NCBI RefSeq assembly: GCF_000364445.2
Contig: NZ_CP043538.1
Coordinates: 5,475,447 to 5,539,446 of the forward strand
Direction of reading: 5' to 3'
Length of the DNA stretch: 64,000 nucleotides
From: Methylobacterium mesophilicum SR1.6/6
GTDB taxonomy: Bacteria; Pseudomonadota; Alphaproteobacteria; Rhizobiales; Beijerinckiaceae
Made by a program: the position numbers and the translations under genes. The notes beneath the pieces were generated by a model. That model ran no database searches, was not told the DNA's origin, and was given only the letters and a program-made list of their open reading frames with translations. Shown here piece after piece: positions 1 to 64,000 of the stretch (the first letter of the stretch is position 1; each line of letters begins with the position of its first letter).

Positions 1-942
1 GTGGCGCGCGCGGCCGAGCGCATCGCGGGGGCCGCGCACCGCACGCCGGTCCTGACCTCCCGCACCGCCGACGCGCGGACCGGTGGAAAACTGTTCTTCA
101 AGGCTGAGAACCTGCAGCGGGTCGGGGCCTTCAAGTTCCGCGGGGCCTACAACGCCATCAGCGCCCTGACCGAGGCGGAGCGCGCCCGCGGGGTGCTGAC
201 CTTCTCGTCGGGCAACCACGCCCAGGCGATCGCCCTGGCGAGCCGGCTGCTCGGTGCCCCTGCCACGATCATCATGCCGGCAGACGCGCCGGCCGCGAAG
301 ATCGCCGCCACCCGCGGCTACGGCGCCGAGGTCGTCCTGTACGACCGCTACACGCAGGACCGGGAGGCGCTCGGCCGGTCGATCGCCGAGCCCCGGGGCC
401 TGACGCTAATCCCGCCCTTCAACCACCCGGACGTCATCGCCGGGCAGGGGACCCTCGCCCAGGAGCTGATCGAGACCGCGGGCCCCCTCGACGTGCTGGT
501 GGTCTGCCTCGGCGGCGGCGGCATGCTGGCGGGCTGCGCGCTCGCCGCCGCGGCGCTGTCGCCGGGCTGCCGGGTGATTGGCGTCGAGCCGGAGGCCGGC
601 AATGACGGGCAGCGCTCGTTCCGCGAGGGGCGCGTGGTGACTATCCCGGTGCCCCGCACCATCGCGGACGGCGCGCAGTCGACGGCGCTGGGCGACCTCA
701 CCTTCGCGATCATCCGCGACCGCGTCGCCGACATCCTTACCGTCACCGACGCGCAGCTCGTCGAGACCATGCGGTTCTTCGCGAGCCGGATGAAGATCTT
801 GGTCGAGCCGACCGGCTGCCTCGCGGCGGCGGCGGTGCTGCACGGCCTCGTGGACGTGACGGACAAGCGCGTCGGCGTGGTGATCAGCGGCGGCAACGTC
901 GACCTCGCGACCTTCGCGCGGCTCACCGCCGGGGATGAGTGA
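1..942 (+). CDS. Threonine/serine dehydratase, PLP-dependent (5' end probably outside the window)
   Basis: This is a fold-type II PLP enzyme that deaminates L-threonine or L-serine to the 2-oxo acid and ammonia. The visible 313 residues include the Schiff-base lysine in AFKFRGAY (about residue 45), the SSGNHAQ substrate loop (69-75), the GGGGM phosphate-binding loop near residue 172 and a terminal SGGN. There is no C-terminal ACT domain, so it is the short catabolic or serine-racemase-like form rather than biosynthetic IlvA. The frame is open at base 1, where a GTG codon sits. Relatives usually carry about 10-20 more N-terminal residues, so this GTG is probably internal and the real start upstream. 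Serine racemase activity cannot be excluded. Confidence 0.9.
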   Translation: MARAAERIAGAAHRTPVLTSRTADARTGGKLFFKAENLQRVGAFKFRGAYNAISALTEAERARGVLTFSSGNHAQAIALASRLLGAPATIIMPADAPAAKIAATRGYGAEVVLYDRYTQDREALGRSIAEPRGLTLIPPFNHPDVIAGQGTLAQELIETAGPLDVLVVCLGGGGMLAGCALAAAALSPGCRVIGVEPEAGNDGQRSFREGRVVTIPVPRTIADGAQSTALGDLTFAIIRDRVADILTVTDAQLVETMRFFASRMKILVEPTGCLAAAAVLHGLVDVTDKRVGVVISGGNVDLATFARLTAGDE

Positions 943-994
943 GCAGGCGCGCGCGGGCAGGCCGCATGGCTCGCCCCACGCCTTCGCGAAGCCA

Positions 995-1132
995 CGGATC
1001 GGCTGTCCAGCTCACGCCCTACATCCTGAGGTGCCGGAGCAAAGCAGAGGCCTCGAAGGAGCCCGCCACATCGCTCCGAGATCCCCGGAGCCCTCCTTCG
1101 AGGCCCGCTGACGCGGGCACCTCAGGATGAGG
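995..1132. repeat. Dispersed intergenic inverted-repeat element, family 1, copy A
   Basis: The element is bounded by a perfect 13-bp inverted repeat (ATCCTGAGGTGCC at 1023-1035 and its complement at 1116-1128). Inside lie a CCTCGAAGGAG-like segment and its partner CTCCTTCGAGG. A left extension that starts CGGATCGGCTGTCCA is shared with the copy at 30653-30789. It fills most of the 364-bp gap between the dehydratase and the Fe-S carrier gene. Further copies are at 25800-25915 (reversed) and 9700-9807 (degenerate). It codes for nothing recognisable and could fold into a long hairpin on either strand. Confidence 0.85.
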
Positions 1133-1306
1133 GGGGGGGTCGGATGGGATCATCCGATCGCCCTGACATCGGGCAAGCCCCTCCGCCGCCGAATGCCGGG
1201 CGGGTGTGACCCGGGCGCGGTGGACCGGCCTCAACCCAATGCTTATCTTGTGCGCGTCAGAATACGCGTCCCCGGGCCTTGAACCCGGATGGGCGGGAGG
1301 GTGACG

Positions 1307-1684
1307 ATGTCGGGTAGCTTCAAGGTTCTCTCGCTGACCGATCGGGCGGCCGATCGGATCAAGGCGATCATGGCGGAGGCCGACCGGCCGATCGCGGGCC
1401 TGCGGGTCGGCGTCCGCAACGGCGGCTGCGCCGGAATGTCCTACACGATGGAATATGCGGAAGGCGCCAAGCCCGGCGAGGACGTGGTCGAGGATCGCGG
1501 CGTCCGGGTCTTCGTCGATCCGAAGGCGGTGCTGTTCCTGCTCGGCACCGAGATGGACTTCACCACCAACAAGCTGGCCGCGCAGTTCGTGTTCAACAAC
1601 CCGAACCAGACTTCGGCCTGCGGTTGCGGGGAATCCGTGGCGATCACGCCGGTCTCGGCCGACCGGGTGCCCGTCCGGGCCTGA
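1307..1684 (+). CDS. A-type iron-sulfur carrier (HesB/IscA/SufA family)
   Basis: A 125-residue Fe-S cluster carrier that passes clusters to apo-proteins during Isc/Suf biogenesis in the cytoplasm. The three ligand cysteines are visible: one in GGCAGMSY and two in the C-terminal SACGCGES. The length fits the family (105-130). An in-frame ATG exists at 1289, but the ATG at 1307 is preferred because GGGAGG lies six bases before it and the protein then begins with the usual short polar residues. No isc or suf gene is adjacent, so the member (SufA, IscA or ErpA) cannot be named. Confidence 0.92.
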   Translation: MSGSFKVLSLTDRAADRIKAIMAEADRPIAGLRVGVRNGGCAGMSYTMEYAEGAKPGEDVVEDRGVRVFVDPKAVLFLLGTEMDFTTNKLAAQFVFNNPNQTSACGCGESVAITPVSADRVPVRA

Positions 1685-1765
1685 CCCCCGGCCGTCGGGC
1701 TTCGCGCGATCCGTCGGGGGCCTGCCCCGACGACCCGCCGAAGGGCCGCGCCCTCCGGGACCCCG

Positions 1766-2824
1766 TCACGCCACCTGCGTCAGCGACTCGGCCGTGTCGT
1801 CGACGGCGCGGTTCCGGCCCGCACGCTTGGCGGCGAACATGCACAGGTCGGCCCGCTCCACGAGCGAGGCCGGCGTGTCGCCCTGGCGCAGCACCGCCAC
1901 GCCGAGGGAGACCGTGATCTTGCCGAGCGACTCGCCCGTCGAGCGCTTGATCAATTCGCGCCCCATCACGCTGGCGCGGACCGTTTCGGCCATCTGCCGG
2001 GCCGCGGCGCGGTCGGTGTCCGGCAGCACGATGCCGAACTCCTCGCCGCCGAACCGGGCGAGGTGCGCCTGCGTCCCGGCACTCTCGCGCATGACGATCG
2101 CCACGAGCCGCAGCACCTGATCGCCCGTGAGGTGGCCGTACAGGTCGTTGAAGCGCTTGAAGAAGTCGATGTCGAGGATGATCAGGCTCATGGGCAGTTG
2201 GCGCCCGCGGGCGGCCTCGACCGTCGCCTTCAGGGTCTCCTCGAAGTGCTTGCGGTTGAACAGGCCCGTGAGGGCGTCGGTCAGGCTCTCGAGCCGGGTC
2301 GCCTCCAGCTTCTCGCGCAGGGTCTCGATCTCGCCGCGGGTCTCGCGCATCCGCGCCTCGAGGGTGCGGTTGTTGGCGGCGACCTCGCGGGTTGTGGAGA
2401 CCAGCGTGGTGAGGATCTCGCCCAGCCGGGCGCGGCTCGGCGCGCCCTGCGCGAGATCCAGCGCCAGCCCGCGCAGCGACTCGCCGTACTGGGCCGTGGA
2501 GCCGAGGGACAGGTCGAGGATCTCGGTGACCGCCGCGATCTCGGACAGCACCACCCGGCTGACATCGTCGATCGCGCTCGCCAGCCGCCGGCCGTCCAGA
2601 TAGGCCTCGTGCAGCGTGTCGATATCGGACTCCGTCAGGCAGCCGTTCTGCGCGGTCAGGCGCTTCACGGCGTCGCCCAGCAGCGGCAGCTCACCCGAGA
2701 CGTAGGCGTACCAGACCGCGTAGGCCCGCGGCGTCGCCGCGGGGCCGTAATCGCGAATCAGATCGTGGGCCCGCTTCGCCAGGGCGAAGCTGCGGTCGCG
2801 ATCCGAATGGGTGTCCTGGCTCAT
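1766..2824 (-). CDS. GGDEF diguanylate cyclase
   Basis: A 352-residue cytoplasmic protein predicted to make cyclic di-GMP from two GTP. The N-terminal 150 residues are a helical sensor-like region without a recognised domain. A coiled-coil-like linker (about 155-185) leads to the GGDEF domain (about 185-340), with LDIDFFKRFND and the active-site GGEEF at 259-263. The allosteric I-site RxxD, expected nine residues before GGEEF, reads GTQA, so product inhibition through that site is unlikely. There is no membrane segment or EAL domain. ACAGGG precedes the ATG. It runs convergent to the Fe-S carrier gene. Confidence 0.93.
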   Translation of the reverse strand: MSQDTHSDRDRSFALAKRAHDLIRDYGPAATPRAYAVWYAYVSGELPLLGDAVKRLTAQNGCLTESDIDTLHEAYLDGRRLASAIDDVSRVVLSEIAAVTEILDLSLGSTAQYGESLRGLALDLAQGAPSRARLGEILTTLVSTTREVAANNRTLEARMRETRGEIETLREKLEATRLESLTDALTGLFNRKHFEETLKATVEAARGRQLPMSLIILDIDFFKRFNDLYGHLTGDQVLRLVAIVMRESAGTQAHLARFGGEEFGIVLPDTDRAAARQMAETVRASVMGRELIKRSTGESLGKITVSLGVAVLRQGDTPASLVERADLCMFAAKRAGRNRAVDDTAESLTQVA

Positions 2825-2927
2825 CCCTGTCCCGCCGCCCGAGCCGCCGACGCTTCAATCCGTCGTGGCTCGAAAATCAATGTAGGGCAGGGTGGTAGCC
2901 GGAGAGTTAAGCCAGGAAAGACTGCTG

Positions 2928-4460
2928 TTACTTCTCTTTCTTCGCCAAGACTGGACGAAGCAGGAAGGCTGGAACGTGCGAGCCGAGGCCGACCGGCGTC
3001 TCGCCGTCCGGCTCGGCCCGGCGCCCGCGCTCCTCGCGGCCGGTTTCGGGGCGCGACGCGGCGCGGGCCTCGCCGCGGGGCGAGGCCGGACGCGCTTCGG
3101 CGCGCTGGGCCGTCGACGCGCTGCCGCGGCGGGCGCGGGGCCGGTCCGCCGCCTCGCCGTCGGCCCTGGCCTCACGCTTCACGTCCCCCTTGGCGTCATC
3201 TTTGACGTCACGCTTGACGTCAGACTTGGCGTCGCCCCTGCCTGTTCCCTTGGCCGAACGCCCGCCGCGGCGGCCCTCGCCCGACCGGCCGCGATGACGG
3301 GTGCCGGTCTCGCCGGATCCCTCGGCCACGGTCGACAGGTCACCGTCGAGCCACGGGACCGGCTGGCCGATCAGCGCCTCGATGGCGCCGAGCGAGCGCG
3401 AATCGTCGGGCGACACCAGCGTGTAGGCGGTGCCTGACCGGCCGGCGCGGCCGGTGCGCCCGATCCGGTGGACGTAATCCTCCGGGTGGTGCGGCACGTC
3501 GAAATTGAACACGTGGCTGACCGCGGGAATGTCGAGGCCGCGGGCCGCGACGTCGCTGGCGACAAGGAGCGCGGTGTCGCCGCTGCGGAACGCGTCGAGG
3601 GCGGTGGTGCGCGCGCGCTGATCCATGTCGCCGTGGAGGGCGGCCGCGTCGAAGCCGTGGCTCACCAGAGACTTCTGCAGCATGGCGACGTCGCGCTTGC
3701 GGTTGCAGAAGATGATCCCGTTCTTGAGTTCGGCCTCGCCGCGGATCAGGTCGCGCAGGCGCTCGCGCTTGCTGTGCCCCTCCGGTCCGGTGGCGACCAG
3801 ACGTTGCGTGATCGTGGTCGCCGTGGAGGCGGGCCGGGCCACCTCGACCCGCTGCGGGTTGTGCAGGAACATGTCCGCCAGCCGCTCGATCTCGGGCGGC
3901 ATGGTGGCCGAGAAGAACAGCGTCTGCCGGGTGAACGGTACCATCTTGGCGATGCGCTCGATATCGGGGATGAACCCCATGTCGAGCATACGATCGGCCT
4001 CGTCGATCACCAGGAGCTCGACGCCGGTGAGAAGCAGCTTGCCCCGCTCGAAATGGTCGAGGAGACGCCCCGGCGTGGCGATCAGCACGTCGGTGCCGCG
4101 CATCAGCTTGGCGTCCTGATCGGCGAAGGAGACGCCGCCGATGATCAGCGCCACGTTGAGCTTGTGGTTGGTCCCGTAACGGTCGAAATTCTCGACCACC
4201 TGCGCGGCCAGCTCGCGGGTCGGCTCCAGGATCAAGGTCCGCGGCATCCGGGCGCGGGCGCGGCCGTTCTCCAGGAGCGTCAGCATCGGCAGCGTGAACG
4301 CCGCGGTCTTGCCGGTGCCCGTCTGGGCGATGCCGAGGACGTCGCGGCGGGCCAGCACATGGGGGATGGCTTCGGCCTGAATCGGCGTCGGCTCGGTGTA
4401 ACCCGCCGCTTCGACGGCGTTCAGGACTTTCTCGCTCAGTCCCAGGTCGGAAAAAGGCAT
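2928..4460 (-). CDS. DEAD-box ATP-dependent RNA helicase, RhlE-like
   Basis: A 510-residue RNA helicase expected to unwind short RNA duplexes in ribosome assembly or RNA decay. All core motifs are visible: the Q motif (PTPIQAEAIP), I (AQTGTGKT), Ia (PTRELA), Ib (TPGR), II (DEAD), III (SAT), V (ARGLDIP) and VI (HRIGRTGRAG). The last roughly 130 residues form a disordered Arg/Lys/Asp-rich tail with a four-residue periodicity, encoded by a 12-bp tandem repeat at 3181-3236. Such tails commonly bind RNA. RhlE is the best class, but the family is large, so no gene symbol is given. The gene stands alone on the minus strand after the cyclase. Confidence 0.92.
   Translation of the reverse strand: MPFSDLGLSEKVLNAVEAAGYTEPTPIQAEAIPHVLARRDVLGIAQTGTGKTAAFTLPMLTLLENGRARARMPRTLILEPTRELAAQVVENFDRYGTNHKLNVALIIGGVSFADQDAKLMRGTDVLIATPGRLLDHFERGKLLLTGVELLVIDEADRMLDMGFIPDIERIAKMVPFTRQTLFFSATMPPEIERLADMFLHNPQRVEVARPASTATTITQRLVATGPEGHSKRERLRDLIRGEAELKNGIIFCNRKRDVAMLQKSLVSHGFDAAALHGDMDQRARTTALDAFRSGDTALLVASDVAARGLDIPAVSHVFNFDVPHHPEDYVHRIGRTGRAGRSGTAYTLVSPDDSRSLGAIEALIGQPVPWLDGDLSTVAEGSGETGTRHRGRSGEGRRGGRSAKGTGRGDAKSDVKRDVKDDAKGDVKREARADGEAADRPRARRGSASTAQRAEARPASPRGEARAASRPETGREERGRRAEPDGETPVGLGSHVPAFLLRPVLAKKEK
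3181..3236. repeat. 12-bp tandem repeat inside the helicase C-terminal tail
   Basis: About four imperfect 12-bp units built around TTGACGTCA/TTGGCGTCA follow one another. They encode a D-[VA]-K-[SRDG] peptide period in the helicase tail on the minus strand. The units keep the reading frame, so unit number could change without truncating the protein. Confidence 0.75.
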
Positions 4461-4659
4461 CTGCGTTCAGGAACCGTTGCGCGCCCGGCCGGCGCGATGG
4501 ACACCGTCGCGGCAACGGCAGGGGAGAAGGCTCGCGCGGGACGCTCGGATGCTCCCGGGGCCGCAGGGCGCATAGTTCCTGTCAGTTAGGGGCTTGGCGC
4601 AGCTTGTCAATCTCGCAATGCGTCCCGGCGCGACGCCGCGCACAGGCGATCGGGCCGCA

Positions 4660-4980
4660 TCAGGGCCGCAGATGCGCCGCCGCGGGCGCCAGACAGGGGT
4701 CCAGCCGCGTCGCCCGCGCGGCCGGAATCGCACCGGTCGTCACGGGATCCTCCGGCACGCGGCCCGCGGCCAGGGCGATCGCCGGGGGCGCTTCCGCCGG
4801 GACGCTCCACCGGGCCAGCTGGGCGGCGGCGAGCACGGCCACGAGCCCGATGAGACCCGACACGCGCACCGCCCAGGGCAGGGCGCTCGCCGCACGGGCG
4901 GGGTGCCCCCGATCCGGGTCCTCGGACGTCGGGCGTCGCCTGCCGAAAGGCTGGACGCCCCGGTGATGGCGGCTGTGCAT
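4660..4980 (-). CDS. Hypothetical single-pass membrane protein
   Basis: 106 residues, starting at the ATG at 4980, where GGAGA lies about eight bases upstream. A longer frame from 5022 has no such site. A basic N-terminal region (MHSRHHRGVQPFGRRR) is followed by one hydrophobic segment (about residues 37-55, VSGLIGLVAVLAAAQLARW) and a short tail with VTTGAIPA and one cysteine. The topology suggests an inner-membrane protein with its tail in the periplasm. VTTG-type motifs recur in small Rhizobiales membrane proteins of unknown role. No family is recognised. Confidence 0.55.
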   Translation of the reverse strand: MHSRHHRGVQPFGRRRPTSEDPDRGHPARAASALPWAVRVSGLIGLVAVLAAAQLARWSVPAEAPPAIALAAGRVPEDPVTTGAIPAARATRLDPCLAPAAAHLRP

Positions 4981-5386
4981 GGGCGGCTCTCCGGGCCGGG
5001 CGCGGGGCCGCCCTCGGCGCAACTTCCGGCAACAGGGTTAATGGTCGGCTTACGTTAGACCGTCGCCGCCGATCCAGTTGTCCCAGAATATAACGGCGGC
5101 CCCGTGCCCCGCCTGCGCGACGGTCGACAGACTCCACCGCGCCACGAAGGTCTTACGGGAGACCGCCGAGTCCCACGCCCGCCAGCATTACTCGGATTCT
5201 TATCCTTCTACCGGCCATGTCACCGCAGGATTGGCGCGGCGACCCGGGATACCGGCTGTTAGTCTTCATCTTTCGTTGACGGGATCGTCCTAGTCTCACC
5301 CTGCTTGTTGCGGGAAAGCGACAGACCTGCCGACCGAGAGCGCCTTGAAGGCTGCCGGCTCAAGCTAAACCAGGACCTTTGGAACC
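4981..5386. other. Intergenic region between divergent genes
   Basis: About 400 bp between the small membrane protein (minus) and the porin-like gene (plus). It is less GC-rich than its surroundings from about 5080 to 5300 and must hold the porin promoter, but I cannot identify convincing -35/-10 boxes. No coding frame with a ribosome site was found. Confidence 0.5.
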
Positions 5387-6256
5387 ATGAAGAAGCTTCT
5401 CCTCGCCTCAACGGTGCTTGTCGCCACCACCGCGGCCGTGTCCGCCGCGGATCTGCCGCGCCGCGCCGCCCCGCCGCCCGTGTTCACCCCCGTCCCGGTC
5501 TTCACCTGGACCGGATTCTACTTCGGTGTGAACGCCGGCTACGGCTTCGATGCCAGCAGCCGCAACACCTCCAACTACGCGCTGCCGGCCGGCTCGCTGA
5601 TCAACTCGCCCGGCACCAACGGCGTCGTCAGCGTCAACAACCGCAGCAACAATGACGGGTTCAGCGGCGGCGCGCAGATCGGCTACAACTATCAGTTCAC
5701 GCCGGGCTCGGGCGTCGTGATCGGCTTCGAGGCCGACGCCCAGTACGTCGACTTCGCCCGCCGCGCCGACGCGACGCAGAACTACGCCTTCGGCGGCCCC
5801 AGCACGGGCATCGCCTTCGCGCCGCCGCGCGCCTACGTCGCCACCAGCGGCAACGGCCTCGACTACTTCGGCACCGTGCGCGGCCGCCTCGGCTACGCCT
5901 TCGACCGCACCCTCGTGTACGGCACCGGCGGCTTCGCCTACGGCTCCGGCCAGGACGACCAGAACTTCGCCGGCAATCGGTTCCGTGACAGCTTCCGCAC
6001 CGGCTGGGCGGCAGGCGGCGGCATCGAGTACGCGCTGCCCACCGACTCCTTCCTGAACTTCTTCCGCTCCTCGGCCGTGACGCTCAAGGTCGAAGGCCTG
6101 TACGTCAGCCTCGACCGGCAGAAGAACACCGCCGGTGGTGTCTTCTACGGCAACCTGCTCCCCCCGAACGGCACCGCCTATCTCAACGGCGCCGCGGCCA
6201 AGACCGAGTTCGCCGTCGTCCGCGCCGGCCTGAACTACAAGTTCGGCTCGTACTGA
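5387..6256 (+). CDS. Outer-membrane beta-barrel protein, Omp25/RopB-like
   Basis: 289 residues. A clear Sec signal peptide (MKKLLLASTVLVATTAAVSA, cleavage before ADLP) leads to an eight-strand barrel typical of abundant rhizobial surface proteins. Marks are the WTGFYFGVNAGYGF opening, alternating Gly/Tyr/aromatic strands, a run of Asn/Ser-rich loops, and a C-terminal strand GLNYKFGSY as in barrels inserted by BamA. The ATG at 5387 is preceded by AGGA. The gene is monocistronic and ends in a strong hairpin terminator at 6298-6326. It is a structural or surface protein, and porin activity is not shown. Confidence 0.92.
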   Translation: MKKLLLASTVLVATTAAVSAADLPRRAAPPPVFTPVPVFTWTGFYFGVNAGYGFDASSRNTSNYALPAGSLINSPGTNGVVSVNNRSNNDGFSGGAQIGYNYQFTPGSGVVIGFEADAQYVDFARRADATQNYAFGGPSTGIAFAPPRAYVATSGNGLDYFGTVRGRLGYAFDRTLVYGTGGFAYGSGQDDQNFAGNRFRDSFRTGWAAGGGIEYALPTDSFLNFFRSSAVTLKVEGLYVSLDRQKNTAGGVFYGNLLPPNGTAYLNGAAAKTEFAVVRAGLNYKFGSY

Positions 6257-6297
6257 GATCGAAGGCCGGAGCCGGCTCGACCGGCTCCGCGCACGGG

Positions 6298-6326
6298 AAG
6301 GGCCCGGTCGCGAGGCCGGGCCCTTT
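6298..6326 (+). terminator. Rho-independent-type terminator after the outer-membrane gene
   Basis: A 10-bp stem (AAGGGCCCGG / CCGGGCCCTT) with an 8-base loop, followed by a short T run. It lies 42 bases after the stop codon. Confidence 0.8.
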
Positions 6327-6448
6327 CGCGTTGAGGCGCGGTGTCTCAGGGCCGGCGCAGGTGCGACATGCCCGTCCGGAACCGGGCCGGCATCAGACGA
6401 TTGGCCGGGTGCGCCGCGATGAGACGGGGCGCTTCGGAGCGATCGGCC

Positions 6449-6943
6449 ATGCGCAGCCACATCCTTCTCGCATCGCTGGCGGCCATCGGCCTCGCGATTG
6501 CACCAGCCCTGGCCCAGGACGCCACCGTGATCGGCCGCGACACGGTGCTGCCGGGAACCGGTCCGGGCACCGCCACGGACGGCAACAGCGTCGGCCGATT
6601 GATGGAGGCCCCGAACGCCGAGGAGGCCGCCAAGCGTCAGGGTCTGAAGCCCGCCACCTTCCTCACCTCGAAGATGATCGGCGTGACGGTGCGCAATGCG
6701 GCGGGCGAGAACGTCGGCACGATCGAAGATCTCCTGATCACCGACGGCGGGACCTTCAAGGCGGTGGTCATCGACGTGAGCGGGTTCCTCGGGCTCGGCG
6801 GCAAGCGGATCGCGGTAGAGCCCGGCGCTCTCGTGCTGCGTCCGGGCGGGGACCGGTTCTCGGCGGTCCTCAACATGAGCAAGGACACGGTGGCGGCGGC
6901 CCAGCCGTTCGATCCCGCGAAGGTAATCCCGGCGCCCCGATAG
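6449..6943 (+). CDS. Secreted PRC-barrel domain protein
   Basis: 164 residues from the ATG at 6449, which is the first start that gives a proper signal peptide (MRSHILLASLAAIGLAIAPALAQ). GGAG lies nine bases upstream. After a flexible stretch, residues about 70-145 form a PRC barrel (MIGVTVRNAAGENVGTIEDL, then a G-rich turn and KRIAVEP). PRC barrels are small beta folds found in RimM and photosynthetic reaction centres, and exported single-domain versions are common in methylobacteria with unknown function. Binding partner and substrate are unknown. It lies between the porin terminator and the convergent parE gene. Confidence 0.85.
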   Translation: MRSHILLASLAAIGLAIAPALAQDATVIGRDTVLPGTGPGTATDGNSVGRLMEAPNAEEAAKRQGLKPATFLTSKMIGVTVRNAAGENVGTIEDLLITDGGTFKAVVIDVSGFLGLGGKRIAVEPGALVLRPGGDRFSAVLNMSKDTVAAAQPFDPAKVIPAPR

Positions 6944-7027
6944 GCCGCGACCGAAGCCCGTCATCCGTCGTTGCGAGCGGAGCGGCGCCATCGGCCGGCG
7001 CGGCGAGGCCGCGCCGGCGCGACCCCA

Positions 7028-9169
<2,142 letters not shown>

Positions 9170-9447
9170 CCCCGCATGATAGCGGAACAAAACGTAAACA
9201 TCAAAGGCCTTCGCCCCCTGGCGATGCCGCCGCCTTATCGCATGCTGCGCCGCCGCGAGCGAGGGCCGGCGCGGCGCCCCGGACCGGTCGCGGTGCGTCG
9301 ACCGTCATCACGACGTTGCACAACATTGGGTTAAGGCTTTCCCATGATCAGCCTGTCCGCACTCAGCAGATTACCGCCGGAACAGAACGATCGGCCCGGC
9401 GTTAGCGCCGCAGACAAGACTTGACCGTGGTCAGGGAGCCGCAGTCG

Positions 9448-9636
9448 ATGAGTGACGCCGCGATCGAAGCCCGCCGCCTGACCCTGATCCGCTTCGAGCA
9501 CGCGGCCGGTGCCGCCTTCGGCTGCGAGGACGATGCGGCCGGCGTGCCGCCCGCCCGCGCCCTGGTGAACGCCACGACGATCACGCTCGCGACCTTCGCG
9601 ACCGCGGTGGCCGCGACGATCACCTATCTGGTCTGA
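9448..9636 (+). CDS. Small membrane protein of unknown function
   Basis: 62 residues from the ATG at 9448, with AGGGAG nine bases before it. The first half is polar and acidic (MSDAAIEARRLTLIRF...CEDDAAG). The last 25 residues form one hydrophobic helix (VNATTITLATFATAVAATITYLV) ending at the C-terminus, so it may be tail-anchored in the inner membrane. No family is recognised. It stands alone between divergent parE and the topA region. Confidence 0.5.
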   Translation: MSDAAIEARRLTLIRFEHAAGAAFGCEDDAAGVPPARALVNATTITLATFATAVAATITYLV

Positions 9637-9699
9637 GGCGGGCAGGATCTCCGCAGCGCCTCGGTGCGGCGGTCCATCCTGGCTCCGATCCTCGCCCTA

Positions 9700-9807
9700 A
9701 TCCCGAGGCGACGCAGCGCGGCGGACGCTTCGAAGGAGCCCTTCAGCCAGCCGCGCGCGTCCTGAACGCTTCTTCGAGTCCCGCTGACGTGGACACGTGA
9801 GAAGAGG
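9700..9807. repeat. Degenerate family 1 repeat, copy D
   Basis: The order of segments matches copy A at 995-1132: an initial C-rich GAGG block, CTTCGAAGGAGCCC, TCTTCGAGTCCCGCTGACG and a terminal GAGAAGAGG. Both ends have diverged, so the terminal inverted repeat is no longer perfect. It lies just after the small membrane gene and before the 3' end of topA. Confidence 0.6.
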
Positions 9808-9860
9808 GGTGGGATCAGGAGCCTCGTCGCTGCGTCCGAACACGCTCCTCGACGAATCCC

Positions 9861-12545
9861 TCAGCCGGAACTCGACTTCTTCGCCGCCGCCTTCTTGGCC
9901 GCGGGCTTCTTCGCTGTCGTCTTCTTCGCCGCCGGCTTGTCGCCGCCCGCGGCACGCGCCGAACTCTTCCGGACCGCGCCGCGCTTGGCCGGCTTGCCGC
10001 CACCGGAAGCGCGCTTGGCATTCACCAGGGCGATCGCCTCATCGAGGGTCAGCGCCTCGGCACTGAGGCTCTTCGGCAGCGTGGCGTTCACCTCGCCGTC
10101 CGTGACGTAGGGCCCGTACTTGCCGGCCTTGACCACGAGGTCGCGGCCGCTGGCCTCGTCCTTGCCGAGCGGCCGGCCCGGATCGGCGGCCGGACGGCCG
10201 CGGCCGCCGCCCTGCTCCTTGGCGACGATGAGGTCGATGGCGCGGTTGCCGCCGATCTCCAGCACGTCGTCGTCACGCCCGAGATTGGCGTAGGTCTTCC
10301 CGTGCTGCACGTAGGGCCCGAACCGGCCGAGATTGGCCAGGATCGGCTCGCCGGTCTCGGGGTGGCGCGCGACCTCGCGGGGGAGCGCCAGGAGCGCGAG
10401 CGCCTTGTTCAGATCCACGTCCGACGGGCTGAGCCCCTTCGGCAGCGACGAGCGCTTCGGCTTCTCCGCGCCCTTCTCGGTCGAGGCCTCGCCGAGCTGC
10501 AGGAACGGACCGAAGCGGCCGTCGCGGAGCGTCACGGGCAGGCCGGTCGCCGGATCGTCGCCCAGCACGCGCACGCCCGGCTGCCCGCCCTCGGCCGAGG
10601 AGCCGTCGCCCTCACCCTCGACGCCCGAGGCCGAGAGCTGGCGGGTGTACTTGCATTCCGGGTAGTTGGAGCAGCCGATGAAGGCGCCGAACTTCCCGAG
10701 CTTCAGCGAGAGCTGGCCGGAGCCGCAGGTCGGGCAGGTGCGCGGGTTCGAGCCGTCGCCCTTGTCGGGGAAGATGTGCGGCCCGAGGAGGCCGTTCAGC
10801 GCCTCCAGCACGTCGGCGACGCGCAGCTCCTTGGTCTCGCCGATCGCCGCCGAGAAGTCGCGCCAGAAGTCGCGCAAAACCGCCCGCCAGTCGATCTCGG
10901 CATTGGAGACGCGGTCGAGCTGCTCCTCGAGGCCGGCGGTGAAGTCGTACTCGACGTAGCGGCGGAAGAAGCTCTCGAGGAAGCCCGTGACGAGCCGCCC
11001 CTTGTCCTCCGGCTGCAGCCGCTTCTTTTCGAGCTTCACATATTCGCGGTCGCGCAGGGTCTGCAGCACCGCCGCGTAGGTCGAGGGCCGGCCGATGCCG
11101 AGTTCCTCCATGCGCTTCACGAGGCTCGCCTCGGAGTAGCGCGGCGGCGGCTCGGTGAAGTGCTGGGTCGAGCTGATCCGCTCGCGGGTGAGCGGGTCGC
11201 CGGCCTTCATGGGCGGCAGGCGACGGCTCTCCTCGTCCTCCTCGTCGTCCTTGCCCTCCTGGTAGAGCGCGAGGAAACCGTCGAACTTCACCACTTGGCC
11301 GGTGGCGCGCAGGTCGATCGTGCGCGGCCCGACCTTGGCGGTGACGTCGACGGTGGTGCGCTCCAGCTCGGCCGATTCCATCTGGCTCGCCATGGTGCGG
11401 GTCCAGATCAGCTCGTAGAGCCGGGCCTGCTCGGGCTCGAGGTGGCGGGCGACCATCCTGGGCAGGCGGCCCATGTCGGTGGGGCGCACCGCCTCGTGGG
11501 CCTCCTGGGCGTTCTTGGCCTTGACGCTGTACTTGCGCGGCACGTCCGGCACGTAGCGGTCGCCGAACTCCTTGCCGATCACCCGGCGGGCGTCCTGGAT
11601 CGCCTCAGGCGCCATGTCGACGCCGTCGGTCCGCATGTAGGTGATGATGCCGACCGTCTCGCCGCCGATGTCGACGCCCTCGTAGAGGCGCTGGGCGACC
11701 CGCATGGTCTGGGCCGGCGCCATCCCGAGCTTTCGCGATGCCTCCTGCTGGAGGGTCGAGGTCGTGAAGGGCGGCTGCGGGTGGCGCTTGGCGGGCTTCG
11801 CCTCGACGCTCGCCACCTGGAAGGTCGCGAGCTCCAAATCGCGCTTGAAGGCGGCGGCCTCGTCGCCGGTGCCGACGTCGAGGCGCTGGATGCGCTTGCC
11901 GTCGGCGCCCACGAGGCGCGCCTCGAAGGTCGCGCCGTCGGCGGTCGTCAGGGTGGCGATGAGCGTCCAGTACTCACGCGGCTTGAACCGCTCGATCTCC
12001 ATCTCGCGCTCGACGACGAGGCGGAGCGCCACCGACTGCACGCGCCCCGCCGAGCGGGCGCCGGGGAGCTTGCGCCACAGGACCGGCGAGAGGTTGAAGC
12101 CCACGAGGTAGTCGAGCGCCCGGCGCGCCAGGTAGGCGTCGACCAGCGCCTGGTCGATCTCCCGCGGCTTGCGCATCGCCTGCTCGACCGACGCCTTGGT
12201 GATGGCGTTGAAGGTCACGCGCTCGACCGGGATGCCCTTGAGCGCCTTGCGGGCGGTGAGTGCCTCCAGCACGTGCCAGGAGATCGCCTCGCCCTCGCGA
12301 TCCGGGTCGGTGGCGAGAATCAGCTTGTCGGCGCCCTTGACCGCCTTGGCGATCTCCGAGACCCGGCTCGCCCCGCGGTCGGCCAGCTCCCAGACCATGT
12401 GGAAGTCCTGCTCGGGATCCACCGAGCCGTCCTTGGGCGGCAGGTCGCGGATATGCCCGAAGGAGGCGATGACTTCATAGTCGCGACCGAGATACTTATT
12501 GATCGTCTTGGCTTTGGCCGGCGACTCGACGACGACGACTTTCAT
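9861..12545 (-). CDS. topA: DNA topoisomerase I
   Basis: An 894-residue type IA topoisomerase that relaxes negative supercoils. The N-terminal Toprim domain (MKVVVVESPAKAKTI, ATDPDREGEAISWH) is followed by the strand-passage domains with active-site Tyr303 in GIITYMRTDGVD. A single Cys4 zinc motif (CPTCG...GCSNYPECKY) comes next, then several Toprim C-terminal repeats containing KFGPYV/RFGPFLQ-like blocks. The last 40 residues are a Lys/Ala-rich tail with KKTTAKKPAAKKAAAKK, resembling histone H1 and probably binding DNA non-specifically. The ATG at 12545 fits the family N-terminus. In many alphaproteobacteria dprA lies upstream, but it is not here. Confidence 0.97.
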   Translation of the reverse strand: MKVVVVESPAKAKTINKYLGRDYEVIASFGHIRDLPPKDGSVDPEQDFHMVWELADRGASRVSEIAKAVKGADKLILATDPDREGEAISWHVLEALTARKALKGIPVERVTFNAITKASVEQAMRKPREIDQALVDAYLARRALDYLVGFNLSPVLWRKLPGARSAGRVQSVALRLVVEREMEIERFKPREYWTLIATLTTADGATFEARLVGADGKRIQRLDVGTGDEAAAFKRDLELATFQVASVEAKPAKRHPQPPFTTSTLQQEASRKLGMAPAQTMRVAQRLYEGVDIGGETVGIITYMRTDGVDMAPEAIQDARRVIGKEFGDRYVPDVPRKYSVKAKNAQEAHEAVRPTDMGRLPRMVARHLEPEQARLYELIWTRTMASQMESAELERTTVDVTAKVGPRTIDLRATGQVVKFDGFLALYQEGKDDEEDEESRRLPPMKAGDPLTRERISSTQHFTEPPPRYSEASLVKRMEELGIGRPSTYAAVLQTLRDREYVKLEKKRLQPEDKGRLVTGFLESFFRRYVEYDFTAGLEEQLDRVSNAEIDWRAVLRDFWRDFSAAIGETKELRVADVLEALNGLLGPHIFPDKGDGSNPRTCPTCGSGQLSLKLGKFGAFIGCSNYPECKYTRQLSASGVEGEGDGSSAEGGQPGVRVLGDDPATGLPVTLRDGRFGPFLQLGEASTEKGAEKPKRSSLPKGLSPSDVDLNKALALLALPREVARHPETGEPILANLGRFGPYVQHGKTYANLGRDDDVLEIGGNRAIDLIVAKEQGGGRGRPAADPGRPLGKDEASGRDLVVKAGKYGPYVTDGEVNATLPKSLSAEALTLDEAIALVNAKRASGGGKPAKRGAVRKSSARAAGGDKPAAKKTTAKKPAAKKAAAKKSSSG

Positions 12546-12777
12546 TCAGACCTCTGCCCCTGACGGAGCCTGGGCTCGACGGACGAATTCTGTTCGAGAT
12601 TCGCGCGGGACAGAGGCCCGCCGTCGGGCCGGGGCCGCGCGCCGGGGACAAGTGGGTCACGGGCGGCGGGATGTCAAATGACGACCGTGACGCAAGCCTC
12701 GCCGAAGGGACTCGTCGTAAGCGGCGCGAGCGGCTTATTTGAACGGTGCGCGATGGCGATCCCGATTCCCCTGGCAC

Positions 12778-12955
12778 CTTCCCTCCCCCCTCTGCGGGGG
12801 ACGGTGGCCCCTGCGTCAGCAGGGGTCGGGAGAGGGGAACCCGGGTTCAGAAAAGGGCGCAGCCATCACACAGCACAGAGCTTTGTCCTGCACCGTCTCT
12901 CCCCTCTCCCGACCCCCTTCGGGGGCCACCCTCCCCCGCAGAGGGGGGAGGGAGG
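12778..12955. repeat. Long intergenic inverted-repeat element, family 2, copy 1
   Basis: About 178 bp. The outer arms are a pyrimidine-rich CTTCCCTCCCCCCTCTGCGG block and its complement ending at 12955. Inner arms (GGGTCGGGAGAGGGG and CCCCTCTCCCGACCCC) flank a less conserved centre. The layout suggests a MITE-like or REP-pair element, with no open frame of its own. A second copy in the same orientation is at 15299-15478. Confidence 0.85.
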
Positions 12956-12987
12956 TGGCGCGTGGCAGTCCCGGATGAGGAAGGCCA

Positions 12988-13317
12988 ATGTCAGAGAGCA
13001 GAGGCGTTACGCACCGCTCATCCGTTGAGGCCGCGATCAAGAGCGATCTGACCCGGGTGGACGCGCACGTGATCACGCCAGAGGAGTACGACGAGATCCC
13101 CAAGTTGACCGACGCGATGCTCGCGCGCGCCGACTTCTATATCGGCGACCGCCTCGTGCGGCGCGACCCGCCTGACAGGATGGACGGACCGGTCGTGATC
13201 GGTCTCCTTCCGGAGGTGGTCGCTCATTTTCGTGCCCAGGGGCCCGGTTGGCAGGCCCGCATCAACGCGGTGTTGATGGAGACGATCGAGCGCGAGCGCG
13301 GGGAGATACCGCGTTGA
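12988..13317 (+). CDS. BrnA-type antitoxin (DUF4415), without an adjacent toxin
   Basis: 109 residues. The SDLTRVDAHVITPEEYDEIP and LTDAMLARAD stretches and the C-terminal ribbon-helix-helix-like PEVVAHFRAQGPGWQARIN match the BrnA antitoxin family, which neutralises and autorepresses the RNase toxin BrnT. BrnT normally precedes brnA by a few bases, but here the sequence before it is the family 2 repeat and no BrnT frame is visible. The ATG at 12988 has GAGGAAGG four bases before it. A free-standing antitoxin may be a remnant, a decoy for toxins elsewhere, or a plain DNA-binding regulator. Confidence 0.8.
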   Translation: MSESRGVTHRSSVEAAIKSDLTRVDAHVITPEEYDEIPKLTDAMLARADFYIGDRLVRRDPPDRMDGPVVIGLLPEVVAHFRAQGPGWQARINAVLMETIERERGEIPR

Positions 13318-13321
13318 GCGG

Positions 13322-14257
13322 TCAGATCCCCGCGTACCACTCGTAGCCGCGATCCTCCCAGTAACCGCCGCCGCCCTGGCCTATCCCGGCGAGCGACTCC
13401 ACCATCTCGACCCGCATCACGTACTTGGCCTGCTTGTAGCCGAGCTGGCGCTCGACCCGCAGGCGCAGGGGGGCGCCGTTCGAGACCGGCAGCGGCTTGC
13501 CGTTGAGGTCGTAGGCCAGGATCGTCTGCGGGTTGAAGGCGTCGTAGAGGTCGATGCTCTCGTAGTAGCGGATCGGAATCCGCTTATCCTCGGGCTCCGC
13601 GGCCGGGCTGCCCTGGCCCCAATCGTCCTTGGGCGCGTCGGTGGCGGTGGGTGCGCCGCCCCAATCCTCCGCGGCGGCGAGCTGGACATATCCGTCCCGC
13701 ACCGCGCCCGGATGGCCGGGCCGCAGCAGCGTCGCCCCGTCCTGGCGGCCGGCATATTCCAGCGTGTCGGCGCAGTGGAACACTGCGAACCGCGCCTGCG
13801 GCTTCAGCCCGGCCTTCTTCAGAACCTCGGCGAGCGGCACGCCGGCCCATTGGCCGATGCAGCTCCAGCCCTCCACGCAATCGTGACGGGTGATCTGCGT
13901 CCGCGCCGGCAGGGCGCGCAGATCCGCGAGGCTGAGCGAGAGCGGCGTCTGCACGAGCCCGTCCACCGTCAGCTTGAAGTCCGAGAATGTCCGCGCCGCC
14001 AGCGCCCGATAGGCGCGGTCCGGCGGGTCGATGGTGCCGTTCGGCTTGAACCAGGGCGAGATCATCGAGGCCGGGAATTCCCGCGCCAGGGTCGTGGGCG
14101 ACATCAGCAGGCGCTGGACGTACGCGTTGGCGTCCTCTCCAATCTTGAGGGTGCGCTGACCGGTCTCGGTCCCGGCGAAGCGGTCGCAACCGCCGAGCAG
14201 GGCGGTGCCCATCAGCCCGGCGCCGGTGGTCAGGAGCTTGCGGCGGTGGAGGATCAT
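13322..14257 (-). CDS. Molybdopterin-dependent oxidoreductase, sulfite-oxidase family
   Basis: A 311-residue periplasmic Mo enzyme of the sulfite oxidase/MsrP fold. The N-terminus (MILHRRKLLTTGAGLMGTALLGGC) looks Tat-like, with a possible lipobox ending at Cys24. The Mo-coordinating cysteine lies in HDCVEGWSCIGQWAG, and the downstream AVFHCADTLEY and YESIDLYDAFNPQTILAYDLNG segments are typical of the family. Substrate is unknown; MsrP-like sulfoxide reduction is one possibility. The start overlaps the stop of the cytochrome b gene by four bases (ATGA), so the two are translationally coupled and probably form one membrane-linked enzyme. Confidence 0.88.
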   Translation of the reverse strand: MILHRRKLLTTGAGLMGTALLGGCDRFAGTETGQRTLKIGEDANAYVQRLLMSPTTLAREFPASMISPWFKPNGTIDPPDRAYRALAARTFSDFKLTVDGLVQTPLSLSLADLRALPARTQITRHDCVEGWSCIGQWAGVPLAEVLKKAGLKPQARFAVFHCADTLEYAGRQDGATLLRPGHPGAVRDGYVQLAAAEDWGGAPTATDAPKDDWGQGSPAAEPEDKRIPIRYYESIDLYDAFNPQTILAYDLNGKPLPVSNGAPLRLRVERQLGYKQAKYVMRVEMVESLAGIGQGGGGYWEDRGYEWYAGI

Positions 14258-15207
14258 CGCGCGGTCTCCCGATCGCGGCCGAGGCTGAACCAGCCGGTGA
14301 TCATGCCGCGCATGTTGTTGACCAGGCCGGAGACCAGCACGAGCAGCACGTGGACCACCACGAACAGGACGATCAAACCGGCGGCGATGAAGTGGACGCT
14401 GCGTGCCGATTGCCGGCCGCCGAACAGCTCGGTCAGCCAGGGCCACGCGGCATCCATCCCGGGCGACATGGCGAGGCCGGCGAGCACCATGGCGGGCAGC
14501 AGGCCCAGCACGAGGACGAGGTAGGTCAGCTTCTGGATGACGTTGTAGCGCTTGGCCTCCGTGCCCTCGGGGAAGCGCAGGAGCAGGTGCTCTTTCACGG
14601 AGCCGCCGAAGTCGCGGATCTGGTCCCCGTCCGGGATCAGCCGGCGGCGGAGCTGGCCCGAGACCAGCCCGTAGAGCAGGTAGACCGCGCCGTTGATCAC
14701 GAGGAGCCACGCGAACAGGAAGTGCCAGCGCCGCCCGGTGGCGAGGTCCTGATCGGCCGGCAGGGTCGCCCAGGACGGGAAGGCCCGCTCCACCTCGGTG
14801 CCGCCCTGCTTCGACAGGCCGAGCACCCCGGTGGTGTCGAGGGTGCGGGAGCCGACCGTCACGACGCCGCGGTTCCTGCCGTCGCGGCCCTGCTCGCTGG
14901 TGATGGCGAGGGCCGGATCGTCGAAGGTCGAGACCGCGCCCCAGTAGAGGGCCGGATGCGCGTTGAAGATCTGCAGGCCGCTCATGAGCAGCACCAGCAG
15001 CACCGCGGCGTTGATCCAGTGCGCCAGCCGGATCACGAGCGGGTGGCGGTAGAACCACCGGCGGCCCTGCCGGTCGACGGTCTCGGGGGCTTCGAGGGCA
15101 GGGGAGGCGGCCAAGCGTCTGAATCCCGGATCAGCGGCGCGAGGCCGGGAGCGTGCGAATCCCGACCGTTCGGGCGGATACGTGGGGCAGGGGCGTTCGG
15201 TTACCAT
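14254..15207 (-). CDS. Cytochrome b561/b6-type membrane subunit
   Basis: About 317 residues if translation begins at the ATG at 15207; start confidence is moderate because no strong ribosome site is seen. There are four main membrane helices: LVIRLAHWINAAVLLVLLMS, HFLFAWLLVINGAVYLLYGL, the segment around LTYLVLVLGLLPAMVLAGLA, and FIAAGLIVLFVVVHVLLVLV. Histidines in the LAHW, RWHF, VHFI and VVHVLL contexts are heme b ligand candidates. A roughly 70-residue loop between helices 1 and 2 should face the periplasm. It is the first gene of a coupled pair and should pass electrons between quinol and the molybdopterin subunit. Confidence 0.87.
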   Translation of the reverse strand: MVTERPCPTYPPERSGFARSRPRAADPGFRRLAASPALEAPETVDRQGRRWFYRHPLVIRLAHWINAAVLLVLLMSGLQIFNAHPALYWGAVSTFDDPALAITSEQGRDGRNRGVVTVGSRTLDTTGVLGLSKQGGTEVERAFPSWATLPADQDLATGRRWHFLFAWLLVINGAVYLLYGLVSGQLRRRLIPDGDQIRDFGGSVKEHLLLRFPEGTEAKRYNVIQKLTYLVLVLGLLPAMVLAGLAMSPGMDAAWPWLTELFGGRQSARSVHFIAAGLIVLFVVVHVLLVLVSGLVNNMRGMITGWFSLGRDRETAR

Positions 15208-15298
15208 CCGCGGGAAAAAAGGCCGCAGGCGGCCGGACGGCTCGCCGGAGCGCCCGGCTTCACACAGTGAAGGATGAGAACAACGACCCACCCACGCG

Positions 15299-15478
15299 CC
15301 CTCCCTCCCCCCTCTGCGGGGGTGGGTGGCCCGTGCGAAGCAGGGGTCGGGAGAGGGGAGCGCGGCTTCCGGAAGGGACGCGCCTTGCATGAAGGGCGGT
15401 GCCCTTTTCTGCACCGTCGCTCCCCTCTCCCGACCCCCTTCGAGGGCCACCCTCCCCCACTGAGGGGCGAGGGGGAGC
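15299..15478. repeat. Long intergenic inverted-repeat element, family 2, copy 2 (with a fragment at 15527-15548)
   Basis: It is the same element as at 12778-12955 and in the same orientation: CCCTCCCCCCTCTGCGGGGG at the left, inner GGGTCGGGAGAGGGG / CCCCTCTCCCGACCCC arms, and a decayed right end with CACTGAGGGGCGAGG instead of CCGCAGAGGGGGGAGG. A separate fragment, CCCGCAGAGGGGGGAGGGAG, sits at 15527-15546, as if the element had been broken or a second one partly inserted. It occupies the gap between the cytochrome b start and pyrB. Confidence 0.83.
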
Positions 15479-15642
15479 CGCGGAGCCGTTCATCGCCCAT
15501 CAGATAAGGATGTGTGCACATCGTAGCCCGCAGAGGGGGGAGGGAGCGATGCGGGGCCGGTCGCTCCTCGTCCTCCGATGGCGATGTATGCCCATCACGG
15601 CCTTGCCCGCCGGACGCGCCGCACCTACACCCGGGCCTCATC

Positions 15643-16590
15643 ATGACGACGCCCGCGCCCCTGGCCTTCCCGCACCGGCACCTCCTCGGTATCGAGGGCC
15701 TGACCCGGCCCGACATCGAGGGCCTGCTCGACGCCGCCGATTCCGCCGTCGACATCTCGCGGCAGGTGGAGAAGAAGCGCACGACGCTCAGGGGCCGCAC
15801 GCAGATCAACCTGTTCTTCGAGCCCTCGACCCGGACGCAGTCGTCCTTCGAGCTCGCCGGCAAGCGGCTCGGGGCCGACGTGATGAACATGTCGGTGGCC
15901 TCGTCCTCGGTGAAGAAGGGCGAGACCCTGATCGACACCGCCGCGACCCTGAACGCCATGCGGCCCGACATCATCGTGGTCCGCCACGAATCGGCCGGCG
16001 CCGTGCACCTCCTCGCCCGCAAGGTCGACTGCGCGGTGGTCAATGCCGGCGACGGCGCCCACGAGCACCCGACTCAGGCGCTCCTCGACGCGCTCACCAT
16101 CCGCCGCAACAAGGGCCGGATCGAGGGGCTGCAGGTGGCGATCTGCGGCGACGTCCTGCATTCGCGAGTGGCGCGCTCCAACATCATCCTGCTGCAGGCG
16201 ATGGGCGCGCGGGTCCGCCTGATCGCGCCCTCGACCCTGCTGCCGGCCGGGATCGAGCGCTTCGGCGTCGAGACCTTCACCGACATGCGAAAAGGTCTCG
16301 TCGGCTGCGACATCGTGATGATGCTGCGCCTCCAGCGGGAGCGCATGAACGGCTCCTTCGTGCCGTCCGTGAAGGAGTATTTCCGGTACTTCGGCCTCGA
16401 CGGCGACAAGCTGGCGCTCGCCAAGCCCGACGCGCTGGTGATGCATCCGGGGCCGATGAACCGCGGCGTCGAGATCTCCTCGGAGATCGCCGACGGGGCG
16501 CAGTCGCTGATCCGCGAGCAGGTGGAGATGGGCGTCGCCGTGCGCATGGCCGTGCTGGAGGCGCTCGCCCGGCACCTGCCGAACGAGTAA
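15643..16590 (+). CDS. pyrB: Aspartate carbamoyltransferase catalytic chain
   Basis: A 315-residue enzyme joining carbamoyl phosphate and L-aspartate to N-carbamoyl-L-aspartate in pyrimidine synthesis. Carbamoyl-phosphate residues are in [13 protein letters not shown]. The [16 protein letters not shown] loop and a terminal [11 protein letters not shown] complete the active site. The ATG at 15643 follows the family 2 repeat, and the frame extends upstream to 15514 but only through repeat sequence. In most relatives pyrC is directly downstream; here the next gene is hisE after a 329-bp gap. Confidence 0.96.
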
Positions 16591-16919
16591 AGCGGCGCGC
16601 CGCGGCTCCGGATGAGACGCGCCCTTTTCCCGGACGCCTGGAACCCAGCAGAAGGCGATCCGAGACCCAGCGCATTGAGCGCCGCGCCGGCGGCACAGGT
16701 TGGTTCAGCCAGCCGCTTCACGAAGTCTTGTGCCGGATCCCCGGTCGCAATCCGCTGGCGCTGGACGCGCCCGGGACAAGGACGGCGCGGGCTGCGCGCC
16801 GAACAAACGACGCCCGCCTTCACACGCCCCGCTTGCCCGCAGACCGGCCGTAGCGCAGTTTCCTGCCGAAATCCGGTGCCGGTCCGTATAAGGGACGGGT
16901 CCAACATGCAGATCGCTTC
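16591..16919. other. Intergenic region between pyrB and hisE
   Basis: 329 bp without a supported gene. A TATAAG sequence at about 16887, about 30 bases before the hisE ATG, could be a -10 element, but its -35 partner is poor. No repeat copy or hairpin terminator was seen. Confidence 0.4.
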
Positions 16920-17243
16920 ATGACCGCCTACACGCTCGCCGACCTCGCCGCCCTCGTGGCGAGCCGCGCCGGGACCGATCCGGCCACCTCCTATACGGCC
17001 AAGCTCCTGTCGGAGGGCCCCGCCAAGGCGGCCAAGAAGCTCGGCGAGGAGGCGGTCGAGGCGGCGATCGCGGCCGTGCAGGGCGACAGGACCGGCCTGA
17101 CGAACGAGGCCGCGGACGTGCTCTACCACCTCGTCGTGCTGCTCCGGGCGGGCGGCGTCGAGCTCAGCGCCGTCATGGCCGAGCTGGAGCGCCGGACGGC
17201 CCAGAGCGGCATCGCCGAGAAGGCCGCGAGGCGCCACGCGTGA
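16920..17243 (+). CDS. hisE: Phosphoribosyl-ATP diphosphatase
   Basis: A 107-residue MazG-like enzyme that hydrolyses phosphoribosyl-ATP to phosphoribosyl-AMP, the second step of histidine synthesis. Helical metal-binding motifs are clear: [14 protein letters not shown] and [14 protein letters not shown] with the conserved Glu and Asp. The protein starts at [13 protein letters not shown], and the last codon overlaps coaA by four bases (GTGA). Rhizobiales often have hisA-hisF-hisE-coaA; here only hisE-coaA is kept together. Confidence 0.95.
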
Positions 17244-18229
17244 ACGCGGCCGCGCTGCCGGGCTCCGTCGAGGCGATCCTCGAAGCCTCGGACCGGCTCT
17301 CGCCCTATCGCCGCTTCAGCCGGGACGAGTGGGCGCAGCTGCGCGCCGACACGCCGCTCACCCTCAACCAGGAGGATCTGGAGCGCCTGCAGTCGATCAA
17401 CGACCCGATCTCGGTGGAGGAGGTCGTGGCGATCTACCTGCCGCTGTCGCGTCTCCTGTCGCTCTACGTCGCGGCGACGCAGGGCCTGTTCAAGGCGACG
17501 CAGCGCTTCCTGCTCGCCGAGCGCGAGTCCAAGGCCCCCTACATCATCGGGCTGGCCGGCTCGGTGGCGGTGGGCAAGTCCACCACCGCCCGCATCCTGG
17601 CCTCCCTGCTGGCGCGCTGGCCCAACACCCCGAAGGTCGACCTCGTCACCACGGACGGCTTCCTGCTGCCCAACGCGGACCTGGCCGCCAACGGGCTGAT
17701 GGAGCGCAAGGGGTTTCCCGAGAGCTACGACACCGCCGCCCTGCTGCGCTTCCTCAACGACGTGAAGGCCGGCCACCGGCGCGTGACCGCGCCGCTCTAC
17801 TCGCACCTCGTCTACGACCGGGTGCCCGGGGAGGAGCGGGTGGTGGAGAGCCCCGACATCCTGATCGTCGAGGGCCTGAACGTGCTCCAGCCGGCCCGCC
17901 TGCCGCGGGACGGCACCGCGATCCCGTTCGTGTCCGACTTCTTCGACTTCTCGATCTATCTCGACGGCCACGAGGACGATCTGCACCGCTGGTACGTCAC
18001 GCGCTTCATGAAGCTGCGCCAGACCGCCTTCCGCGACCCGCGCTCCTACTTCCGGAAATACGCCGAGATCGCGGAATCCGACGCGCTCGACATCGCCGAC
18101 CGGCTCTGGACCACGATCAACCTGCCCAACCTGCGGGAGAACATCCTGCCGACGCGCCAGCGGGCGAGCCTGATCCTGACCAAGGGCGCGAGCCACCGGA
18201 TCGAGAGCGTGGCCCTGCGGCGGCTGTGA
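17240..18229 (+). CDS. coaA: Type I pantothenate kinase
   Basis: A 329-residue kinase that phosphorylates pantothenate, the first and feedback-controlled step of CoA synthesis. The P-loop is [12 protein letters not shown] (about 97-108). [20 protein letters not shown] and [12 protein letters not shown] are characteristic substrate and catalytic blocks of bacterial CoaA. The start is GTG at 17240, overlapping the hisE stop, so the pair is translationally coupled. Length matches the family (310-330). Confidence 0.96.
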
Positions 18230-18267
18230 TCGTGAGGCGCAGACAGGGCTTCCATGACATGCGCGCC

Positions 18268-18407
18268 CGTCCTTCCGGGGCCGCGCAGCGGAGCCCGGGA
18301 TCCAGGACCTCGACGCGTGTTCAGTCTGGCGCGGGGCCGTGCGTGCCTGGGCCTCGCCGGCGGTTCTGGATTCCGGGCTCTCGCCTGCGGCGAGCCCCGG
18401 AACGACG
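18268..18407. repeat. Intergenic inverted-repeat element, family 4
   Basis: The left arm starts CGTCCTTCCGGGGC and contains GAGCCCGGGATCCAG. The right arm mirrors it with CTGGATTCCGGGCTC and GAGCCCCGGAACGACG, separated by about 50 bases. It fills the coaA/thpR convergent gap and could fold into one long hairpin able to act in both directions. No other copy was found in the window. Similar CCGGGATCC-type elements are common in GC-rich alphaproteobacteria. Confidence 0.7.
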
Positions 18408-18458
18408 CGGGACGGATCCAGGGGCCGACCGGTGCGTGCGGCGAAGCCGTCGCACAGC

Positions 18459-18998
18459 TCACGCGAACGGGAACTCCGCCTCCGCCACATACGGGCCGCC
18501 GCCGGTCAAGTCCCGCGCCGAGAACAGCGTCACCCGATCCGCGTCGAACGACAGCGGTGCGAAGACCGGCGCCTGCGACAGGTACATCGCCGTCGCCTCC
18601 GGCGTCGCGTCGCGGCGCAGGCGGGCCAGGGTCACGTGCGGGGTGAACTTCCTCCGTTCCGGCTCGACCCCGGCCCGCCGGACCAGCCGCTCCTGCTCGG
18701 CCTGGAGATCCATCAGGCTCGCCTCCGGAACCACCGCCGCGTAGAGCGCCCGCGGCTTGTCGCCGCCGAAGATGCCGAGGCCGTCGAGCGTCACCCGCAG
18801 GGCGGGACGCGGCCGCATCTCGGCCAGAGCCTCGACCACGTCGTCGGCCACCGTGGCCTCGATATCGCCCAGGAAGCGCAGGGTGACGTGGAAGTCGCCC
18901 GGCTCGATCCAGCGGGCGCCGGGCAGGCCGCCCTGGTAGGTCTTCAGGGCGTCGGCGATCGCCGGCGGGACGGCGAGCCCGGTGAACAGGCGCGGCAT
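18459..18998 (-). CDS. thpR: RNA 2',3'-cyclic phosphodiesterase (2H family)
   Basis: 179 residues with the two HxTx motifs of the 2H phosphoesterase fold: HVTLRFLG (about 37-44) and HVTLARLR (about 122-129). The N-terminus MPRLFTGLAVP is typical of ThpR/LigT, which opens 2',3'-cyclic phosphates at RNA ends. Its ATG overlaps the stop of the upstream esterase by one base (TAATG), so both probably share a transcript. The physiological substrate is not known. Confidence 0.9.
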   Translation of the reverse strand: MPRLFTGLAVPPAIADALKTYQGGLPGARWIEPGDFHVTLRFLGDIEATVADDVVEALAEMRPRPALRVTLDGLGIFGGDKPRALYAAVVPEASLMDLQAEQERLVRRAGVEPERRKFTPHVTLARLRRDATPEATAMYLSQAPVFAPLSFDADRVTLFSARDLTGGGPYVAEAEFPFA

Positions 18999-19693
18999 TA
19001 CCGCGACGCCCCCTGTCGGAGGCCGCCCAGGAAGGTTTCCACGGTCGGCAGGATGCGGGCCGCGATGGTCTCGACGCCCTGCCGGTTCGGGTGCAGCCCG
19101 TCATCGAGATGCTGCGCCCGGTCGCCGATGATCCCGTCGAGGAAGAACGGGTAGAGGGTCAGGTCGTAGCGCTTGGCCAGGGTCGGGTAGATCGCGTCGA
19201 AGCGCGCCTTGTAGTCCGGCCCGAGATTCGGCGCGGCCTGCATCCCGGCGAGCAGCACCGGGATGCCCCGCGCCTTCAGCCGCTCGATGATCGCGGACAG
19301 AGCCCCCTCGGTCACCTTCGGGTCGGTGCCGCGCAGCATGTCGTTGGCGCCGAGTTCGAGGATCACCCCGGCGGTCCCGTCCGGCACCGACCAGTCGACC
19401 CGGTCGAGGCCGCCGGTGGCGGTGTCGCCCGACACGCCGGCATTGGCCACGCTCACGTCCTCGCCCTTGCCCTTGAGCAGGCGCTCCAGCACCGTCGGGA
19501 AGGCGGCGTCGGCGGGAAGGCGATAGCCGGCGGTGAGGCTGTCGCCGAGGGCGACGAGCCTGACCGGGCCGCCCGGAGCGGCCTGCGATGCTGTCATGAA
19601 AGAGACCATCAGGAGGGTTAGCGCTGCGGCAAACAGGGCCGCGCGCCGGAACACACCGCCTTCGTCATGGCGCGGCCCCAATGCGGCACCCAT
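18998..19693 (-). CDS. SGNH/GDSL arylesterase-lysophospholipase, TesA-like
   Basis: A hydrolase with the four SGNH blocks: GDSLTAGY (catalytic Ser), a Gly in AGVSGDTATGG, GANDMLRG (oxyanion Asn) and DGLHPNRQG (Asp/His). From the ATG at 19693 the protein is 231 residues, with a hydrophobic signal segment (RRAALFAAALTLLMVSFMTASQA), so it should be periplasmic. Starts at 19756 or 19765 are also possible. It runs divergent to a YbbA/YbbP-type ABC transporter, the same arrangement as tesA-ybbAP of E. coli. Confidence 0.9.
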   Translation of the reverse strand: MGAALGPRHDEGGVFRRAALFAAALTLLMVSFMTASQAAPGGPVRLVALGDSLTAGYRLPADAAFPTVLERLLKGKGEDVSVANAGVSGDTATGGLDRVDWSVPDGTAGVILELGANDMLRGTDPKVTEGALSAIIERLKARGIPVLLAGMQAAPNLGPDYKARFDAIYPTLAKRYDLTLYPFFLDGIIGDRAQHLDDGLHPNRQGVETIAARILPTVETFLGGLRQGASR

Positions 19694-19786
19694 ATCGCGG
19701 TGCACCCGCGGCCCGTACAGCCAAGATCGAAGCCAACCGAGGACCTCGCGCGCCATGCTCGTCATCGCCCACAGATCGGCCTGCCC

Positions 19787-20488
19787 GTGAGCCAAGGCAA
19801 GGTGCCGCGCGCGCCGGCGATCGCGCTCTCGGACATCGATCTCAGCCTCGGACGCGGCGCCGCCCGCGTCCACGTCCTGCGCGGCATCTCGCTCAGCGTC
19901 GACCGCGGCGAGGCGGTGGGCCTCGTCGGCCCCTCCGGCTCCGGCAAGTCGACGCTGCTGATGGTCATGGCCGGTCTGGAGCGGCCCGATTCCGGCGGCG
20001 TCGTCATCGAGGAGACCGACCTCGTCCGCCTCGACGAGGACGCGCTCGCCCGGTTCCGCGGCCGCCGGATCGGCATCGTGTTCCAGGCCTTCCACCTCGT
20101 GCCGACCATGACGGCGCTCGAGAACGTGGCGCTGCCGCTGGAACTCGCGGACCGCTCCGGCGCCCTGGAGCGCGCCCGCGCCGAGCTGGAGGCGGTCGGC
20201 CTCGGGCACCGGCTGCACCATTACCCGGCGCAGCTCTCGGGCGGCGAGCAGCAGCGCGTCGCCATCGCGCGGGCGGTCGCCCCCGACCCGGCGATCCTGG
20301 TCGCCGACGAGCCCACCGGCAACCTCGACGAGGCCACCGGCCGCCAGATCGTCGACCTGCTGTTCCGGCTGAAGCGCGACCGCGGCGCGACGCTCGTGCT
20401 GGTCACCCACGACAACGGCCTCGCCCGCCTGTGCGACCGCACCGTGCGCCTGCGCTCCGGGCGGATCGAGGAGGCGGTGGCCGCCTGA
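19787..20488 (+). CDS. ABC transporter ATP-binding protein, YbbA/LolD type
   Basis: A 233-residue ATPase with Walker A GPSGSGKST, Q-loop FQAFHLVPT, signature LSGGEQQR, Walker B ILVADEP and H-loop VLVTH, in the MacB/LolD subfamily that drives mechanotransmission rather than pore transport. The GTG at 19787 gives the usual short N-terminus. The stop overlaps the permease start (TGATG), so the two make one unit. The role is inferred from YbbA; the substrate is unknown. Confidence 0.92.
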   Translation: MSQGKVPRAPAIALSDIDLSLGRGAARVHVLRGISLSVDRGEAVGLVGPSGSGKSTLLMVMAGLERPDSGGVVIEETDLVRLDEDALARFRGRRIGIVFQAFHLVPTMTALENVALPLELADRSGALERARAELEAVGLGHRLHHYPAQLSGGEQQRVAIARAVAPDPAILVADEPTGNLDEATGRQIVDLLFRLKRDRGATLVLVTHDNGLARLCDRTVRLRSGRIEEAVAA

Positions 20489-23064
20489 TGCACGGCACGA
20501 TCGCCCGCCCCGACCCCGCACCCCGCCGGATCCCGCTGACCCTGCGCCTCGCGCTGCGCGAGCTGCGGGCCGGGCTCAGGGGCTTCGCGGTGTTCCTCGC
20601 CTGCATCGCGCTGGGCGTCGCGGCGATCGCCGGCGTGGCGTCGATCTCGCGCTCGCTCTCGGACGGGCTCGGGCGGGAGGGACGCCGGATCCTCGGGGGC
20701 GACCTCGCCTACAACCTCATCAACCGCGAGGCGACCGACACGGAGCGGCAGGCGCTGGCGCGGGAAGGCCGCCTCGACGTCGTCGCCTCCCTGCGGGCCA
20801 TGGCGGTGGCGGGCAGCGGCGACGCGGCCCTGGTCGAGCTGAAGGCCGTCGATCCCGCCACCTACCCGGCCGCGGGCGACCTCGCCACCGACCCGCCGGG
20901 CCGCCTCGCCGACCTGCTGGCGGAGCGGGACGGGGTGCCGGGGGCGCTCGCCGACCCGGCCCTGCTGACCCGGCTCGACGTCAAGGTCGGGGACCGGATC
21001 GCGCTCGCCGGGCACCCGGTGGCGATCCGCGGCACGATCGTGTCCGAGCCCGACAAGATCGCCGGCGGCATCGGCTTCGGGCCGCGGCTGATGATCTCCG
21101 AGCCGACGCTCCGCGCCACCGGCCTCGTCCAGCCCGGCAGCCTCAACCGCTGGAGCTACCGGATCCTCCTGCCGTCCGGCACGCCGGATGCCGACCTCGA
21201 CGCGGCGCAGGCCCGGATCCGCGCCGCGACGCCGGAGGCCGGCTGGGAGATCCGCTCCCGGAGCAACGCCGACCCGCGCTTCGCCAAGAGCATCGAGCGC
21301 TTCACGCAGTTCCTGACCCTGGTGGGGCTCACCGCGCTGATCGTCGGCGGCGTCGGGGTCGGCAACGCCGTCCACGCCTTCGTGGAGCGCAAGCGGCCCT
21401 CGATCGCGACCCTCAAGAGCGTGGGCGCGCCGGGCTCGCAGGTGGTCGCCCTGTACCTGACCCAGGTGATGCTGATCGCCGGCCTCGGCACCGGGATCGG
21501 CCTCGCGATCGGCGCGAGCCTGCCCTTCCTGCTGGACGCCCTGTTCGCCGCCGACCTGCCGCTGCCGCTCAACCCGACCCTCGCCCCGGGCGAGCTGGCG
21601 CTCGCCGCCGCCTACGGGCTGATCACCGCCTTCGCCTTCGCGATCACGCCGCTCGGCCGCGCCCACGACGTGCCGGTCTCCGGCCTGTTCCGCGACACGG
21701 TGGACCCCGCCCGGGTCAGCCCGCGCTGGCGCTACCGGATCTGGCTGGCTGTCAGCCTCACGGCCTTGGTCGCCCTGTCGGTGGCGACCGCCTTCGACCG
21801 GCGGGTGGCGCTGATCTTCATCGCGGCCGCCGCGATCGCGTTCGGCCTGCTGCATCTGGTGGCGCTCGGGCTGATGGCGCTCGCCCGCCGCCTGCCGCAT
21901 CCGCGCTGGCCCGCGCCCCGGATGGCGCTCGCCAACCTGCACCGGCCCGGCGCCCTGACGCCCGCCATCGTCCTGTCGCTGGGACTCGGCGTGACGCTTC
22001 TCGTGACGCTCAGCCTGATCGACGTCAACGTCCGCCGCACGATCAGCGCGACCCTGCCGGCCCGGGCGCCGAATCTCTTCTTCCTGGACATCCCCTCGCG
22101 GGACGCCGCCCGGTTCCGGGACTTCCTGGCCGGCGCCGCCCCGAACGGGAAGATCGAGGACGTGCCGATGATGCGCGGCCGGATCGTCGCCCTGAACGGT
22201 GTGCCGGCGCGCAAGATCCGGCCGCCGGAAGACGCCGCCTGGGTGCTCGACGGCGACCGGGGCATCACCTACGCCGACACGGTGCCGGACGGCTCCAGCC
22301 TCACCGAGGGCGCGTGGTGGAGCGCCGAGCAGGGCGCGAAGCCGCTGGTCTCCTTCGAGGCCGACCTCGCCCGCCAGCTCGGCCTGAAGCTCGGCGACAC
22401 CGTGACGGTGAACGTGCTCGGCCGCGACCTCACCGCGACGATCTTCAACCTGCGCCGGGTGGAGTGGCGCAACCTCGGCATCAACTTCGTGATGGTGTTC
22501 TCGCCGGGCACGTTCCGGGGCGCCCCGCACTCGGACCTCGCCACGCTGACCCTGCCCGGCGGCACCGACGCGGCCACCGAGAACCACATCCTGCGCGACG
22601 TGGCGAAGACATTCCCGTCAGTGAGCGCCGTTCGGGTCAAGGACGCGCTGGACGCCATCGGCGACCTCGTCGGCCGGCTGGTCCTGGCGATCCGCGGAGC
22701 CAGCGCCGTCGCAGTCCTGGCGAGCCTCTTCGTGCTGGCGGGTGCCATCGCGGCCGGGCACCGGGCGCGGCTCTACGACGCCGTCGTGCTGAAGGTCCTG
22801 GGCGCCAGCCGGTCCCGGCTGCTCGCGGCCTACGCGATCGAGTACGCCGCTTTGGGCCTCGCCACCGCCCTGTTCGGCCTCATGGCCGGGACGCTCGCCG
22901 GCTGGGTGATCGTCGCCAAGGTCATGCACCTCGATTTCCGGCTCGACCTGTCGGGCGCGCTGGTGGCGGCCGTGGCCGCGGTGGCGCTCGCGATCCTCCT
23001 CGGCCTCGCCGGCACCTGGCGGATCCTGGGGCAGAAGCCGGCGCCGTACCTGCGGCAGATCTGA
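20488..23064 (+). CDS. FtsX-family ABC transporter permease, YbbP-like
   Basis: 858 residues. An N-terminal membrane helix (about 30-55) is followed by a large periplasmic domain (about 60-260) and three helices of the first FtsX domain (about 270-400). A central helix pair and second periplasmic domain (about 430-720) lead to a second FtsX domain ending at residue 858. The duplicated FtsX layout is that of YbbP. With the ATPase in front it should extract or release an envelope lipid or lipoprotein, or act on the adjacent esterase, but no substrate is established. Confidence 0.92.
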   Translation: MHGTIARPDPAPRRIPLTLRLALRELRAGLRGFAVFLACIALGVAAIAGVASISRSLSDGLGREGRRILGGDLAYNLINREATDTERQALAREGRLDVVASLRAMAVAGSGDAALVELKAVDPATYPAAGDLATDPPGRLADLLAERDGVPGALADPALLTRLDVKVGDRIALAGHPVAIRGTIVSEPDKIAGGIGFGPRLMISEPTLRATGLVQPGSLNRWSYRILLPSGTPDADLDAAQARIRAATPEAGWEIRSRSNADPRFAKSIERFTQFLTLVGLTALIVGGVGVGNAVHAFVERKRPSIATLKSVGAPGSQVVALYLTQVMLIAGLGTGIGLAIGASLPFLLDALFAADLPLPLNPTLAPGELALAAAYGLITAFAFAITPLGRAHDVPVSGLFRDTVDPARVSPRWRYRIWLAVSLTALVALSVATAFDRRVALIFIAAAAIAFGLLHLVALGLMALARRLPHPRWPAPRMALANLHRPGALTPAIVLSLGLGVTLLVTLSLIDVNVRRTISATLPARAPNLFFLDIPSRDAARFRDFLAGAAPNGKIEDVPMMRGRIVALNGVPARKIRPPEDAAWVLDGDRGITYADTVPDGSSLTEGAWWSAEQGAKPLVSFEADLARQLGLKLGDTVTVNVLGRDLTATIFNLRRVEWRNLGINFVMVFSPGTFRGAPHSDLATLTLPGGTDAATENHILRDVAKTFPSVSAVRVKDALDAIGDLVGRLVLAIRGASAVAVLASLFVLAGAIAAGHRARLYDAVVLKVLGASRSRLLAAYAIEYAALGLATALFGLMAGTLAGWVIVAKVMHLDFRLDLSGALVAAVAAVALAILLGLAGTWRILGQKPAPYLRQI

Positions 23065-23304
23065 AGCGCGAAGGGAGGTGGGGCCCGGGCGACGGTGGTC
23101 TGGGGAGAGGCGCGCGAGAAGCCGTGCCGGCCGCCACGGTCCCGCTCCGGGGGCCCACTCAGCGAGATGCGACTCCGCCCGGCGGCAGACGGGCCGCGAC
23201 CGGGGCCGACCCACCTCGTCGTTGCGGTCCTGTGCGGTGTCCCGCGGACCGGCCACGCGCGCGTTCCCGCATCGCCGGTCTGCCGATCGGATCGGCCGGC
23301 GCTC

Positions 23305-23589
23305 TCAGCCCTCCGCCGATGCGGCGTCGAGCATCGCGCAGACCGCTTCGCCGAAGCGCCGCCGCGCGCTCGGATCGAGCTGGCGCAGGTGGACCTCCAC
23401 CAGCCGCAGCAGCCACTCGGCTTCCCGCTCGGTCATCGGCTGGAGGACGGGCTGATGTCGATCAGGCCGAAGGAACGCCGCAATCGGCAGATCTAGAGAC
23501 CGGGCAATCCTGTCGAGCGCGCGGGAAGATCTGGACTCGCCCGCCGGCTCGACAATCATGCGCGGGAAGTCGATCCCACCCTCATCCAT
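23305..23589 (-). CDS. Hypothetical protein with a truncated HTH-like segment
   Basis: 94 residues. The ATG has GAGG about eight bases upstream. The stretch ALDRIARSLDLPIAAFL resembles the last helices of Xre-type repressors, but the DNA-recognition helix is missing. The rest (MTEREAEWLLRLVEVHLRQLD and onward) is helical. It is divergent to the PAS gene with a 160-bp gap, so it could be a small regulator or adaptor of it. No family is recognised. Confidence 0.55.
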   Translation of the reverse strand: MDEGGIDFPRMIVEPAGESRSSRALDRIARSLDLPIAAFLRPDRHQPVLQPMTEREAEWLLRLVEVHLRQLDPSARRRFGEAVCAMLDAASAEG

Positions 23590-23748
23590 GGAAGTGCCTC
23601 AGAGGTCCCCAGACGGAGGATGAATTCCCAACCTGAGGAAAGGTGATCGGACAAACAGGTATTCGCAAGTGAACTCTTTGTCATTCTGCCGTAGGATTGG
23701 TACGGAGACAGACATTTGGATTGTGAACGGTCTGGGGGACCATCCACC

Positions 23749-24336
23749 ATGCGCATCAACGAGATCGATGGCTACGCGGAGAATGCCGACCGTCTCCGCG
23801 CGGCCCTCGACGCCTCCTGCGTTGTGGGAGCCTGGGAGTGGGACCATGTCGGCGGTGTCGTCGTCTACGACGCGGGCGCGGCGCTGTTGCTGACCGGCAA
23901 GTCCGACCTCGCCGACCGCCCGATCAACGGACCGATGGCTCTGGCGGCGGTGCATCCCGAGGACATGACGTGGCTGATGGACCACATGCTGCGGGCCGTC
24001 TCGTCCAGCGGACTGGTGCTGGCCGAGTACCGCGTGTTCAAGGCGGACGGCTCCGTCCGCTGGCTCCTGAGCCGGGGTCGGACCCATCGGAGCGCGGACG
24101 GCCAGCCGCAGCGGTCGCACGGAATCCTGATGGACATCACGGAAATCCGTGACGGCGGCGACCGCTACGTGCTCGGCAAGCCCCTGACGGGCGTTGATCC
24201 CCTGGAGCGGGCGGTCGACCTCGCCCTCGCGCTCAAGGACACGCTCACCGACGACATGCCGGCGGAGGTGCGAACCGCGGCTGAACTCGTCCTGCTGGGT
24301 CTCGGCCGCACGATCGCCGGCACGGTGGCCGACTGA
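23749..24336 (+). CDS. Single PAS-domain protein
   Basis: 195 residues starting at the ATG at 23749, with GGGGGA about nine bases before. Residues about 20-130 form a PAS_3-type fold (GAWEWDHVGGVVVYD, HPEDMTWLM, YRVFKADGSVRWLLSRG, GILMDITEIRD). The remaining 60 residues are helical with no output domain, so it may signal through a partner. No heme- or flavin-binding residue can be assigned. Short PAS proteins of this kind are common in methylobacteria. Confidence 0.85.
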   Translation: MRINEIDGYAENADRLRAALDASCVVGAWEWDHVGGVVVYDAGAALLLTGKSDLADRPINGPMALAAVHPEDMTWLMDHMLRAVSSSGLVLAEYRVFKADGSVRWLLSRGRTHRSADGQPQRSHGILMDITEIRDGGDRYVLGKPLTGVDPLERAVDLALALKDTLTDDMPAEVRTAAELVLLGLGRTIAGTVAD

Positions 24337-24629
24337 GCAACCCCGCCGGTCGGCGTCCCGGGAGCGGATCCAGCCCCGCGGCCGGCGGATCCGGTCAGCC
24401 CAGATTCCACGCGGTGGGGGTCGGATCTCAGACGATGCGGTTCGCCCGCGCAGGCACGTATCCGGGCCCGGGGTGCCGGTCCGCACCGGAAAAACGCGCC
24501 GCCGCGCAGGCGCAGGTCGCATCAGGACGCCGTTAAGACTTCCGGCGGGCTCATCGAAACGGTCCGATCCCGGCAACCGTCAGTCGAACGACACGCTGTC
24601 GGACCGGAATGCATTTTAATCCCTGCCTG

Positions 24630-24760
24630 AATGGACAAAAATACATCCGCCGGACACGGAAAAGCGGCCCCGCAACCGTGACCGGGGACTTGTGTCGCGG
24701 ACGCAGGCGCAACATATTCCTGGCCGAGGCGCCAGTCGGGCGCCAGAGGTCCTGCGTGGG
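24630..24760 (+). ncRNA. Structured 5' leader of the BI-1/YbhL gene (ybhL-leader or divergent cobalamin-riboswitch candidate)
   Basis: A ybhL leader RNA has been described upstream of this gene family in alphaproteobacteria, and this position fits it. Within the leader, CCCCGCAACCGTGA (24668-24681) closely resembles the conserved CCCCGCAACTGTGA core of cobalamin riboswitches. GCCAGAGGTCCTGC (24742-24755) matches the B12 box GCCAGGAGACCTGC at 11 of 14 positions, in the right order and about the right distance. The upstream GGTG block and the CACTG/GGGAAGG block were not found. A hairpin GGCGCCAGTCGGGCGCC overlaps the second motif, and the leader ends about 45 bases before the start codon. Confidence 0.5.
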
Positions 24761-24806
24761 CCTCGCCCGAACACCACGCTGAGAGAGCCTCCGCAAGGAA
24801 ACTCCC

Positions 24807-25577
24807 ATGGCATTCGAAAACAGCCCCTTCCGGTACGGCGCCCAGCAGCCGTCCGGCTACGCCGGCACCCAGGTCGAGGTCGACCAGGGGCTGCGCACGT
24901 TCATGCTCGGCGTCTACAACAACATGGTCGTCGGGCTCGGCATCTCGGGTCTCGTCGCGCTCGGCCTGAACATGGCCTCCGTGGCGGCCTACCAGGGCAC
25001 CCGCCCGATCCTGACCCCCTTCGGTCAGACGCTCTATCTCAGCCCGCTGAAGTGGGTCCTGATGCTCGCCCCGCTGGCGTTCATCTTCGTCTTCTCCATG
25101 CGGATGGACCGGATGTCGGCCTCGTCGGCGCGGACGATGTTCTGGGCCTTCGCGGCGGTGATGGGCGCCTCGATGTCCTCGCTCCTGCTGGTCTTCACCG
25201 GCGGCAGCGTGGTCCAGGTGTTCTTCATCACGGCGGCCGCCTTCGGCTCGCTCAGCCTCTGGGGCTACACCACCCGGCGCAGCCTCTCGGGCATGGGCTC
25301 GTTCCTGATGATGGGCCTGATCGGCATCATCCTCGCGTCGCTGGTGAACATCTTCTTCGCCTCGTCGGCCCTCCAGTTCGCCATCTCGGTGCTGGGCGTG
25401 CTGATCTTCGCGGGCCTGACCGCCTACGACACGCAGAAGCTCAAGGAGATGTATCTCTACGGCGGCTTCGACGGTGAGATGGCGGCCAAGATGTCGGTGA
25501 ACGGCGCCCTGACGCTGTACCTCGACTTCATCAACATGTTCCAGTTCCTGCTGAGCCTGATCGGCGACCGCCGCTAA
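24807..25577 (+). CDS. ybhL: Bax inhibitor-1/YccA family membrane protein (YbhL-like)
   Basis: A 256-residue protein with seven predicted membrane helices, the fold of BI-1 pH-sensitive calcium-leak channels. Helices run from about residue 38 to 250 and include LGISGLVALGLNMASVAAYQ, WVLMLAPLAFIFVFSMRMDR and ISVLGVLIFAGLTAYDTQK. The last block carries the conserved Asp of the family, and a further Asp lies in YLDFINMFQFLLSLIG near the end. AAGGAA precedes the ATG by six bases. It has a long leader and a strong terminator, so it is a monocistronic, probably regulated unit. Confidence 0.93.
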   Translation: MAFENSPFRYGAQQPSGYAGTQVEVDQGLRTFMLGVYNNMVVGLGISGLVALGLNMASVAAYQGTRPILTPFGQTLYLSPLKWVLMLAPLAFIFVFSMRMDRMSASSARTMFWAFAAVMGASMSSLLLVFTGGSVVQVFFITAAAFGSLSLWGYTTRRSLSGMGSFLMMGLIGIILASLVNIFFASSALQFAISVLGVLIFAGLTAYDTQKLKEMYLYGGFDGEMAAKMSVNGALTLYLDFINMFQFLLSLIGDRR

Positions 25578-25601
25578 GCCAGCCTGGACGGCGAACCAGC
25601 G

Positions 25602-25635
25602 AAGCCCCGGCGGGAAACCGCCGGGGTTTCTTTTT
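25602..25635 (+). terminator. Rho-independent terminator of the BI-1/YbhL gene
   Basis: A GC stem (CCCCGGCGG / CCGCCGGGG, with A-T extensions) and GAAA tetraloop is followed by TTTCTTTTT. It lies about 25 bases after the stop. Confidence 0.93.
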
Positions 25636-25799
25636 GTGTGCCCGGCGCAGCCGGATGCGCCCAGCAGGCTTGGCAAAAGCGGCTGTCGGTTTGCGACGAA
25701 GATCTGCGGCCGAGACCGCGAGTGGACTCCAAGAGGACGAAGCTTCGGCTTGCCGACGGGACACGACAGGATGTGGTGCCGGGGGGTCCCATCCAACGC

Positions 25800-25915
25800 C
25801 CTTATCCTGAGGTGCCCGCGTCGGCGGGCCTTGAAGGAGCGCTCCAGGGATCGCGGCGGCCTCTGGAGGGCGCCTTCGAGGCCTCCGGTTTGCTCCGGCG
25901 CCTCAGGATGAGGTC
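25800..25915. repeat. Dispersed inverted-repeat element, family 1, copy B (reversed)
   Basis: It reads as the reverse complement of copies A and C: TATCCTGAGGTGCCCGCGTC at the left, a GGCGGGCCTTGAAGGAG segment, and GCCTCAGGATGAGG at the right. It is otherwise diverged in the centre. It lies between the BI-1 terminator and the DapA-family gene; the rest of this 425-bp gap (25636-25799) holds nothing recognisable. Confidence 0.8.
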
Positions 25916-26001
25916 ATGGGTTGGGGAGCCGGCCCGGGTTTGTCCTGGCTCGTGTCGGCGACCGCGTGGCCTGCGAGCACGAGCGCTGGTAAGCTCCGGC
26001 C

Positions 26002-26895
26002 ATGCCCGCACTCTCCGGCCTCTCCGCTTTCCCGATCACCCCGAGCGATGCCGACGGCCGCGTCGACGCCGAGGGCCTGCGCCGGCTCCTGGAGACCCTG
26101 GCGGATGCCGGGGTCGACTCGGTCGGCCTGCTCGGCAGCACCGGGACCTACGCGTATCTGAGCCGTGACGAGCGGCGGCGGGCCGTCACGATCGCCGCCG
26201 AGACCGTGGGCGGGCGGGTACCGCTCCTCGTCGGCATCGGCGCCCTGCGCACCGACGAGGCCATCCGCCTCGCGCAGGACGCGCGGGCGGCCGGCGCCGG
26301 GGCCGGACTCCTCGCGGCGATGTCCTACACGCCGCTGACCGACGACGAGGTCGCGGCGCATTTCGAAGCGGTGGCGGAGGAAGGCGGCCTGCCGCTCGTG
26401 ATCTACGACAATCCGGCCACGACGCATTTCCGGTTCTCGCCGGCCCTGATCGGCCGGATCGCGCGGCTGCCCGGCGTGGTCGCCGCGAAGTGTCCGGCGC
26501 CGGATCCGGCGGCCGCAGCCCCCGGCGTCGCGGCGCTTCGGGAGGCTGTCCCGCCCTACTTCCCGATCGGCTTCAGCGGCGACTGGAACGTGACCGAGTC
26601 GCTGATCGCCGGCGGCGCGGCGTGGTTCAGCGTCGCGGGCGGCCTGTTTCCCAAGGCCTGTTCGGCGATCGTGCGCGCGGTCGAGGCGGGCGATGCCGCG
26701 CGGGCGCGCGCCCTGAACGCGGATCTCGAGCCGCTCTGGGCGCTGTTCAAGGCACATTCGAGCCTGCGCGTGGTCTACGCGGCGGCCGACATCCTGGGCC
26801 TGTGCCGGGCCGAGCCGCCGCGGCCGATCCGGCCGCTGCCACCGGAGGTCGTGGCCGAGATCGCCGCAACTGTCCGCGCCCTGGGGCTGGCCTGA
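26002..26895 (+). CDS. DapA/N-acetylneuraminate-lyase family aldolase, not a dihydrodipicolinate synthase
   Basis: 297 residues, a TIM-barrel class I aldolase. The Schiff-base lysine is Lys163 in VVAAKCPAP and the proton-relay Tyr135 lies in YDNPATT. The canonical GTTGES loop is GSTGTYAYL. The arginine that in DapA follows Tyr and binds the aspartate-semialdehyde carboxylate (YNIPPR in the true DapA at 57624-58523) is absent. This argues for another 2-oxo acid aldolase or lyase, perhaps on a sugar acid. A KdgT-type permease lies 2.6 kb downstream, but nothing links them directly. Confidence 0.85.
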   Translation: MPALSGLSAFPITPSDADGRVDAEGLRRLLETLADAGVDSVGLLGSTGTYAYLSRDERRRAVTIAAETVGGRVPLLVGIGALRTDEAIRLAQDARAAGAGAGLLAAMSYTPLTDDEVAAHFEAVAEEGGLPLVIYDNPATTHFRFSPALIGRIARLPGVVAAKCPAPDPAAAAPGVAALREAVPPYFPIGFSGDWNVTESLIAGGAAWFSVAGGLFPKACSAIVRAVEAGDAARARALNADLEPLWALFKAHSSLRVVYAAADILGLCRAEPPRPIRPLPPEVVAEIAATVRALGLA

Positions 26896-26943
26896 GCGAG
26901 CAAGTCGCCCTCGTCATCCCGGGGGCCTTGCATGCGGTAGCGG

Positions 26944-27318
26944 TCAGACCGCCTTCGGCGCCGGCTCCAGCACGGCGATCACCCGGGCCAGCTCGGTGCC
27001 GCGCTTCAGGATGTGGCCGCTGGCGGCGATCACCGCGTAGGCGCCCTGGCGACGCGCGAGCTTGGGATCCTTCTCGATCCGGTAGAGCGGCATCTCCGAC
27101 GAACGGCGGTAGATCGAGAACACCGCCTTGTCGCGGCGGAAATCGAGGGCGTAGTCGCGCCACTCGCCCGCGGCGACCTGACGGCCGTAGAGGTTGAAGA
27201 TCGTGCGCAGTTCGTCCCGGTTGAAGGCGACCTGCGGAGGAGCCGCGCGGGCTGGGAAGGGAATGACATGCCCTGCCGCCTCGTCGGGCCTCGGCCCGGC
27301 GCTCGTCCGTTCGGTCAT
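26944..27318 (-). CDS. DUF2794 family protein
   Basis: 124 residues from the ATG at 27318, with GGGAG five bases before. The DUF2794 core spans about residues 28-118, including VAFNRDELRTIFNLYGR and RDKAVFSIYRRSSEMPLYRIEKDP. The family is limited to alphaproteobacteria and has no known function. It is cytoplasmic, with no signal or membrane segment. It is convergent with the DapA-family gene and divergent from the candidate small RNA. Confidence 0.88.
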   Translation of the reverse strand: MTERTSAGPRPDEAAGHVIPFPARAAPPQVAFNRDELRTIFNLYGRQVAAGEWRDYALDFRRDKAVFSIYRRSSEMPLYRIEKDPKLARRQGAYAVIAASGHILKRGTELARVIAVLEPAPKAV

Positions 27319-27469
27319 CACCGCTCCCGTGCATCGATCCTTTGCCGAATGATGGGCTTCGCCGCAGCGGGCCGCAAGGGCGGCTGCGGGTACGCTGCGT
27401 GTCGTCGAAGACACACCCAAGCGACAAAAAACACGCTTCCGCCCCAATCGCGCCTTTTCGGGGCCGCGT

Positions 27470-27630
27470 TGCCGGGGCACAACACTTCGTGAACCTCGCC
27501 GGGCCCTGCCCGGGCGGCGCCCCGCGACCCAGCTCCCCAGCCAGCGGTCGCCGCTCGGGATCCCAGGATCCGGCACTCCGAGGTTTCGAGACCCAAGGAC
27601 TTCAGGCCGCCCACCCGGGCGGCCTTTTTT
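27470..27630 (+). ncRNA. Candidate 6S-like small RNA
   Basis: About 160 nt with no coding frame, ending in a strong intrinsic terminator that no plus-strand gene upstream needs. The sequence folds into one rod. AACCTCG (27492-27498) pairs with CGAGGTT (27579-27585), and CCGG (27499-27502) with CCGG (27570-27573). CCTG pairs with CAGG, then an 11-bp stem joins 27509-27519 to 27549-27559 under an apical loop. A rod with asymmetric internal loops, this length, and a TTCG-GAACC-GGGCC start are like 6S RNA (ssrS), which binds RNA polymerase. Alternatives are another trans-acting sRNA or an antisense leader of DUF2794. The promoter is not identified. Confidence 0.45.
27604..27630 (+). terminator. 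Rho-independent terminator before bluB
   Basis: A perfect 9-bp stem AGGCCGCCC/GGGCGGCCT with a 4-base loop and a run of T. It ends a transcript that starts between 27318 and 27604, because the nearest upstream plus-strand gene lies 700 bp away. Confidence 0.92.
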
Positions 27631-27673
27631 CTAGTTCCGGTTCGGACCGGGATGCGGGTATGCCAGATCCATC

Positions 27674-28312
27674 ATGGGCCCGCCCGCCTTCGACGACGCC
27701 TTCCTGCACGACCTCGACGCGCTGTTCGCGTGGCGCCGGGACGTGCGCCGGTTCCGGACGGATCCGGTGGACGAGGGTGCCCTGCGCGCCTGCCTGGCGG
27801 CGGCCCATCGGGCCCCCTCGGTGGGCAACAGCCGGCCCTGGCGCTTCGTGCGCGTCTCGGACCCCGGCCGGCGGGAAGGCGTCGCCGCGAGCTTCGCCCG
27901 CTGCAACGCCGCCGCGGCGTCCGGCTACGACGCGGAGCGCGCCGCGCAGTACCGGTCGCTCAAGCTCGCCGGGCTGAACGAGGCGCCGGTCCATCTCGCG
28001 GCCTTCTGCGACGACGCGACCGTGGCCGGCCTCGGCCTCGGGCGGGCGAGCATGCCGGAGACGCTCGCCTACTCGGTCGTCGGCGCGGTGCAGTGCTTCT
28101 GGCTGGCGGCGCGGGCCCGGGGGCTCGGCGTCGGCTGGGTGTCGATCCTCGACCCCGGTTCCGTGACGGCGCTCCTGGCGGTGCCGGAGACGTGGCGGCT
28201 CGTGGCCTATCTCTGCGTCGGCCACCCGGTGGAGGAGCACTGCGACCCGGAGCTGGAGCGCCACGGCTGGCAGGCCGAGGACAGGCGCGGCGGCACGTTG
28301 ATCGAGCGCTGA
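27674..28312 (+). CDS. bluB: 5,6-dimethylbenzimidazole synthase
   Basis: A 212-residue nitroreductase-fold enzyme that splits FMNH2 with O2 to form DMB, the lower ligand of cobalamin. Characteristic blocks are FAWRRDVRRFRTDPVD, APSVGNSRPWRFVRV, LKLAGLNEAPVHLAAFCD, MPETLAYSVVGAVQ and GLGVGWVSILDP, as in the rhizobial BluB family. No cob gene is nearby. The ATG at 27674 follows a short leader after the terminator. Confidence 0.92.
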   Translation: MGPPAFDDAFLHDLDALFAWRRDVRRFRTDPVDEGALRACLAAAHRAPSVGNSRPWRFVRVSDPGRREGVAASFARCNAAAASGYDAERAAQYRSLKLAGLNEAPVHLAAFCDDATVAGLGLGRASMPETLAYSVVGAVQCFWLAARARGLGVGWVSILDPGSVTALLAVPETWRLVAYLCVGHPVEEHCDPELERHGWQAEDRRGGTLIER

Positions 28313-28494
28313 GCGGGACGCCGCCGAGGTTTTGGGACCGCCGTCCCGGCGCGACGCGGCGATTTACGATGCTCTTTTACCGTCCCCTAGGGTTTCCGGG
28401 ACTGAAGACGCATCAACCATAGCTTTTCCTGGAACGACAAGCTCGGCCGTGGATTACTTGGCCGCAGAAGCTCTTGCTTGTCGAGGTACAGGTG

Positions 28495-29004
28495 ATGTCG
28501 GGTCGGGTGGCGGCTTTATTCGGGTTGGCCGGAGCGATGCTGGCCGGATGTTTGGGCTCCGCGCAGGCGCGCGAGGTCGTGGCCTTCCAGAACGGCGTCG
28601 CGCCGGGCTCGGTGGTAATCAGCGTCTCGCAGCGCAAGCTGTATCTGGTGAACGGCGACGGGACGGCGATCCGCTATCCCGTGGCGGTCGGCCGGCCCGG
28701 GAAGCAATGGTTCGGGACGGCGAGCATCGACGGCAAGTACGTCGCCCCGGCCTGGTCCCCGCCGGCCGAGGTGAAGCGCGACAACCCGCGCCTGCCGAAC
28801 CTCATCGCGGGCGGCTCGCCGCACAACCCGATGGGCGCGGCGGCCATGACGCTCGCGGGCGGCGAGTACGCGATCCACGGCACCAACCGCCCGAGCTCGG
28901 TGGGCACCTACGCGTCCTACGGCTGCATCCGCATGTACAACCAGGACGTGGTCGATCTCTACGGCCGGGTCGACGTGGGCACGCGGGTCTACATGACCCA
29001 CTGA
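28495..29004 (+). CDS. L,D-transpeptidase (YkuD domain), exported
   Basis: 169 residues. The signal region (MSGRVAALFGLAGAMLAGCLGSAQA) offers either a lipobox LAGC or a signal-peptidase I site after AQA. The YkuD domain (about 40-168) ends in the catalytic HGTNRPSS...ASYGCIRMYNQDV, with Cys and the first His intact and Tyr in place of the His usual before GC. The enzyme forms 3-3 cross-links or attaches proteins in peptidoglycan. GAGG lies nine bases before the ATG at 28495. Confidence 0.92.
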   Translation: MSGRVAALFGLAGAMLAGCLGSAQAREVVAFQNGVAPGSVVISVSQRKLYLVNGDGTAIRYPVAVGRPGKQWFGTASIDGKYVAPAWSPPAEVKRDNPRLPNLIAGGSPHNPMGAAAMTLAGGEYAIHGTNRPSSVGTYASYGCIRMYNQDVVDLYGRVDVGTRVYMTH

Positions 29005-29017
29005 GGGCAGGGGCCGA

Positions 29018-29326
29018 TCAGGTCGCCGGCGGCGCCGTCGCCTCGACCGCCGTGAACGTCTCCAGGATCCGGTAGGTGTGCTCGGCCCCGGCCGGCACGC
29101 AGTAGGAATCGCCGGCCGCGAGCGCCACGGTCTCCGACCCGACGATCAGCTCCGCCCGGCCGCTGATCACGTAGCCCACGGTCTCGTGGGGCGAGGTGGT
29201 CATCGGCTTGTCGGCGTTGGGCTCCTCGCCCCGCCACATCCGCATCCCCAAGCGCGCGCCCTGCGCCAGGGTGATCTCGCCGTGCGGCCCCTCGGCCGCG
29301 CCCCGTGCCGATACCTTCGTCGCCAT
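29018..29326 (-). CDS. Small cupin-domain protein
   Basis: 102 residues, a single conserved beta barrel. HETVGYVISGRAEL is the first cupin motif and GDSYCVPAGAEHTYRI the second, with two histidines as metal-ligand candidates. AAGGGCG precedes the ATG. It is convergent with the L,D-transpeptidase gene. The substrate is unknown. Confidence 0.85.
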   Translation of the reverse strand: MATKVSARGAAEGPHGEITLAQGARLGMRMWRGEEPNADKPMTTSPHETVGYVISGRAELIVGSETVALAAGDSYCVPAGAEHTYRILETFTAVEATAPPAT

Positions 29327-29538
29327 CGCGCGCCCTTTCCGGATGATCCAGGCCAACGGCGGCGCGCGGGCCCCGTTCCGTCCCCGGGCGGCGCGCTTGA
29401 CGATGATCGGCCGGCCGGAACAGGATGTCGCACCGACCCACCAGGGCGCCCGTCAGAGGCGCGGGCCGGCCCGACGCCAGCGGGACCGCCCGGGACCCGG
29501 CGCGTCGGCAGATGCCGGACGTGCGGGAGGGGACGGCC

Positions 29539-30549
29539 ATGCAGATCAAGGCGGCGATCGACAGGATTCCCGGTGGGCTCATGCTGGTGCCGCTCCTGCT
29601 CGGCGCCCTGTGCAAGACCTTCGCGCCGGGGGCGCCGGCCTATTTCAAGGGCTTCACGCAGGGGATCATGACCGGCGTGATCCCGATCCTGGCGGTCTGG
29701 TTCTTCTGCATGGGCGCGTCGCTGCGCCTCGGCGCCACCGGTACGGTCCTGCGCAAGTCCGGCACGCTGGTGCTGACCAAGCTCCTGTCGGCCTGGGCGA
29801 TCGTGATGGTCGCGTCGCTGTTCATCCCGCCCGAGGGCGTGCAGTCCGGCTTCTCCGCCGGCCTGTCGATCCTGGCGATCGTCTGCGCGATGGATATGAC
29901 CAATGGCGGCCTCTACGCCTCCCTGATGCAGACCTACGGCAGCCGCGAGGAGGCCGGTGCCTTCATCCTGACGTCGATCGAGTCCGGCCCGCTGATGAGC
30001 ATGATCATCCTCGGCGCCTCGGGGGCGGCCCATTTCGAGCCGCAGATCTTCGTCGGCGCGGTGCTGCCGTTCCTCGTCGGCTTCGCGCTGGGCAACCTCG
30101 ACCCGAAGCTGCGCGCCCTGTTCGCCCCGGGCGGCCAGCTGATGATCCCGTTCTTCGCCTTCGCGCTGGGCAACACGGTCGATCTCGGCAACCTGCTCTC
30201 GCCGCTCGCCGGGCTCGGCATCGCGCTGGCGCTGGCGGTGATCGTCCTGACCGGGATCCCGCTGATCCTGGCCGACCGGGCCATCGGCGGCGGCACCGGG
30301 ACGGCGGGACTCGCCGCCGCCTCCACGGCCGGGGCGGCGGCCGCCAACCCGCTCGCCATCGCGGCCGTGGCGCCGCAATTCGCCCCGGCGGCCCCGACCG
30401 CCACCGTGCTGGTGACGATCTGCATCATCGTCACCTCGATCGTCGTGCCGATCCTGACCGGCCTCTGGTACCGGCGGTTCGGGGCGGGCGCCGCGGAGGC
30501 GCCGGTCGAGCAGGCGCTGGGGGCGCCCGCCGGCCTCCCGGCCGAGTAG
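29539..30549 (+). CDS. kdgT: 2-keto-3-deoxygluconate permease
   Basis: A 336-residue membrane protein with about ten helices, of the KdgT family that imports 2-keto-3-deoxygluconate with protons. Diagnostic features are the [22 protein letters not shown] start, [14 protein letters not shown], and [22 protein letters not shown]. The ATG at 29539 has GGGAGGGG six bases before it; an upstream reading frame from 29425 lacks this. KDG kinase or aldolase genes are not adjacent, so the substrate is inferred from family only. Confidence 0.9.
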
Positions 30550-30652
30550 GCGGGCGGAGCCTCTTTCGCGACGAGAACCTGCGCCGGGCCGAGGGTCTGA
30601 GCGGATGCCGCGTCGGCCTGCCCACGGTCCGTGACACAAGCCCGGGCAGCTT

Positions 30653-30789
30653 CGGATCGGCTGTCCAATCCTCCACCTCATCCTGAGGGGCCGGAGCGCA
30701 GCGAAGGCCTCGAAGAAGGCTTCCAGATTGCTCCGAGATCCCTGGAGCCCTCCTTCGAGGCCCGCTGACGCGGGCACCTCAGGATGAGG
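30653..30789. repeat. Dispersed inverted-repeat element, family 1, copy C
   Basis: In the same orientation as copy A, with the shared left extension CGGATCGGCTGTCCA, the ATCCTGAGG end at 30680-30688 and the complementary end at 30775-30785. The right half (TCCTTCGAGGCCCGCTGACG) is nearly identical to copy A. It lies in the 318-bp gap between kdgT and DUF1674, which holds nothing else. Confidence 0.86.
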
Positions 30790-30867
30790 CGAGCAGGGTC
30801 GGATCTACCGGAACACCGTCCGACCGCATCCTGTCCTGTACCGTGGAGACGGCCACCGCAAATCCGC

Positions 30868-31104
30868 TCAGAAGTCGACCGCGAGGCCCTTCACCTCCCA
30901 GTCGTCGTAGCGCACCGGCTCCAGCCCGCCGCGGCCCTGACGCTCGGGCTTGGCGCTGATCGCGGCGGCGCGGGCATCGATCGCCGCCCGCCGCTCGGCG
31001 GCCTCGGCCAGGGCGCGCTGCGCCGCGGGGCTCAGACGGCGCGGAGCGCCTTCGGGCGCGTCCGCGCCATGGCCGTTCGGGTCTTTTCCGGTGGGGTCTT
31101 GCAT
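30868..31104 (-). CDS. DUF1674 protein, SdhAF4-like succinate dehydrogenase assembly factor family
   Basis: 78 residues. The conserved end GLEPVRYDDWEVKGLAVDF defines this family, whose eukaryotic member SDHAF4 helps insert flavinylated SdhA. The first half is disordered and polar. The gene starts 32 bases from divergent rsmB, so the two share a short promoter region. No sdh genes are in the window. Confidence 0.88.
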   Translation of the reverse strand: MQDPTGKDPNGHGADAPEGAPRRLSPAAQRALAEAAERRAAIDARAAAISAKPERQGRGGLEPVRYDDWEVKGLAVDF

Positions 31105-31136
31105 CGCGCTCGCTCGGGTGTGAGGGCGTGGGCCGG

Positions 31137-32552
31137 ATGAAAGTCGGCTCCGGAGCAGAAGTGGCATCGCGGGACAAAGGTCGCAACAGGCGGGTCGGGA
31201 CACCGACCGGCGGACCGGCGGAAGAGTCGGGGCCCGAGGCCGCCGGCCTGGGCGCGCGCCGGGCCGCGCTGCAGGCGGTGGCCGCCCTGATCGGCCAGGA
31301 GCGCCCGCCGGCCCTGGACGACGCGATCGCGCAGGCGACCCGCGCCGCCGCGCTGGCACCCGCGGACGCGGCCCTGGCGCGGGCGATCGCGGTGGCGACC
31401 TTCCGGCGCTACGGGCTGATCCGCGCCGCGCTCGCCCAGCGGCTGGAGCGCGGGCTGCCCGCCGCCAAGCCGCAGCTCACGGCGCTGCTCGCCACCGCCG
31501 CGGCCCAGATCCTCGACCTCGCGGTGCCCGACCACGCGGCGGTCGACCTCGCGGTGCGGCTCGCGAAGGCCGACCCGCGCACCGCGCACCTCGCGGGCCT
31601 CGTCAACGCGGTGCTGCGCCGGATCGCCCGGGAGCGGGACGCGATCCTGGCCGAGAGCGCCGACGCCCTGGCGATCAACACGCCGGACTGGCTCGCCCGC
31701 CGGTGGAGCGCAGCCTACGGGCCCGAGCGCGCCGGCCGGATCGCGCAGGCCCATCTCGCCGGGGCGGCGATCGATCTGACCCTGCGCGGCCCGGCGGGCG
31801 ACTGGGCGCAGCGGCTCGGGGCCGTGACGCTCCCCACCGGCTCCCTGCGGATGCCGGAGAGCGGGCCGCCGATCCCCGACCTGCCGGGCTTCCCGGACGG
31901 CGCGTGGTGGGTGCAGGACGCCGCCGCGGCGATCCCCGCCCGGCTGCTGGCGCCGGAGCCCGGCGCCCGCGTGCTCGATCTCTGCGCCGCCCCCGGCGGC
32001 AAGACGATGCAGCTCGCCGCGGCTGGGGCGCGCGTCACCGCCATCGACCGCTCGGCGCCCCGGCTCGAGCGCCTGCGCGAGAACGTCGCGCGGCTCGGCC
32101 TGGAGGTCGAGATCGTGGTCGCCGACGCGCTCGCCCTGGAGCCGCAGGACCACGACGCGGTGCTGCTCGACGCGCCCTGCTCGGCCACCGGGACGATCCG
32201 GCGCCATCCGGACGTGGCCTGGACCAAGGCGGAGGCCGATATCGGCCGCCTCGCGACCCTGCAGGCGAGGCTCCTCGACCACGCGGCCGGGCTGGTGCGC
32301 CCGGGCGGCCTGCTCGTCTACTGCACCTGCTCGCTGGAACCCGAGGAGGGCGAGGCGCAGGTCGCGGCCTTCCTGGCCCGGGACGCCCGGTTCGTCCGGG
32401 TCCCGGTCCGGCCCGAGGAGGTCGGCGGCGCCGCGGAGCTGATCGACGGCAACGGCGACCTGCGCACCCTGCCGTGCCATCTCCCCGAGGTGCCGGGCGC
32501 CCGCGGCGGCCTCGACGGCTTCTTCGCGAGCCGGCTGCGGCGCGCGGGGTGA
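31137..32552 (+). CDS. rsmB: 16S rRNA m5C967 methyltransferase, RsmB-like
   Basis: About 471 residues from the ATG at 31137 (GAGGG ten bases before); a GTG at 31128 is also possible. The N-terminal NusB-like RNA-binding domain spans about 40-170. The methyltransferase domain has motif I LDLCAAPGGKT, motif IV DAPCSATGTIRRHPD and motif VI YCTCSLEPEEGE. The two cysteines act in 5-methylcytosine formation at position 967 of 16S rRNA. It is divergent from DUF1674. Confidence 0.92.
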   Translation: MKVGSGAEVASRDKGRNRRVGTPTGGPAEESGPEAAGLGARRAALQAVAALIGQERPPALDDAIAQATRAAALAPADAALARAIAVATFRRYGLIRAALAQRLERGLPAAKPQLTALLATAAAQILDLAVPDHAAVDLAVRLAKADPRTAHLAGLVNAVLRRIARERDAILAESADALAINTPDWLARRWSAAYGPERAGRIAQAHLAGAAIDLTLRGPAGDWAQRLGAVTLPTGSLRMPESGPPIPDLPGFPDGAWWVQDAAAAIPARLLAPEPGARVLDLCAAPGGKTMQLAAAGARVTAIDRSAPRLERLRENVARLGLEVEIVVADALALEPQDHDAVLLDAPCSATGTIRRHPDVAWTKAEADIGRLATLQARLLDHAAGLVRPGGLLVYCTCSLEPEEGEAQVAAFLARDARFVRVPVRPEEVGGAAELIDGNGDLRTLPCHLPEVPGARGGLDGFFASRLRRAG

Positions 32553-32763
32553 GGAGGGCGGTGCATCGAGGCGCGAGCGGGTGAGGGGTTGGGATGCGCT
32601 TGGCGTGCGGCACCGACACCGCGCTCGGCCGACCGGGCAACGACGTTTTCGCGTCTCCGCGGGGATCGATGCTCATGAGGGAGCGCGACGCGCCATCTTC
32701 ATGCAGGCTTGCGGATTCACGCGTCTGTCCGCGACACGCAACCTGCTGAGATCGAGGCGCTTT

Positions 32764-32874
32764 TCCCCTCCCCCTTGTGGGGAGGGGTCAGGGGTGGGGG
32801 TGGTTCAGGATGAGGCGTAGCGGTGCCTTCTGAACCACCCCCACCTCGGCTCCTCCCCGCAAGGGGGAAGGAGA
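32764..32874. repeat. Intergenic inverted-repeat element, family 3
   Basis: The left arm has CCCCTCCCCCTTGTGGGGAGG and a GTGGTTCAG inner edge. The right arm mirrors it as CTGAACCACCCCCACCT and CTCCTCCCCGCAAGGGGGA. The centre is about 25 bases. It is a classic GC-rich palindromic intergenic element, with no other copy in the window. Confidence 0.8.
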
Positions 32875-32899
32875 GCGCATCGGCAAGTGGGCGTCTGAT

Positions 32900-33668
32900 T
32901 ATCGAGGCCTGCAGAGCGGGAAGACACCGACCTCCCGTGCCGATCCCTTGACAATGTTCCTATTTTGTGCTTCCTGACCGCACCTGCCCGCGGCGCTTCG
33001 GGAGCGATCCTGTGGCGTCCTTCGCGGGGCCCGTCCGGTGGCTGACCGGGCGGGTCCGCGGGCGGGGCGGTGCCCGCGTCGGTGGCTCTCAGCCGCCATC
33101 GCCCCGGGCGGCGGACCGGCACGGGGCGTGTCTCGGAGGCGGGCGTGAGACCGGGCGGCCCTTGGCCCGGCGGGGTGAGGAAATGCCCCCGCGCCGACCC
33201 GCCTCTGGGCGTGCCCGAAGCCCCCTGCGGACCCGCCCACTACGAGGCGGGGGACGGCTGGAAGGCCACGGCGCTGAAGGGCGGGTTCCGGAGGTGCGTG
33301 CACCTCGTCCGAGACCGCCGGCAGCGAGGCGCAGGACCGGGACGTCGGCAAGACACCGCGACGAGAAAGACGGCCGCGATCGGGGGCGATGCCCGGCCGC
33401 TGCCGCGGGCGCCGCGGGGATCGGATCCCGCGCGTACACGGCCGACACCTGGGTTCCCGCGGCGTCCCGCGTCCCGCGTGTTGCTTCCTGGGCCATGCCC
33501 CCGGCGCCGAACGGCGGGTGGGGACGATGGCGCGCATTTGCGCGAGGGCGCGGGGCGACCACGCGCCGGGCTCGGTTCCCTCTCCGAAAAAATCGGTCTA
33601 CACGGCCGCTCCCCTGAAGACGCTTACCTGCCCCGTATGCAGGACTGAGCCTGGAGACGCTTGAAGCC
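32900..33668. other. Unexplained GC-rich region between rsmB and thrS
   Basis: 769 bp after the family 3 repeat with no gene I can support. Several long open frames exist on both strands, but they are Arg/Pro/Gly-rich, lack ribosome sites and run past the thrS start. I checked for RNase P RNA, SRP RNA and tmRNA core motifs and found none. It must contain the thrS promoter. Confidence 0.4.
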
Positions 33669-35696
33669 ATGCCGATTCTCACCTTTCCCGACGGCAACAC
33701 GCGGGAGGTCGCCGCCGGCACGTCCGGCCGCAGCGTCGTCGAGGGCATCGCCAAGTCGCTGGCCAAGCGCACCGTCGCCATGGCGCTGGACGGAACGGTT
33801 GCCGATCTCGACGACCCGATCGCGCGCGACGCGCGCATCGAGTTTCTGGACCGCACCGATCCCCGCAGCCTGGAGCTGATCCGGCACGATTGCGCGCACG
33901 TCCTCGCCGAGGCGGTTCAGTCGCTCTGGCCGGACACGCAGGTCACGATCGGCCCGGTGATCGAGAACGGTTTCTACTACGATTTCTATCGCGAGACCCC
34001 GTTCACACCGGACGATTTCCCGGCCATCGAGGCGAAGATGCGCGAGATCATCTCGCGCGATGCGCCCTTCACCAAAGAAGTCTGGAAGCGCGAGGACGTG
34101 CGGGCCCTGTTCGCCGACAAGCAGGAAGCCTTCAAGGTCGAGCTGGTCGACGCGATCCCCCCGGGCGAGGACCTCAAGATCTACCGCCAGGGCGACTGGT
34201 TCGATCTCTGCCGCGGCCCGCACATGACCTCGACCGCCAAGGTCGGCACCGCCTTCAAGCTGATGAAGGTCGCGGGTGCCTATTGGCGCGGTGATTCGAA
34301 CAACCCGATGCTGACCCGCATCTACGGGACGGCCTGGGCGAACCAGGCCGATCTCGACGGCTACCTGCACCGGCTGGAGGAGGCCGAGCGCCGCGACCAC
34401 CGCCGGCTCGGCCGCGAGATGGACCTGTTCCACTTCCAGGAGGAGGGGCCGGGCGTCGTCTTCTGGCACGCCAAGGGCTGGACGATCTTCCAGGAACTCA
34501 TCGCCTACATGCGTCGGCGCCTGCGCGGCGACTACGCCGAGGTCAACGCCCCGCAGATCCTCGACAAGGCGCTGTGGGAGACCTCCGGCCACTGGGGCTG
34601 GTACCGGGAGAACATGTTCGCCGCGCAGTCGGCGGGCGAGGAGGCCGAGGACAAGCGCTGGTTCGCTCTCAAGCCGATGAACTGTCCGGGCCACGTGCAG
34701 ATCTTCAAGCACGGGCTGAAATCCTACCGGGACCTGCCCCTGCGCATGGCCGAGTTCGGCGTGGTCCACCGCTACGAGCCGTCCGGCGCGATGCACGGGC
34801 TGATGCGGGTGCGCGGCTTCACGCAGGACGACGCCCACATCTTCTGCACCGAGGACCAGCTCGCCGACGAGTGCCTGAAGATCAACGACCTGATCCTCTC
34901 CACCTACGCGGATTTCGGCTTCGACCAGATCGTCGTGAAGCTCTCGACGCGGCCCGAGAAGCGCGTCGGCTCCGACGCCCTGTGGGACCACGCCGAGGCG
35001 GTGATGACCCGGGTGCTGGCGCAGATCGAGGAACAGTCGGGCGGACGGATCAAGACCGCCGTCAATCCGGGGGAGGGGGCGTTCTACGGCCCGAAATTCG
35101 AGTACGTGCTCCGCGACGCTATCGGCCGCGACTGGCAGTGCGGGACCACGCAGGTGGACTTCAACCTGCCGGAGCGGTTCGGCGCCTTCTACATCGATGC
35201 CGACGGCGCCCGGAAGCCGCCCGTGATGGTCCACCGGGCGATCTGCGGCTCGATGGAGCGCTTCACCGGCATCCTGATCGAGCACTTCGCCGGGCACTTC
35301 CCGCTCTGGCTCGCGCCGGTGCAGGTGGTGGTGGCGACGATCACCGGCGAGGCCGATCCCTACGCCCGCGACGTGGTGCGCGCCCTGGAGCGGGCCGGGC
35401 TGCGGGTCGAGGCCGATCTGCGCAACGAGAAGATCAACTACAAGGTCCGCGAGCACTCGCTGGCCAAGGTGCCGGTGCTGCTGGCGCTCGGCCGCCGCGA
35501 GGCGGAGGAGCGGACGGTCTCGATCCGTCGGCTCGGCAGCCAGCAGACCCGGACGCTGCCGCTGACCGAGGCCGTGGCGGCCTTCGTCGAGGAGGCGACG
35601 GCCCCGGATGTCCGCCGTGCCGAGGCGGTGGCCGCGGCGGTCCCGACGAGCGGCACCGTGCTCGACGGCCATCACGACCCGGACGACACGCCCTGA
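33669..35696 (+). CDS. thrS: Threonyl-tRNA synthetase
   Basis: 675 residues. Order: N-terminal TGS domain (1-65), editing domain with [11 protein letters not shown] (HxxxH-type site), class II catalytic core with [10 protein letters not shown] and [26 protein letters not shown], and C-terminal anticodon-binding domain. The core Cys (in MNCPGH) and His residues ([18 protein letters not shown]) bind the zinc that recognises threonine. It charges tRNA-Thr and edits mischarged serine. The ATG at 33669 gives the normal start MPILTFPDG. Confidence 0.98.
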
Positions 35697-35803
35697 CGGG
35701 AGGCGGCATCCCGGTCGGAGGGCGGCGCCGGGCCGTGCCGCGGTGCTCACCCACATCCTCACCGGGGACGAAGCCGAACCGATGGGAAACGCTCGAGGGA
35801 TCC

Positions 35804-36097
35804 ATGACCCGCCTCGTCTCCGTCCTCGTGCTGATCGCCTTCGCCCCCGCCGCCCTGGCGCAGGAGCGGGTGACCACGCGCAGCCTCACCTGCGCGGCGC
35901 TGCAGGCCCGCGTCGCGCAGGCGCGCAACTTGGTCCTGGCGACCAGCGAGACGGCCTACGAGACCGTCCACCTGGATTCGGGCTCATGCCGGATCGACGA
36001 GACGGCGGCCCCGGCTTTCGAGCCCACCGCGGACGTGCCGTCCTGCATGGCCGGCTGGCGCTGCCGGCAGCGGAACAGCGACAGCGGCCCGCGCTGA
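35804..36097 (+). CDS. Small secreted protein of unknown function
   Basis: 97 residues. A signal peptide (MTRLVSVLVLIAFAPAALA, cleavage before QE) is followed by an 80-residue mature region with four cysteines (SLTCAAL, GSCRID, PSCMAG, WRCRQ) that could make two disulfides. GAGGGA lies five bases before the ATG. It follows thrS by 107 bp and may be transcribed with it. No family is recognised. Confidence 0.7.
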   Translation: MTRLVSVLVLIAFAPAALAQERVTTRSLTCAALQARVAQARNLVLATSETAYETVHLDSGSCRIDETAAPAFEPTADVPSCMAGWRCRQRNSDSGPR

Positions 36098-36153
36098 GAA
36101 GCATTGCGGCCGCCGACGCGCGGACGGGACGGGGCAGCGGCGCCGACGCCGCT

Positions 36154-36579
36154 TCAGCGCGCCTTCTCGTGCTCCGCGAGACCGACCGCCTTGTAATCGT
36201 AGCTCGGGTAGAACTCGGTTCGGTAGGCACCCCAGGCGGTGTCCTCGAGGACGCGGTTGACCTCGCGGAGCCGGGTGGCGGGCAGCCGCAGGGTGATGAT
36301 CTGCCCGATGCCCATGACGACGTTCCAGGAGACCACCTCGATCCCCGGCGGCGGGAAGGCCTTGTAGAAGCCCTGCTTGGCCAGCTGCGCGTTCAGCTCC
36401 GCCAGAGGCCGCGACTGGTCGTGCCGCAGGAAGACCGTCAGCAGCATGGCGTTGTCCGCCGTCGCCGTCGCCGTGCCCACGGGCGGGGGCGGCGCGGTCT
36501 GTGCCGACGCCCCGCCGATGCAGCCGAACGCCACGAGGGACGCTGCGAGCGTCCCGATCACACCTGTGGACCGTCGCAT
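36154..36579 (-). CDS. Secreted protein of unknown function
   Basis: 141 residues from the ATG at 36579 (GGGGAGA about six bases before). A signal peptide (MRRSTGVIGTLAASLVAFGCIGGASA) precedes a short proline linker. A compact region follows (about 40-140) with FLRHDQSRPLAELN, FPPPGIEVVSWNVVMGIGQ, LPATRLREVNRVLED and AYRTEFYPSYDY. The last two look like a conserved core repeated in alphaproteobacterial genomes, but no function is known to me. It is convergent with the preceding small gene. Confidence 0.75.
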   Translation of the reverse strand: MRRSTGVIGTLAASLVAFGCIGGASAQTAPPPPVGTATATADNAMLLTVFLRHDQSRPLAELNAQLAKQGFYKAFPPPGIEVVSWNVVMGIGQIITLRLPATRLREVNRVLEDTAWGAYRTEFYPSYDYKAVGLAEHEKAR

Positions 36580-36660
36580 CCGATCTCCCCGGCCGAGCAC
36601 CTGCGCCGGCCCAGCACCAACGCGGCGCGGCGCCACGCTATCCCGAATGTGAGAACCCCT

Positions 36661-36894
36661 TCAGCTGGGCTCGACATCGTAGGACAATCGCAGGCGGAGC
36701 CGGACCAGCCCGTCCGCGTCGCGGACCGCGATGATGAAGTCCTGCCGCTCGACCGGGTCGGTCAGACCCTGCGCCAGGCGGGTCAGGATCCGGACCGCCT
36801 GGGCCCGCGCCGCCGCGAGGTCGGGCAGGTCGTAGCCCTCATGGTCGCGGACGAGGTTGGCGCCGTCATGAAGATCGATGAAATAGCGGGGCAC
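36661..36894 (-). CDS. DUF6894 family small protein
   Basis: 77 residues. The pattern MPRYFIDLHDGANLVRDHEGYDLPDLAAARAQA, then DFIIAVRDADG and RLRLSYDVEP, is that of DUF6894, found in many copies in methylobacteria and rhizobia. The start is GTG. It is cytoplasmic and of unknown function. Confidence 0.8.
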   Translation of the reverse strand: MPRYFIDLHDGANLVRDHEGYDLPDLAAARAQAVRILTRLAQGLTDPVERQDFIIAVRDADGLVRLRLRLSYDVEPS

Positions 36895-37306
36895 GGGTTT
36901 CTGCTCGGCGAGCGTATCAGCCCGCGGGAATCAGTCTCCGTCGTTTCTACGTAGTTTCCGGGCCCCCGCAATCGCGTGTCGCGCTTGTCGCACCGGGAAA
37001 CGGGCCGGTTTGTCAGCCGCCCTGCAGAGGTCGGAGAAGTCTTCCGGGACCGCGCGGATCGTCGCGCCGTTCGGTTCGACGGTCCCGTCGACGGCGTCCC
37101 TTTCAGCACGGCCGTGCCCGGCATGCCTGCGGCAAGGACCGCGGCCTTCTCAGGCGCGCCGGACTCGATCTGGGCGGGCTCCTGGCGCGCGGCTCTCGAG
37201 CGGTTCCGATGCAGTTTGGAGGCCTGCATGACGAAGGTGATCTCGAGGCTCATGCCGTGCGCTACGGGGGCGAGCATCGGTCCCTTCCTGCCCGGCAGGC
37301 GGTCCG
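36895..37306. other. Intergenic region without a supported gene
   Basis: 412 bp. One minus-strand frame from about 37252 (MSLEITFVMQASK...) is open into the DUF6894 gene, but it is Arg/Ser/Thr-rich without a domain and is not called. No repeat element was seen. Confidence 0.35.
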
Positions 37307-37492
37307 TCACAGGCTGCGGGTGGTGACCCCGAGGGCAAGCAGGACGTAGGCACCGATGAAGAACCATTGCCGGTGCATGACGACCGTACGGCCGACCATG
37401 GGGATCCGGGTATACAGGCTTGCGACGGCGAGGCCGATCAGCACGGCCGACACCAGAAACGTGAGCAGACGCGGAGCGGAGAGCGAGGGCAT
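37307..37492 (-). CDS. Small two-helix membrane protein
   Basis: 61 residues with two hydrophobic helices (LLTFLVSAVLIGLAVASLY and HRQWFFIGAYVLLALGV) joined by a short basic loop TRIPMVGRTVV. Similar short proteins occur singly in rhizobial genomes. The ribosome site is weak. No function is known. Confidence 0.6.
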   Translation of the reverse strand: MPSLSAPRLLTFLVSAVLIGLAVASLYTRIPMVGRTVVMHRQWFFIGAYVLLALGVTTRSL

Positions 37493-37526
37493 GGGCCATG
37501 CTCGCGCCGATACGCTTACCGGACCG

Positions 37527-37733
37527 TTACCGGTCGAGGCCCGGGATCAGCGGCCGTTCCGCGGTGAGCGGTCCCTTGGAGCCCGGGAGAAGTCCGACCT
37601 GCGCCAGCCACAATGCCACGATCGCCGCCGCGATGAGTGTTGCCAGGGACGTCAGCCGGCCTGTCCATCGCCGCAGGACGAACATCGCGACCACGACGGC
37701 CAGCAGGGCGACGAGAAGCACGAGCAGGAGCAT
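37527..37733 (-). CDS. Small two-helix membrane protein
   Basis: 68 residues. An N-terminal helix MLLLVLLVALLAVVVAMFVL, a basic turn RRWTGR, a second helix around TLIAAAIVALWLAQVGLLP and a short polar tail. It lies 34 bases upstream of the other two-helix gene on the same strand, so the pair is likely co-transcribed. No family is recognised. Confidence 0.6.
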   Translation of the reverse strand: MLLLVLLVALLAVVVAMFVLRRWTGRLTSLATLIAAAIVALWLAQVGLLPGSKGPLTAERPLIPGLDR

Positions 37734-38087
37734 CGCTGCCCCATGCCACGATCAGGCCGTCACGTCACCGCGGAGGTGAAACAGGATCTCCGGGTCGAGG
37801 CGCAGCTACGGCTCTGTGCGCCCCTGATGCGCCTCGTAAGTTGCTCACAACCCGCCTAGGCGCCCGCCTCGGTTGTTCTGCAGAACGGAAACAGACCCGC
37901 AATGAACCGGTTGCCCGGTGGTCGGGGCGAAAAGGTCTCACGGCGAAAATGCTAGAAATTCCTACCCATTGGCGCGGGCGGGCATACCAATCATGCACGA
38001 AATGCTGGCCGTTGAATGTTTTTGTAACTTGCTTTCGGCGCACGAAGGTAGCAAATCGCAGGAGAGGGGCACATCAGGAATTTTGAA
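37734..38087. other. Promoter and leader region of the MucR homologue
   Basis: 354 bp, with a less GC-rich last part (from about 37930). No gene or repeat was seen. The long leader and lower GC suggest the mucR promoter and possibly its own binding sites, as MucR proteins repress themselves at A+T-rich DNA. Confidence 0.4.
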
Positions 38088-38549
38088 GTGATAGAAGAAA
38101 CATCCGGTCCCAATCCGAATTTCATCGAACTGGCCGGTGATATCGTCGCCGCCTACGTGTCGAACAATCCCGTTCCGGCCGCCGAGCTGCCGGCGCTGAT
38201 CGCCCGCGTGCACGGCGCGATCGCCGGCCTCGTCGCCGGCACGCTGACGGTCGAGACCGGCGCGGCGGCACCGGCGGACGTCGACAAGCCCGGCGCGGCC
38301 CAGATCCGCAAGTCGGTCCGGCCCGACGGCATCGTCAGCTTCATCGACGGCAAGACCTACAAGACGCTCAAGCGCCACCTCACCAGCCACGGCCTCGACC
38401 CGAAGAGCTACCGTGAGCGCTATGGCCTGCCGGCCGACTACCCGATGGTCGCCCCCAGCTACGCCGAGCAGCGCTCCGCCCTCGCCAAGGCCATCGGCCT
38501 CGGACAGCCCGGCGCCATGGCCGAGCGGAAGGGCCGTCAGGCCGCCTGA
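38088..38549 (+). CDS. Ros/MucR family transcriptional regulator lacking the zinc cysteines
   Basis: 153 residues. The N-terminal oligomerisation region (about 1-75, FIELAGDIVAAYVSNNPVPAAELPALI) is followed by the Ros-type DNA-binding domain (about 80-145). Here the zinc-finger positions read IVSFIDGKTYKTLKRHLTSHG: the two cysteines of Ros are Ser and Asp, while both histidines remain. YRERYGLPADYPMVAPSYAEQRSALAKAIGLG is canonical. Zinc-free members are known in Mesorhizobium, so the fold probably persists. These proteins regulate exopolysaccharide, motility and many A+T-rich genes. The GTG at 38088 has AGGA before it. Confidence 0.9.
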   Translation: MIEETSGPNPNFIELAGDIVAAYVSNNPVPAAELPALIARVHGAIAGLVAGTLTVETGAAAPADVDKPGAAQIRKSVRPDGIVSFIDGKTYKTLKRHLTSHGLDPKSYRERYGLPADYPMVAPSYAEQRSALAKAIGLGQPGAMAERKGRQAA

Positions 38550-38745
38550 GCCGATCCGCGTCCCGTCGCGGGGCTGCGCGTGCGGCGCCCGGACGGGATG
38601 CCGCCACGACGCTGCCCGGACGCCGCGATCGTTGCGCGAGCGCCACACTGATCCGCAACGTCGCGCGACACGGACAAGCTGCCTTACTCTGCACAAAGCG
38701 GATGCGCACGTCGGTCCCTGGGACGAGAGTCGAGGGATCAGCGAG

Positions 38746-39015
38746 ATGAAGCGAGAGCAGACGAGTACGGTGGTGCCCTTCCCGGCCCATGTCGCCCCCG
38801 CCATTGCCGACGAGGATACCGCGTCGATCATCGCAGTGCTGCAGGACCAGTTGGCGCTCGCCCGTGAGGGTCGGCTGCGCTCCGTGGCCGTGGTCTCCGT
38901 CTCGGCGGACGGGGAAGCAATCGGAACGCAGTGGTCTTGCAAGGGCGCCGACATCAGCAGCCTGATCGGCAAGCTGACGGTACTCACCCACGACCTGATG
39001 GCTGCCCGGAAGTAA
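38746..39015 (+). CDS. Hypothetical cytoplasmic protein
   Basis: 89 residues from the ATG at 38746, with GAGGGA eight bases upstream. MKREQTSTVVPFPAHVAPA is followed by a helical stretch DTASIIAVLQDQLALAREGRLRSVAVVSVSADG, a GTQWSC sequence and ISSLIGKLTVLTHDLMAARK. The VAVVSVSADG-then-hydrophobic pattern recurs in uncharacterised methylobacterial proteins. No domain is recognised. Confidence 0.6.
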   Translation: MKREQTSTVVPFPAHVAPAIADEDTASIIAVLQDQLALAREGRLRSVAVVSVSADGEAIGTQWSCKGADISSLIGKLTVLTHDLMAARK

Positions 39016-39478
39016 TCACCCGAGCATAAGCCTCGGATCCTCCATCGGGCGGGCGCGGTCGACGCGTCGGCGGTCAAGCCTGCGGCGTCGGTTCGTTTCG
39101 TCGGCGTGTAGGCTCGCTTCGCCACGGAAGGCCGTGGCGCCGCGCGGGAATTGGCGACGATCGGCTCAGCGCGACGGCGCCAGGCCGGTAAGACATTCTC
39201 GACGCCGATGGCATTCGCCTTTTCTCCGACCTGCCCGGGCCGGCCGCCCCAGCAGCGCTGCGGTACAATTCGACCGCCTTGAAGCAGCTCGACCTTGAGA
39301 TCAAATCTCCACACCTTCGCGCGTCGTCGTTCTGCGATGCAGAACTGACATGCACCTTGTTCACCGCGTTCGCGTCTGTCATGCTTCGTCCACGGATGCG
39401 CAAAGACAGATCACGCCGGTTTCATGCGTCCGCAGAATGAGCCCTCCAGGGCCGCGGGACCGGTGAAGAGGAAGCGTC
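39016..39478. other. Intergenic region without a supported gene
   Basis: 463 bp. A minus-strand frame at 39074-39403 lacks a ribosome site and domain. The stretch at 39290-39400 is less GC-rich. No repeat or hairpin terminator was recognised. Confidence 0.35.
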
Positions 39479-39661
39479 ATGTCCCGTCCGATCTACCTCG
39501 CCATCGCGCTCGTCGTGTGCGGAACCGTCGTTACGGTGTTCACCTTCATGCGCGCGCCGCAGTCGAAGGAGTTCGCCGGCTGGGATGTGGCGTTCATGAG
39601 TGGGATCGGCGCGGTCGCCCTTGGCTTCTTGACCACCCTTGTCGAGGTGATCACCGGATAG
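39479..39661 (+). CDS. Small membrane protein
   Basis: 60 residues with two hydrophobic segments (IYLAIALVVCGTVVTVFTF and FMSGIGAVALGFLTTLVEVITG) linked by RAPQSKEFAGWDVA. GAGGAAG precedes the ATG by five bases. It is probably an inner-membrane hairpin of unknown function. Confidence 0.62.
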   Translation: MSRPIYLAIALVVCGTVVTVFTFMRAPQSKEFAGWDVAFMSGIGAVALGFLTTLVEVITG

Positions 39662-39881
39662 GCTTTCGCGGTCCGGACTGGCCTCGTTAGGGCCTTCGGC
39701 GTGGCTCAACCGCCTGGCAGGACGATCCATCACCTGCATACATTCCGCGAATATGTTGTGGATACGACATCAAAACTCATAATTCACAATCGATCGCCAG
39801 TGCAGACAATTTGATGTAATTCAAAAACGTCCCCTGAACGCGTATCGCCGATTCTGCCGCTCGAAGCTCCACGAGGCGGCG

Positions 39882-40181
39882 ATGTTCGAACGACGCAGTT
39901 ACCCGCGTACGCGCCTGAATGAGACCGGCAGCATCTCGGTGGACGAGCACCGGAGCCTGCCGTGCATCGTCTACGACCGATCCGCAGGCGGGATCCGCGT
40001 CGCTCTGCCGGATGCCGAGATCGTGCCGGAGCATTTCGTGCTCAGCATCGATGCCAGCAATGAGTTTCTCGTCTGCCGGGCGGTCTGGCGAAAGGCGGAA
40101 GAGATCGGAGCGACGACGGACGAATCCCCGATCCTACACATGGACGGCCTCGGTCTTACCCGCGCGCTCGAGCTGTCCTGA
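39882..40181 (+). CDS. PilZ-domain protein, c-di-GMP receptor candidate
   Basis: 99 residues, a stand-alone PilZ barrel. The RxxxR motif is present near the start (ERRSYPRTR), and the DxSxxG motif as YDRSAGGIRV, so cyclic di-GMP binding is plausible. The AT-rich 140 bp upstream (39740-39880) should hold its promoter. It is one of two c-di-GMP-related genes in the window, the other being the cyclase at 1766-2824. Confidence 0.85.
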   Translation: MFERRSYPRTRLNETGSISVDEHRSLPCIVYDRSAGGIRVALPDAEIVPEHFVLSIDASNEFLVCRAVWRKAEEIGATTDESPILHMDGLGLTRALELS

Positions 40182-40295
40182 CCGGCATCGACGGACCGAC
40201 CGCCGCAGGGGCGGCACCTTCCCGCGCTCCGGTCGTTCTCTGTCGGGTTGATGTCGCGGCGCGGCGCGTCGCCGGAGTCACATCGGGGACGAATC

Positions 40296-40478
40296 ATGCC
40301 GGATCCGAAATCGCGCGACGCCGACGCAGCGCCTGCTGTCGACCTCCCGCAGGGGCTGCCGACACCGCCGAACAGCGGCGAGATGCCCCCACCGCGGCTT
40401 CCTCCAGCACCGGAGGACGAGCCGATGCCCCCGCGAGAGGAGCCTGCGCCGGAAATCGATGAGGTGACGGGGCTGTGA
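40296..40478 (+). CDS. Proline-rich hypothetical peptide
   Basis: 60 residues, about a third proline, with many Glu/Asp (LPTPPNSGEMPPPRLPPAPE). GGGGA lies seven bases before the ATG. Its stop overlaps the GTG start of the next gene, indicating translational coupling. It is likely disordered. Function unknown. Confidence 0.5.
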   Translation: MPDPKSRDADAAPAVDLPQGLPTPPNSGEMPPPRLPPAPEDEPMPPREEPAPEIDEVTGL

Positions 40479-40804
40479 TCCCGGCGGGACGCAACTTCGC
40501 ACCGTGGGGACGCAGGCCCATTCCAACCGTATGGCCTCAAGGCTTCAGGCTGCCGGGCAGCTGTCTGGGTCTGATCGCCAGCCTCGCTTGGATTTCGGGG
40601 ACCGCGGCGGCCGAGCAACCACTCACCATCGAGCGGCTCAGCACGGAAGGCTGGGAGATCGCCGGCTATACCGGGACCTTCGACAACCGCTCATCCCTCA
40701 TCCTGTTTCGCAGGAAGGACAGGCCGTATCTCGTCCAGTGCTCGATCCTGTACGATGTGACCCGCAACCCGCGCGTGATCACGAACTGCTACGAGCTGCA
40801 CTGA
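40475..40804 (+). CDS. Small secreted protein of unknown function
   Basis: 109 residues. A long signal sequence (hydrophobic SCLGLIASLAWISGTAAA, cleavage before EQPL) precedes a mature region with LSTEGWEIAGYTGTFDNRSSLILFRRKDRPYLVQC and a closing NCYELH, with two cysteines. The GTG start overlaps the preceding stop by four bases. No family is recognised. Confidence 0.6.
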   Translation: MIPAGRNFAPWGRRPIPTVWPQGFRLPGSCLGLIASLAWISGTAAAEQPLTIERLSTEGWEIAGYTGTFDNRSSLILFRRKDRPYLVQCSILYDVTRNPRVITNCYELH

Positions 40805-40853
40805 CGGCGCAGTCGCGGCGCCGTTCGGATGGGCCGCTTCGCCGGAGTGCGCA

Positions 40854-41072
40854 TCAATCCCAGTCGATGTTCAGGGAACGCTCGAAAGCGGCCGCCGACA
40901 TCTCCTTGCCCTTGGGATCGGCGACCGTGATCTCGCGGAAGCCGCGACGGGCAAGTTCCCACGTCTTCTCCATGGCCTGCTCGTCGGTCCCGCAGGCGAA
41001 GGTCATGACGCGCCCGGACGGGTCGATCCCCTTGACGGTGAACACAACGCTCTCCTTGTTCTCCCGACCCAT
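40854..41072 (-). CDS. Small cytoplasmic protein of unknown function
   Basis: 72 residues: MGRENKESVVFTVKGIDPSGRVMTFACG, then a helical stretch TDEQAMEKTWELARRGFREITVADPKGKEMSAAAFERSL. The beta-beta-alpha-beta pattern suggests a tiny mixed fold. No domain is recognised. Confidence 0.6.
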   Translation of the reverse strand: MGRENKESVVFTVKGIDPSGRVMTFACGTDEQAMEKTWELARRGFREITVADPKGKEMSAAAFERSLNIDWD

Positions 41073-41165
41073 ATAGCGCTGCCGATCCGATCCTGCCGCC
41101 GTGGGCGCTCCCGACAGGGAGCCGGAGCGCACGCGGCGCGTTGAAAGGGTGGGGAGAGCTTCAGG

Positions 41166-41351
41166 ATGTCGAACGCGCGCGCGACCGAGCTTTCGGATCA
41201 GGACAGCGCCGCGGTCGAGCCGGAGCCCGGATCGCGCCGGTCGCCTCCTGCGGTCAGGCCTCCGGCGATCACCGACGAGGATCCCGATGTCGGCCTGTCG
41301 CAGAAGGGCCTCGACGAGGACGCCGTGATCCGGCGCGAGACCGACATCTGA
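41166..41351 (+). CDS. Small acidic protein, probably disordered
   Basis: 61 residues, rich in Asp, Glu, Pro and Ser (MSNARATELSDQDSAAVEPEPG...). GGGAGAGCTTCAGG sits just before the ATG. It is divergent from the 72-residue gene with a 93-bp gap. No family is recognised. Confidence 0.45.
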   Translation: MSNARATELSDQDSAAVEPEPGSRRSPPAVRPPAITDEDPDVGLSQKGLDEDAVIRRETDI

Positions 41352-41530
41352 CCGAGCCTCACCCGGACCGCCCAACGGATGGGTGGGGTTGAGGAGCCAG
41401 CTCGTGCACGAGGAGGCAGGATGACGTTGCGAAGATCCCGGTCCCCGTTCGGTCGCGCCGTGTCGGTTCTGAGCGCGCAGGAGGCAGTCGCGGCCCCGGT
41501 TCTTGTGAACGGATCGGAACGGGTGCGCCG

Positions 41531-41773
41531 ATGATGTCGGGCGAGGTTGACCGTCTGGCGGACGAAAGCCTGAGGCTGAGTCTTCGGCAGGCGGAGACCG
41601 TCATCCTGCTCGCTGTTGCCGTCCACTATGCCTGGTTCGAATGGTGGTTCGAAGCGCATCGGTCGGCAGCTTCAGTCTGCAGCGCTCGACAGGATCAGAG
41701 GGCGCGGACACGCCGGTTGATCCGGCTGGGTGTCGCGCCTTCCGCCGCGGCCCGCGACCTGCGCCTCGTCTGA
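41531..41773 (+). CDS. Possible small hypothetical protein
   Basis: 80 residues with a hydrophobic patch AETVILLAVAVHYAWFEWWF and an Arg-rich end. There is no clear ribosome site. It is listed because the frame is the only candidate in a 500-bp stretch, but it may not be a gene. Confidence 0.3.
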   Translation: MMSGEVDRLADESLRLSLRQAETVILLAVAVHYAWFEWWFEAHRSAASVCSARQDQRARTRRLIRLGVAPSAAARDLRLV

Positions 41774-41854
41774 TCATCGACGTCGCGATGCTCGGCACAG
41801 GATGACGCTAGGGCTGAAGCTGCGCCGGAGACGATCGTGCCCCTGGCGTCGCGC

Positions 41855-42109
41855 TCAGCGGCTCACCTCGGCAGAGGCTTGAATGAGGGGCCGAACGAGG
41901 GCGGAGGTGGACCGGATCTGGCTGGCAGGAGCGGCCACGGGCTGGGGCGTGGTCGTCAGATCGCCGGCGGGGTGGACTTCGCGGGTGCTGCGCGCCTGCT
42001 CCCTGTAGAGCGGCGGGGTGAGGTGCAGGCGGTCATCGGCGGCAGCGGGACCGACCAGGACGGCAGCCGTGGCAAGCGCGGCCGAGGCGAGGATGAGGAT
42101 CGTGCGCAT
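41855..42109 (-). CDS. Small secreted protein
   Basis: 84 residues from the ATG at 42109 (GGAGATG four bases before). A signal peptide (MRTILILASAALATAAVLVGPAAA, cleavage before DDRL) leads to a 60-residue polar tail without cysteine (LHLTPPLYREQARSTREVHPAG...). No family is recognised. Confidence 0.62.
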   Translation of the reverse strand: MRTILILASAALATAAVLVGPAAADDRLHLTPPLYREQARSTREVHPAGDLTTTPQPVAAPASQIRSTSALVRPLIQASAEVSR

Positions 42110-42515
42110 GGGGCATCTCCGTTTCGAGCGCGGATCGATCGCAGGACACGACCGACACCCGCAGAAAACCATGGATTTGTGCGTTGCGGCATGTTGATTG
42201 CGCATTGCACCATAACGCCGCATCGGAACGGTACTGCAATGTTTCCGATGCATTCTGAGAGCGAGATTTGAGGAAGGACTGTTGAAGCCATGCATTGACT
42301 GCAAGCGGAATTAAACTTCCATATGCCGAGTTCAAATCAAAATTGAGGCCGTATAAGATTTGATTTTCAGAGACGACGCAGTTCCTGCCCCCTGCCCGCG
42401 CATGCGGACTGAGGACCGGCGCGGAACCGCGACACGAATCGGCAACACGATCGCCAGATCCACGTCACACGGCGGCGTTAGGGATGGCGAGCCCGCGAAG
42501 CACTCGGAGCGAGAG
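42110..42515. other. AT-rich intergenic island
   Basis: 406 bp. From about 42165 to 42370 the sequence is far less GC-rich than anything nearby, with AAATCAAAATTG (42339-42350) and AGATTTGATTTT (42356-42367) forming an imperfect inverted repeat. No gene is supported. It is a likely promoter or binding region for an A+T-preferring regulator such as MucR. Confidence 0.45.
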
Positions 42516-42743
42516 ATGACGCCCGCCGATCTCGACATGCGCGCCGAACTGACCGTCTGGCCCCGGCGCTCGCCTGGCCGTTCCGCCGAGGGACGACCGT
42601 TTAAAACCCTCAGGGAAGCACTCGCCGTCGCCGCACAGGCGATCGAGGCCGAGGATGCTCAACCTTGGATCATCACCGAGGCGGGCGACATCCTCTCGCC
42701 GCGTTGGATCCGGGCCAACACCCTTGGGCGCCCGCTTCAATAG
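42516..42743 (+). CDS. Small hypothetical protein
   Basis: 75 residues from the ATG at 42516 (GGAG seven bases before). MTPADLDMRAELTVWPRRSP leads to FKTLREALAVAAQAIEAEDAQPWIITEAGDILSPRWIRAN. The conserved-looking REALAVAA...PWIITEAGDIL pattern occurs in short methylobacterial proteins. No domain is recognised. Confidence 0.6.
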   Translation: MTPADLDMRAELTVWPRRSPGRSAEGRPFKTLREALAVAAQAIEAEDAQPWIITEAGDILSPRWIRANTLGRPLQ

Positions 42744-42789
42744 GGTCTTCAGCCCCGATTTCGGTCACCCGGGGCGCCGTCGAAAGCGA

Positions 42790-43116
42790 TCAGCAGCCGA
42801 TACAGATGTCGTGCACCACGTGTTCGCGTTTGGGCCCTGTGCGCTGGTTGGGAAGCTGGCCGTCGATCACCGGCAATCCACTGCCAAGCGCCTTGAATCG
42901 CCGCCGACTGCCCTGGAATTCGACCTGGGGCGCGACCGGTGCTGGCGTCTCTGCGGCAGAGGGCGGCGCCCGTGCGGGAACGCCGTTCGCCATGCCGGGC
43001 TCGGGAAGCGTCAAGGCCATGCCGGGAGTTGGCGCCGTCTGCGCGAACTCCCCCGCTTGCACCGAGAAAGGCGAGGCGACGAGGGCCGTTAGGACAAGCC
43101 AGCTTCGCGGATGCAT
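42790..43116 (-). CDS. Small secreted protein
   Basis: 108 residues from the ATG at 43116; a further ATG nine bases upstream is too close to the AGGA. A signal peptide (MHPRSWLVLTALVASPFSVQA) leads to a Pro/Ala-rich middle (NGVPARAPPSAAETPAPVAP) and an end with HDICIGC. The two terminal cysteines could form a disulfide or bind metal. It is the first of three secreted genes on the minus strand. No family is recognised. Confidence 0.62.
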   Translation of the reverse strand: MHPRSWLVLTALVASPFSVQAGEFAQTAPTPGMALTLPEPGMANGVPARAPPSAAETPAPVAPQVEFQGSRRRFKALGSGLPVIDGQLPNQRTGPKREHVVHDICIGC

Positions 43117-43183
43117 CGCGCACATTCCTGGCTCTGCCTCTGGACGCCGGCGCGGGGTCGCGCCGGCGGTGTTTCGGAGACTC

Positions 43184-43432
43184 TCAGTAGGCCCGTCCGT
43201 AGAAGGGCTGGGAGACCGGACGATAGCGGTCGCTCACCGGCCACGTATAGGGTTGATCCCTGGCCGTCCGAAGCGTCGATCCGAATTTCGGCTCGGTGAA
43301 GCCGATCCCATGCAGGCCCGATGCCCTGTCGGCCCCGCGAGTCTTGGTCCCCGCCTCGCGCGCAAACGCCGCGCTGGAGACGCCCAGAACGAGAACGGCC
43401 GCGAGCGAGATGCGGCCCACCGTGACGTTCAT
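43184..43432 (-). CDS. Small secreted protein
   Basis: 82 residues. AGGAGG is perfectly placed before the ATG at 43432. A signal peptide (MNVTVGRISLAAVLVLGVSSAAFA) leads to a 58-residue mature part with many Arg/Gly and a Tyr-rich end (QPYTWPVSDRYRPVSQPFYGRAY). No cysteine. No family is recognised. Confidence 0.68.
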   Translation of the reverse strand: MNVTVGRISLAAVLVLGVSSAAFAREAGTKTRGADRASGLHGIGFTEPKFGSTLRTARDQPYTWPVSDRYRPVSQPFYGRAY

Positions 43433-43511
43433 CCCTGCCTCCTGTCCCGGCCCAGGTGCCGGCTCAGAAGGAACGGCACCGCTTGAGACCGGTTCCGCGT
43501 CGACCGGTCCC

Positions 43512-44342
43512 TCAGAAGGTGTCAGCCCCGACGAGGCAGGCCTCGGCCGGCAAGCCTTTGCAGGCACTGCTCCCTGAGCCGGGCGCCGCGCCCGCGATGC
43601 CGGCACCGCCGGAGGCGCCGCCCGCGGCCTGTGGCGTGCGCGCCGTGGCGGCGGCATCGAGATCGCGGTCTGTGATCCCGGACGTGCCGACAGCGATTCC
43701 GGCGCCGCCACTGCTTGCGCCGCCGCTGGCCGCAATCCCCGATGTCGCGAAGCCGGTGCCGAGGCGCCCCTGTCCGGTCGAGACCCCGAAAACGCCGCCC
43801 GTCGATGTCCCGGTGCCACCGGCTCCGAAGCCGTTTGCCGGGGAGGTCAGGCCGCTCGCGGAGGCGCCGACCGGCAGGCTGCCGGAGCCGATCGACGAGA
43901 CGCCGCCCCCGATCGAACCCTGCGCCGAGCGTGCGGTGGAACTGGAGCCGATCCGGATCCCGGTAGCGCCGATCGTGTTGCCGATCCCGCTCGAACCGGC
44001 CGTCGTCCCCGCGAGTCCGGCGCCGCCCGTATCCCCGGTTCCCGACGGGCCGAGTTGGCCCGCGGCGAGTCCGGTTCCAGACGGCGCGCCGATGGTGCCG
44101 CCACCGCCGCCCGAGCGGCTGAGGCTGAGCTGGCCGGCATTGACGAGGCCGCCGGTCTGCGCCGAGAGGGTCGGGAAGGGGCCGGTGGTCGTTCCGCCGC
44201 CGAGGCTGAGCTGCCCGGGATTAGCGATGGCGCTGTTGGGCTCCAGGGAGGCCGAATTCGGGACCGTCGCGGTGGCCGACAGGCTCTGGGCCCAGGCCGG
44301 GACGGCGATCGGCAACAGCAGGGCGGCGAGGATGGCCCGCAT
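43512..44342 (-). CDS. Secreted Gly/Ser/Ala/Thr-rich low-complexity protein
   Basis: 276 residues from the ATG at 44342 (GGAGA six bases before). A signal peptide (MRAILAALLLPIAVPAWA) precedes a long region of Gly, Ser, Thr and Ala with NPGQLSLGG / NAGQLSLSR and SGTGLAAGQLGPSGTG-like repeats. The only cysteines are in the C-terminal ACKGLPAEACLVGAD. The composition resembles surface or biofilm matrix proteins, but this is inference. It is the upstream gene of three secreted genes on this strand. Confidence 0.7.
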   Translation of the reverse strand: MRAILAALLLPIAVPAWAQSLSATATVPNSASLEPNSAIANPGQLSLGGGTTTGPFPTLSAQTGGLVNAGQLSLSRSGGGGGTIGAPSGTGLAAGQLGPSGTGDTGGAGLAGTTAGSSGIGNTIGATGIRIGSSSTARSAQGSIGGGVSSIGSGSLPVGASASGLTSPANGFGAGGTGTSTGGVFGVSTGQGRLGTGFATSGIAASGGASSGGAGIAVGTSGITDRDLDAAATARTPQAAGGASGGAGIAGAAPGSGSSACKGLPAEACLVGADTF

Positions 44343-44519
44343 GATTGTCTCCGCGTGAGGCGCTTCAGGGATCAACGAAGCCGCGGCCCGTGCGGGTCCG
44401 GCGGCGCGCTGACGCGGACCACCCACCGCAGCGGCCGGAACGGGAGGTTGCGGCCTTCATCCTGCCGGAAAGCCGGTGTCGTCTGACAGGCGGATCCGCC
44501 CGAACCCACGACTGCACCG

Positions 44520-46607
44520 TTGCCCGACTTCTTCGCCTCAGGCCTGCGCCGTGCCGGCTGGCTCGCCGGCCTGCCGGCGTTCGCGCTGGTCTGGGCGAGC
44601 GCGACCCTCTACGCCGCCCCGGAGATCGGTGATCGGATCGAGGCCGCGGGCGCGACCGTGGTGGCCGGCACCGGTACCGGAACCGGCGAGCCCTGGCTGC
44701 GGCTGGAGGCCCGGGGCCGGGACCTCCTGGCGGCCGGCGAGGCGCCCGATGTCACGGCGCGCACCGGCGTGCTCCTCCGTCTTGCCACACTGGACGGGCC
44801 GCGCCGGATCGTCTCCGAGATCGGCCTCGTCGAGACCGCGGCGCCGTTCCGGTGGACCGCGATCCGCCTGGGGCCGGACCGGGTCGCCCTGGAGGGCAGC
44901 CGCCCGGCGGAGATGGGCCGGCGCGCCCTGGAGGCGCGGGTCACCGGCGCCCTGAGCCCCGGCACGAGCCTCGACGACATCGCGCGGGCCGCCCGCGGGG
45001 CGCCGCCGGATTTCGCGAGCGCGGCGGCGTTCCTGGCGGCACGGCTCTCAGGCCTCGCCAAGGGCGGCCGGGCGTCGCTCGACGACACGGTGCTCAGCCT
45101 GTCCGGCGAGGCCGTGGACGTGCCCGCCTACGAGGCGCTCCGCGCCGCCCTATCCGAGCCGCCGGAGGGGTTCAGTGTCGGGCGGGTTGAGATCCTGCCT
45201 CCGCTGGTGGCATCGTATCGGTTCGCCGTGGAGAAGACCGCCCGAGGGATCACGCTCGACGGGTTCGCACCCACCGCGTCCGACCTTGAAGCGGCCCGGC
45301 GCGCCGCCTCCGAGGCTGCGGCCGGCGACGCCGTGGACGACCGGCTCCTGCCGGCCCGCGGCCTCGACCCGGCGATCGATCCCAAGACCCTCATCGCCTT
45401 CGCGTTCCGGCTGGCTGAGCTGATCCAGACCGGCCGCGTCGCCTTCGCAGACGGCGCCGTCTCGGTGACCGGGGACGCCATCGACGGGCAGGCTGTTCCC
45501 GACGCGGAGGCGCTGATGCGCGACGCCCGGCCCGCCGGCGTGAAGGCCGGGAGGGTGGCGCTGGCGGCGCGGCCACTCTCGCCCTACCGGGTGACGATCC
45601 GCCGGACCGCGGATGCGGTCACGCTCACCGGGCATGTGCCGGATGTCCAGACCCGGGAGCGCCTGCTCGACGCCCTGAGGCCGCGCTTGTTCCGCGAGCC
45701 CGTGATCGACCGCACCCGCCTCGCCGAGGGTGCCCCGCCGGATCTGGGCGGCGCACTGGCCGCCGCGATCCCCCTGGTGACCGGCCTCGCCTCGGGCGAG
45801 TTGGCGGCCTCGGACCGCGCCCTGACGCTGAGCGGCGAAAGCCTCTACCGCGAGAGCGCCGCCCGCGCCTCCGACCGGCTGGCCGAGGCGCTTCCCCGGG
45901 GCTGGACCGGGCAGGCCTCGGTCTCGGCCCGGCAGCCGGCGGAACGGCGCGACCCGGAGACCTGCCGGGCCGACGCCGCCGACCTGACCCGGGCGGACCT
46001 GCGCTTCCCGGCGGGCAGCACCGTGCTGTCGCCGGCCTTCTACCCGACCCTCGACGCCCTGGCCGCCCTGGCCAAGGCGTGCCCGTCGCTGCACCTCGCG
46101 GTCTCGGGGCCCGCCGACGCCACCAAGCCGGCCCCGGCGAAGGCTCCGCCGACGCCGGCCGCCGGACCGGGCCCGGGGGAGGGCGCCCATTCCGCCGCGG
46201 ACCCGGCCCAGCCCGCCAGTGCCGCCAGTGCCGCCAAGCCGGAGGGACAGGCCGGGAAGCCCGCGGCGACGCCGGACACGTCCGCGGCGGCCAAACCGGC
46301 ATCCGGCAAGGCCGCGCCGGAGGGGCCCGGAGAGAAGGCGGGGGCGGTCGCGAAGGACGCGCCGAAGGCCGATGCGGGGAAGAAGGACGGATCGAAGAAG
46401 GATCCGCTCCGGAAGGAGGCCGCCGCCCACGGCAAGACGGCGGCGAAGAAGCCGGCCGAAGCGCCCGACGAGCCGCCGCAGGACCTGCCGCGCCTGCGGG
46501 CGCAGGCCGTGGTCGAGTACCTGCTCCAGGCGGGCGCCCGCCCCGATCAGGTCGCGCCGGGACCGGACGTCCCGGCCGGGCCCGTCGCCATCGCGCTGCT
46601 GCCGTGA
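44520..46607 (+). CDS. OmpA-like envelope protein with internal low-complexity insertion
   Basis: About 695 residues from a TTG at 44520, with no strong ribosome site, so the start is uncertain. One N-terminal membrane anchor (GWLAGLPAFALVWASATLYAA) is followed by about 450 residues of repeated small alpha/beta units (YRFAVEKTARGITLDGFAP and YRVTIRRTADAVTLTGHVP are parallel copies). An OmpA-type domain starts near residue 485 (LRFPAGSTVLSPAFYPTLDALAALA). It is interrupted by about 115 Lys/Ala/Pro/Gly-rich residues and resumes as LRAQAVVEYLLQAGARPDQV near residue 655. OmpA domains bind peptidoglycan. Function unknown. Confidence 0.75.
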   Translation: MPDFFASGLRRAGWLAGLPAFALVWASATLYAAPEIGDRIEAAGATVVAGTGTGTGEPWLRLEARGRDLLAAGEAPDVTARTGVLLRLATLDGPRRIVSEIGLVETAAPFRWTAIRLGPDRVALEGSRPAEMGRRALEARVTGALSPGTSLDDIARAARGAPPDFASAAAFLAARLSGLAKGGRASLDDTVLSLSGEAVDVPAYEALRAALSEPPEGFSVGRVEILPPLVASYRFAVEKTARGITLDGFAPTASDLEAARRAASEAAAGDAVDDRLLPARGLDPAIDPKTLIAFAFRLAELIQTGRVAFADGAVSVTGDAIDGQAVPDAEALMRDARPAGVKAGRVALAARPLSPYRVTIRRTADAVTLTGHVPDVQTRERLLDALRPRLFREPVIDRTRLAEGAPPDLGGALAAAIPLVTGLASGELAASDRALTLSGESLYRESAARASDRLAEALPRGWTGQASVSARQPAERRDPETCRADAADLTRADLRFPAGSTVLSPAFYPTLDALAALAKACPSLHLAVSGPADATKPAPAKAPPTPAAGPGPGEGAHSAADPAQPASAASAAKPEGQAGKPAATPDTSAAAKPASGKAAPEGPGEKAGAVAKDAPKADAGKKDGSKKDPLRKEAAAHGKTAAKKPAEAPDEPPQDLPRLRAQAVVEYLLQAGARPDQVAPGPDVPAGPVAIALLP

Positions 46608-46698
46608 CGGCCATCTGCCCCGCCGCGCGCCCGCCGGCCGGGTCGCGCCCGTTCCCGCGCCCGCGTCTTCACCGCACCCGCAGGGAGGCCGGACGGCC

Positions 46699-46968
46699 GT
46701 GACGCTTCTGCTCGCCGGGTTCTGGCCCGGGCTCGCCGGGGCAGGTGCGCTCGGCCTCGTGGTCGGTGCCCTCGCGGGCTGGCCGGACCGGTACGGCGTG
46801 CCCCTTGGCCTGTTCGTGCTGGCGGGTCTGCTGGCGGCCGCGGCGATCGCCGGGTTCGTGCCGGGCGTGCCGGGCCTCTGGCTGGACGCGGCGGCCCTGC
46901 TGCTGCCGCCCTATCTCGTCGGCTGCGTGCTCGGGGCGCTGGGGCGGCATCTCGCGACGCGGAGCTGA
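46699..46968 (+). CDS. Small membrane protein
   Basis: 89 residues with three hydrophobic segments (TLLLAGFWPGLAGAGALGLVVGAL, GLFVLAGLLAAAAIAGFVPG, LDAAALLLPPYLVGCVLGAL). A GTG start follows AGGGAGG. It lies 91 bp after the OmpA-like gene on the same strand and may be co-transcribed. No family is recognised. Confidence 0.6.
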   Translation: MTLLLAGFWPGLAGAGALGLVVGALAGWPDRYGVPLGLFVLAGLLAAAAIAGFVPGVPGLWLDAAALLLPPYLVGCVLGALGRHLATRS

Positions 46969-47075
46969 GCGGCTCCGGCGACGGGCGATCGATCGGTTCG
47001 GGAACCGGTGCGCGGCCTGCCCGCGTTGCCTCCCCATGCAGGGCGCGATGCCCACCCCGAACCGACGAGGCCGCC

Positions 47076-47279
47076 ATGATCCGGACCGATCGAAGTCCCC
47101 GCCCGGCGCAGCGCCGCTCCGCCCTCCGTCTGCCGCGCCCCCGGGCCGGCGCCGCCGCCACCGGCCTGTTCCTGGCCGCTCTCGCCCTCTCGGCCGCCAC
47201 GGTGCCGCTGGTCGAGCCCGCCGACGCGACCACCTCCGGCCACACCGCGCAGGCGGCCCTGACACTCCCGGCCCGCTAA
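47076..47279 (+). CDS. Possible small exported or membrane peptide
   Basis: 67 residues. A basic start (MIRTDRSPRPAQRRSALRLPRPR) leads to one hydrophobic segment AGAAATGLFLAALALSAATVPLV and a short polar end. GAGG is five bases before the ATG. Supported only by start site and topology. Confidence 0.42.
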   Translation: MIRTDRSPRPAQRRSALRLPRPRAGAAATGLFLAALALSAATVPLVEPADATTSGHTAQAALTLPAR

Positions 47280-47664
47280 TGGCGGCGGCGCGTCGGGCGG
47301 ACGCGCCGTCACTGCCGTGCTGGAAAGGGGTAGGGCGAGGGGTGCGCGTTGTCCGGAAGGACATGATCCCTGACCCCGTAGCTCCTCCCGGCCGATCCCG
47401 GGTCTGCCCGGGATCGGCACGAAGAAGTCCTCGACGGGCAATCCCGGCCGGGGGGAAGGAGCCTCGCGCCCCGCTCCGCGGCCGTTCGGGCCGCGCCGGA
47501 TACGGGACTCCGGAAGCTGCGGCGCGGAATGGGCAGTTGCGGATCTGCTCCGCCCACCGCGATCCGCGGCGGATCCGCCGGCCCGCCGCGTCCGGTGAGG
47601 CAACCCGGACCGGCTCCGAATTGTTGTCCGCCCGAGCCCGCATCCGGGCTCCGGGGAGACGGCC
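47280..47664. other. Intergenic region with a hairpin
   Basis: 385 bp with no gene. A strong stem (CCGATCCCGGG / CCCGGGATCGG around 47390-47415) and a shorter hairpin with a GCGCGTC/GACGCGC stem near 47287-47305 may terminate the upstream transcript. No family 1-4 repeat copy was seen. Confidence 0.45.
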
Positions 47665-48372
47665 ATGGGACTGCTCGAATCGGCGATCGGTGGCGTGCTC
47701 GGCCAGGTGTTCGGCGGGCAGAAGCAGGGATCCGGGGGGATGTCGCCCCTGGTGAAGGCCCTGCTGATGCTGCTACTCGCCAAGGGCGCGAGCGGCGGCT
47801 TCGGCGACATTTTCGGGCGCGGGCACCAGGGTGAGCCGGGACCCGAGGCCGACCGCTCCGGCGGCGCGGGGCCCTACGGGCGCGATCCCGGCCAGCACCC
47901 CGCCGATGCCGGCGGGCGCCGGCCCGACGGGGGCGATATCGGCGGCTGGGACCAGTATGGCGGCCGCCGCGATAGCGGCCCCGAGGGCACCGTCGACCCG
48001 TCCCTGCCGCCCGGCGATTTTTCGGATTTGTCCGGCATGCTCGACGGCCCCGGCGACGCCCCGGCCCCGAGCCGCGCCGCGCCGGAAGGGCAGGGGGATC
48101 TCGGCGGCCTCGACGGGCTGGTGGACCGGTTCCGCCAGGGGGGCCTCGGCGACGTGATGGAGTCCTGGATCGGCCACGGCGCCAACCGCCCGGTGGCCCC
48201 GGACCAGCTTGCCCGGGCGCTGGGCCCCGGCACAGTGGATACCCTCCAGCAGCAGACTGGGATGGACCGCGAGATGCTTCTTTCTCAGTTGGCCCAGGCG
48301 TTGCCAGAGGTGGTGCACGCGCTCACGCCGCAGGGGCGGGTGCCCGGAGCAGAGGAGCGGCAGAGGTGGTGA
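47665..48372 (+). CDS. YidB family protein (DUF937)
   Basis: 235 residues. The N-terminus has MGLLESAIGGVLGQVFGGQKQG and a helix SPLVKALLMLLLAKGA. A Gly/Asp/Pro-rich linker of about 90 residues follows. The C-terminal YidB core has LVDRFRQGGLGDVMESWIGHGANRPVAPDQLARALG and LSQLAQALPEVVHALTPQGRVP. It is a widespread family of unknown role, and GGGGAGA precedes the ATG. It is convergent with fabF. Confidence 0.88.
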   Translation: MGLLESAIGGVLGQVFGGQKQGSGGMSPLVKALLMLLLAKGASGGFGDIFGRGHQGEPGPEADRSGGAGPYGRDPGQHPADAGGRRPDGGDIGGWDQYGGRRDSGPEGTVDPSLPPGDFSDLSGMLDGPGDAPAPSRAAPEGQGDLGGLDGLVDRFRQGGLGDVMESWIGHGANRPVAPDQLARALGPGTVDTLQQQTGMDREMLLSQLAQALPEVVHALTPQGRVPGAEERQRW

Positions 48373-48485
48373 CCGCCAACCTCTAATTCCTACCGATCCA
48401 TGACAATGTGTTGGTCAGGTAGAATTCGCTTTTGAGGCCTGCGCCTGATCCTATGACCTCAGTAATGGATCAAAGTCCCTAGAAA

Positions 48486-49748
48486 TTAATTCACCCGCCG
48501 CATCACAAGCGACGCGTTGGTCCCCCCGAACCCGAACGAGTTCGACAGCACCACATCCACCTGCTTCCGCTTCGCCTCGAACGGGACAAGATCGATCTTG
48601 GTCTCGACCGAGGGGTTGTCGAGGTTCAGCGTCGGCGGGATGACGTTGTCGCGCAGGACAAGGATCGAAAAAATCGCCTCGACCGAGCCGGCGGCGCCCA
48701 GCAGGTGGCCGACCGAACTCTTGGTGGACGACATGGTGGCGTTCGCGGCGGCGTCGCCCAGGAGGCGCTCCACGGCCTTCAACTCCAGCTCGTCGCCCAT
48801 GGGCGTCGAGGTACCGTGGGCGTTGATGTAGCCGATCTCGGACGGGGAGATCCCGGCCCGCTTCACCGCCGCGCTCATGCAGCGGAAGGCGCCGTCGCCG
48901 TCCGGGGAGGGGGAGGTGATGTGGTAGGCGTCGCCCGAGAGGCCGTAGCCCACCACCTCGGCGTAGATCTTCGCGCCGCGGGCCTTGGCGTGCTCGTACT
49001 CCTCCAGCACCACGATGCCGGCGCCCTCGCCCATGAGGAAGCCGTCGCGGTCACGGTCGTAGGGGCGGGAGGCCTTCTCCGGCATGTCGTTGAAGCCCGT
49101 GGTCAGCGCCCGGCAGGCCGAGAAGCCCGCGATCGAGAGGCGGTTCACCGGCGACTCGGCGCCGCCCGCCACCATCACGTCGGCGTCGCCGAGCGCGATC
49201 AGGCGGCTCGCGTCGCCGATGGCGTGGGCGCCCGTGGAGCAGGCCGTCACCACGGCGTTGTTCGGACCCTTGAGGCCGTAGGCGATCGAGACCTGCCCGG
49301 AAGCGAGGTTGATGATCCGGCCCGGAATGAAGAATGGCGAGATCCGGCGCGGGCCCTTCTCGTGCAGGGTCACGGAGGCGTCGTAGATGCCGCCGATGCC
49401 GCCGATGCCGGAGCCGATCAGCACGCCGGTGGCGCACTGGTCCTCGTGGCTCTTCGGGAGCCAATTCGCGTCCTTCAGGGCCTCGTCGGCCGCCGCCATG
49501 GCGTAGACGATGAACGGGTCGACCTTGCGCTGCTCCTTGGCCTCCATCACCGCGTCGGGGTTGAAGGTGCCGTCGGTGCCGTCGCCAAAGGGGACCTGGG
49601 CGGCGATCCGGCAGGGCAGGTCGCCGGATTCGAAGCCGCGGATCGGGCCGGCGCCGCTGTCGCCCGCGATCAGCCGGCTCCAGGTGTGCTCGACCCCGCT
49701 GCCGAGCGGCGTGACCATCCCCAGACCCGTGACCACCACCCGCCGCAT
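48486..49748 (-). CDS. fabF: 3-oxoacyl-[acyl-carrier-protein] synthase II
   Basis: A 420-residue condensing enzyme of fatty-acid elongation with malonyl-ACP. The Cys-His-His triad is in TACSTGAHA, INAHGTSTPMGD and VGHLLGAAG. The ATG at 49748 gives the family start MRRVVVTGLGMVTPLG. It ends a minus-strand block fabD-fabG-acpP-fabF; mltG, often next, is not present here. Confidence 0.96.
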   Translation of the reverse strand: MRRVVVTGLGMVTPLGSGVEHTWSRLIAGDSGAGPIRGFESGDLPCRIAAQVPFGDGTDGTFNPDAVMEAKEQRKVDPFIVYAMAAADEALKDANWLPKSHEDQCATGVLIGSGIGGIGGIYDASVTLHEKGPRRISPFFIPGRIINLASGQVSIAYGLKGPNNAVVTACSTGAHAIGDASRLIALGDADVMVAGGAESPVNRLSIAGFSACRALTTGFNDMPEKASRPYDRDRDGFLMGEGAGIVVLEEYEHAKARGAKIYAEVVGYGLSGDAYHITSPSPDGDGAFRCMSAAVKRAGISPSEIGYINAHGTSTPMGDELELKAVERLLGDAAANATMSSTKSSVGHLLGAAGSVEAIFSILVLRDNVIPPTLNLDNPSVETKIDLVPFEAKRKQVDVVLSNSFGFGGTNASLVMRRVN

Positions 49749-49923
49749 CGCACCCGTCCCGTCTTGAGGCGCACCCGGTCCGCCGGAGCGCATCGTCTAT
49801 AACTGCCGGAGGCGGATTCGGTCCCGTCGGGACCGATCACGCCTCCGAGCCTTCAAACGCATAACGGCGCGGGGGCCGTTCCGCCTCGCCCGCGCCGCGT
49901 GAATCGAAAAAGTCCCGGCGCCG

Positions 49924-50163
49924 TCAGGCGGCGGAGTTCTTCTCCAGGAACTTCACGGCGTCGCCCACCGTCTGGATCGTCTCGGCCGCATCGTCCGGGA
50001 TCTCGACGTTGAACTCCTCCTCGAAGGCCATCACCAGCTCGACCGTGTCGAGGCTGTCGGCACCGAGGTCGTCGATGAAGTTGGCGCTCTCGACCACCTT
50101 CTCGGGCTCGACGCCCAGGTGCTCGACGACGATCTTCTTCACGCGCTCAGCGATATCGCTCAT
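49924..50163 (-). CDS. acpP: Acyl carrier protein
   Basis: 79 residues with the phosphopantetheine serine in [18 protein letters not shown] and the usual acidic helices. Starts [17 protein letters not shown]. It carries fatty-acid intermediates for the adjacent Fab enzymes. Confidence 0.98.
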
Positions 50164-50484
50164 CGGTCTTCCGTCCTCGTCCTTCTGGTCTGTCAGTCTT
50201 CTCGGGGTGATGCCTTGACCGCGTCGCGCCCCTTCTAGGGCTTGTTGACGGGCCGGTGTCCGATCGCGCGTGCTTCTGAGGTAACCGGCGAGGTGAACCC
50301 TGTGCCCCCGCCGGGAGGCCTTGGACTGAAAACCCGCTGAACCGTCAACCCCCTGTGCGGCTGCGGGGGGTTGGTAGCACAGGGCTCCCGCCCTGGCGAG
50401 GGGCCGTTCAGAAACCCTTCATGGGTGTGGCGTTTGCGTGCCGGACACCCTGATTCGCGAACAGCCAAGACCAGTATACAGATC
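50164..50484. other. Intergenic region between fabG and acpP
   Basis: 321 bp. Contains a hairpin (AACCCCC at 50347-50353 with GGGGGTT at 50366-50372) and a wider CCCTGTGC/GCACAGGG pair. This may separate or attenuate transcripts within the fab block. No gene is supported. Confidence 0.4.
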
Positions 50485-51222
50485 CTAGTACATCGCCATT
50501 CCGCCATTCACGTGCAGCGTGTGGCCGGTGACGTAGCCGGCCTCCGCGGAGGCGAGGTATAGGCAGGCGGCCGCCACCTCCGCGCCCTCGCCGAGGCGCC
50601 CGGCGGGCACCCGGGTCAGGATGCCCTCGCGCTGCTTCTCGTTCAGCGCGTCGGTCATGGGCGAGCTGATGAAGCCCGGAGCGATGCAGTTGACGGTGAT
50701 TCCGCGGGAGGCGACCTCGGCGGCGAGCGCCTTGGTCAGGCCCACGAGGCCGGCCTTGGCGGCGGCGTAGTTGCCCTGGCCGGGATTGCCGGTCGAGCCC
50801 ACCACTGAGCCGATGTTGACGATCCGCCCGAAGCGGCGGCGCATCATGCCCTTCACGGCAGCCCGCGACAGGCGGAAGGCGGCGGTGAGGTTGACGGCCA
50901 GCACTTGCTCCCACTCCTCGTCCTTCATCCGCATGAAGAGGTTGTCGCGGGTGATGCCGGCGTTGTTCACCAGGATGTCCAGCGGGCCGATCGCGGCCTC
51001 GGCGGCCGGTACGAGGCCCTCGACCGAGGTCGCGTCGGCGAGGTCGGCCGCCACCGGGTGAGCCCGCTCGCCGAGTTCGGCGGCGAGCGCTTCGAGCGCC
51101 TGCGGGCGCGTGCCCGAGAGCGCCACGGTGGCGCCCTGCGCGTGCAGCGTCCGGGCGATCGCCTGGCCGAGGCCGCCGGTGGCACCGGTGACGAGGGCCT
51201 TGCGGCCGGTGAGGTCGAACAT
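50485..51222 (-). CDS. fabG: 3-oxoacyl-[acyl-carrier-protein] reductase
   Basis: A 245-residue short-chain dehydrogenase that reduces 3-oxoacyl-ACP with NADPH. Cofactor glycines are in VTGATGGLGQAIA. The NNAG motif and the Ser-Tyr-Lys triad (SVVGSTGNPGQGNYAAAKAG) are visible, with a C-terminal TGHTLHVNGGMAMY. It lies 17 bases after fabD. Confidence 0.97.
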   Translation of the reverse strand: MFDLTGRKALVTGATGGLGQAIARTLHAQGATVALSGTRPQALEALAAELGERAHPVAADLADATSVEGLVPAAEAAIGPLDILVNNAGITRDNLFMRMKDEEWEQVLAVNLTAAFRLSRAAVKGMMRRRFGRIVNIGSVVGSTGNPGQGNYAAAKAGLVGLTKALAAEVASRGITVNCIAPGFISSPMTDALNEKQREGILTRVPAGRLGEGAEVAAACLYLASAEAGYVTGHTLHVNGGMAMY

Positions 51223-51239
51223 GCAGGGCTCCTGTGGGA

Positions 51240-52184
51240 TCAGAGCGCGAAGGCCGTGACGTCCGCGGGCGTGCCGATCGCGGAGGCCGAGGCCTGGGGG
51301 GCTATGCGCTTGACGAGGCCGGTGAGCACCTTGCCGGCGCCCAGCTCGTAGAACCGGTCCACGCCCGACCCCGCCATGGCGGCGACGCTCTCGCGCCAGC
51401 GCACGGTGCCGGTGACCTGCTCGACCAGCGCCCGCCGGATCGCCTCCGGGTCGGAGACCGGGGCGGCGGTGACGTTGGCATAGAGGGTGACGCGCGGCGC
51501 CGCCAGGCGCACTGCGGCGAGCGCCCGGGCCATGGCCTCGGCGGCGGGCGCCATCAGTCGGCAGTGGAACGGCGCGGAGACGTTGAGCAGCACGGCGCGC
51601 TTGATCCCGCGGCTGGTGGCGATGCCGATGGCACGCTCCACGGCGGCCCTGTCGCCCGAGAGTACCACTTGGCCGCCACCATTGTCGTTGGCGACGTCGC
51701 AGACCGCGGCGCCCCCGGCCTCGTCGGCCGCGGCCTCGGCCACGGACCGGGCGGCCTCCAGGTCGGTGCCGATCAGCGCCGCCATGGCGCCCGCGCCGGG
51801 CGCCACCGCGGCCTGCATGGCCTCGCCGCGCAGCCGCAGAAGCTTGGCGGCGTCGGCGACCGAGAGGCTGCCGGAGGCCGCCAGCGCCGCGTATTCGCCC
51901 AGCGAGTGGCCGGCCACGCAGGAGACATCCCGGGTCAGGTCGAGGCCGCGCTCGGCCTCCAGCACGCGCAGGGTCGCGAGGCTCGCCGCCATCAGGGCCG
52001 GCTGGGCATTGGCCGTGAGCGTGAGCTCCTCGACCGGCCCCTCGAACATCAGCCGCGACAGGTTCTGGCTCAGGGCGGCGTCGACCTCGTCGAGCACGGC
52101 CCGCGCCTGCGGGAAGGCCCCGGCGAGGTCACGCGCCATGCCGACCGCTTGGCTGCCCTGGCCGGGAAAGATGAGTGCGCGCAT
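51240..52184 (-). CDS. fabD: Malonyl-CoA:ACP transacylase
   Basis: A 314-residue enzyme loading malonate from CoA onto ACP. The nucleophile Ser is in GHSLGEYAALA, the Gln motif in FPGQGSQAVGM and the His in FHCRLMAPA. The ATG at 52184 with GGGAAG matches the family start MRALIFPGQGSQ. It leads the fab block. Confidence 0.97.
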   Translation of the reverse strand: MRALIFPGQGSQAVGMARDLAGAFPQARAVLDEVDAALSQNLSRLMFEGPVEELTLTANAQPALMAASLATLRVLEAERGLDLTRDVSCVAGHSLGEYAALAASGSLSVADAAKLLRLRGEAMQAAVAPGAGAMAALIGTDLEAARSVAEAAADEAGGAAVCDVANDNGGGQVVLSGDRAAVERAIGIATSRGIKRAVLLNVSAPFHCRLMAPAAEAMARALAAVRLAAPRVTLYANVTAAPVSDPEAIRRALVEQVTGTVRWRESVAAMAGSGVDRFYELGAGKVLTGLVKRIAPQASASAIGTPADVTAFAL

Positions 52185-52282
52185 GGTACTTCCCGATCGC
52201 CGGCGCCGGACGGCGCGCGGACGCCGCCCGTGTCGGCTGAAACTCTGGAATGGCGCGCGCACTCGCACCCGCGGCCGCGGGT

Positions 52283-52321
52283 GTCAACAATGCGCCGCAC
52301 AATGTGCCGCACGGTGTTGAC
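52283..52321. promoter_or_regulatory. Dyad in the fabD/rpoZ divergent promoter region
   Basis: A perfect 7-bp inverted repeat (GTCAACA at 52283-52289, TGTTGAC at 52315-52321) flanks two direct TG-rich CCGCAC units. It lies in the 305-bp gap between divergent fabD and rpoZ. It may be an operator for one or both genes. No regulator is known to me for this site. Confidence 0.4.
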
Positions 52322-52489
52322 CTTCGTTCGACCCCGCCTCCGACCCCGCGCATGCCTCCGGGCAGGCCCGGCTCGCCCCTCAGGGCCGCGCCGGGCGCAA
52401 GCCGCTGTGCTTGTTGCAGAACGGCATCCGGTGTAAGACGGCGTCATACCTGACAGCACACGTCGCTCAAGCCCAAGGAGCCGCCCCGC

Positions 52490-52900
52490 ATGGCGCGCGT
52501 CACCGTTGAAGATTGTATCGAGAAGGTCGAGAATCGCTTCGAGCTCGTCCTGCTGGCGAGCCATCGGGCACGCCTCCTCGCCGCCGGGGCTCCCCTCACC
52601 ATCGACCGCGACCGCGACAAAAACCCCGTCGTGGCCCTGCGCGAGATCGGCGACGAGACGATCACGGCGGACGACCTCAAGGAGCAGCTGATCCACTCGA
52701 TGCAGAAATACGTCGAGGTGGACGAGCCCGAGGCAGAGACCGTGCCGCTGCTGTCGAGCTCGCCGGCCGCCGCCGCGGTGGCGCCGCAATCCTCCAGCGA
52801 CGACGCGGCTGTCCAGTTCGACCGCATGAGCGAGGAGGACCTCCTGCGCGGCCTCGAGAACCTCGCCCCGCCGGTCGAGACCGACGACGAGGGCGAGTGA
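52490..52900 (+). CDS. rpoZ: DNA-directed RNA polymerase omega subunit
   Basis: 136 residues. The N-terminal [28 protein letters not shown] block is the conserved omega fold that supports beta-prime and is part of a ppGpp-binding site in proteobacteria. The C-terminal 60 residues are acidic and Ser/Ala-rich, typical of alphaproteobacterial omegas. AAGGAG is nine bases before the ATG. It precedes the rsh gene, as in E. coli rpoZ-spoT. Confidence 0.96.
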
Positions 52901-53090
52901 GTCAGGCCCCGTGGGTCTCGACACGCACGACCTGAGTGAATCCGGACCCGGCGGCGACGCCGGGTTCTCTCGTTCCGAGCCCGCACCGGCCCCGCTCGCC
53001 GCGAAGGCTGGCGTGGCGCCGAAGGGTGCGGAACAATCGCGCGTGATCCGGCCCCCGCGCACGCCCCAGGAGCCGGCCCCGTCCCGGCGG

Positions 53091-55343
53091 ATGATGCGCC
53101 AGTACGAGCTGGTCGAGCGGGTCAAGCGCTACAATCCGGTCGCCGACGAGGCGCTGCTCAACCGCGCCTACGTGTACGCCATGCAGGCGCACGGCACGCA
53201 GAAGCGCGCCTCGGGCGACCCGTTCTTCGCCCACCCCCTCGAGGTCGCGGCGATCCTCACCGACCTCCATCTCGACGACGCCACCATCGTGGCCGCGGTT
53301 CTGCACGACACCGTGGAGGACACCGAGGCGACGCTGGAGGAGATCCGTCGGCTGTTCGGGCCGGAGATCGGCGCGCTGGTCGATGGACTGACCAAGCTCA
53401 AGCGTCTCGACCTCGTTTCCAAGCAGGCGGCCCAGGGCGAGAATTTCCGCAAGCTGCTGCTCGCGGTGGCGGCGGACGTGCGGGTGCTGCTCGTCAAGCT
53501 CGCCGACCGCCTGCACAACATGCGCACCCTCCAGCACATGCGGGAGGATAAGCGCCACCGCATCGCGCAGGAGACGCTCGACATCTACGCGCCGCTGGCC
53601 GGCCGCATGGGCATGCAGGAGTTGCGCGAGGAGCTGGAGGATCTGGCCTTCCGCAACCTGGAGCCGGATGTCTACGCTACCATCACCCAGCGGTTGGAGC
53701 GGCTCACCGCCAAGTCCGAGAGCGTGGTCGAGACGATCGCGCAGGTGCTCACCGACAAGCTCGGCGCGCAGGGCATCACCGCGGAGGTGAGCGGCCGGCA
53801 GAAGCGCCCGTTCTCGATCTGGTCGAAGATGGAGCGGAAGTCCGTCGCCTTCGAGCAGCTCTCCGACATTTTCGGCTTCCGGGTCGTTGTCGACACCGTG
53901 CAGGGTTGCTACGCGGCGCTCGGCATCGTCCATACCAGCTGGCCGATGGTCCCGGGCCGCTACAAGGACTACATTTCGACGCCGAAGCAGAACGATTACC
54001 GCTCGATCCACACCACCGTGATCGGGCCGAAGAGCCAGCGCGTCGAGCTGCAGATCCGTACCCGCGCCATGGACGAGATCGCCGAGTACGGCATCGCCGC
54101 GCACGCGCAGTACAAGGAGCTCGGCATCGAGCTGACCCGGGAGCCGGCCCGCGGCGAGGGCAGCGTGCATCCGCGGCTGGCCGCCGAGAGCGGCGCCTAC
54201 CAGTGGCTGCGCCGGACCATCGAGCTGCTCGCCGAGGGCGACAGCCCTGAGGAGTTCCTGGAGCACACCAAGCTGGAGCTGTTCCAGGACCAGGTGTTCT
54301 GCTTCACCCCGAAGGGCCGGCTGATCGCGCTGCCGCGGGGCGCGACGCCGATCGACTTCGCCTACGCGGTCCATACGGACGTCGGCAACACCGCGGTGGG
54401 CGCCAAGATCAACGGCCGGATGGCGCCGCTGCTGCACGAACTCGCCAACGGCGACGAGGTGGAGATCAGCCGCTCGGATGGCGCCTCGCCGCCGGCCGCC
54501 TGGGAATCCCTGGTGGTGACCGGCAAGGCCCGGGCGGCGATCCGGCGGGCGACGCGGGCCGCCGTGCGCCGGCAATATGCCGGGCTCGGCCGCCAGATCC
54601 TCGACCGGGCCTTCGAGCGGGCGGCCAAGACCTTCTCGGAGGACAAGCTGCGGGGCGCCCTGCCGCGGCTCGCCCGCGCCAGCACCGAGGACGTGTTCGC
54701 CGCGGTCGGCCGCGGCGAGATGTTTTCCGGAGATGTTGTCCGCGCCGTCTACCCCGACCACCGCGACGAGCGCCGGCCGTCACCGTCGCCGGGAGCGGCC
54801 GGGGGCGCGGGCCGGCTCGTGCGCTCGTCCGACCAGACGATGCGCCTGACATTTCCGGGTGCCGAGGGCGGTGCGGACGAGAACCGGAGCGACGCGATCC
54901 CCATCCGCGGCCTCGCGGGCGACCTGCCGGTGACCTTTGCGCCGAACGGGGGCGCGGTACCGGGCGACCGGATCGTCGGCATCCTGACCCCGGGGGTCGG
55001 CGTCACCGTCTACCCGATCCAGTCGGCGGCGCTCGCCGCCTTCGACAACGAGCCGGAGCGCTGGCTCGACGTCCGCTGGGACACGGAGGCGCTCAGCGGC
55101 GAGCGGTTTCCCGCCCGGCTCGCGCTCAAGTCGATCAATGAGCCGGGGGTGTTCGCTCAGATCGCTCAGGTGATCGCCGACCACGACGGCAACATCGACA
55201 ACATCTCGATGAAGCGGCGCACCCAGGACTTCACCGACATCACCATCGACCTCTCGGTCTGGGACCTTCAGCACCTGAACGCGATCATCGCCGAACTGCG
55301 CGGCAAGCGCCCGGTGAACAGCGTCGAGCGGGTAAACGGCTGA
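53091..55343 (+). CDS. rsh: Bifunctional (p)ppGpp synthetase/hydrolase (Rsh)
   Basis: A 750-residue stringent-response enzyme from the ATG at 53091; a GTG at 52911 would add 60 low-complexity residues and lies 10 bases after rpoZ. The HD hydrolase domain has FFAHPLEVAA and LHDTVEDTEA. The synthetase domain has the SIWSKMERKS block and RYKDYISTPKQNDYRS; the RxKD form marks bifunctional members rather than synthetase-only RelA. TGS (VFCFTPKGRLIALPRGATP) and C-terminal ACT (SINEPGVFAQIAQVIADH) domains follow. It controls ppGpp in response to starvation. Confidence 0.95.
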   Translation: MMRQYELVERVKRYNPVADEALLNRAYVYAMQAHGTQKRASGDPFFAHPLEVAAILTDLHLDDATIVAAVLHDTVEDTEATLEEIRRLFGPEIGALVDGLTKLKRLDLVSKQAAQGENFRKLLLAVAADVRVLLVKLADRLHNMRTLQHMREDKRHRIAQETLDIYAPLAGRMGMQELREELEDLAFRNLEPDVYATITQRLERLTAKSESVVETIAQVLTDKLGAQGITAEVSGRQKRPFSIWSKMERKSVAFEQLSDIFGFRVVVDTVQGCYAALGIVHTSWPMVPGRYKDYISTPKQNDYRSIHTTVIGPKSQRVELQIRTRAMDEIAEYGIAAHAQYKELGIELTREPARGEGSVHPRLAAESGAYQWLRRTIELLAEGDSPEEFLEHTKLELFQDQVFCFTPKGRLIALPRGATPIDFAYAVHTDVGNTAVGAKINGRMAPLLHELANGDEVEISRSDGASPPAAWESLVVTGKARAAIRRATRAAVRRQYAGLGRQILDRAFERAAKTFSEDKLRGALPRLARASTEDVFAAVGRGEMFSGDVVRAVYPDHRDERRPSPSPGAAGGAGRLVRSSDQTMRLTFPGAEGGADENRSDAIPIRGLAGDLPVTFAPNGGAVPGDRIVGILTPGVGVTVYPIQSAALAAFDNEPERWLDVRWDTEALSGERFPARLALKSINEPGVFAQIAQVIADHDGNIDNISMKRRTQDFTDITIDLSVWDLQHLNAIIAELRGKRPVNSVERVNG

Positions 55344-55691
55344 GCCTGCCCGCCGGGGGACAGACCTGAGATTGCGTCGATTATCTTCGGCAAATCTTCC
55401 CAGCTACAGTGAAAGCCAAACCGTATCGGTCCCTTCCGGTCACCAACCCGACGGGAGACGATCTTAAGGGCGGGAAATCTTCGGATCTGCTTGACAAGAC
55501 GGCGTTTGGAACGAATGGTTCGTCCGACTGGGCGGCGGTCATACGGAAGAAGACCGGGCTATTGCGCCCGGGATTGCAGACTATAGCGACGCCTCCTGGC
55601 GGCCCCGGTCCCGGCCTTCCACGCCGGACGAGGCCAGGCCGTTTCATCTAGCGATTTCCCGTCACCCTTCTTTTCAGGATTCGAACTATCC
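55344..55691. other. Intergenic region upstream of the NYN gene
   Basis: 348 bp, less GC-rich than its surroundings. TTGACA occurs at about 55490 but without a good -10 at 17 bases. A 243-bp frame at 55409-55651 has no ribosome site or domain and is not called. Confidence 0.4.
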
Positions 55692-56333
55692 ATGACTGCG
55701 ATGCAGCGCAGCGCCATCTTTATTGATGGCGCAAACCTCTATGCCACGACCAAAGCCCTGGGCTTCGACATCGACTACAAAAAATTGCTGAAGGAATTTC
55801 AGTCGCGTGAGAACCTTCTCCGCGCTTTCTACTATACTGCCATGATAGAGGATCAGGAATATTCCTCCATCCGTCCCTTGATCGATTGGCTCGACTACAA
55901 CGGCTACCGCGTCGTGACCAAGCCCGTGAAGGAGTTCACGGACTCGATGGGACGTCGGAAGTACAAGGGCAATATGGATATCGAGCTGGCGATCGACGCC
56001 CTCGAACTCGCCGCCCATATCGATCATATGATCCTGTTCTCGGGCGACGGCGACTTCCGCTCGCTGGTCGAGGCCATGCAGCGGCGCGGGGTCAAGGTCA
56101 CGGTGATTTCCACCATCCAGACCCAGCCGGCGATGATCTCCGACGACTTGCGGCGACAGGCGGACGAGTTCGTCGACCTCGCGAGCCTCGCGAGCCGGAT
56201 CGGGCGAGAGCCCGGCGAGCGCCCGGCCCGGACGACGGCCGACTCGCCGAGCCGCTACCGTGGCGAGGGCCGGGCGAACCCGAGCCTGGAGAACCGCTAC
56301 GGCATCCGCCAGCCGGAGGACGGAGAGGACTAG
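55692..56333 (+). CDS. NYN-domain (LabA/DUF88) protein, predicted nuclease
   Basis: 213 residues. A PIN-like NYN fold with acidic residues in IFIDGANLY, KGNMDIELAIDAL and LFSGDGDFRSLVEAM (four conserved Asp), expected to bind metal and cut RNA. The last 45 residues are basic and disordered. The start may be 55692 or the ATG three codons later. Function in this group is unknown; bacterial relatives range from RNA processing to circadian regulation in cyanobacteria. Confidence 0.9.
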   Translation: MTAMQRSAIFIDGANLYATTKALGFDIDYKKLLKEFQSRENLLRAFYYTAMIEDQEYSSIRPLIDWLDYNGYRVVTKPVKEFTDSMGRRKYKGNMDIELAIDALELAAHIDHMILFSGDGDFRSLVEAMQRRGVKVTVISTIQTQPAMISDDLRRQADEFVDLASLASRIGREPGERPARTTADSPSRYRGEGRANPSLENRYGIRQPEDGED

Positions 56334-56337
56334 CGCC

Positions 56338-56907
56338 TCAGGCGCCTGCGCCGTCGAGCCAGTCGAGGACCTGCCGTGCGCTCCGGTCCGGCGGGAAGAC
56401 CGGATAGAACAGCTGGCTGACCACGCCGTCATCGATCACCAGGGTGAGGCGGCGGAGCAGCACATGCCCGCCGGCCTCGAACACCGGCAGGTGTGCCGCC
56501 ATCGTGAAGGCGCGATGCGGATCGGCGAGCAGCGGGAACGGCAATCGCAGCCGCTCGGCGGCCTCGCGCTGGTAGGCGCTCGGCTGGGTCGAGAGGCCGA
56601 AGACGTGGTCGACGCCCCGCGCCGTCAGCTCGGTGTGGTGGTCGCGGAAATCGCAGGCCTGCGGCGTGCAGCCCCGGGCTCCGGGAATCGCGTCCCAGTC
56701 GGGTGTGAGGCTCGGCTTCCCCGGCTCGCCGGTGCGGGGATAGGCGTAGGCCACGGTGCGGCCGGGAAGCCGCGCCAGCGAGACGGTGCGGCCATCCGTG
56801 GCCGTGAGCGCCACGTCGGGCAGCCGCATCCCGCGCAGATGATCGGCCGCGCCGTCATCCACAGGGCTCGGGAGGTCGTCGGGCAGGGAGTCGGGGTTGG
56901 ACTGCAT
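56338..56907 (-). CDS. Peroxiredoxin (thioredoxin-fold, BCP-like)
   Basis: 189 residues from the ATG at 56907 (GGAG six bases before). The peroxidatic Cys80 and candidate resolving Cys85 are in GARGCTPQACDFRD. This group has about 17 extra residues between the YPRTG strand and that motif compared with Bcp. It reduces peroxides with thiol donors. It is convergent with the NYN gene, with a 4-base gap. Confidence 0.88.
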   Translation of the reverse strand: MQSNPDSLPDDLPSPVDDGAADHLRGMRLPDVALTATDGRTVSLARLPGRTVAYAYPRTGEPGKPSLTPDWDAIPGARGCTPQACDFRDHHTELTARGVDHVFGLSTQPSAYQREAAERLRLPFPLLADPHRAFTMAAHLPVFEAGGHVLLRRLTLVIDDGVVSQLFYPVFPPDRSARQVLDWLDGAGA

Positions 56908-57139
56908 CGATCGCTCCGCATATCGCAAGCTCGGAACGCCGCACCGGCGGAGCCGTGACCATGAGATATCGCGCGATCACGGCCAAAGCGATCCTGTCGC
57001 CACCGGACGACTTCGGCAGCCCCGTCCTTGCGAGCCCGGCGGCAGCCATCCGGCTGCACCGGGCTCGCCGTCATGTCGCCCTCAGTCGCGCCGCACGCGA
57101 TGACGGGACGGGGCTGCCCGCGCGCGGCGGCCGCTCCGC

Positions 57140-57613
57140 CTACCCCCGGTCCCGCAACAGCCGCGCCCGGTCGCGCTGCCAGTCGCGCTCCTTCACGGCC
57201 TCGCGCTTGTCGTGGGCCTGCTTGCCCTTGCCGAGACCCAACTCGACCTTCGCGCGGCCTCGGTCGTTGAAGTAGATCTTCAGCGGCACCACCGTGTAGC
57301 CCTGGCGCTGCGTCGCGCCGATCAGCTTGTCGATCTGGCGGCGGTGCAGCAGCAGCCGGCGCGGCCGCTTCGTGTCGTGGTTGAAGCGATTCGCTTCCAG
57401 ATATTCCGGGATGTAGGCGTTGAACAGCATCAGGTCATTGCCGGAGGGGCCGGCATAGGCCTCGCCGATCGTCGCCTTGCCGCCGCGCAGGGATTTCACC
57501 TCGGTGCCGGTCAGCGCGATGCCGGCCTCGAGCGTGTCCTCGATGGCATAGTGGAAGCGCGCCGCGCGGTTGTCCGCGACGACGCGCCGGCCGGGCTCCG
57601 GCTTCGGGGCCAT
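57140..57613 (-). CDS. smpB: SsrA-binding protein
   Basis: A 157-residue tmRNA partner for rescuing stalled ribosomes. Key blocks: [49 protein letters not shown], and the C-terminal basic helix [20 protein letters not shown] that enters the mRNA channel. GAGAGGA precedes the ATG at 57613. It lies 10 bases after dapA. Confidence 0.97.
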
Positions 57614-57623
57614 GCGGATCCTC

Positions 57624-58523
57624 TCAGTCGACCAGGAGCCCGGCGTGCCGCAGGGCGTCATCCACGATGCGCTTCGTGGGCGCGCTCACCGGCACCAGCG
57701 GAAGGCGCAGGTCCGCACCCATGTGACCGAGCCGGGACAGCGCATACTTCACCGGCGCCGGGTTGGCCTCGGCGAACAGCCCGCTCTGGAGCGGGTACAG
57801 CTTGTCCTGCAGGGTCAGCGCCTTCGCGTAATCACCCGACAGCGACGCCTCCTGCAGGTCCGCGCAGAGGCGGGGCGCAACGTTCGCCACCACCGAGATG
57901 CAGCCGTGGCCGCCCTGGGCGTTGTACCCCAGCGCCGTCGCATCTTCGCCCGAAAGCTGGAGGAAGCTCGCCCCCATGGCCTGACGCTGCTGGCTGACGC
58001 GGTCGATCTTGGCGGTCGCGTCCTTCACGCCGGCGATGTTCTTCAGTTCGAAGAGCCGGGCCATCGTCTCGACGCTCATGTCGATGACGGAGCGCGGCGG
58101 GATGTTGTAGATGATGATCGGAATGCCGACCGCATCGTTCACGGCCTTGAAGTGGGCATAGAGCCCCTCTTGCGTCGGCTTGTTGTAGTAGGGCGTCACC
58201 ACCAGGACGGCGTCGGCGCCCGCGCGCTCGGCGTGCTGCGCCCGCTCGACCGCCTCGGCGGTGGAGTTGGAGCCCGCCCCCGCCACGACCGGCACCCGTC
58301 CACCCGCCTCGTCGATGCAGGCCTCGACCACGCGGTCGTGCTCCGAGTGAGTGAGGGTCGGGCTCTCCCCCGTGGTGCCGGTGGGCACAAGGCCGTGGCT
58401 GCCCTGCTCGATCTGCCAGCGCACGAATTTCCGGAACGCGGCCTCGTCGAAGGCGCCGTCGCGGAACGGCGTCACAAGCGCGGTGAGCGAGCCCCGCAGG
58501 CGGCTCCCGGTCATCTCGGTCAT
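57624..58523 (-). CDS. dapA: 4-hydroxy-tetrahydrodipicolinate synthase
   Basis: A 300-residue class I aldolase condensing pyruvate and L-aspartate semialdehyde in lysine and peptidoglycan synthesis. Schiff-base Lys167 is in [10 protein letters not shown], Tyr139 and Arg144 in YNIPPRSV, and the Thr pair in GTTGES. Starts are possible at 58523 or 58514. The slt gene is divergent and smpB follows, the usual order in Rhizobiales. Confidence 0.95.
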
Positions 58524-58702
58524 CTCAGGCGTCCCAACGGATCTCGACGTCGCGCGTGCCGCACGGCTCACGGGCGCGGACGGGCAGACATAGGCGGTCG
58601 CGCCACGCCGCGCAAACAGATCGTGGCGTCGGTTAACGCGATCTTAATGGTCGCCGCCTCAACCTCGGCCTTTCCCGCTCCGGTGATCAGTAGGGGGGAA
58701 TC

Positions 58703-61036
58703 GTGATCGGATCCGCGGCCCCGTATCCGGCCTCGAGGCGCACGTCCCTCACTGCCGCCGCGCTCATCGCCACCGTCGGCGTCGCGCTGGCCGGCCCGGT
58801 CGGCCCGGACGTGCCTACGGCGACGCCGCCGGCCACGCAGCCGACACCGCCCGCGAGCGACGACGCCCTGTCCACCGCGCAGGTCCGGGGGGCGCAGGCC
58901 GAGAAAGCCGCCGACGCGGTCGCGGCCGACGCCCTGAAGCTTGATCCGGTCCATGCCTCCGGCGGTGACGACAAGGGTGAGGAACCCGCCCGCACGCTGC
59001 CGGCCGCGGCCTCGGCCTACGCCTCCGCGGATCCCGACGCCCCCGTGGCCTTCCCGCTGCCGGATGCCGCCGTCACCCCGGCGGCTCCGGTGCCGGAGGT
59101 GCCCGATCCGGCGCGCCCGACGATCTCCGGCGACACCGACCCGACGCTGTTGCGCGGCGCCATCGACCTTTATCGCAAGGGCCGGGTCGCCGACGGCGAC
59201 CGGATGCGCGACGGCTTCACCGATCCGGCCGCGAAGGCGCTGCTCGAATGGGTGGCGATCCGCGCGGGCGCCGGCATCGGCTTCGCCCGAACCGTCGCCT
59301 TCGCCCGGGCCAACCCGGACTGGCCGGCCGGCCCGCTGCTGCGTCGCCGGGCCGAGGAGGCGCTGCTCTCCGAGCGAAAATCCCCCGCGACGGTACGGGC
59401 GTTCTTCGCCACGGCGAAGCCCTCGAGCGCGCCGGGCAAGTTCGCCCTTGCCCTGGCGCTGCGCGCCGAGGGCTACGAGGCGGACGCCGCCGATATGGTC
59501 CGCGACCTCTGGCGCGGCGAGAACTTCGGGCGGAGCCTCGAAGCCAAGGTTCTCGACGCCTTCCCGGAGGTGCTCACCCGGGTCGATCACCGCTACCGAA
59601 TGGAGCGGGCGCTCCTGAAGGACGACTGGGAGAGCGCCGGCCGGGCCGCCGGCTACGCGGGGGGTGGCTATGCCAGCCTCGTACGCGCCCGGCGGGCCGT
59701 GGAGGACAAGTCTTCGGGCGCCGCCGCCGCTCTGGCCGCGGTGCCGCCGTCCCTGCGGGGGGACGCCTCCTACATCTTCTCCCGGGCGCAATATTTTCGC
59801 CGGGCCGACAAGCCCGAGGCGGCCGCCGCCGTGCTGGCCACGGCGCCAAGCAACCCGGACGTGCTGGTCGACGGCGACGAGTGGTGGATCGAGCGCCGGA
59901 TCGTGGCGCGCAAGCTCCTCGACCTCGGCGATGCGAAGACCGCCTACGCGGTGGCCAGCGCCCCGGCGGCGCGCACTCCGGAGAAGCGGATCGAGGCCGA
60001 GTTCCACGCCGGCTGGATCGCGCTCCGCTTCGTCAACGACCCGGCACGCGCCGCGCAGCACTTCGCGCAGGTCGTGGCGATTGCCGAGAGTCCGATCTCG
60101 GTGGCGCGGGCCGCCTACTGGCAGGGCCGCGCGGCCGAGGCTCTGAGCCAGACCGAGGAGGCGAAGCGCTTTTACGAGCGGGCAGCCCTCCAGCCGATCG
60201 CCTATTACGGGCAGGTGGCCCGCGCGCGGCTCGGCCAGACCAGCTTGCCCCTGCGGGCGCCCGCGGATCTCGAAGGGCCCGAGCGTCAGGCCTTCGACGG
60301 CCGGCTCTACATCCGCGCGCTGCGCCTGCTGGGCGAGGCGGGGATCAAGGAACTGGCCCTGCCGCTCTATATCGACGCCGCTCGGGAGCTCTCCGACCCC
60401 CGCGAGATCCAGGCGCTCGGCGACCTCGCCACCGATATGAAGGATGCCCGCGCCCTGGTGGCAATCGGCAAGCTGGCGGTTCAGCGGGGCCTGCCGCTGG
60501 ACGCCCACGCCTATCCGACGATCGGGATCCCCACCTACGAGACCTTCACGGCGGTGCCGCAGGTGGAGCGGGCCATGGTCTACGCCATCGCCCGGCAGGA
60601 GAGCCAGTTCGACCCGCGGGCGCAATCGGGCGTCGGCGCCAGGGGGCTGATGCAGATGATGCCGGCGACCGCCCAACGCACCGCCCGCCGGGTCTCGGCC
60701 GCGTTCGACGTCGACCGCCTGACCAGCGACCCCGCCTACTGCGCCAAGCTCGGCCAAGCCCATCTCGGCGAGCTGATGGAGGATTGGCGCGGCTCCTACG
60801 TGCTGGCCTTCGCGTCGTACAACGCAGGGGGCGGCAACGTGAAGAAGTGGATCGACGCCTACGGCGATCCGCGCAAGGGCGACGTCGACGTGATCGACTG
60901 GGTCGAGCGCATCCCCTTCACGGAGACGCGCAACTACGTGCAGCGGGTGATGGAGAACCTTCAAGTCTACCGCTCCCGGCTCGACAGCCGCAGCGCCCTT
61001 CTGATCGACGGCGACCTCCACCGCGGGGCGCGGTAG
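58703..61036 (+). CDS. Soluble lytic murein transglycosylase (Slt70-like)
   Basis: 777 residues. GTG start after AGGGGGGAA. A signal sequence near the N-terminus (LTAAALIATVGVALA), a Pro/Thr linker, an alpha-superhelical U/L domain (about 130-590), then the Slt catalytic domain with Glu in ARQESQFDPRAQSGVGARGLMQMMPATA and SYNAGGGNVKKW. It cleaves glycan strands in the periplasm to 1,6-anhydro products. It is divergent from dapA. Confidence 0.95.
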   Translation: MIGSAAPYPASRRTSLTAAALIATVGVALAGPVGPDVPTATPPATQPTPPASDDALSTAQVRGAQAEKAADAVAADALKLDPVHASGGDDKGEEPARTLPAAASAYASADPDAPVAFPLPDAAVTPAAPVPEVPDPARPTISGDTDPTLLRGAIDLYRKGRVADGDRMRDGFTDPAAKALLEWVAIRAGAGIGFARTVAFARANPDWPAGPLLRRRAEEALLSERKSPATVRAFFATAKPSSAPGKFALALALRAEGYEADAADMVRDLWRGENFGRSLEAKVLDAFPEVLTRVDHRYRMERALLKDDWESAGRAAGYAGGGYASLVRARRAVEDKSSGAAAALAAVPPSLRGDASYIFSRAQYFRRADKPEAAAAVLATAPSNPDVLVDGDEWWIERRIVARKLLDLGDAKTAYAVASAPAARTPEKRIEAEFHAGWIALRFVNDPARAAQHFAQVVAIAESPISVARAAYWQGRAAEALSQTEEAKRFYERAALQPIAYYGQVARARLGQTSLPLRAPADLEGPERQAFDGRLYIRALRLLGEAGIKELALPLYIDAARELSDPREIQALGDLATDMKDARALVAIGKLAVQRGLPLDAHAYPTIGIPTYETFTAVPQVERAMVYAIARQESQFDPRAQSGVGARGLMQMMPATAQRTARRVSAAFDVDRLTSDPAYCAKLGQAHLGELMEDWRGSYVLAFASYNAGGGNVKKWIDAYGDPRKGDVDVIDWVERIPFTETRNYVQRVMENLQVYRSRLDSRSALLIDGDLHRGAR

Positions 61037-61537
61037 GGCCCACGGACCATCGTCCTGGCCTGATGGCCTTCGAAGGTGATCGTCGTTACTGACGCAACAG
61101 GCTCGACGCGCTTGCAACACGCCCGGAGGAGCCGGGGCGGCTGTACCCCGGGCGGGACGACGCCGGATGTCGCCCTTTCGGGAGACCGCGACCGGTTCGA
61201 ACAGGCCACGCAGCGTCTGGAACACCGAGCGCCGCTATCCCCCGGCCTACGGCGAAAGGCGCGTGACGCACGCCGCATTGAGCCGGCGGACGGCCATCTG
61301 TGCCTGGACCGTACACCGGTAATCCCACTCAGCCAGATCGACAGTGATCGACACGCGATCCGGCTGAAATCTTATAGCCCGTACTTAATATTAACTCGCA
61401 TCGCCGACGATTGTCCGCTTGACAACTATCTGTCGGTCAGATTGAAACACCATCTATTATCATGGCACATAAGCCATCGGGTGCGATCCACCCATAACGC
61501 TTGCGGCTTCAAGAATCTCGAACGGAAGGCTGGGGCA
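61037..61537. other. AT-rich promoter region before the exosortase-like cassette
   Basis: 501 bp with no gene. From about 61340 to 61500 it is clearly less GC-rich (for example CTTAATATTAACTCG), with TTGACA at 61419-61424. No good -10 at the right distance was found. It separates slt from the cassette. Confidence 0.45.
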
Positions 61538-62116
61538 GTGGGCAATCTCAGATCTGCGCCCGTATTGCTCGGGGTGACGTTGGCGATGGCCAATGTCGTT
61601 CCGGCCCGGCCGCAAAGTATCTCCTTCCGTGCAGATACGGGATTTTTTCCGGTCCATTCCGGTATTGTCGAAGGAGCGCCACCACGGCTCTCCTTCGTCC
61701 CATCCGTCTCTGGGCCCCCTACAGTCACTGACGCCTATTCGGGCGCTCACCCGTTTCGCATCAACGTTGCGACCACGGCGGCTCAGACCGTCCTCACTGG
61801 ATTGACGTTCAGGCGGGGGAACGGCGGTGCCGATACCTCCAGACCGTCCGCAACTCTGATGGACGCTGCCTCCAGCCAAGCAAGCCTCAACCTGAGCGCC
61901 GGCTCATACGCGGTGACCAGCAGCGTGGCGGCGACTTCCTACGGCGGTGATGGCGCTGTCGCCGAATTGGTCTCGTCGATCACCGCGTCCAGCAGTAGCG
62001 GTTTGGGCGGCCCCCACGCGCTCGCGGTCAACGCGCTCCTCGGCTTCCCCATGCCCATGGGCACCTCGGCGTTCCTGCTCTGCAGGCACGTCGGCCGCCC
62101 GGTCGCTGTCGCCTGA
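61538..62116 (+). CDS. Secreted Ser/Thr/Ala-rich protein, first gene of the exosortase-like cassette
   Basis: 192 residues from the GTG at 61538 (GGAAGG about ten bases before). A signal region (MGNLRSAPVLLGVTLAMANVVPA) is followed by polar sequence rich in Ser, Thr, Ala and Gly (SLNLSAGSYAVTSSVAATSYGG), one cysteine, and a C-terminal hydrophobic stretch NALLGFPMPMGTSAFLLC before RHVGRPVAVA. A sorting enzyme's target often has a motif, a hydrophobic helix and basic residues at the end; this end is similar in layout but shows no PEP-CTERM. The next gene starts ten bases later. No family is recognised. Confidence 0.62.
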   Translation: MGNLRSAPVLLGVTLAMANVVPARPQSISFRADTGFFPVHSGIVEGAPPRLSFVPSVSGPPTVTDAYSGAHPFRINVATTAAQTVLTGLTFRRGNGGADTSRPSATLMDAASSQASLNLSAGSYAVTSSVAATSYGGDGAVAELVSSITASSSSGLGGPHALAVNALLGFPMPMGTSAFLLCRHVGRPVAVA

Positions 62117-62125
62117 GGTCTCGCC

Positions 62126-63016
62126 ATGGCCCGCTCCGTCGCGCGGCGCGGGAGAGGACTGCGCGCCACGATCGCGCTGCTCATCCCGCGCAACCTACCC
62201 ATTCACGCCGCCAGCTGGATCCTGCTGGTTTTCTCCTGCGGCACGGCGATCTCCGCCGCGCTACAGCGGATGTTGCTGGAACCCGATCCCGGCGCCCAGC
62301 GGCTGATCGAGCTCGACCTCGGTGAGCTGTTCGCCACCGCCGCCGTAATCGCGCTCATCCTCACCGCGCCGCGCTCGAGACCGGCCCTGACACCGGTCGA
62401 TCTCGCCATCCTGGCGGTGTCCGCCCTGGCCTGGACACTCCCCGAGGCGCATGCGGTCTACGCCGGCATGACGCTGGCCGCGGCATGGCTCATCACGCAG
62501 CGGTCCCGCGACCGCCTGATGACCGATGTCGCCCAGATCTGGCTGGCCCTGTCCCTCTGCGAGTTGTGGAGCAAACTCGCCTTCAAGCTATTTTACCACG
62601 CCATCGAGCCGTTCGAGGTCGCCGTCATGGCCTGGATCGGGCGTCTGGCCTTTCCCAACCTGCACGCGACGGGCGTGTACCTCAGCACCCGTCCTGACTG
62701 GACGATCGTCATGCTGGAGGGCTGCTCGGCCTTCCACAACCTGTCGCTGGCCGCCCTGATCTGGCTGTGCGTGCTCAAGATCGCCGGACGACGGGCGGAT
62801 CCGGGCGCGTTCGGAGCCCTCGCGGTGAGTGCCGTCCTGGTCGTAGCGATCAATATTGCCCGGATCCTGGCCATGCTGCCGTCGCCCGTGGCCTATCACT
62901 ATTGGCACGATGGGACCGGTTCGGTCCTCGTCGCACTCGCGTCGGCGGCCGCCTCGGTCCTGCCGATCGTCCTGCAGCTCGAGAGAACGCCGTGTCCAGC
63001 CACTCCGCGCGCCTGA
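62126..63016 (+). CDS. Exosortase/archaeosortase-like membrane transpeptidase
   Basis: 296 residues with about eight hydrophobic helices. The three catalytic signatures of exosortases are in order: Cys200 in EGCSAFHNLSLAAL, Arg246 in INIARILAM, and His261 in YWHDGTGSV, each at a membrane boundary. Exosortases recognise C-terminal PEP-CTERM-like tripartite signals and cut or transfer the protein. Overall similarity to named types could not be judged here. No PEP-CTERM protein lies within the window. It overlaps the following gene by 25 bases. Confidence 0.8.
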   Translation: MARSVARRGRGLRATIALLIPRNLPIHAASWILLVFSCGTAISAALQRMLLEPDPGAQRLIELDLGELFATAAVIALILTAPRSRPALTPVDLAILAVSALAWTLPEAHAVYAGMTLAAAWLITQRSRDRLMTDVAQIWLALSLCELWSKLAFKLFYHAIEPFEVAVMAWIGRLAFPNLHATGVYLSTRPDWTIVMLEGCSAFHNLSLAALIWLCVLKIAGRRADPGAFGALAVSAVLVVAINIARILAMLPSPVAYHYWHDGTGSVLVALASAAASVLPIVLQLERTPCPATPRA

Positions 63017-63534
63017 GGACAGCGGATCGCGCGACTTTGATGGTCCTGTGCCTGCTGCTCCTCGCGTCGGTCTCGGCCCGGATCGTCGCGTACCGATCCG
63101 CAGCCTCGGACTCCGATGCCAACACCGTTACGATCGCGCCGGGTGAACGGTTGGCCCTGCCACTCCACCACGCCGGTCGCCGTCTGCTCCGGATCGCCGC
63201 GTGCCCGACACCCGTGCTGGTCGATTTCGTCGAGCCATCGCCGCACGGCAGAGACACGTCCCTGATGGCCTCGCCCGATCCGAGCGACCGCACCACCTTC
63301 GTCTATCGCGGCTGGACGCTGGCCGGGCCTCGCGCCGTGATGAAGCTGAGCATGCTGTACTTCATGTACCGGGCGGGCGCCGTCCTCGGCGTCAGCGGGC
63401 CTTTCGCCGGGGACGAGCGGGCCGTGAAGCTCGTCGTTCCAGGGACGTGCGACGCAGCGCCGGGCGCAATCCTGTCCGCCCTGTACGACGATCTGCAGCC
63501 CTTGCTCCAAGGTCGCGGCACCGGTGCGCCGTGA
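62992..63534 (+). CDS. Membrane-anchored partner of the exosortase-like protein
   Basis: 180 residues from the GTG at 62992 (GAGAGA about ten bases before), overlapping the exosortase-like gene by 25 bases. One N-terminal helix (RATLMVLCLLLLASVSARIVAY) anchors about 150 extracytoplasmic residues with two cysteines (RIAACPTP, PGTCDAAP). Position and topology resemble the EpsI/DUF3485-type accessory proteins encoded beside other exosortases, but sequence similarity was not visible by eye. Confidence 0.7.
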   Translation: MSSHSARLRTADRATLMVLCLLLLASVSARIVAYRSAASDSDANTVTIAPGERLALPLHHAGRRLLRIAACPTPVLVDFVEPSPHGRDTSLMASPDPSDRTTFVYRGWTLAGPRAVMKLSMLYFMYRAGAVLGVSGPFAGDERAVKLVVPGTCDAAPGAILSALYDDLQPLLQGRGTGAP

Positions 63535-63823
63535 TCGGTCTCCGACAAAGGGTGGCGTGTCGGGGGTGGCGGCCGGATCGGCCAACGCTCCTGCTGCCAT
63601 GACGGCTGCGGGCCCGCCGGGACAGCCGTTCCTCGGCTTGCACCCGCAGGAGCGACCGCAGGCACCTTCACACGGGCGACGCGCGCGGAAAAATCCCGGC
63701 CGGACGTAACCGCCGCCCGTCGACGGCGAAGCTTCGGGTTGTGCGCGTTGTGTCGGCCTCACTAGAAGGTGGGTTGATCGACCTCGTCCCGTTCATGGGA
63801 CTGGCGCAGCCGAGAGGATCCAC

Positions 63824-64000
63824 ATGCTGTTGACGCGATTTGGGTGCGCCGTGACGCTGAGCGCCACCCTGGCCCTGGCGGCCGGAGTTCCGGCCGCGGC
63901 CCAGGAGGCCTCCACGGCGGAGCAGACCATCGACGTGATGAACACGCTGTTCGGCAAGCATCCGGGGGCGCGCGCCAACCATGCCAAGGGCGTGGTCGCC
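63824..64000 (+). CDS. Periplasmic catalase-like protein, SrpA type (3' end outside the window)
   Basis: 59 visible codons from the ATG at 63824 (GAGAGGA five bases before). A signal peptide (MLLTRFGCAVTLSATLALAAGVPAAA, cleavage before QE) is followed by TIDVMNTLFGKHPGARANHAKGVV, the N-terminal arm of catalase-related peroxidases, with the catalytic-type His in the NHAKG stretch. Such short exported catalases bind heme and act on organic peroxides. The rest lies beyond base 64000. Confidence 0.78.
   Translation, partial: MLLTRFGCAVTLSATLALAAGVPAAAQEASTAEQTIDVMNTLFGKHPGARANHAKGVVA

Follow-up and report, generated by a model that had tools for sequence, protein, structure and literature searches.

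The locus and its flanks

The window, a stretch of 64,000 nucleotides from the single-contig, 6.56 Mb genome of Methylobacterium mesophilicum SR1.6/6, carries three closely packed genes, which we call A, X and C (Table 1). They had been pointed out in an earlier note, made from the letters alone, as a secreted protein, an exosortase-like enzyme and an anchored partner. The three open frames were found where that note had placed them, all on the forward strand, and the 25-base overlap between X and C was also correct; the gap between A and X measures 9 bases (62117-62125), not ten. The G+C content of the 400 bases 5' of A is 0.60, compared with 0.70 for the whole window. Seven of eight loci from near relatives are from Methylobacterium and one is from Roseiarcus.

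Table 1. Features of the cassette and its flanks, and proteins with the sorting tail encoded elsewhere in the genome
Feature	Position	Strand	Remarks
Soluble lytic transglycosylase gene	58703-61036		Upstream flank
Apparently inserted cassette	61047..63682	.	About 2.6 kb; limits are where homology to relatives fades
Lower-G+C leader preceding A	61047..61537	+	G+C comparison
A, secreted-type protein	61538-62116	+	192 aa, GTG start, open frame; orthologous to the tail protein next to X in M. mesophilicum-type cassettes; degenerate sorting signal
Remnant of the C-terminal sorting signal of A	62000..62113	+	Pro-Glu and basic cluster gone
X, predicted exosortase-family membrane protein	62126-63016	+	296 aa, ATG start; TIGR04178 match, alignment (n=23), model
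Cys200 codon of X, predicted nucleophile	62723..62725	+	Invariant, 23/23
Arg246 codon of X	62861..62863	+	Invariant, 23/23
His261 codon of X	62906..62908	+	Invariant, 23/23
C, single-pass partner with outer domain	62992-63534	+	180 aa, GTG start; homologue adjoins X in relatives
Cys71 codon of C	63202..63204	+	Invariant, 21/21
Cys153 codon of C	63448..63450	+	Invariant, 21/21
Catalase-family gene	from 63824		Downstream flank
S1, tail protein	C1:2288457-2288705	-	82 aa
S2, tail protein in prophage	C1:2308473-2309081	-	202 aa
S3, tail protein	locus L067		133 aa
S4, FecR-domain tail protein	L068:7098-8255	+	PAVN for PEVN; PF04773, E 2.6e-12

The sequences that match the two flanks are about 2790 bp apart here and about 110-355 bp apart in at least 16 relatives. 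Eight of the 16 relatives with the empty site were aligned with the window, and in all eight the homology ends at 61036-61046, where the transglycosylase gene ends, and starts again at 63683-63804. It looks as if the cassette was inserted at this site, or else lost from the relatives, and gain is favoured because many relatives have the empty site. In nine of these 16 relatives X is located elsewhere in the genome. We noticed no integrase or transposase within the cassette.

Downstream of the cassette the catalase-family gene is followed by a homologue of APS kinase (L055:5146-5835, minus strand, about 2.2 kb downstream of X) and by a frame that looks by eye like a sulfotransferase and has no PDB match. 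L042 has an APS-kinase look-alike of its own, recognised by eye, some 3.5 kb downstream of X (10209-10889, plus strand, in the oriented copy), and a glycosyltransferase is encoded near X in L030. In G065 (C2:2134187-2136471) the match to the lytic transglycosylase comes in two overlapping pieces, possibly as a result of a frameshift or an assembly error.

X as a probable exosortase

X is a polytopic protein as judged from six hydrophobic 19-mers (Kyte-Doolittle) and from eight helices of at least 15 residues in a structural model of mean pLDDT 81. The window copy matches the exosortase/archaeosortase profile TIGR04178 of NCBIfam with an E-value of 0.0034 and 17.7 bits, below the curated cut-off of 23 bits. 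We aligned 23 X proteins, i.e. the window copy and those of 22 loci (L029-L050) from 19 other genomes, with two copies each in G027, G040 and G082; not included were a fragment in G087 (C132) and the distant X proteins of G060 and G077. Twenty of the 23 match TIGR04178 at E<=0.1, the best of them with 2.6e-5, and Cys200, Arg246 and His261 are among the columns that are invariant in the whole alignment. The weak match of the window copy is considered to be above chance because its relatives match the same profile and these residues do not vary. The Cys/Arg/His signature on which the original proposal rested has thus withstood comparison with homologues, and the profile search recommended along with it gave a match, albeit one under the cut-off.

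The remark that the sequence is unlike the better-known types also proved right. XrtK, cyanoexosortase CrtA, XrtP, XrtR and XrtX match the X proteins weakly across the catalytic region, and less well than TIGR04178 does (best E-value for any type among the 23 proteins, 0.00022), but the window copy falls far short of the cut-off of every named type: it scores 14.7 bits against a cut-off of 55 for XrtK, 14.1 against 150 for CrtA and 14.2 against 200 for XrtP. Searching Pfam with X gave a single unrelated weak match (E 0.08). No related PDB chain was found by sequence at E<=1, and none by fold at E<=0.001 with the model of X.

The phylogenetic tree divides the X proteins into two fully supported groups, one of 10 rows and one of 13. 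The window copy belongs to the first group, where it is 67-72% identical to eight of its nine group mates and 61% identical to the protein of L037. X is present (E<=0.001) in 22 of the 111 genomes of the genus; G060 and G077 are counted there with distant exosortases alone, which are 28-29% identical to X. Across 297 genomes of the order the X profile found seven, its own included, the remainder being distant. A match in G084 (C104, 26% identity) was dropped after a second look, which gave nothing. X had no match in the 'plasmids' set and none that was confirmed in viral_contigs. We conclude that X is, by its predicted features, an exosortase type without a name in NCBIfam release 20, which occurs in part of the genus Methylobacterium. 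Neither this enzyme nor its tail was found described in the part of the literature on exosortases, PEP-CTERM, Methylobacterium and prophages that was covered.

A predicted sorting signal that accompanies X

In all of the 22 other full X loci examined the frame that lies just 5' of the X start, or overlaps it, ends in SGGAPxPE[VI]NAxLGLxLAGGTVAFLRRRR or a close variant, with one PEID and one PEAN among them. G-x-A-P-x-P-E is invariant in 18 representative tails. The arrangement of a signal peptide and, after the motif, a helix and a basic cluster was recognised by hydropathy in the adjacent proteins of L029, L030 and L038 and in two proteins encoded away from X, S1 and S2; the A protein of the window does not fit it. 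The earlier note had stated that there is no PEP-CTERM motif. This is right for the window copy, but the Pro-Glu form is present upstream of X in 22 of 22 other loci. Pro-Glu-Pro itself is absent from these tails, the residue after PE being V, I or A and the next one N or D. When nine full-length proteins, the window's A included, were compared with the PEP_CTERM model TIGR02595 (cut-off 16 bits), five scored 12.7-13.9 bits and four gave no match; a 38-residue tail alone scored 16.6 bits. Thus the tail is PEP-CTERM-like, yet neither by its motif nor by the cut-off is it PEP-CTERM. From the PEP-CTERM literature a sigma-54-type site would be expected upstream of the substrates; one simple pattern for it (TGGC-N7/8-TTGC) was absent from 25 of 25 upstream regions.

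The tail is found on unlike proteins. After removal of the tails from 26 proteins, 22 of them adjacent to X and four encoded in trans, the bodies fell in eight groups (blastp, E<=1e-4; links between short single proteins may be missed at this threshold): one group of 12, one of seven to which the window's A also belongs (L029-L035), a pair of FecR proteins (L040 and S4, PF04773) and five singles.

A 33-column tail profile, used on the 111 genomes, detected 35 tails at E<=1e-9. They are spread over 21 genomes, each of which has X, and the next best match had an E-value of 0.003. Twenty-two of these tails adjoin X and 13 are elsewhere. Among the candidates scored, which in many genomes were 71 of up to 144 found at first look, tails therefore occur in 21 of the 22 X-bearing and in none of the 89 other Methylobacterium genomes, G060 being the sole X-bearing genome without one. 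Fisher's test gives 9e-22 for this distribution (21/1/0/89), a value to be read with the relatedness of the species in mind, as the counts are not independent. It must be noted that the adjacent tails, from which the profile was made, cannot but match it; this does not apply to the trans tails or to the absences. When S2, a trans protein from outside the profile, was the only query and all candidates were scored in every genome listed, the same 21 of 111 genomes were returned and no other.

The A protein of the window

The body of A is orthologous to the A protein of M. mesophilicum-type loci, with 34% identity to that of L003 over 171 aa (E 5e-11), and it can be aligned with its relatives from end to end; A has no match at E<=1 in Pfam or NCBIfam. 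Its tail, GLGGPHALAVNALLGFPMPMGTSAFLLCRHVGR, contains neither Pro-Glu nor a basic run, and its best stretch scores 5.2 bits on the tail profile, compared with 70.8 and 71.4 bits for two relatives. The N-terminal hydrophobic 14-mer of A reaches a hydropathy of 1.96, the end of the signal peptide reads ARP-Q as against ARA-Q in two relatives, and there is no 19-residue stretch with a hydropathy of at least 1.6. A had been described as ending in a hydrophobic stretch and basic residues, which is only weakly true, because its best C-terminal 14-mer has a value of 1.46 and the 8 residues after it include no K/R, while in seven tail proteins compared with it the corresponding 14-mers have 1.95-2.45 and are followed by 4-6 K/R. 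Aligning the C-termini of homologues for an invariant motif had been proposed as a check; the relatives do share a motif of the SGGAPxPE[VI]NA type, and the window's A has lost it. The codons of A and its relatives, placed side by side, reveal no recognisable simple frameshift. We conclude that the predicted sorting signal of A is lost or degenerate in this genome.

Between the window and L029 the dN/dS ratios (NG86) are 0.54 for A, 0.27 for X and 0.62 for C, with synonymous sites near saturation. The faster divergence of A than of X is a weak point because of this near-saturation and because of the value for C.

The partner protein C

C has a match in 20 of the 111 genomes, all of them X-bearing; the X-bearing genomes without it are G060 and G077, those with distant exosortases. 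The neighbours of X, a tail protein on one side and C on the other, are thus conserved along with it. In 19 of the 23 loci C has a candidate start that gives an overlap of exactly 25 bases with X, other overlaps are seen in L039, L040 and L050, and in L037 no C frame was found, the match there including a stop. Cys71 and Cys153 do not vary among the aligned C proteins. None of these 21 proteins matches any NCBIfam model at E<=1, EpsI (TIGR02914) included, and Pfam offered no model of note (best E 0.044 in one member, nothing at E<=1 for the window copy). The model of C (mean pLDDT 83) shows a single helix, 31 residues long, at the N-terminus, and an outer domain of alpha/beta type. Pieces of X and/or C outside any full cassette are present in G087 (C132, L052) and G096 (C67, L072), and they may be read as signs of repeated loss. 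The C of G084 looks broken.

Eleven distant exosortases of the same order or genus and of Roseiarcus (L009, L051, L054 and L057-L064), remote from the X profile (E 1e-32 to 2.6e-9), resemble X in that the next gene downstream encodes a small protein with a single membrane pass and two invariant cysteines; these partner frames were chosen by eye, which favours likeness. The C profile found none of the 11 with HMMER at E<=0.1. Profile-profile comparison aligned C with them over 135 columns, both cysteines included, with a probability of 79 and an E-value of 1.6e-5. It is likely that C and the two-cysteine partners of the distant exosortases form one family.

Tail proteins encoded elsewhere, one of them in a prophage

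The chromosome encodes three trans tails with intact PE[VL]NA and a fourth, in S4, with the PAVN variant (Table 1). The cassette had been thought to be a dedicated system of one enzyme and one substrate; this did not hold up, since the adjacent A has lost its signal and four tail proteins are encoded elsewhere in the same genome. The N-terminal hydrophobicity of S3 and S4 is weak (1.47 and 0.65). S4 has two tail-like segments, an internal one, SGSAPTLEANANLLEALLAAIP, and the terminal one with PAVN.

S2 lies within a prophage, which is recognisable by matches to integrase, terminase, portal and head-protein/protease genes. In this region (L065 and L066, C1 about 2288000-2313000) there is a perfect 51-base att repeat; one copy coincides with the 3' end of tRNA-Gln, at L065:9815-9865, the other is at L066:12374-12424. 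S2 is situated towards the right end of the prophage. S1 is about 1 kb outside the repeat on the tRNA side, close to segments that share 87% identity with others at the far end of the prophage; it probably belongs to an older phage remnant at the same tRNA-Gln site. S1 and S2 are both present, identical letter for letter, in the IMG/VR contig IMGVR_UViG_2531839201_000001. The tail DNA pattern hit four stretches in viral_contigs, S1 and S2 being on one contig; the other two stretches (L080 and L081) encode no tail protein and were rejected. S2 had no match in the set 'phages'.

Remnants of X or C, which would suggest that the trans substrates derive from decayed cassettes, were sought beside these substrates at 13 loci. 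L072 in G096 has a clear remnant of C (E 4e-14), L073 has a weak hit (E 0.024) and the other 11 have none.

Discussion

We think it probable (about 0.8) that X is an exosortase, without a name in NCBIfam, that has a signal of its own and a two-cysteine partner, C, and that it acts in trans, the local substrate having decayed. Its substrates would cross the inner membrane by means of N-terminal signal peptides and stay anchored by the C-terminal helix. X would cut them at or just after Pro-Glu through a thioester at Cys200, with the assistance of Arg246 and His261, and pass the cut protein on for release or surface attachment. C, probably translated together with X, may hold, position or receive the substrate. 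Even though A has lost its signal here, X still has the residues that are invariant in the family, and it may be retained for the substrates encoded elsewhere, i.e. the three PE[VL]NA proteins and the FecR protein with PAVN.

If X were dedicated to A, and the divergent tail of A were a functional, changed signal that co-evolved with the enzyme, one could understand why the frame of A is still open over 192 codons, why its N-terminus is hydrophobic (1.96) and its C-terminus weakly so, and why gene order and spacing are retained. We consider this unlikely: A lacks the Pro-Glu kept in 22 of 22 other loci and also the basic cluster, X keeps the family-invariant residues, three proteins with the Pro-Glu signal are encoded elsewhere in the genome, and, as a weak argument given near-saturation and the 0.62 of C, the dN/dS of A is twice that of X. 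It is also possible that the whole cassette is decaying and that X and C are non-functional relics. The lost signal of A would agree with such decay, as would the X/C fragments in G087 and G096 and the broken-looking C of G084, but X and C of the window are of full length with their invariant residues, the dN/dS of X is about 0.27 and the four tail proteins persist, so that we regard this, too, as quite improbable. It is very unlikely that X acts in polysaccharide export, as a membrane protein resembling a flippase or polymerase, instead of being a protease or transpeptidase. A proposal of that kind had been made earlier for EpsH, according to Haft et al. 2006 (PMC1569441), and a glycosyltransferase near X in L030 and the APS-kinase homologue downstream of the window's X could be taken to point the same way; the link of X to a C-terminal tail on eight body groups and the conserved Cys, Arg and His argue against it.

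It is instructive to compare the trans-acting exosortase proposed here with the PEP-CTERM/EpsH system, as presented in PMC1569441. It was proposed there that PEP-CTERM is cut while the protein is transiently bound to the Cys of EpsH, a reading that would suit X and its tail as well, and EpsI is encoded directly downstream of EpsH in Methylobacillus 12S, or is fused to it. Both systems have a polytopic enzyme in which Cys, Arg and His are conserved, substrates of different bodies whose C-termini combine a motif, a helix and a basic cluster, co-occurrence of tail and enzyme, and a partner gene directly downstream (EpsI there, C here). They differ in the motif, which is GGAPxPE[VI]NA for X and Pro-Glu-Pro there, in the number of substrates, with 1 to 4 strong tails per tail-bearing X genome as opposed to a median of eight, in that the single pattern used detected no sigma-54-like site at the X substrates, in that C has no match to EpsI, and in that we noticed no large exopolysaccharide locus with X. 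In other bacteria PEP-CTERM proteins have been connected with floc formation and with holding exopolysaccharide to the cell (PMC9850573 and PMC12188702).

A further proposal, which we put forward tentatively and at a little less than even chance, is that the cassette moves between sites, outlives its local substrate and serves scattered tagged proteins, among them S2 from a temperate phage. Of all our results, a substrate carried by a phage was the one we expected least. If the proposal is true, lysogeny would place a protein chosen by the phage on the cell surface by way of the sorting enzyme of the host, because S2 of the prophage bears the host-specific sorting tail.

The X system offers a small, testable exosortase with one enzyme, one partner and few short substrates, one of them of just 82 residues. 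It comes with an exact candidate recognition motif and, in A, with a natural loss-of-signal variant that can serve as a control. A compact pair of this kind should be useful as material because no related PDB chain was found by sequence or by fold at the thresholds given above. It also draws attention to phage-borne substrates and to the two-cysteine partner family beside the exosortases of the order. Some of these distant exosortases have upstream tails of other kinds, AAPAPGMDLGVAG in L009 and GAPGPxAGxGLP in L051 and L062; none of the three reaches the cut-off of any NCBIfam sorting model. In both L051 and L062 the protein that precedes the enzyme ends in VGAPGPxAGxGLP, a hydrophobic stretch and RRHR.
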